DNA of 20,365 bases from a virus. The stretch is from positions 1 to 20,365 of the IMG/VR virus record IMGVR_UViG_3300046011_006499. One strand, 5' to 3'. The position numbers and the translations under genes were made by a program. Under the pieces are notes generated by a model, which saw only the letters and a list, made by a program, of their open reading frames with translations, was not told the DNA's origin and did not search any database. The first letter of the stretch is position 1, and each line of letters opens with the position of its first letter. This document shows, piece after piece, positions 1 to 20,365 of this stretch.

Positions 1-1308
1 GAATTAGATTTAGATGCATTATTCGGATATATTCGAGGACGCAAAACATTACTAGTTCCAATATTTGCAGATCATCAACGGCATGCATCTATCAATCAAC
101 TATCATGTATATATGTGTATACTGAAGATGATGTGGAACGCATTGTTCCAATACGCCACGTAGAACAAATAAAAGGCTTTACTGAACATCTACAACGCTT
201 TCTAGACCTAACTGATATCTTTATATATGATAAAAAACAATGGCTTCAAATAGGTGGAAACGATGCCGTATGGGATGTAAAGACTTTGTGGTGGTTTACT
301 TACGGAGAAGCATATGATGAAACACATTATTATACACCGGCTCATCAATTTTATTGGAGAAGACATACTACATTTCCTAATATCAATGCATTAGTTCCAA
401 TCATGAATCAATTGGCTATGTGTCAGAAAATACGTAAATATGCATGGCCTATGTGTATGAATGTAAAGTTAACGGAATCATATTTACAATTCAATTCAAT
501 ATATCCAAAGACATTTGCACAAATAGAACAAAACGGATTGCATGTTACTGAGAATTTCAGAATGCCGGAACTACAAACTAATGGATACGTGTACACTAAC
601 TATCATTATCACACAACTACCGGAAGACCTAGCAATGCATTTAGAGGATTCAACTTTGCTGCAATGAACAAAGAAGATGGCACCAGAGATGCATTCATAT
701 CTAGATTTGATCGAGGGGCATTGGTTGAAATGGATTTTGATGCATATCACGTGCGATTGATTGCCCGATTAATTGGATATAGCTTGCCGGCAGGAAGTGT
801 GCATGAATATTTTGGTCGATTCTATTTTGATACCACCCAGTTAACCACAGAACAATATGAACAAAGCAAACAGATAACGTTTCGATTATTATATGGTGGG
901 ATTGATCACGAATTCTTACAAATACCGTTCTTCAAGCAAGTCAATGATTTTATATACGGTTTATGGGCAAAATGGAAAGCTAAGGGCCATGTTAAAACAC
1001 CAATACTTCAGCGCCGAATAAGCAAAGATGCTGTGCAGAATATGACAGCCAACAAATTGTTTAATTATTATTTGCAAGCCACGGAAACCGAAGTGTCTGT
1101 GCAGAAAATGCAATCGGTTCAAGCTGTATTGCAAGGACGAGAAACTTGTCTAATTTTATATACATACGATTCACTTTTATTTGATATGCCAATGCATGAA
1201 GCCAAAGAAATGATACCAGCTATAAAAACAGTGTTAGAGCAAGGTAATTTTCCGGTGAAAACACAAGTTGGTAATATTTATAGTAAAATGAATACTATAT
1301 CGTTATGA
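1..1308 (+). CDS. Family A (Pol I-like) DNA polymerase, 5' end outside window
   Basis: The reading frame is open from base 1, so the gene starts upstream; 435 residues are visible and a GTG at 115 is unlikely to be the true start. Numbering from base 1, the C-terminal half carries family A polymerase motifs: TTTGRPSN followed by a GTRDAF stretch, motif A with MDFDAYH (D245 equivalent to the metal-binding Asp of DYSQIE), motif B KQITFRLLYG (O-helix Lys, Phe and Tyr kept) and motif C YTYDSLLFD with the second metal-binding Asp. The N-terminal part may be a degenerate 3'-5' exonuclease domain, but I cannot show its catalytic residues. No 5' nuclease domain is visible; a separate FEN gene lies at 6704. 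The last four bases overlap the next gene (ATGA). It is highly divergent: the motif A Glu steric-gate position reads His, and the motif C His-Asp-Glu reads Tyr-Asp-Ser. Role inferred: template-directed DNA synthesis in phage replication or repair. Confidence 0.8.
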   Translation, partial: ELDLDALFGYIRGRKTLLVPIFADHQRHASINQLSCIYVYTEDDVERIVPIRHVEQIKGFTEHLQRFLDLTDIFIYDKKQWLQIGGNDAVWDVKTLWWFTYGEAYDETHYYTPAHQFYWRRHTTFPNINALVPIMNQLAMCQKIRKYAWPMCMNVKLTESYLQFNSIYPKTFAQIEQNGLHVTENFRMPELQTNGYVYTNYHYHTTTGRPSNAFRGFNFAAMNKEDGTRDAFISRFDRGALVEMDFDAYHVRLIARLIGYSLPAGSVHEYFGRFYFDTTQLTTEQYEQSKQITFRLLYGGIDHEFLQIPFFKQVNDFIYGLWAKWKAKGHVKTPILQRRISKDAVQNMTANKLFNYYLQATETEVSVQKMQSVQAVLQGRETCLILYTYDSLLFDMPMHEAKEMIPAIKTVLEQGNFPVKTQVGNIYSKMNTISL

Positions 1309-2543
1309 ATATCGACTCAATACTTACAGAATGGCAATTCCGACTACCAAAGGGATATCCAACAACAGATTCCGATTACACAATTTTATGTGATGTATTG
1401 AGTGAAATGACTACATTTTCACGTGAAACTCGAGACCGAATAGTTAATCATGCAAAAGGTTTAGCTCCAATTGTAACAGAATCAGTTGAAGTCGAAACAA
1501 TTGAAAATCCAGTACTAATACAAATATTACAACAAGCAAATAAATTAGATGAGTTTCGTCAATTTTTAAAATTATTACCAACTGACGCAGATTCGGCCGT
1601 AATTAGTTTTTTAAACTCAATGGATCAATCTAAATGTGTTGAGTTTGTGGCAATTTTATATTCATATTCAGATATAACCGAAGACATATTAAATACAATT
1701 AATTTTCGATCTGGGTTTCTAAATGAATTGTTTAGATTAGAAACTAAAGGATTAGGAAAAGGTGAAATATTACTAGCAATTTTATTTAACAATTCAAAAA
1801 TTAATGGAGCTGGTGCAACATATGATATGGATCAAAACGGCAACCAATACGAGATAAAAGATTATACCGGTGGGACAGCAAAATTTGCATCAATTCGTTT
1901 AGGTACTAAAGGAAGCGTAACAAATTTTGGTTTTTGGGATGAAATTACAACCACATTAAAACGTATTGATCAACTCCGAGGTACAATTGAAAATCCAAAG
2001 TTTGATTTCCATAAAATATTACATCCAGAACTATTACAAGCCATCGATTATCTAGATAAACGCAAGTCATTTATATTGTCTGGTAATTTGAATTTTAAAG
2101 ATAATGCAATGTTGCAAACATTTTATCGCGAAGCAAACACCATCAATTCAGATATAAAAGGATTTACCAATGTAATATTGCGAGGACCAAATGCTACTCC
2201 GGTTGAGTTGTCAATTGAACCAATCGCAACAAATTCAGACGGTTCAATTACTATAAAACCTATCGATGACGACAGCCAATCATTAACATATGTTAACACC
2301 GAACTACGCCGGCTAAAATATGTACGCGAACCAGATCTGTTTAATACGGATTTACAAGAAGCAGTTGATTCAATCACAAAAGGCGACTTGCAATTTATTG
2401 TATTTAGAAAAGACCGAGTGCGACTAACAAATGAATTCCGCTTTGTGGTTTGTGATGCAGGAAGAATAAGAATAATTGAAAAATCAATCGGAGCCGAAGA
2501 TTCTGATTTAACTGAAGAAATTAATGAGGAAGACGAGTGGTGA
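1305..2543 (+). CDS. Predicted PD-(D/E)XK-fold nuclease
   Basis: This is a 412-residue protein. Its centre has a pattern typical of PD-(D/E)XK nucleases seen in phage and restriction enzymes: GKGEILLAILF (E154), then GAGATYDMD (D174/D176), then QYEIKDY (E183-x-K185), followed by a basic SIRLGTKG segment. The first ~140 residues look helical and have no recognised domain. The C-terminus is very acidic (EEINEEDEW). The start codon overlaps the polymerase stop as ATGA in a GTTATGA context, so translation is probably coupled to the polymerase gene, which suggests a replication or repair role. The nuclease call is from motif reading only, and I do not recognise a named family. An inactive or structural member of the fold is possible. 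Confidence 0.55.
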   Translation: MNIDSILTEWQFRLPKGYPTTDSDYTILCDVLSEMTTFSRETRDRIVNHAKGLAPIVTESVEVETIENPVLIQILQQANKLDEFRQFLKLLPTDADSAVISFLNSMDQSKCVEFVAILYSYSDITEDILNTINFRSGFLNELFRLETKGLGKGEILLAILFNNSKINGAGATYDMDQNGNQYEIKDYTGGTAKFASIRLGTKGSVTNFGFWDEITTTLKRIDQLRGTIENPKFDFHKILHPELLQAIDYLDKRKSFILSGNLNFKDNAMLQTFYREANTINSDIKGFTNVILRGPNATPVELSIEPIATNSDGSITIKPIDDDSQSLTYVNTELRRLKYVREPDLFNTDLQEAVDSITKGDLQFIVFRKDRVRLTNEFRFVVCDAGRIRIIEKSIGAEDSDLTEEINEEDEW

Positions 2544-2926
2544 AAACACAATTACTATGCACATTTGCACATAAATCAGATATAAACATTGTTGTAGAAT
2601 ATGTACAACAAAGCTACGTGATACCAGAAAAAAGAATATTTGTATTTGCAAACGCAAATGCATCAAACAATTTGTATTGCACATACAATGCCGATGCTGG
2701 GACTCAACGAGGACAGAACACAATTAGCATACACCGAAAAAAAGAAACAAATACATTGTACACAGTAAATGCACTTAATGAAGTTATTCGCTCTGTTAAC
2801 AATGGAATTATAGATAAAACATATCAGCTAGATTGGAACATGTATCAGAATTCATTCATACTTACCGATCCTATAGGATATCGTGTTATTGATTTGCTAT
2901 TTTTCAAGAAAATTTCTTGGAACTAA
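2537..2926 (+). CDS. Hypothetical protein, small, coupled to upstream nuclease gene
   Basis: Not recognised. The protein has about 128-129 residues and starts at one of two adjacent GTG codons (2537 or 2540) that overlap the upstream TGA stop. An AGGA at 2527-2530 lies 6 bases before the first GTG, which makes non-ATG initiation plausible. There is no signal peptide or membrane helix. The C-terminal half (DW..Y.NSFILTDPIGYRVIDLLFFKKISW) is rich in aromatic and beta-prone residues and looks like a folded domain. It closes the polymerase-nuclease run, and the next gene has its own upstream element. No function is proposed. Confidence 0.7.
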   Translation: MVKTQLLCTFAHKSDINIVVEYVQQSYVIPEKRIFVFANANASNNLYCTYNADAGTQRGQNTISIHRKKETNTLYTVNALNEVIRSVNNGIIDKTYQLDWNMYQNSFILTDPIGYRVIDLLFFKKISWN

Positions 2927-3023
2927 TATTTATATAAAAAAAAAGGATATAATGAAAAAAACAAACAACTTACTCGCAGAAAATATGCGTCGTTTTGGCA
3001 CTAAAAACTTAAATGAGCAACAA
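2927..3023 (+). repeat. Duplicated upstream and N-terminal tag cassette, copy 1
   Basis: This copy begins with the 15-base element TATTTATATAAAAAA (2927-2941), shared exactly with 3457-3471, and runs through the first ~24 codons of the gene at 2952. The encoded peptide matches the start of the gene at 3479 at about 20 of 24 positions, then similarity stops abruptly. Most DNA differences in the coding part are synonymous. Confidence 0.7.
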
Positions 3024-3398
3024 ATGGATATGTTTAAACGGAATTCAGAAACCGAATACATATACGATCGCCCATGGACTGATGATAAAACTGCAGACCC
3101 TGAAGATATGATGCATGATTTACAACAAGCAATGCGAAGAAAAGAAGGACGTGCAGCAGCACAAGTCGCAAACAAACTTTTAAAATATATTTCTGTTGAT
3201 GTATATGATAATTTAAAATCAGCTGAGGATCAAGGCGTAGCGTCTTATTATCAAGATATTATTGACGCAGTGCAACAAATTAATCAAGATGTAATTAAAG
3301 ACACAATTAAAGTACTTAAAGTATCTCCAAATAACATGCCCGCAATGCAAACTATATATGATATACTTAAAGATTTAATTAACGCAATTGAACATTAA
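2952..3398 (+). CDS. Small protein with shared N-terminal tag (NNLLAENMRRFGTKNL), copy 1
   Basis: The protein has 148 residues. I chose ATG 2952, not an earlier in-frame ATG at 2883 that lies inside the previous gene, because an AAGGA sits just upstream and because the encoded N-terminus matches that of the gene at 3479. Residues 5-20 are identical in the two proteins. Beyond residue ~24 this protein is predicted largely helical and charged, with no recognised domain (for example DLQQAMRRKEGRAAAQVANKL). The tag contains LLAE near residue 10, which resembles T4 prohead-protease sites (L/I-x-E) at the end of capsid-targeting leaders of internal proteins. That makes a packaged or processed virion protein possible, but this is inference only. 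Confidence 0.85.
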   Translation: MKKTNNLLAENMRRFGTKNLNEQQMDMFKRNSETEYIYDRPWTDDKTADPEDMMHDLQQAMRRKEGRAAAQVANKLLKYISVDVYDNLKSAEDQGVASYYQDIIDAVQQINQDVIKDTIKVLKVSPNNMPAMQTIYDILKDLINAIEH

Positions 3399-3412
3399 TT
3401 ATACAATAAAAT

Positions 3413-3444
3413 AATAAGTGCTAGCAGTAATGTTGGCACTTATT
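3413..3444 (+). terminator. GNRA-capped hairpin, possible terminator or processing element
   Basis: AATAAGTGCTAGCA pairs with TGTTGGCACTTATT around the loop GTAA (3427-3430). The stem is 14 base pairs including two G-T pairs, and the outer nine pairs are perfect. GTAA as RNA is a GNRA tetraloop. It lies between two tag genes. Only a short T-rich stretch follows, so it is weaker than the terminator at 9819 and could instead protect or separate transcripts. Confidence 0.6.
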
Positions 3445-3456
3445 TACTGATTACAC

Positions 3457-3550
3457 TATTTATATAAAAAAGAACACAATGAAAAACGAAAACAACTTAC
3501 TTGCAGAAAATATGCGTAGATTCGGCACTAAGAATCTAACTGAGCAGAAT
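3457..3550 (+). repeat. Duplicated upstream and N-terminal tag cassette, copy 2
   Basis: Second copy of the cassette at 2927: TATTTATATAAAAAA at 3457-3471 followed by the first ~24 codons of the gene at 3479. The element-to-ATG distance is slightly shorter than in copy 1. Confidence 0.7.
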
Positions 3551-3871
3551 TTAAGCGATCTAGAAAATAAATTAGGATTTGATAGCGGAGCAAACCGAGA
3601 TCCTAAAACAGGTAACTTGATTAATACAACTAATAATTTAATGATTGTATTTTCGGGTGATGAAAAATTCATGGATCGTGTTGCTGTAAATGTTTTAAAA
3701 AAATATGGATTTGATAAAACTCAAATAAATCGATCATACGATGCAAATGAAGGCATTGTTGAATTTACAGTAAATATGCCAAGTGATATTGCAGAAAAAA
3801 TTGGAGATGCATTAGAAAAAGCCGATGGTGTCACAAACCAATATGGCGGTTACTATGAGCTTGAAAAATAA
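3479..3871 (+). CDS. Small protein with shared N-terminal tag (NNLLAENMRRFGTKNL), copy 2
   Basis: The protein has 130 residues. It opens with the same 16-residue peptide (residues 5-20) as the protein encoded at 2952, using different synonymous codons at several positions. The rest is unrelated: a predicted alpha/beta domain with MIVFSGDEKFMDRVAVNVLKKYGF and a second strand-helix unit (GIVEFTVNMPSDIAEKIGDAL), which reads like a small ferredoxin-like or ACT-like fold, though I cannot assign a family. It follows the hairpin at 3413 and has its own upstream TATTTATATAAAAAA element, so the two tag genes may be independently controlled. Function unknown. Confidence 0.85.
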   Translation: MKNENNLLAENMRRFGTKNLTEQNLSDLENKLGFDSGANRDPKTGNLINTTNNLMIVFSGDEKFMDRVAVNVLKKYGFDKTQINRSYDANEGIVEFTVNMPSDIAEKIGDALEKADGVTNQYGGYYELEK

Positions 3872-3893
3872 ACAAAAAAACTTAACAAATAAC

Positions 3894-3922
3894 TTTGATT
3901 TAACCCACTTATTAATTATAAT
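3894..3922 (+). promoter_or_regulatory. Predicted promoter, HNH gene 1
   Basis: TTTGAT (3894-3899), 17 bases, TATAAT (3917-3922), about 14 bases before the HNH gene start. It matches the other four promoters in this window (TTKGRN, 17 bases, TATAWT). A perfect 9-base inverted repeat with one central base (3912-3930) covers the -10 box. Confidence 0.65.
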
Positions 3923-3935
3923 ATAATTAACCATA

Positions 3936-4643
3936 ATGAATTACAAAAAAATATATCAACAACTAATAGACCGCGCGATATCGCGGACATTAACTGGTTA
4001 TAAAGAACGCCATCACATTGTTCCAAAATGTATCGGAGGCGATGATAATCCTGACAACATTGCCGAGTTAACGGCTCGTGAACATTTCATAGCACATAAA
4101 CTTCTTTGCGAGATTTACCCAAGTAATAGTAAATTACAGTATGCTTTATGGATGTTATGTAACTGCAAATCATTAAATAGAACATATAAAATTTCATCTC
4201 GAGAATATGATGCATCGAAAAAATTTATTGCATCGCAAATGAGTTTAAAGATGAAAGGTGTGCCTAAATCAGAAGAACATCGACGTAAGAATAGTCAATC
4301 TAAAATTGGAAAACTTAAATCAGCAGCTACTCGTAAAAAAATGAGTGAATCTTTCAAAGGAAGAAAATTTTCTGACGAAACTAGAAACAAACTAAGTATT
4401 GCTAATACAGGAAACACACATTCTATCGAGACCAAACTAAAAATTAGTGAAGCAAGTAAAGGCAGAATATTAAGTCCTGAAGCTCGTAAAAAAATAAGTG
4501 ATGCGAAAAAAGGAAAATTATTTTCAGATGAACATCGTAAAAAATTAAGTGATGCAAAAAAAGGAAAACCTGGCAGGCGACATTCTGAAGAAACAAAACA
4601 AAAAATACGTGAAACGAAATTAAACAAAAAAACACAACTTTAA
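3936..4643 (+). CDS. HNH homing endonuclease with NUMOD3 repeats (copy 1)
   Basis: This is a 235-residue free-standing homing endonuclease of the phage HNH/Seg-Mob type. The HNH core is at residues 21-57: RHHIVPKCIGG, then DNIAELTAREHFIAHKLL (H26, H27, N41, H50, H54). Residues ~107-228 are seven tandem ~17-residue NUMOD3-type DNA-binding repeats (for example KGKLFSDEHRKKLSDAK). It has its own promoter and sits between the tag genes and the gp32-like gene, a typical position for a mobile gene that cleaves a nearby site in rival phage genomes. It is a paralogue of the gene at 7807: both begin MNY, share IIDRA/LIDRA.SRT-like and LTAREHFI.HKLL segments, and align position for position through residue ~60. 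The target site is not identifiable here. Confidence 0.9.
   Translation: MNYKKIYQQLIDRAISRTLTGYKERHHIVPKCIGGDDNPDNIAELTAREHFIAHKLLCEIYPSNSKLQYALWMLCNCKSLNRTYKISSREYDASKKFIASQMSLKMKGVPKSEEHRRKNSQSKIGKLKSAATRKKMSESFKGRKFSDETRNKLSIANTGNTHSIETKLKISEASKGRILSPEARKKISDAKKGKLFSDEHRKKLSDAKKGKPGRRHSEETKQKIRETKLNKKTQL
4254..4619 (+). repeat. Tandem ~51-base coding repeats (NUMOD3 units)
   Basis: Seven in-phase units encode about 17 residues each, with starts near 4254, 4305, 4356, 4407, 4458, 4509 and 4560; the last unit is 20 residues long. The consensus is KGK..S.E.RKKISDAK. Units 5 and 6 are most alike at DNA level, consistent with recent duplication or slippage. Confidence 0.75.
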
Positions 4644-4645
4644 AT

Positions 4646-4674
4646 TTGGATTTAACCGGTAAATCAATTATATT
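4646..4674 (+). promoter_or_regulatory. Predicted promoter, gp32-like gene
   Basis: TTGGAT (4646-4651), 17 bases, TATATT (4669-4674). Transcription would begin around 4681 and leave a short, unstructured, AT-rich leader before the ATG at 4718, with AAAAAGG 6 bases upstream of the start. The -35 region (TTTGGATTTAACC) resembles that before the HNH gene at 3936. Confidence 0.65.
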
Positions 4675-4717
4675 ATTATTAATTATTTTTTATTAACAAT
4701 TAACAAAAAGGTAAATT

Positions 4718-5515
4718 ATGGCGTTAGACTTAACAGCAATAAAAAACAAGCTTAACCAACTTAACAAACAAGACGACAAAAAACAGTCACTTTGGAAACC
4801 TGAATCAGGTAAAACAAGAATCCGAATTGTACCGTACGTACACAGAAAAGACAATCCGTTCCTAGAATTGTATTTCCATTACGACATTAGTAAAAGATCA
4901 ATGCTATCTCCAATTACATTTGGAAATGCAGATCCAATCGTTGAGTTTGCAGACAAACTTAAGAAAACCGGCGACAAAGATGAATGGTTGATGGGTCGTA
5001 AAATTGAACCAAAAATGAGAACATATGTTCCTGTTATTGTTCGTGGAAAAGAAGCAGAAGGAGTTAAGTTCTGGGGATTCGGAAAACAAATCTACACAGA
5101 AATTTTATCAATCATTTCAGATCCAGATTATGGCGACATTACAGATTTGATGAATGGTCGTGATATTGATGTAGAATTCACTCCAGCAGAAGGAGCAAAT
5201 TTCCCAAAAACTTCAATCCGTGTTAAACCAAACACACAACCAGCAACTGAAGACAAAGCAATTGCTGAGAAAATCATGAATCAACCAGAAATCACAGATT
5301 TGTTTCCTGAGCCTACTTATGAAGAGCTAGAAAAAGCATTGAGTGATTGGATGAACCCAGAAAATGCCGATGCAGATGCGCCAGCATCAACACCAGCAGC
5401 TGCGGCATCAGATGATGATGAGGATGAAGCGCCAGCAAAACCAGCTAAAACAGCAAAACCAATTGCTGGTAAAGTTGACGATGTGGCATCAGCTTTCAAT
5501 GACTTATTCAATTAA
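4718..5515 (+). CDS. Single-stranded DNA-binding protein, T4 gp32-like
   Basis: This is a 265-residue protein (T4 gp32 is about 300). It binds and protects single-stranded DNA and organises the replisome and recombinase. The N-terminal basic, Gln/Asn/Lys-rich segment (KNKLNQLNKQDDKKQS) resembles the cooperative-binding domain. The core has KPESGKTRIRIVPYVH and a fold rich in aromatic residues (FLELYFHYD, KFWGFGKQIY) like gp32. The C-terminal ~50 residues are a low-complexity Ala/Pro/Asp/Glu linker ending in an acidic, aromatic tip (VDDVASAFNDLFN), the usual partner-docking tail. There is no cysteine anywhere, so the T4 gp32 zinc site is absent. uvsX follows 10 bases later, matching the functional pairing in T4. 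Confidence 0.88.
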   Translation: MALDLTAIKNKLNQLNKQDDKKQSLWKPESGKTRIRIVPYVHRKDNPFLELYFHYDISKRSMLSPITFGNADPIVEFADKLKKTGDKDEWLMGRKIEPKMRTYVPVIVRGKEAEGVKFWGFGKQIYTEILSIISDPDYGDITDLMNGRDIDVEFTPAEGANFPKTSIRVKPNTQPATEDKAIAEKIMNQPEITDLFPEPTYEELEKALSDWMNPENADADAPASTPAAAASDDDEDEAPAKPAKTAKPIAGKVDDVASAFNDLFN

Positions 5516-5525
5516 GGAGTAAGAA

Positions 5526-6689
5526 ATGGCAAAGAGCAAAAGTAAATCAGAACTGTCTGATAGTTTAGCAAACACCTTAGCAGATAGCATTAACAAGCAA
5601 TTTAAAGGTCAAGCTTTAAAAACAGCATTTTTTCTTGCCGGCGACAATGATGCACCGACACACGTAACGGAATTTATTTCGTCAGGATGTTCGATGTTAG
5701 ATTTAGCAATTTCAAACCGACCGAACGGAGGATTCCCAGTAGGTCGGATTACTGAAGTTACCGGATTAGAAGCATCTGGAAAATCATTGTTAGCAGCCCA
5801 TACATTAGCAGAAACACAAAAACGAGGTGGTTTGGCAGTGTATATTGATACTGAAGCAGCAACTAGTGCTGAGTTTCTGGAGGCAATTGGCGCAGACTTA
5901 AAAACTATGTTGTATGTACCATTGGAAACAATTGAAGAAATATTTGAAACAATCGAAACAATCGTTGAGGGTGTTCGTAAATCAGATAAAGATCGATTAG
6001 TTACAATTGTAGTAGATTCAATCATGGGTGCTTCCACAAAAATTGAAATGGCTGCGGAATATGATAAAGATGGATATGCAACTAGTAAATCTATTATTTT
6101 GTCAAAAGCAATGCGCAAAGTAACCAATTGGATTGCTAGGGAACGAATCTGTCTAATATTCACTAATCAGCTAAGAACTAAATTAGGGGTATCATTTGGA
6201 GATCAATGGACAACTGCCGGTGGTAAAGCTATACCATTTCATGCATCTGTTAGATTGAGACTTAAGAATACAGGTCAAATCAAAGCCAAGATAAATGGAG
6301 TTGAACAAATTGTTGGTAGCAAAACAAATGTGCAAGTTGTAAAAAATCGTATCGGACCTCCGCATCGCAAAGTAGATTATGAAATCTATTATGATAGTGG
6401 AATTGATAATTATGGCGGTTGGCTAGCAATTATGAAAACATTCGATATTGTTACACAAGCAGGTGCACATTACACTTTGCAAGATGTAGACCACGAAACT
6501 GGTGAATCATTTGGCGAAGTGAAATTTCAAAGTAAAAACTTTATTGACAAGGTAATCAATGTTCCAGCAATAAAAGATCGTTTGTATAACAGAATATGCG
6601 ATGCATATATCTTTAAATATCAAGCAGGAATTGATGGCGGAATTGATGATGTAATTATCACAGATGAAGTTATAGACGAAGAAGGCTAA
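5526..6689 (+). CDS. uvsX: UvsX/RecA-like recombinase
   Basis: This 387-residue ATP-dependent strand-exchange protein acts in recombination-dependent replication and repair. Walker A is GLEASGKS (residues 80-87), the strand with YIDTEAA follows at ~106, and Walker B ends at D164 (TIVVDS). NQLRTKLGVSFGDQWTTAGG (~215-234) is the DNA-binding loop region. The C-terminus is acidic (DEVIDEEG), as is common in this family. A strong AAGGAG site lies 7 bases before the ATG. It sits directly after its mediator partner (gp32-like) and before the FEN nuclease. No UvsY-like loader is recognisable in the window. Confidence 0.93.
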   Translation: MAKSKSKSELSDSLANTLADSINKQFKGQALKTAFFLAGDNDAPTHVTEFISSGCSMLDLAISNRPNGGFPVGRITEVTGLEASGKSLLAAHTLAETQKRGGLAVYIDTEAATSAEFLEAIGADLKTMLYVPLETIEEIFETIETIVEGVRKSDKDRLVTIVVDSIMGASTKIEMAAEYDKDGYATSKSIILSKAMRKVTNWIARERICLIFTNQLRTKLGVSFGDQWTTAGGKAIPFHASVRLRLKNTGQIKAKINGVEQIVGSKTNVQVVKNRIGPPHRKVDYEIYYDSGIDNYGGWLAIMKTFDIVTQAGAHYTLQDVDHETGESFGEVKFQSKNFIDKVINVPAIKDRLYNRICDAYIFKYQAGIDGGIDDVIITDEVIDEEG

Positions 6690-6695
6690 CAGCAA

Positions 6696-6707
6696 AATAA
6701 GTTATGA
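6696..6707 (+). promoter_or_regulatory. AATAAGTTATGA start-site motif (5' nuclease gene)
   Basis: This 12-base sequence contains the ATG at 6704. It is identical to the start regions at 8419-8430 and 15103-15114. There is no Shine-Dalgarno site here. It may be an initiation signal or a translational operator. Confidence 0.45.
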
Positions 6708-7768
6708 ATAAATATCAAGAATTATTCAAACAGTTACAAAAAGAAAAAGAATCTAATCCGTCAAATGTCGATGATCATATCATGGTGTTTGACGGATTAA
6801 ATACTTTCATAAGAAGCTTCGGTGCTACTCCTTCAACAAATGAAGACGGTGAACATGTAGGTGGTATTACTGGATTTTTGTATTCTGTTGGAAAAGCAGT
6901 ACGAGACTTTAAACCAAGTAGATGTGTTATTGTTTTCGATGGCAGAGGCGGAAGTGCTAGACGCAAGAAAATATACAAAGATTACAAAGGGAATAGAGCA
7001 AACAAAACAAGATTGCGTAGACATGATCATCAGCAATTTCCAACAATTGAAGATGAACAAGAAGCCATGCGTTGGCAATTTAGCCGACTGATATCATATC
7101 TAGACAATTTACCTGTAACTTTTTTATCAATTGATGGAATTGAAGCAGATGACACTATTGCGTATATTGCACAAATGTACAATGATATTAGCAAGAAAGT
7201 TACAATTGTATCAACCGATCGAGACTTTTATCAATTGATAAGTCCAACGTTACAGGTTTGGTCTCCAATCAAAAAGAAAATGTATGATGAAGCCACTCTT
7301 ATCGAAGAGTTTGGGGTACATCCAAACAATTATGTTGTCTATCGAACCTTTACTGGAGATAACTCTGATAACATTCCTGGCGTTGATGGATTTGGTCCAA
7401 AAACAATTTTAAAAACATTTCCGGAGCTAGCTAACGAAGCTGAATTCACATTAGAAGATTTGCATGCTAAGTGTGATAATAAGATTGCATTAAACGAAAC
7501 ACGAAACTATCAAAAAGTATTAGATAACTATGATACAATTGATAAGAACTATCGTTTAATGAATATCAAGCTATTAAACATTCCAGCTTCAAATTCAACT
7601 ACAATTAGAGGTATTATGCAACAGCCGATTCCTCCATTAAACAAAATAGAATTTCAGCGAATGTTTATGGAAGATCGAATGTGGTCAACCATGAAAAATC
7701 TACCAGAATGGCTAAACAACACTTGGTTATCATTGAATGCATTTGCACAACAAACACATAAAAAATAA
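6704..7768 (+). CDS. 5'-3' exonuclease, T4 RNase H / FEN family
   Basis: This 354-residue flap/RNA-primer nuclease removes primers from lagging-strand fragments. Metal-binding and fold motifs are in order: MVFDG (D30), VIVFDGRGGSARRKKIY (D79, with the basic helical-arch segment after it), GIEADD (E147, D149, D150), STDRDFYQL (D172, D174) and the helix-hairpin-helix region GDNSDNIPGVDGFGPKT (219-233). The phrase VWSPIKKKMY resembles the equivalent part of T4 RNase H. It is a stand-alone gene, which fits the family A polymerase at base 1 lacking a visible 5' nuclease domain. It starts in the AATAAGTTATGA motif. Confidence 0.92.
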   Translation: MNKYQELFKQLQKEKESNPSNVDDHIMVFDGLNTFIRSFGATPSTNEDGEHVGGITGFLYSVGKAVRDFKPSRCVIVFDGRGGSARRKKIYKDYKGNRANKTRLRRHDHQQFPTIEDEQEAMRWQFSRLISYLDNLPVTFLSIDGIEADDTIAYIAQMYNDISKKVTIVSTDRDFYQLISPTLQVWSPIKKKMYDEATLIEEFGVHPNNYVVYRTFTGDNSDNIPGVDGFGPKTILKTFPELANEAEFTLEDLHAKCDNKIALNETRNYQKVLDNYDTIDKNYRLMNIKLLNIPASNSTTIRGIMQQPIPPLNKIEFQRMFMEDRMWSTMKNLPEWLNNTWLSLNAFAQQTHKK

Positions 7769-7771
7769 AAC

Positions 7772-7800
7772 TTGGAAACTCAATTTATTTTTAATATAAT
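7772..7800 (+). promoter_or_regulatory. Predicted promoter, HNH gene 2
   Basis: TTGGAA (7772-7777), 17 bases, TATAAT (7795-7800). The ATG is at 7807, so any leader would be very short if transcription starts at the usual distance. The -35 context CTTGGAAACTCAAT closely matches CTTTGAAAACTCAAT upstream of folE. Confidence 0.65.
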
Positions 7801-7806
7801 AATATT

Positions 7807-8430
7807 ATGAATTACCAAAGAATACATGATGCTATAATTGATAGAGCTCGCAATCGAACATTGTTGGGATATCGAGAAAAGCATCATGTTATTCCAAGGT
7901 GTATGGGTGGAGTTGATGATAAAGATAATTTAGTTGAATTAACAGCTCGAGAACATTTCATAGTTCATAAATTACTGTGTAAAATTTATCCAACTGAAGA
8001 TAAATTGTTTTTTGCATATCGAATGATGGCAATAATGAAAACTAGTAAAGATAATGAACGTGGATATTATGTAAGCTCTCGAGAATTTGAAGAAATACGT
8101 TTATTAGCGAATGAAAAAATTAGCAATGCAATGAGAGGTAAAAAAATGCCTCCTCGACCCCAAGTTGTAATAGAAAAAATTGTAGCAGCAAGACACGCAA
8201 ATACAATTAAACGAGGATATTATCATTCCAATGAAACAAAACAAAAAATTTCTACAAAAAATAAAGGAAAAACATTATCAAAAGAGCATGTACATAATTT
8301 ACGAGAATCTCATTTGAATAATCCAAAATGCACAGGTAAAGCAGCAACTCCAGAAAAAGAAGAAATACGTAAACAAAAAATAAAAGATTCGTGGGTAATC
8401 CGAAAGTTAAAAAAAGACAATAAGTTATGA
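7807..8430 (+). CDS. HNH homing endonuclease (copy 2)
   Basis: This is a 207-residue free-standing HNH endonuclease, paralogous to the one at 3936. HNH core residues are in the same positions (H26, H27, N41, H50, H54: KHHVIPRCMGG, then DNLVELTAREHFIVHKLL). The C-terminal half has fewer and more degenerate NUMOD3-like repeats (MRGKKMPPRP; HSNETKQKISTKNKGKTLSKEH), so it likely recognises a different site. Its TGA stop overlaps the helicase ATG by four bases and lies inside the helicase's AATAAGTTATGA start motif, so the insertion has kept the helicase's initiation region. It has its own promoter. Confidence 0.9.
   Translation: MNYQRIHDAIIDRARNRTLLGYREKHHVIPRCMGGVDDKDNLVELTAREHFIVHKLLCKIYPTEDKLFFAYRMMAIMKTSKDNERGYYVSSREFEEIRLLANEKISNAMRGKKMPPRPQVVIEKIVAARHANTIKRGYYHSNETKQKISTKNKGKTLSKEHVHNLRESHLNNPKCTGKAATPEKEEIRKQKIKDSWVIRKLKKDNKL
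8419..8430 (+). promoter_or_regulatory. AATAAGTTATGA start-site motif (helicase gene)
   Basis: Identical to the motif at 6696 and 15103. It also encodes the last residues and stop of the HNH gene at 7807. No Shine-Dalgarno site precedes the ATG at 8427. Confidence 0.45.
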
Positions 8431-9800
8431 CTGGATTAGACAAACTAACAGAATATGGATGGGGCTTCCAAGTTAAAGTAATTGCCGCAATGTTTACCGA
8501 TCGTTTATTTCTACAACAAATTTCAGATATTATACAACCTGATTATTTTGAATCGGATGCAAACGTTTGGTTGTTAGAAATAATTATAGAACATTTTTTA
8601 GCATACAAATGCCCGCCATCAAAAGACGTATTAAAAGTAAAATTAACCGAACTAACTGATGACGGTCCCGAGTCCATATTAAAAGCTGCAATTTTAGAAC
8701 AACTCAAAGAAGTGTTCCGATACATGGAATCAGATGATTTAACATTTGTTAAAGATGAAATTTTAAAATTTTGCAAGAATCAAGAAATTAAACGAGCAAT
8801 CATGGATTCGGTTGGTCTTTTGCAACAAGGCAATTATGACCAAATTAAAACAAAGATTGACACAGCCATGAAAGCTGGAGCTGATACCAATATTGGCTTA
8901 GAATACAAATTGAATCCAGCTGCAAGATATGCTGAGTCAGCACGCCACACAATCACAACCGGGTGGGATGTTATTGATGATTTAATGGATGGCGGATTAG
9001 CCCCAGGTGAATTAGGAGTAGTAATGGCTCCTGCAGGGATTGGTAAATCTTGGCTTCTTATCAATATCGGAGCAAATGCAATTAAAGCAGGACACACAGT
9101 AATTCACTACACATTGGAGCTCAATGAAAACTATGTAGGACAGCGATATGACTCGGTCTTAACAGGTATTAATGCACAGACATTAAAGCACCACCAAGAC
9201 ACAGTTGAAGAACGTATGCGCACTTTACAAGGCGATTTAATTGTGAAATACTACCCAACAAAATCAGTTGGTGTTATGGGATTGAAAGCTCATTTAGAAA
9301 AAACAATAATGCTTGGCAATAAACCAGCACTAGTTATTGTGGATTACGGTGACTTGTTGAAAATCAATACAAAAAAGGACAAACACGAGGCCTTAGAAGA
9401 ACTTTACGAGGAGTTAAGAGGTATGGCAGGTGAGTATGACGTTCCCGTATGGACCGCATCACAAGCAGGAAGAAGCGCCTTAGAAGAAGATATTATCGAA
9501 GCCGACAAAATTGCATCATCTTATGGTAAAGTGATGGTAGCTGACTTCTTAATGTCGCTTTCCAGAAAAGTAGAAGACAAGATGTCAGGTACTGGTAGAG
9601 GCCATGTTATCAAGAATCGTTTTGGACCTGATGGAATTACATTGCCTAGTAAAATTAATACAAACAATGGACAATTCCAATTCTTTGAACCACAAACAAC
9701 TCAAGGAAAACAGACAACTCAAACAATGAAAACCGGTGAAAACATTATGAAGAAAAATTTAGCACAAAAGTTCAAAGATCTGGGCGGAACTTTAGGTTAA
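8427..9800 (+). CDS. Replicative DNA helicase, DnaB / T4 gp41-like
   Basis: This 457-residue RecA-fold hexameric helicase unwinds the fork ahead of the polymerase. The N-terminal ~150 residues are helical (the DnaB N-domain and linker). The motor domain has the Walker A sequence APAGIGKS (201-208), HYTLELNEN (~227), a Walker B strand ending in D306 (LVIVDYGDLL), TASQAGRS (343-350) and the arginine-finger region IKNRFGPDG near residue 400. The C-terminal ~45 residues are Thr/Gln/Lys-rich (TTQGKQTTQTMKTG) and end in a short basic helix, perhaps a partner-docking tail. No separate primase gene is visible in the window. It is the last gene before the terminator at 9819. Confidence 0.92.
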   Translation: MTGLDKLTEYGWGFQVKVIAAMFTDRLFLQQISDIIQPDYFESDANVWLLEIIIEHFLAYKCPPSKDVLKVKLTELTDDGPESILKAAILEQLKEVFRYMESDDLTFVKDEILKFCKNQEIKRAIMDSVGLLQQGNYDQIKTKIDTAMKAGADTNIGLEYKLNPAARYAESARHTITTGWDVIDDLMDGGLAPGELGVVMAPAGIGKSWLLINIGANAIKAGHTVIHYTLELNENYVGQRYDSVLTGINAQTLKHHQDTVEERMRTLQGDLIVKYYPTKSVGVMGLKAHLEKTIMLGNKPALVIVDYGDLLKINTKKDKHEALEELYEELRGMAGEYDVPVWTASQAGRSALEEDIIEADKIASSYGKVMVADFLMSLSRKVEDKMSGTGRGHVIKNRFGPDGITLPSKINTNNGQFQFFEPQTTQGKQTTQTMKTGENIMKKNLAQKFKDLGGTLG

Positions 9801-9818
9801 AACATATTTATATCATAT

Positions 9819-9852
9819 AAAAGGCCCGGTATTAGTTTACCGGCCTTTTTTT
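9819..9852 (+). terminator. Intrinsic (rho-independent) terminator
   Basis: AAAGGCCCGGTA pairs with TACCGGCCTTT around the loop TTAGTT, with one bulged C on the left arm, followed by seven T (9846-9852). The stem is GC-rich in an AT-rich region. It ends the helicase-containing transcript. Confidence 0.9.
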
Positions 9853-9894
9853 ATCTAAAAACAAATTTATTCATTAACAAAAAAGATTACACAA

Positions 9895-11751
9895 ATGGAG
9901 ATTTCAAACAAAATTTTAAGTGAAATTACCGTATACATGAAGTATGCAAAATATCTTCCTGAGCTCAACCGCCGAGAAACATGGGAAGAATTAGTTACAA
10001 GAAACAAACAAATGCACATTAAAAGATATCCACATTTGGAATCGGAAATTGAAGCATCATATCAGTTTGTATACAACAAAAAAGTATTGCCATCGATGCG
10101 TAGTTTGCAATTCGGAGGAAAGCCAATTGAAATCTCCCCTAACCGAATTTATAACTGTGCCTATTTGCCAATTGATGATTACAGAGCATTTGGTGAATCC
10201 ATGTTTTTATTGTTAGGCGGAACAGGAGTAGGATATTCAGTTCAGAAGCATCATGTTGAAAAGCTTCCGGAAATTTACAAACCAAATCCAAAGAAAAATC
10301 GTCGTTACCTAATTGCAGATTCAATCGAAGGTTGGGCTGATGCAGTAAAAGTACTAGTTAAATCATATTTCACAGGTGGATCTTCATTTACATTTGATTT
10401 TTCTGACATTCGTCACAAAGGAGCTAGATTGGTTACTTCAGGAGGAAAAGCTCCAGGACCTCAGCCTTTGAAAGAATGTTTAATGAAGCTTCAAGGTATC
10501 CTAGATTCTAAAGAAGATGGCGACAAATTATCTTCAATTGAAGTTCACGATATGGTATGTCACATTGCTGATGCTGTATTAGCCGGAGGTATTCGTAGAG
10601 CAGCACTTATATCATTGTTCTCAGCAGATGATGAAGAAATGATTGCATGTAAATCAGGAAACTGGTGGGAAAACAATCCACAAAGAGGTCGTGCTAACAA
10701 CTCAGCAACTTTGATGCGTCACAAATTAACCAAAGAATTCTTTATGGATTTATGGAAACGTGTTGAATTGTCAGGAGCAGGAGAACCAGGAATTTATCTT
10801 ACAAATGACAAAGATTGGGGAACTAATCCATGCTGTGAAATTGCACTAAGACCATTCCAATTCTGTAATTTATGTGAAGTAAATGCATCAGATATTAAAT
10901 CACAAGAAGATTTAATGGAAAGAGTTCGTGCTGCAGCATTTATTGGTACACTTCAAGCAGGGTATACTAGCTTTCATTATTTGCGTCCAATCTGGCAACG
11001 TACAACTGAGAAAGATGCACTTATTGGAGTATCAATGACAGGTATCGGATCTGGCGTTGTGTTAGGATATGACATGAAAGCAGCGGCAAAAGCAGTTAAA
11101 GAAGAAAATACTCGTGTAGCTGAATTAATTGGAATCAACAAATCAGCCCGTACAACCACAGTTAAACCAGCTGGAACAACATCATTAGCATTAGGTACAT
11201 CATCAGGAATACACGCATGGCACAATGACTTTTATGTTCGTAGAATTCGCGTAGGGAAGAATGAAGCAATCTATTCATATTTGGCAATTAATCACCCAGA
11301 ACTTATTGAAGATGAATATTTCCGTCCACATGATACAGCAGTTATTTCAATTCCACAAAAAGCTCCAGAAGGTGCAATTATGCGTTTTGAATCTCCTTTT
11401 CAATTGTTGGATAGAATCAAAAAAGTGCATTTAGAATGGGTTAAACCAGGACATCGTTCAGGAAACAATACACACAATGTATCAGCAACGGTATCATTAA
11501 AAGATGATGAATGGGATCTAGCTGGTGAATGGATGTGGGAAAACAGAGACCACTACAATGGATTATCAGTTTTGCCATATAATGGAGGAACATACATTCA
11601 AGCTCCATTTGAGGATTGCAACGAAGAAACATATGACACAATGATGAAGTCACTTCATAACATTGATTTATCACAAGTAATCGAATTAGATGATAATACA
11701 GATCTGTCAGGCGAATTGGCTTGTGCTGGCGGTGCATGTGAGGTAAAGTAA
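9895..11751 (+). CDS. nrdJ: Class II (adenosylcobalamin-dependent) ribonucleotide reductase
   Basis: This 618-residue protein reduces ribonucleotides to deoxyribonucleotides. It resembles the monomeric triphosphate-reductase type, and is shorter than the ~739-residue Lactobacillus enzyme. Key residues are present: C88 (NRIYNCAYLP) and C324 (FQFCNL) as the substrate-reducing pair, C313 as the thiyl-radical cysteine and E315 in NPCCEI, with the C313-to-C324 spacing of 11 as in the family. The C-terminal CAGGAC (C610, C615) is the redox-shuttle pair. GGTGVGYSVQ (~108-117) and KAPGPQP (185-191) are also typical. There is no separate small subunit, consistent with a cobalamin enzyme. It depends on host or environmental B12. 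The thioredoxin at 14855 could be its reductant. It follows a strong terminator, but I see no clear match to the window's promoter motif. Confidence 0.9.
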   Translation: MEISNKILSEITVYMKYAKYLPELNRRETWEELVTRNKQMHIKRYPHLESEIEASYQFVYNKKVLPSMRSLQFGGKPIEISPNRIYNCAYLPIDDYRAFGESMFLLLGGTGVGYSVQKHHVEKLPEIYKPNPKKNRRYLIADSIEGWADAVKVLVKSYFTGGSSFTFDFSDIRHKGARLVTSGGKAPGPQPLKECLMKLQGILDSKEDGDKLSSIEVHDMVCHIADAVLAGGIRRAALISLFSADDEEMIACKSGNWWENNPQRGRANNSATLMRHKLTKEFFMDLWKRVELSGAGEPGIYLTNDKDWGTNPCCEIALRPFQFCNLCEVNASDIKSQEDLMERVRAAAFIGTLQAGYTSFHYLRPIWQRTTEKDALIGVSMTGIGSGVVLGYDMKAAAKAVKEENTRVAELIGINKSARTTTVKPAGTTSLALGTSSGIHAWHNDFYVRRIRVGKNEAIYSYLAINHPELIEDEYFRPHDTAVISIPQKAPEGAIMRFESPFQLLDRIKKVHLEWVKPGHRSGNNTHNVSATVSLKDDEWDLAGEWMWENRDHYNGLSVLPYNGGTYIQAPFEDCNEETYDTMMKSLHNIDLSQVIELDDNTDLSGELACAGGACEVK

Positions 11752-11770
11752 TATTTAGATATTTATTAAT

Positions 11771-12304
11771 ATGATACGATTAAAAGAATTATTTGATACA
11801 AAAGAAAAAATCAGATGGCGTGAAGGTGATGATACAGATTTCACTACCACCTTTACTGGTCCTAACAATCAGAAATACGTAATAAACATTACTTCTTTAG
11901 AATACCTAAATTTACCAGATAGTGCCATTATTGCCGCAAGTAACCTATTACCCGATAAAGTAACAGATATGTTTAATGACGGTGAAGGGTATCATGTTGA
12001 ATTTGCGGATGCTAGTAAAGGTAAAGGTATTACTGGGTTAGGGGGTACTGATGCAGCGAAGATCTTTGGTATTGTTATTAATGCATTAGTTGATAAAATT
12101 AAACGAGAAAAATCCGAGCTTGTATTCTTTTCAGCCAAAGAGCCTTCTAGAAAAGAGTTGTATAAAAAGATGGCTCCACTTATAGCAACTAAGTTAGGAA
12201 TGCTGCAAGTTAATAATGGTACATACTATTTTTTGTACAAAGATACATCAACCACCAAATATGATTTTACTGGTATTGACACCCCAAACAACCCAACCAT
12301 GTAA
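11771..12304 (+). CDS. Conserved-looking phage protein of unknown function (SAKEPSR motif)
   Basis: This is a 177-residue protein. The C-terminal half has a pattern I recall from uncharacterised tailed-phage proteins: ITGLGGTDAAKIFGIVINAL, then ELVFFSAKEPSRKELYKKMAP. The order (strand, GTGDA-like turn, long helix, strand, F-x-A-K-E-P-S-R, helix) is reminiscent of small acetyltransferase-like alpha/beta folds, but no catalytic site is evident and I do not name a function. The N-terminus MIRLKELFDT is a short amphipathic lead. The ATG at 11771 has no Shine-Dalgarno site; the upstream bases are AT-rich (TATTTAGATATTTATTAAT). Confidence 0.75.
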   Translation: MIRLKELFDTKEKIRWREGDDTDFTTTFTGPNNQKYVINITSLEYLNLPDSAIIAASNLLPDKVTDMFNDGEGYHVEFADASKGKGITGLGGTDAAKIFGIVINALVDKIKREKSELVFFSAKEPSRKELYKKMAPLIATKLGMLQVNNGTYYFLYKDTSTTKYDFTGIDTPNNPTM

Positions 12305-12308
12305 TATT

Positions 12309-12524
12309 ATGATACAACCAGCATCAAAAGATTGGATACAACAATTGTTCGTGAGGGAGTTTGGAAACAAGCTCCTTCCTACGGACTTTTATTGGGAGAA
12401 TGGATATCGAGTAATGACTGAATCATATCACAAACGCAGAGGTTCATGCTGTGGCAATGGTTGTCGACATTGTCCATATGATCCTAAACATAAAACTGGT
12501 GTGAAAACTTTGAAAACTCAATAA
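12309..12524 (+). CDS. Small cysteine-rich protein, DUF5522-like
   Basis: This is a 71-residue protein. I chose ATG 12309, four bases after the previous stop, rather than an in-frame ATG at 12216 inside the upstream gene. The motif ESYHKRRGSCCGNGCRHCPY (residues 38-57) has four Cys (C47, C48, C52, C55) and flanking His, and matches the small DUF5522-type proteins that I associate mainly with Bacteroidota. The Cys pattern suggests metal or Fe-S binding. The function is unknown. It lies between nucleotide metabolism and the preQ0 genes. The -35 of the folE promoter overlaps its last codons. Confidence 0.8.
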   Translation: MIQPASKDWIQQLFVREFGNKLLPTDFYWENGYRVMTESYHKRRGSCCGNGCRHCPYDPKHKTGVKTLKTQ

Positions 12525-12537
12525 AATCTATTATATT
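12509..12537 (+). promoter_or_regulatory. Predicted promoter, folE-polB operon
   Basis: TTTGAA (12509-12514), 17 bases, TATATT (12532-12537), 19 bases before the folE ATG. It overlaps the end of the upstream coding region. No other promoter-like motif or terminator is evident from here to 18432, so it may drive the whole run. Confidence 0.65.
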
Positions 12538-12547
12538 ATAGTAAGAA

Positions 12548-12559
12548 ATCAAGTTATGA
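12548..12559 (+). promoter_or_regulatory. ATCAAGTTATGA start-site motif (folE)
   Basis: Variant of the AATAAGTTATGA motif, with ATG at 12556. The core AAGTTATGA is identical. No Shine-Dalgarno site is present. Confidence 0.4.
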
Positions 12560-13254
12560 CAAACGACCAAAGAAAAAACATAGAACTAGTTAAATCTGGT
12601 TTTGCTAACGGTATCTCAACACAGTTAGCAGTTAAACAAACAATATTCGGGCCTGATGCAAAATTAACATCTGAAGAAAAACAAGAGATTATTGATAATG
12701 CTGCATATCATTACGGTGAGTTTCTCCGAGCATTGGGAGTAGCATGGGAATCTGATCCAAATTCAGACAATACGCCTCGCCGTGTAGCAAAAGCATATGT
12801 TAACGATTTATGGCGTGGCAGATATGAACCGATGTCAGATATCACATCTTTTCCATCCGATGGTTATGATGGAATTGTATTCGAAGGAGGTATTCCGTTA
12901 ACATCAATGTGTTCACATCATCATCAAACGATTGAAGGATCGGTGCATATTGCATATATTCCCGCAGAAAATGGCAATGTAGTAGGTTTAAGTAAATTGA
13001 ATCGTGTAGTTGAACATTTTGGTAGACGTGGCGCAATTCAAGAACAGTTGACGGTAGCAATACAACATGCAGTAGACGAACTTATTACTGATAATAAAGG
13101 AGTAGCTGTAATGATTGAAGCAACACATAACTGCGTATCATGTAGAGGTGTTAAGCACCGAGGCGCTTCAATGAAAACTGCAAAATTATCAGGAGCATTC
13201 CTAAATGATGGAAATGCAAGATCAGAATTTTATCAATTCGTAAAAGGTTACTAA
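12556..13254 (+). CDS. folE: GTP cyclohydrolase I
   Basis: This 232-residue enzyme converts GTP to 7,8-dihydroneopterin triphosphate, the first step to both folate and 7-deazaguanine. The zinc ligands are visible: C119 and H122 in SMCSHHHQTIEG, and C193 in THNCVSCRGVKH. GLSKLNRVVEHFGRR (144-158) and QEQLT are family signatures. The N-terminal ~45 residues are a helical extension. The length is typical. The gene overlaps queD by one base (TAATG). With queD and queE beside it, its product most likely feeds the preQ0 pathway rather than folate. Confidence 0.95.
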   Translation: MTNDQRKNIELVKSGFANGISTQLAVKQTIFGPDAKLTSEEKQEIIDNAAYHYGEFLRALGVAWESDPNSDNTPRRVAKAYVNDLWRGRYEPMSDITSFPSDGYDGIVFEGGIPLTSMCSHHHQTIEGSVHIAYIPAENGNVVGLSKLNRVVEHFGRRGAIQEQLTVAIQHAVDELITDNKGVAVMIEATHNCVSCRGVKHRGASMKTAKLSGAFLNDGNARSEFYQFVKGY

Positions 13255-13715
13255 TGGCAAAATACAATTCAACAAAATTATTTGACGGTTACTCAACTTG
13301 TTTCCGTCAATGGCGAGCAGAAGGAACTCATTGTAAATTCCTACACGGGTATGCAGTATCATTCCGAGTATGGTTTGAAGGCGAGTTAGATTATCGTAAC
13401 TGGGTATGGGACTTTGGCGGAATGAAACGATCTAAAACTAAGATTGCCGGTATGTCTCCAAAAGATTATTTTGCTTGGTTATTAGATCATACTACAATTG
13501 TAGCTGACGACGATCCATATTTGGACCAATTTATACAAATGGATAAAGATGGTATTATTCAATTACGAATATTATCTGCAACCGGCTGTGAAAAGTTTGC
13601 TGAGTATTTATACAACATAATCAATATATTCTTGCAAGAAGAAACTGATGGTCGTGTAAAGGCAACAAAAGTAGAAGTTTATGAACACGAAAGAAACTCA
13701 GCAAGTTATGAATGA
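13254..13715 (+). CDS. queD: 6-carboxytetrahydropterin synthase-like (QueD), altered zinc site
   Basis: This is a 153-residue protein of the QueD/PTPS fold, predicted to convert dihydroneopterin triphosphate to 6-carboxy-tetrahydropterin. It aligns with E. coli QueD through GTHCKFLHGY (catalytic C27, H31), WDFGGMK (53-58), LDHT (D78, H79) and EVYEHE near the end (catalytic Glu). Two of the three usual zinc His positions differ: the first reads C16 (STCFRQW) and the third reads Y33 (HGY instead of HGH). I recall this FRQWRA...HGY variant as a recurring subfamily, so it is probably functional with a changed metal site. It starts one base inside the folE stop, with AAAGG upstream, and its stop overlaps the next gene. 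Confidence 0.85.
   Translation: MAKYNSTKLFDGYSTCFRQWRAEGTHCKFLHGYAVSFRVWFEGELDYRNWVWDFGGMKRSKTKIAGMSPKDYFAWLLDHTTIVADDDPYLDQFIQMDKDGIIQLRILSATGCEKFAEYLYNIINIFLQEETDGRVKATKVEVYEHERNSASYE
13700..13711 (+). promoter_or_regulatory. AGCAAGTTATGA start-site motif (SSB-tip gene)
   Basis: Variant of the AATAAGTTATGA motif that supports ATG 13708 as the start of the gene between queD and queE. Confidence 0.4.
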
Positions 13716-14079
13716 AAAGATAATTACAAGTTGGCAAGAAAATGGTATGCAATATATCATTATTGCCCGACCGATTGAAAATGCAACTGCAACGCCCAAA
13801 GGGAATGATTCAGAAATGCTTTCTGTTTATGAATATTTAGGTGGAACTCCTAGTCATGGAACTGGCGATAAAGTGTATAGACACGCAAAGCAGACAGGAG
13901 CTAAAGTTGGTACAACTGACGTATCTACTGCGAAATATACTGGACCAATTATGACATATGAACGCGCATTTCTAGATGTATATTTCAATAAGCAAACAAC
14001 TAGCTCAGCACCAGTAGTAGCAACACCACAACCTGAGACATATACATATGATCCAATTAATGATGACTTACCATTTTAA
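13708..14079 (+). CDS. Unknown small protein with SSB-like C-terminal tip (DDLPF)
   Basis: The preferred start, ATG 13708, gives 123 residues. An in-frame ATG at 13681 would add nine residues but lies deep in queD. ATG 13708 overlaps the queD stop and sits in the AAGTTATGA motif. The body (TSWQENGMQYIIIARPIEN; GTGDKVYRHAKQTGAKVG; GPIMTYERAFLDVYF) matches no family I know. The tail is a Thr/Pro/Ala/Ser linker (TSSAPVVATPQPET) followed by an acidic end, DPINDDLPF, closely resembling the DDIPF tip of bacterial SSB that docks repair and replication partners. The ~90-residue body is about the size of an OB fold, but I cannot confirm one. Possible roles are a second ssDNA-binding protein or a mimic that recruits host SSB partners. 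Confidence 0.75.
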   Translation: MNEKIITSWQENGMQYIIIARPIENATATPKGNDSEMLSVYEYLGGTPSHGTGDKVYRHAKQTGAKVGTTDVSTAKYTGPIMTYERAFLDVYFNKQTTSSAPVVATPQPETYTYDPINDDLPF

Positions 14080-14081
14080 TT

Positions 14082-14855
14082 ATGAATAAAAGAATTACAG
14101 ATTACACAAAAACATTGCCTATAGTAGAACTATATAGATGTGTACAAAGCGAAGGAAGTCGATTTGGTAGACCTACAATTGCTGTTCGAACTACTGGTTG
14201 TACACATAGATGTTGGTTTGGTGAGGGCGGTTGGTGCGATAGTTGGTACACAAGTATCCACCCAGAAAAAGGACAATTTACATTCAACGACATCGTGAAG
14301 ATATATGATGAAAATCCACATATCAGAGAAATGATGTTAACGGGAGGTTCCCCGACAATGCATCCAGCATTAGTAAATGAACTTACATGGTTTGCTCATG
14401 AACGAAACATTCACATTACGATCGAAACTGAGGGCTCGCATTTTGTTGAGACCGATTATCCTATCGATCTTATATCTCTTAGCCCTAAGTTTTCAAATAG
14501 TGTTCCCATGGTGGGAATTGCCACACCACAGGGTGATATTACCGATGAAAAGATGGTTAGACAACATAACAAGTATCGATTAAATATGGATGCTATTAAA
14601 GCTACGTTGCATTATCATACAGATTATCATTACAAACCAGTATGGGATGGCACTCCAGAAAACCTAAAAGAGATTGAAGAATTTAGAGTATCGCTTCATA
14701 TTCCAAAAGACAAAACATACATCATGCCAGCTGGCGATACTAGAGAAGAATTAATACATATGTATCCAATTGTGTTTGATATGTGTGCTGAGTATGGTTA
14801 TAACATGACAGGTAGAGACCACATCATTGCATTTGATACTAAACGAGGAGTATAA
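14082..14855 (+). CDS. queE: 7-carboxy-7-deazaguanine synthase-like radical SAM enzyme (QueE)
   Basis: This is a 257-residue radical SAM protein. QueE converts 6-carboxy-tetrahydropterin to 7-carboxy-7-deazaguanine. The 4Fe-4S ligands are C40, C44 and C52 (CTHRC, then WC), a CX3CX7C spacing instead of the common CX3CX2C; QueE enzymes are known to vary here. The N-terminus YRCVQSEGSRFGRPTIAVRTTGC is the QueE substrate-binding opening (VQSEG.R.G.P). LTGGSPTMHP (~86-95) is the SAM-binding GGE/P motif with Ser for Glu. IETEGSH (~118) and SLSPK (~132) fit QueE. Its queD neighbour supplies the substrate. The start overlaps nothing, and the stop overlaps thioredoxin by one base. Confidence 0.88.
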   Translation: MNKRITDYTKTLPIVELYRCVQSEGSRFGRPTIAVRTTGCTHRCWFGEGGWCDSWYTSIHPEKGQFTFNDIVKIYDENPHIREMMLTGGSPTMHPALVNELTWFAHERNIHITIETEGSHFVETDYPIDLISLSPKFSNSVPMVGIATPQGDITDEKMVRQHNKYRLNMDAIKATLHYHTDYHYKPVWDGTPENLKEIEEFRVSLHIPKDKTYIMPAGDTREELIHMYPIVFDMCAEYGYNMTGRDHIIAFDTKRGV

Positions 14856-15097
14856 TGAAACAACTAATTTATTTTGGCAACGAGTGGTGCGGCCCATGCA
14901 AAACAATTAAACCGCAATTACAAGCAGCTGGATTACCGATCCGATATGTCGACACAGATCAAAGTCCAGATATGACATCTCAGTATGGTATTCGCAATGT
15001 ACCTACCATAATTTTAGTAGGTAATGGAGAAATCATTGATAGAAAAACTGGGTCAATGATTACAGTAGCGGCAGTAAAACAAATGTTAAATATATAA
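14855..15097 (+). CDS. Thioredoxin-like protein
   Basis: This is an 80-residue minimal thioredoxin or glutaredoxin fold. The active site WCGPCK is at residues 11-16 (C12, C15) and the cis-Pro loop is VPT at 49-51. There is no signal peptide, so it is cytoplasmic. It is shorter than E. coli thioredoxin (~108), as is usual for phage versions. GAGGAG lies 4 bases before the ATG, which overlaps the queE stop by one base. Likely jobs are reducing the C-terminal Cys pair of the class II reductase at 9895 or serving other redox enzymes; a polymerase processivity role as in T7 is possible but unsupported. Confidence 0.92.
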   Translation: MKQLIYFGNEWCGPCKTIKPQLQAAGLPIRYVDTDQSPDMTSQYGIRNVPTIILVGNGEIIDRKTGSMITVAAVKQMLNI

Positions 15098-15102
15098 ATA
15101 AG

Positions 15103-15114
15103 AATAAGTTATGA
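15103..15114 (+). promoter_or_regulatory. AATAAGTTATGA start-site motif (co-chaperonin gene)
   Basis: Identical to the motif at 6696 and 8419, with ATG at 15111. No Shine-Dalgarno site is present. Confidence 0.45.
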
Positions 15115-15410
15115 ATTGGAAACCAATTGGAGATCAAGTACTCCTAAAACAATTAGAAAAACAAGACAAAACACAAAGTGGTATTATCATTATGAATTCA
15201 TTGGATGATTATATTGAATGCGACGTAATGGCAGTAGGTGATGGCTTATTTACACAAACTGGAAATAAAATTCCAATGACTGTAAAATCCGGTGATCGAA
15301 TCAAAATATACTCAGGAAACCTAGGTAACCAGAAAAAAGTTCAACTAGGATCTATAGATTTTATTTTAGTTCGAGAACATGAAATTGCAATGATCAATAC
15401 GCGTCCATAA
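15111..15410 (+). CDS. GroES/gp31-like co-chaperonin
   Basis: This is a 99-residue protein of the size and fold of GroES. WKPIGDQVLLKQLEK is the first strand pair, TQSGIIIMNS (21-30) is the mobile-loop region that contacts GroEL, CDVMAVGDG (38-46) corresponds to the VVAVGPG segment, and VKSGDRIKIYSGN then FILVREHEI complete the barrel. Like T4 gp31, it probably pairs with host GroEL to fold phage proteins such as the capsid protein. It sits in the preQ0-polymerase run, 13 bases after thioredoxin, and overlaps the next gene by one base. Confidence 0.88.
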   Translation: MNWKPIGDQVLLKQLEKQDKTQSGIIIMNSLDDYIECDVMAVGDGLFTQTGNKIPMTVKSGDRIKIYSGNLGNQKKVQLGSIDFILVREHEIAMINTRP

Positions 15411-15919
15411 TGGAAATTATCATCAATAAACAAGACATTACAGCCCGAGTTAAAGCATTAGCAGAGGCAATATCAATTGATCATGTAATTAACAGCACTA
15501 ATGTATTACCACCTGTAATGATATGTGTGCTAAATGGATCATTTCATTTCTTTTCAGATTTAACTAGAATGATGTCAATCGATTGCGAAGTTGATTTTAT
15601 TCGTTTAAAATCATATAACGGTCAAGATAATTCACAAGGTGTAGTAATCACCAAAGGTTTAGAATTAGATTTAAAAGGTAAACGAGTTTATATTGTTGAT
15701 GATATTTTAGATTCTGGGGCAACTATGATTGAAGCATTAACGATGATTAATGACCGTATGGCACAAGAAGTCAAAGTAGTAACATTGTTAAAACGAAAAG
15801 ATGGTCCAATGACTCCAGACTTTTATGGATTTGAAATTGGAAATGAATTTGTATATGGATATGGACTAGATGATTACGGACTTAAGAGACACTTACAAGA
15901 TATTTACAAAATAAAATAA
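15410..15919 (+). CDS. hpt: Hypoxanthine/guanine phosphoribosyltransferase
   Basis: This is a 169-residue, normal-length purine phosphoribosyltransferase that transfers a base to PRPP. The PRPP-binding motif VYIVDDILDSGATM is at 93-106. LNGSFHFFSDLTR (41-53) is loop I, SYNGQDNSQG (68-77) is the flexible loop, and the base-binding end is LLKRK (126-130) plus FVYGYGLDDYGLKR (147-160). It would salvage hypoxanthine or guanine from host DNA and RNA into IMP or GMP, and so GTP, the substrate of FolE in the same run. A role with 7-deazaguanine bases cannot be excluded. It is coupled by one-base overlaps to the co-chaperonin and to the polymerase. Confidence 0.93.
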   Translation: MEIIINKQDITARVKALAEAISIDHVINSTNVLPPVMICVLNGSFHFFSDLTRMMSIDCEVDFIRLKSYNGQDNSQGVVITKGLELDLKGKRVYIVDDILDSGATMIEALTMINDRMAQEVKVVTLLKRKDGPMTPDFYGFEIGNEFVYGYGLDDYGLKRHLQDIYKIK

Positions 15920-18432
15920 TGGCATATACATCAATAGGACACGACAAAAAAAATGGAATTATTCACGTATGGGACGATGAATTAGGACATCAAAAATTCC
16001 CATTTCAACCATACGGATATTTGCCAGATCCATCCGGACAATATCAATCTCTAGATGGTACTAAATTAAAAAAGGTTGCTGGTAATCATCGTGATAATCC
16101 TAAATCATATGAATCTGATCTCAATGAAGAAGTTAGAACATTGATTGACTTATATTACGAATCAGACGAACCATCTAAAGGGCATCGTGATTTCTTTTTT
16201 GATATTGAAACTGCTAAAGACGAAAACGGTTATAGTACAACCGAAGATGTTCGAACAGCTATCACATCTATTGCATATTACGATAAAGCCGGCAAAGACC
16301 GCCGAGTATTAATTCTAGATGAATTAGGTCGCATAAAAGAACGCGAAATCCAAGGCGATGGCTATGTATTAGAGATATTCCGAGATGAAAAAGACTTATT
16401 AACTAGATTTATCAATATATTCGCAGCAATACATCCAACTGTAATTACTGGGTGGAACACTGATGGATATGATATTCCATATTTAATGGGTCGATGTAAA
16501 AAAGTATTAGGGGCACAATCAATCAAGAAATTCTCGCCAGCTGGAATTGTTGAACAATCTAAATCAGGTAAATGGAAGATATTCGGAGTATCTAGTTTAG
16601 ACTACATTAAACTGTATAAAAACTTTACATATACAGAACTTCCAAATTATCGATTAGACACTGTTGCTAAAAAAGAATTAGGTCGAGGCAAAGTAGAATA
16701 CGATGGAGATTTAGACACATTGTTTACTCAGGATATTCACAAGTTTGCATATTATAACATGACGGACGTTGATTTGATTGTGGATATGGATGACAAACTG
16801 CAACTACTAAATTTAGCCCGTACAATTTGCCATAAAGGACACGTTCCATATGAAGATGTATACTTTGCATCTAAATATCTAGATGGCGCGGCCATTGTAG
16901 ATTTGAAAAGAAACGGATTTGTTGCTCCAAACAAGCAATTTAGATTTGTAGAAGATGAAACTACAGCAGATGCATTAGCCGGAGCCTATGTAATGGCACC
17001 AGTGCCTGGATTGTATAAATGGATCTATGACTTAGATTTAACTTCACTGTATCCAAGTATCATCATGACTGCAAATATTTCTCCAGAAACTAAAATTGCC
17101 GTTATAAAAGATTGGAATCAAGAATGCTTGTTAAGTCCAACCGCAACTCAAGTACAATTTACTGACGGAACATGGGCTCAAGACATCAAACAATGGTTAA
17201 CTGATATGAATTATTCAGTAGCCAGTAACGGAGCTGTATACCGCAATGATAAGCGAGGATTCTTACCAACCATTCTAGAAAAATGGTTTGATGAGCGTGT
17301 TATTTACAAAGATAAGCGTGATACATTTGAGGTAGGAACAGAAGAATATAAATTTTATGATGCCATGCAGTTAACGCAAAAAGTATTGCTTAATTCATTT
17401 TATGGTGTGTTAGGATTAAAAACATTTCGATTCTATGATTTAGATAATGCCGGGGCAATTACAGCAGTTGGTCAAAGCATTATTAAATTCTCAGCAAAAG
17501 TTATTAACAACTATTACAAGAAAGAATTAGGAACAGATCACTTTGTTAATGCATCTGGAGATAAAGCTGAGTTTGCATTCTATACGGATACAGATTCAAC
17601 GTTTTGTAGCAGCGAACCACTAATTAAACACAGATTCCCGGGATGTAATACTGAGGATGAACAGTTTATGATTGAACAAACAAATGCAATTGCATCTGAA
17701 ATTCAGCAAACTGTGAATACCATGTACGATCAATATGCAAAAGTGTTCCACAATACAACTAAACACCGTTTCCAAATCAAGCAAGAATATATTGCTAAAT
17801 CTGGTTTATGGATTGCCAAGAAAAGATATGCTCAATGGGTTATTTTTAAAGAAGGTAAACCTACGGATAAATTGGATATTAAAGGATTAGATGTTGTAAG
17901 ATCAAGTTTCCCGGAAGATTTTAAAAAGATCATGAAAGAAACATTGTGGTATATTCTTAAAGGCAAAGACAAACAAACTACTTCCACATTGATACATGAT
18001 TTCAAAAGTAACATTAAAAAATCAGAAGTGTTGAATGTAATGAAGAATTCAAGTGTTAAAGAATTATCCAAATACATTCGAGGTCGAAAATCGTTTTCTG
18101 GATTTATAAAAGGTACTACGGCACATGCAAAAGCAGCAATCAATTTTAATGATATGCTTTCAACATTGTCAACTGATATTCTACCAATTAAAGACGGTGA
18201 AAAAATCAAATGGGGCTACATGGTAAACAATCCATATGGGTTTGAAACTTTGGCATTGCGAGGCTATCAAGATCCACCGGAAATAGTTGAGTTTGCAAAA
18301 CAGTATATTGATCACACTAAAATGTTTACATCTGATTTGAGTAACAAGTTCAATGATTTTTATGCCGCAATGGGTTGGGGACAGTTACCGGAAAATAATA
18401 ACGCTAAAAAGTTCTTTTCATTTGGGAAATAA
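15919..18432 (+). CDS. Family B DNA polymerase, T4 gp43-like
   Basis: This 837-residue replicative polymerase has proofreading motifs (T4 gp43 is 898). The 3'-5' exonuclease is complete: FFFDIET (Exo I, D95 and E97), ITGWNTDGYDIPYL (Exo II, ~176-189) and YYNMTDVDLIVDMD (Exo III, ~276). Polymerase motifs are DLDLTSLYPS (motif A, 371-380), KVLLNSFYG (motif B, 488-496) and FYTDTDST (motif C, D557 and D559). KSGLWIAKKRYA (~634) is the Kx-Y-like motif. The C-terminus (NNAKKFFSFGK) resembles the clamp-binding tail of T4-type polymerases, with an FF-containing hydrophobic patch. It starts one base inside the preceding stop and is the last gene of the run from 12556. The promoter for the next gene overlaps its end. 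Confidence 0.96.
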   Translation: MAYTSIGHDKKNGIIHVWDDELGHQKFPFQPYGYLPDPSGQYQSLDGTKLKKVAGNHRDNPKSYESDLNEEVRTLIDLYYESDEPSKGHRDFFFDIETAKDENGYSTTEDVRTAITSIAYYDKAGKDRRVLILDELGRIKEREIQGDGYVLEIFRDEKDLLTRFINIFAAIHPTVITGWNTDGYDIPYLMGRCKKVLGAQSIKKFSPAGIVEQSKSGKWKIFGVSSLDYIKLYKNFTYTELPNYRLDTVAKKELGRGKVEYDGDLDTLFTQDIHKFAYYNMTDVDLIVDMDDKLQLLNLARTICHKGHVPYEDVYFASKYLDGAAIVDLKRNGFVAPNKQFRFVEDETTADALAGAYVMAPVPGLYKWIYDLDLTSLYPSIIMTANISPETKIAVIKDWNQECLLSPTATQVQFTDGTWAQDIKQWLTDMNYSVASNGAVYRNDKRGFLPTILEKWFDERVIYKDKRDTFEVGTEEYKFYDAMQLTQKVLLNSFYGVLGLKTFRFYDLDNAGAITAVGQSIIKFSAKVINNYYKKELGTDHFVNASGDKAEFAFYTDTDSTFCSSEPLIKHRFPGCNTEDEQFMIEQTNAIASEIQQTVNTMYDQYAKVFHNTTKHRFQIKQEYIAKSGLWIAKKRYAQWVIFKEGKPTDKLDIKGLDVVRSSFPEDFKKIMKETLWYILKGKDKQTTSTLIHDFKSNIKKSEVLNVMKNSSVKELSKYIRGRKSFSGFIKGTTAHAKAAINFNDMLSTLSTDILPIKDGEKIKWGYMVNNPYGFETLALRGYQDPPEIVEFAKQYIDHTKMFTSDLSNKFNDFYAAMGWGQLPENNNAKKFFSFGK

Positions 18433-18450
18433 GAATAAATTCATTATATT
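18422..18450 (+). promoter_or_regulatory. Predicted promoter, gene at 18469
   Basis: TTGGGA (18422-18427), 17 bases, TATATT (18445-18450). The -35 lies within the last codons of the polymerase gene; the ATG at 18469 is 18 bases after the -10. It matches the four other promoters in motif and spacing. Confidence 0.6.
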
Positions 18451-18468
18451 AAATAAAAACGGTTATAA

Positions 18469-18912
18469 ATGTACGGAAAGAAACAGTGGCGTGGCCTAGA
18501 GGTAGAAGGACGATATTCAGATATAATGACATTCTTTGTCAGAGATTTAGTTGACAACAAACTAGTTGTAAAAGAATACAACGAATATCCACATTATTAT
18601 TTTACTATTGAATACATGAAACAAATTCATAGTAACGTTAATCCGAAATGCGTATCAATCATTCGAGATATTTTAGATACAACTAATTGTGCAATTACAA
18701 TCGAAGCCGATACGGTTACTTTAAAGAGCATTCCGGTGGACCTAGTTAATAGATGCCACATTATTTATCGCATACAAGATCCTGCAGTACAACTGCTAAA
18801 AGATACCGATACATTAAGTATTGATGCTGGTTGGTATCGTGTTCATCAAATTACCAAGTGTAACATGATGGAAATTAAGCCAGATAACTATAAATTCGAT
18901 GAAGAACTATGA
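18469..18912 (+). CDS. Hypothetical protein, 147 residues
   Basis: Not recognised. The protein is mixed alpha/beta without membrane segments. The N-terminus WRGLEVEGRYSDIMTFFVRDL and the C-terminus SIDAGWYRVHQITKC, then MMEIKPDNYKFDEEL, look like conserved blocks of a soluble domain. The acidic C-terminus overlaps the next start by four bases (ATGA), so it is translationally coupled to the PTPS-fold protein and may work with it. It has its own promoter. It is not similar to T4 RegA, which neighbours gene 43 in T4. No function is proposed. Confidence 0.8.
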   Translation: MYGKKQWRGLEVEGRYSDIMTFFVRDLVDNKLVVKEYNEYPHYYFTIEYMKQIHSNVNPKCVSIIRDILDTTNCAITIEADTVTLKSIPVDLVNRCHIIYRIQDPAVQLLKDTDTLSIDAGWYRVHQITKCNMMEIKPDNYKFDEEL

Positions 18913-19259
18913 AATATAGTGTAGTAGTAACATTTAGCATCGAAGGCTTTCACAATTGGCCAGATGCAAAAGAAGTATTCCCAGAAGTAGCATTCCTATC
19001 AGATCGACACCGTCATATGTTTGGATTCCGTTGTTATGCAACAGTAACACATACAGATCGAGATGAAGAATTTATTTTGTTAAACCGAAAGATACAAAAA
19101 TCGCTTCGAATTGGTTTCTCAAAGGAATCAACTAATGTATTAGAATTTGGTTCTATGTCATGTGAAATGATTGGTGAGTGGTTGCTAGAAGCATTTTCAT
19201 CTTTGTATAAAGTTGAAGTTTGGGAAGATTGGGAAAACGGAGCAATAATTGAAAGATAA
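18909..19259 (+). CDS. PTPS/QueD-fold-like protein, divergent
   Basis: This is a 116-residue protein. Its layout matches the 6-pyruvoyl-tetrahydropterin synthase fold: FSIEGFHNW (H15), then DRHRHMF (H34-x-H36) in the positions of the three zinc His, then ATVTHTDRDEEF, and SCEMIGEWLLEAF (84-96) followed by VEVWEDWENGAII (102-114), which parallels the T-x-E...W...L and V.V.E blocks of QueD. The usual catalytic Cys between the first two His blocks is not visible and the middle region is shortened, so it may be a non-catalytic or changed-activity relative. Similar RHRHxF proteins occur in other tailed phages as far as I recall, without assigned function. It is coupled upstream by an ATGA overlap; the glycosyltransferase starts 1 base after its stop. 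Confidence 0.75.
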   Translation: MKYSVVVTFSIEGFHNWPDAKEVFPEVAFLSDRHRHMFGFRCYATVTHTDRDEEFILLNRKIQKSLRIGFSKESTNVLEFGSMSCEMIGEWLLEAFSSLYKVEVWEDWENGAIIER

Positions 19260-19260
19260 T

Positions 19261-20365
19261 ATGAGAAAAGTATTTTACTTTGGGCTAGAACCCCTTAAGG
19301 CTCGATATACTTACCAATTGAGTAAGGAATGGATGCCAGCCACATTTGCGCCGTATAAAACAGCCGGCGAATTAGAATTTATCGATATTCCAGGAGATTT
19401 CGATCCAGACCAGCAAATTAAAGTTGGAGCTGTGTTAGATGCAGTTGGTCGAGGTAAATTTGCTATGAGTCAATGTAGCAATTTCTTAGACATGATTAAT
19501 AACGATCAAGTTAAAGATGGCGATGTAATCTTCCTGCAGGATTATTGGACTCCGGGAATGGATGCAATTTGGTATGCATTAGATTTGTATGGCATCAAAG
19601 TTAAAGTTTATGCAATGATCCATGCACAAAGTGTTGACGAGTATGATTTTACTTGGCCGATGCGTAACTGGATGCGTCATTATGAATTAGGCTTAGATGA
19701 ACGAATGACAGCAATCTTTGTTGGATCTACAATTCATAGAGACCAATTACGTCAAGCAGGATTTAAAGCACCAATCCATGTAGTATCATTGCCATTGCAT
19801 CATGCCATGACTTTGGCTAAATTGCCTAATTATTCAGACGCATTACAACATGGTTTGATTAAAAAGAAAAACAAAGTAGTATTTTCAAGTCGATTAGACA
19901 AAGAAAAAAATCCATTCTTCATGTTGCAAGTTGCTGAGGAATTCTTAGAAAATATGCCAAACTATACATGGCACGTGACAACTTCCGGTAAATCATTCAA
20001 ATCAATGTTGCCAGGTGTAATTGAAGAAATGAATGCTTTAGCCCAAAGACAACCTAGATTCAAATTGTTAAGCAATCTAACAAAAGAAGAATATTACACG
20101 GAATTAGCAACTGCAAAGATTCAATTCAATAGTTCATTGCAAGATTATGTATCATGGACCGTATTAGAATCCACAGCATTTGGTTGCGATGTTGTATTTC
20201 CAAATTTTAGATCGTTTCCAGAATTTATTCCAGCACATCAAATGTATCAACCATTCCAAGTACAAGATGCGGTAAACACATTAATGAATTGTATATTTAA
20301 ACTAGAGATTTCTAGTGCAACTTATAATTTTGCAGAAATTGCAGATATTGGCCGAAGAATGGAGG
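19261..20365 (+). CDS. GT-B glycosyltransferase, 3' end outside window
   Basis: 368 codons are visible and the frame is still open at the window end. The N-terminal domain begins MRKVFYFGLEPLKARY and contains IFLQDYWTPGMDAIWYAL and IFVGSTIHRDQLRQAGF. The C-terminal domain has the glycosyltransferase family 4-type order: VVFSSRLDKEKNP (~208-220), then FNSSLQDYVSWTVLES with E303, then AFGCDVVFPNFRSFPEF, matching the E-x7-E donor-sugar region. It probably uses a nucleotide-sugar; the acceptor is unknown. Candidates are a modified base in phage DNA, in the spirit of T4 glucosyltransferases, or a virion or host surface molecule. It directly follows the PTPS-fold gene with a 1-base gap. Confidence 0.8.
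   Translation, partial: MRKVFYFGLEPLKARYTYQLSKEWMPATFAPYKTAGELEFIDIPGDFDPDQQIKVGAVLDAVGRGKFAMSQCSNFLDMINNDQVKDGDVIFLQDYWTPGMDAIWYALDLYGIKVKVYAMIHAQSVDEYDFTWPMRNWMRHYELGLDERMTAIFVGSTIHRDQLRQAGFKAPIHVVSLPLHHAMTLAKLPNYSDALQHGLIKKKNKVVFSSRLDKEKNPFFMLQVAEEFLENMPNYTWHVTTSGKSFKSMLPGVIEEMNALAQRQPRFKLLSNLTKEEYYTELATAKIQFNSSLQDYVSWTVLESTAFGCDVVFPNFRSFPEFIPAHQMYQPFQVQDAVNTLMNCIFKLEISSATYNFAEIADIGRRME

Follow-up and report, generated by a model that had tools for sequence, protein, structure and literature searches.

The window, that is, the whole stretch of DNA that was analysed, is a viral fragment of 20,365 bases which carries T4-like replication genes (a gp32-like ssb, a RecA-like recombinase, a 5′-3′ exonuclease, a DnaB-like helicase and a DNA polymerase B) and is without a head module. 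A family A polymerase C-terminal region (115-1308) and a family B polymerase (15919-18432) are encoded by the same phage, and two NUMOD3-containing genes were found inserted in the replication cluster at 3936-4643 and 7807-8430, the former with a strong match to HNH homing endonuclease families. The phage is T4-like and probably one of Bacteroidetes bacteria, as judged from a cultured Flavobacterium relative, phage immuto, and from the published host prediction that links Far-T4 viruses to Bacteroidetes (PMC7198788).

Two small genes on the plus strand, at 2952..3398 (148 aa) and 3479..3871 (130 aa), encode predicted internal head proteins which share an N-terminal peptide. Residues 5-20, NNLLAENMRRFGTKNL, are exactly the same in both proteins and are encoded at 2964..3011 and 3491..3538 (both plus strand), in agreement with a first-pass annotation of the sequence, which had also described the remainder of the two proteins as unrelated. 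The bodies fell into separate blastp clusters, and the AlphaFold2 (AF2) folds differed, one being beta-alpha-beta and the other all-helical. In the comparison of the codons of the tag, 6 of 16 differed (7 of 48 nt), all synonymously, where about six had been reported. Selection on the peptide instead of recent copying, as concluded there, is borne out by codons that have diverged synonymously around fixed residues in front of unrelated cargos, and a recent gene duplication was rejected for the pair on the grounds of the same synonymous divergence and unrelated cargo. A Sec signal peptide was rejected as well, as N, E, R, R and K are among residues 5-20, which are without a hydrophobic run.

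The first tagged protein has a helical cargo for which no family was found in Pfam or PHROG; a 45.8% identical cargo bearing the same tag occurs at two other loci (L043 and L081). Its model was of low confidence, and the only match in the fold search was a phage protein that is 95% identical. In the second protein the tag region is followed by a linker module, LSDLENKLGFDSGANRDPKTGN (3551..3616, plus strand). This module is optional; other tagged and leader-bearing proteins have it too, on several different cargos and whether or not the NMRRF core is present. The cargo domain (residues 52-130; 3632..3868, plus strand) has a predicted ferredoxin-like beta-alpha-beta-beta-alpha-beta fold. In the AF2 model this block was folded separately with a pLDDT of about 80-88, while the leader was of low confidence (48-58), and in a fold search with the cargo the matches were PII/ACT-like and weak throughout (best E 5.5e-3).

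Far-T4 phages are common in water, and among the uncultured ones the tag proved to be common too. IMG/VR was searched with a degenerate DNA pattern for ENMxRFxxKN, which matched at least 120 stretches, many loci having two or three copies; the further tagged proteins which the first-pass annotation had suggested looking for in relatives are thus numerous. From the matches listed, a set of 130 distinct tagged ORFs (128 non-redundant at the tag level) was compiled, the IMG/VR contigs behind these counts being partly redundant. In 20 long tagged contigs the real pattern matched in all 20 and a reversed control pattern gave 0 matches, and therefore the tag is not a product of chance. The match ENMYSFIRKN in contig G003 was regarded as a chance hit and left out of the tag counts. 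Among the matches listed, 117 of 118 distinct strict matches were located at an ORF start (this number includes three non-ATG starts and one ORF cut by the contig edge) and 1, at locus L007, was internal; the tag glutamate of the strict matches listed sits 5-11 residues past the Met. The 127 cargos behind the tag among the matches listed were assigned to 76 blastp clusters. When 72 cargo representatives were compared with Pfam and PHROGs, none had a PHROG family and Pfam gave weak hits in isolated cases only, and consequently a function cannot be read from the cargo. A tblastn search of a cultured-phage collection with the two window proteins and the consensus tags returned no credible homologue, apparently as the cores of cultured relatives are different ones, and nothing was found in the literature under the tag strings. 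The scan of bacterial genomes for the tag yielded one MAG contig of 4.35 kb, which is not usable as a host link. At two loci (L007 and L083) the tag recurs within a single ORF, at residue 138, as if two tagged proteins had been fused. Additionally, an EF-hand or thrombospondin-3-like module, D-x-D-x-N-N-N-G-Y-P-D-x-x-E, was seen directly behind the tag on different cargos (L016, L022, L037, L049, L070, L072, L074, L093, L214 and L216).

The tag consensus reads M-(I/K)KLK-N-[IL]-L-A-E-N-M-[RL]-R-F-G-T-K-N-L-x-E, and its layout, [IL]-L-x-E / NMxRFGTKN / L-x-E, thus places a core between two predicted cleavage sites of the T4 gp21 type. These two sites, LAE and L[STN..]E, strengthen the likeness to T4 capsid-targeting leaders with prohead cleavage to which the first-pass annotation had drawn attention. 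In the first protein, the predicted prohead-protease sites are L8-A9-E10 before N11 (2973..2981) and L20-N21-E22 before Q23 (3009..3017), and in the second L8-A9-E10 before N11 (3500..3508) and L20-T21-E22 before Q23 (3536..3544), all on the plus strand. Since the glutamate of site 1 belonged to the search pattern, only the remaining residues count as independent evidence; leucine, which was outside the pattern, occupies the P3 position two residues before it in 126 of 128 tags among the matches listed. At site 2, twelve residues past the first glutamate, [LI]xE was found in 106 of 128 tags among the matches listed, the other 22 being without it, and the x of this site is highly variable, no other position of the tag being less conserved (1.48 bits). 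Of the L-type tags (NMLRF...) among the matches listed, 50 of 54 have a third [LI]xE in the 37 residues that follow, with 73 such sites there against 23.4 ± 4.2 in shuffles; for the R-type tags, to which those of the window belong, no third-site enrichment was detected in the shuffle comparison. If a head protease acts on tagged proteins, their mature parts should be poor in its sites. Among the matches listed, [LI]xE occurred in the tagged cargo bodies at 0.70 of the shuffle expectation, compared with 1.22 ± 0.10 for length-matched other proteins of the clade, and a value as low as that of the cargo was reached in 0 of 5000 draws.

On the plus strand upstream of both genes, an element reading TATTTATA is located at 2927..2934 and 3457..3464. 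The tag pair was placed correctly in the first-pass annotation, with the small correction that position 2927, given there as the start, belongs to this element and not to a gene. Among the matches listed, the element lies 15-40 nt upstream of most of the 130 tagged genes, and TATTTAT was present within 60 nt upstream of 97 of the 130, compared with 10.5 expected by shuffling; it was found upstream of 61 of 386 other ORFs in two genomes of about 160 kb (enrichment at tagged genes, p = 1.5e-34). The element also stands, in tagged genomes, ahead of portal, neck, sheath and tube genes or operons, and none of the replication genes in the window is preceded by it. Because it accompanies tagged and structural genes and none of these replication genes, the element is probably a late promoter as judged from its distribution; the element of T4 late promoters reads TATAAATA, compared with TATTTATA here. 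A palindrome, CAAGAAAATTTCTTGG, is found at 2905-2920 ahead of the first tagged gene, and a similar sequence was observed upstream of about 18 of the 130 tagged genes.

Of the 20 long tagged contigs, 9 have a protease of the T4 gp21 family (Peptidase_S77) and 8 have Gp23; the contigs without them are mostly shorter fragments, and the 100 kb contig G006 is also without both. In a second contig set Peptidase_S77 was present in 16 of 17. The gp21-like protease for which the first-pass annotation had proposed a search is found, as is Gp23, in tagged genomes that hold the head module, and the homologues of the clade keep the HP and SSRG motifs (His/Ser) of T4 gp21. Moreover, the cleavage region of T4 gp23, FLTE/A (the slash marks the cut), aligns with QLVKE/A or QLISE/A in the clade. 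In contig G028 (that of locus L330) the gp21 homologue at 50206-50733 reads through one in-frame TAG, a possible case of amber recoding.

The cultured relative with the closest gp23 is Flavobacterium phage immuto (57.5% to gp23 of a tagged contig), which is without NMRRF but has two other leaders. One of them, with the layout ILSE/EFRRMQKLAGI/ITE, occurs on two immuto proteins in the form ILSEQF[KR]RMQxLAGIITE (L183:25061-25456 and L185:11675-12139), and as MKKQILSE/EFRRMQKLAGI/ITE it was found in at least 120 IMG/VR stretches (L251-L370) at the N-termini of many unrelated phage proteins. Among the matches listed it was N-terminal in 99 of 105 distinct cases. Of 106 cores among them, 87 had [IL]xE in front and 97 had [LI]xE behind, and the cargo was likewise depleted of [LI]xE (0.71). 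It thus differs from the NMRRF tag in its core sequence and has in common with it the order ILxE / core / ITE, the N-terminal position, the gp21-bearing T4-like genomes and the [LI]xE-depleted cargo. The NMRRF tag was not found in 12 genomes with the EFRRMQKLAGI core, nor this core in 7 genomes with the NMRRF tag; as these genomes had been picked for one core each, the finding is only suggestive of cores that differ between lineages. The other immuto leader, FDLKKFLVENKLTxNS (FxLxxFLxENKLTxN), is carried by four proteins (L183:1803, L185:3806, L185:17631 and L185:18632) and can be aligned with the window tag without gaps (LVENKLTTNSKILKE / LAENMRRFGTKNLSE). The literature on these phages, immuto included, yielded no cleavage assay, no virion proteomics and no N-terminal sequencing.

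Leaders were also seen to be exchanged at the locus of the window itself. The cargo beginning LMIVFSGDEKFMDR is 95-100% identical in several contigs and is preceded by different leaders, namely MKNENNLLAE+NMRRFGTKNL in the window, MKKSLKQTLKE+NMRRFGTKNL in L211, MIRLKSLLKE without the core in L212, and MTMIKLKHLLKE without core and linker in L220; in its distant homologues at L214 and L216 an extra EF-hand-like DTDSNNNGYPDDTE module is present. A leader end in LxE (LLxE or TLKE) is kept throughout the close variants, the exception being the more distant L213 tag with LTG where the others have LxE. These swaps bear, together with the conservation of the tag, on site 1 of the second protein, and the conservation on its site 2. 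Genes that bear a leader or the tag are found at the corresponding place, between the polA/412-aa genes upstream and ssb, in G002, G001 and immuto, which resembles a variable internal-protein locus. In the window, the 412-aa protein (1305-2543) belongs to no family, has TATTTATA upstream and begins MNIDSILTEW; it stands beside tagged genes in many contigs. A further leader, M-I-[RK]-L-K-x-L-L-x-E with IGxGxAxPY or DLRRW behind it, was noticed on several proteins of G002 and G001 (L190:15028, L190:15548, L195:3396, L192:5633, L197:11181 and L198:15246), and a 177-aa protein of the window (11771-12304), which starts MIRLKELF and has TATTTAT just upstream, may bear another leader.

In T4, an N-terminal leader is all that the internal proteins have in common; they are packaged and then injected (PMC12373910, PMC3012670), and Ip1-3 block GmrSD restriction enzymes (PMC12373910, PMC3012670, PMC9391042). 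The capsid-targeting sequence (CTS) of IPI, IPII and IPIII is, like the tag, an N-terminal leader of about 10-20 residues on unrelated small proteins with an [LI]xE end (PMC3012670, PMC12373910), found in phages with gp21, gp22 and gp23 and on variable genes. When T4 was scanned de novo for shared N-termini in the same way, the known ipII/ipIII leader MKTYQEFIAE was recovered, in which the first site ends at residue 10 as in the window. However, the tag differs from it in sequence: only the xIAE/LLAE end and the spacing agree, which does not amount to homology, and the NMRRF core is absent from the N-termini of T4 ipI, ipII, ipIII and alt. The tag also adds a second conserved core, NMxRFGTKN, then L-x-E, is carried by 76 cargo clusters among the matches listed and is joined by optional further modules, and its packaging and cleavage are predictions only. 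The propeptide of T4 Alt, an injected head protein, is similarly short, N-terminal and removed by gp21, at ITE-6 (PMC5694885), but it belongs to a single protein with an ADP-ribosyltransferase cargo and has no shared core; no ADP-ribosyltransferase domain was found by Pfam and PHROG among the 72 cargo representatives. In SPN3US and phiKZ-like giant phages, inner head (ejection) proteins are also cleaved after glutamate, and gp53 and gp54 are diverged paralogues with an identical 15-residue N-terminus, but the propeptides are of unrelated sequence, usually over 100 residues long, and are cut at A-x-E or S-x-E (PMC5694885). A giant-phage propeptide of this kind was rejected for the tag, the sites of which are L-x-E and the leader of which has about 22 residues.

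Taken together, the shared peptide is very likely a capsid-targeting leader of the T4 internal-protein kind in Far-T4 phages, acting as address peptide and propeptide. Capsid targeting and prohead cleavage as in T4, which the first-pass annotation had put forward, are the best explanation on strong but indirect sequence evidence; of the two destinations named there, the virion head is favoured and the alternative of a phage compartment is unnecessary. The tagged proteins would be made late, and the leader would bind the scaffolding core of the prohead. A gp21-type protease would then cut after L-x-E, at LAE/N and at the L-x-E about 12 residues further on, sometimes with a third cut; extra propeptide sites have been proposed to help clear fragments, gp21 cutting after glutamate (PMC5694885). 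With the leader removed, the mature, unrelated cargo would stay in the head with the DNA and, most likely, enter the host by injection at infection, to act there as host-directed or anti-defence proteins. Cleavage, packaging and the binding of the leader to the core are what we infer, and injection and an anti-defence role we infer more weakly. FolE, QueD and a radical-SAM protein at the QueE position (12556-14855) form a preQ0-type pathway, suggesting 7-deazaguanine-modified DNA in the window phage, and the annotation of immuto includes DpdA; such modified DNA, together with injected inhibitors of restriction aimed at it, may be a plausible parallel.

Among the other explanations considered, a permanent docking peptide for a non-head part of the virion or an assembly complex (baseplate, tail or a membrane site), which would act without proteolysis and in which L-x-E would merely belong to an amphipathic helix, is unlikely. 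The structural-type upstream element would suit any virion protein, and a short helix at residues 4-14 was predicted by AF2; in the absence of proteolysis, however, two spaced L-x-E sites with a free x, a third site in most L-type tags and the avoidance of [LI]xE in the cargo of two independent leader systems would be unexpected, and leaders are swapped with LLxE or TLKE retained. That same element of structural type also argues against a signal for degradation or for binding a host factor inside infected cells (regulated proteolysis, or the recruitment of a chaperone or of RNA polymerase), as do the co-occurrence of the tag with the gp21 protease and cores that are specific to clades instead of forming one host motif. 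This explanation, for which it can be said that the cargos are unknown proteins among replication and accessory genes and that the leaders are short, N-terminal and N-degron-like, is considered very improbable. A repeat kept at the DNA level, as a recombination site or as a translation or transcription element aiding the shuffling of small genes, deserves least credence of all: leader modules are clearly exchanged between genes, which fits recombination in short conserved segments, yet codons have diverged synonymously, also across loci, while residues stayed fixed, and the conservation is residue-specific with the position between L and E left free.

As a capsid-targeting leader, the tag appears to work like the T4 CTS without being homologous to it in sequence, and what is new would be the extra excisable core and the lineage-specific versions; given these versions, the second core and the missing homology, it is to be regarded as a variant of the T4 CTS. 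Possible, though put forward tentatively, is an addressable cargo system of Far-T4 phages in which a lineage core (NMRRFGTKNL, EFRRMQKLAGI or ENKLTxNS) between two protease sites would be recognised by a cognate receptor on the scaffold or portal that co-evolves with it and would be cut out as a free peptide, and in which dozens of types of injected effectors would be swapped behind the core with optional linker and EF-hand-like modules.

Since targeting of the tagged proteins to the head is likely, the tag points to proteins which the phage may inject into its host. It may therefore serve as a readable marker of unknown Far-T4 proteins, a large set that is probably packaged and perhaps injected. 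Which proteins Far-T4 phages inject becomes a directly testable question in the cultured Flavobacterium phage immuto, and the leaders described here offer new address tags with which to package proteins into phage heads.
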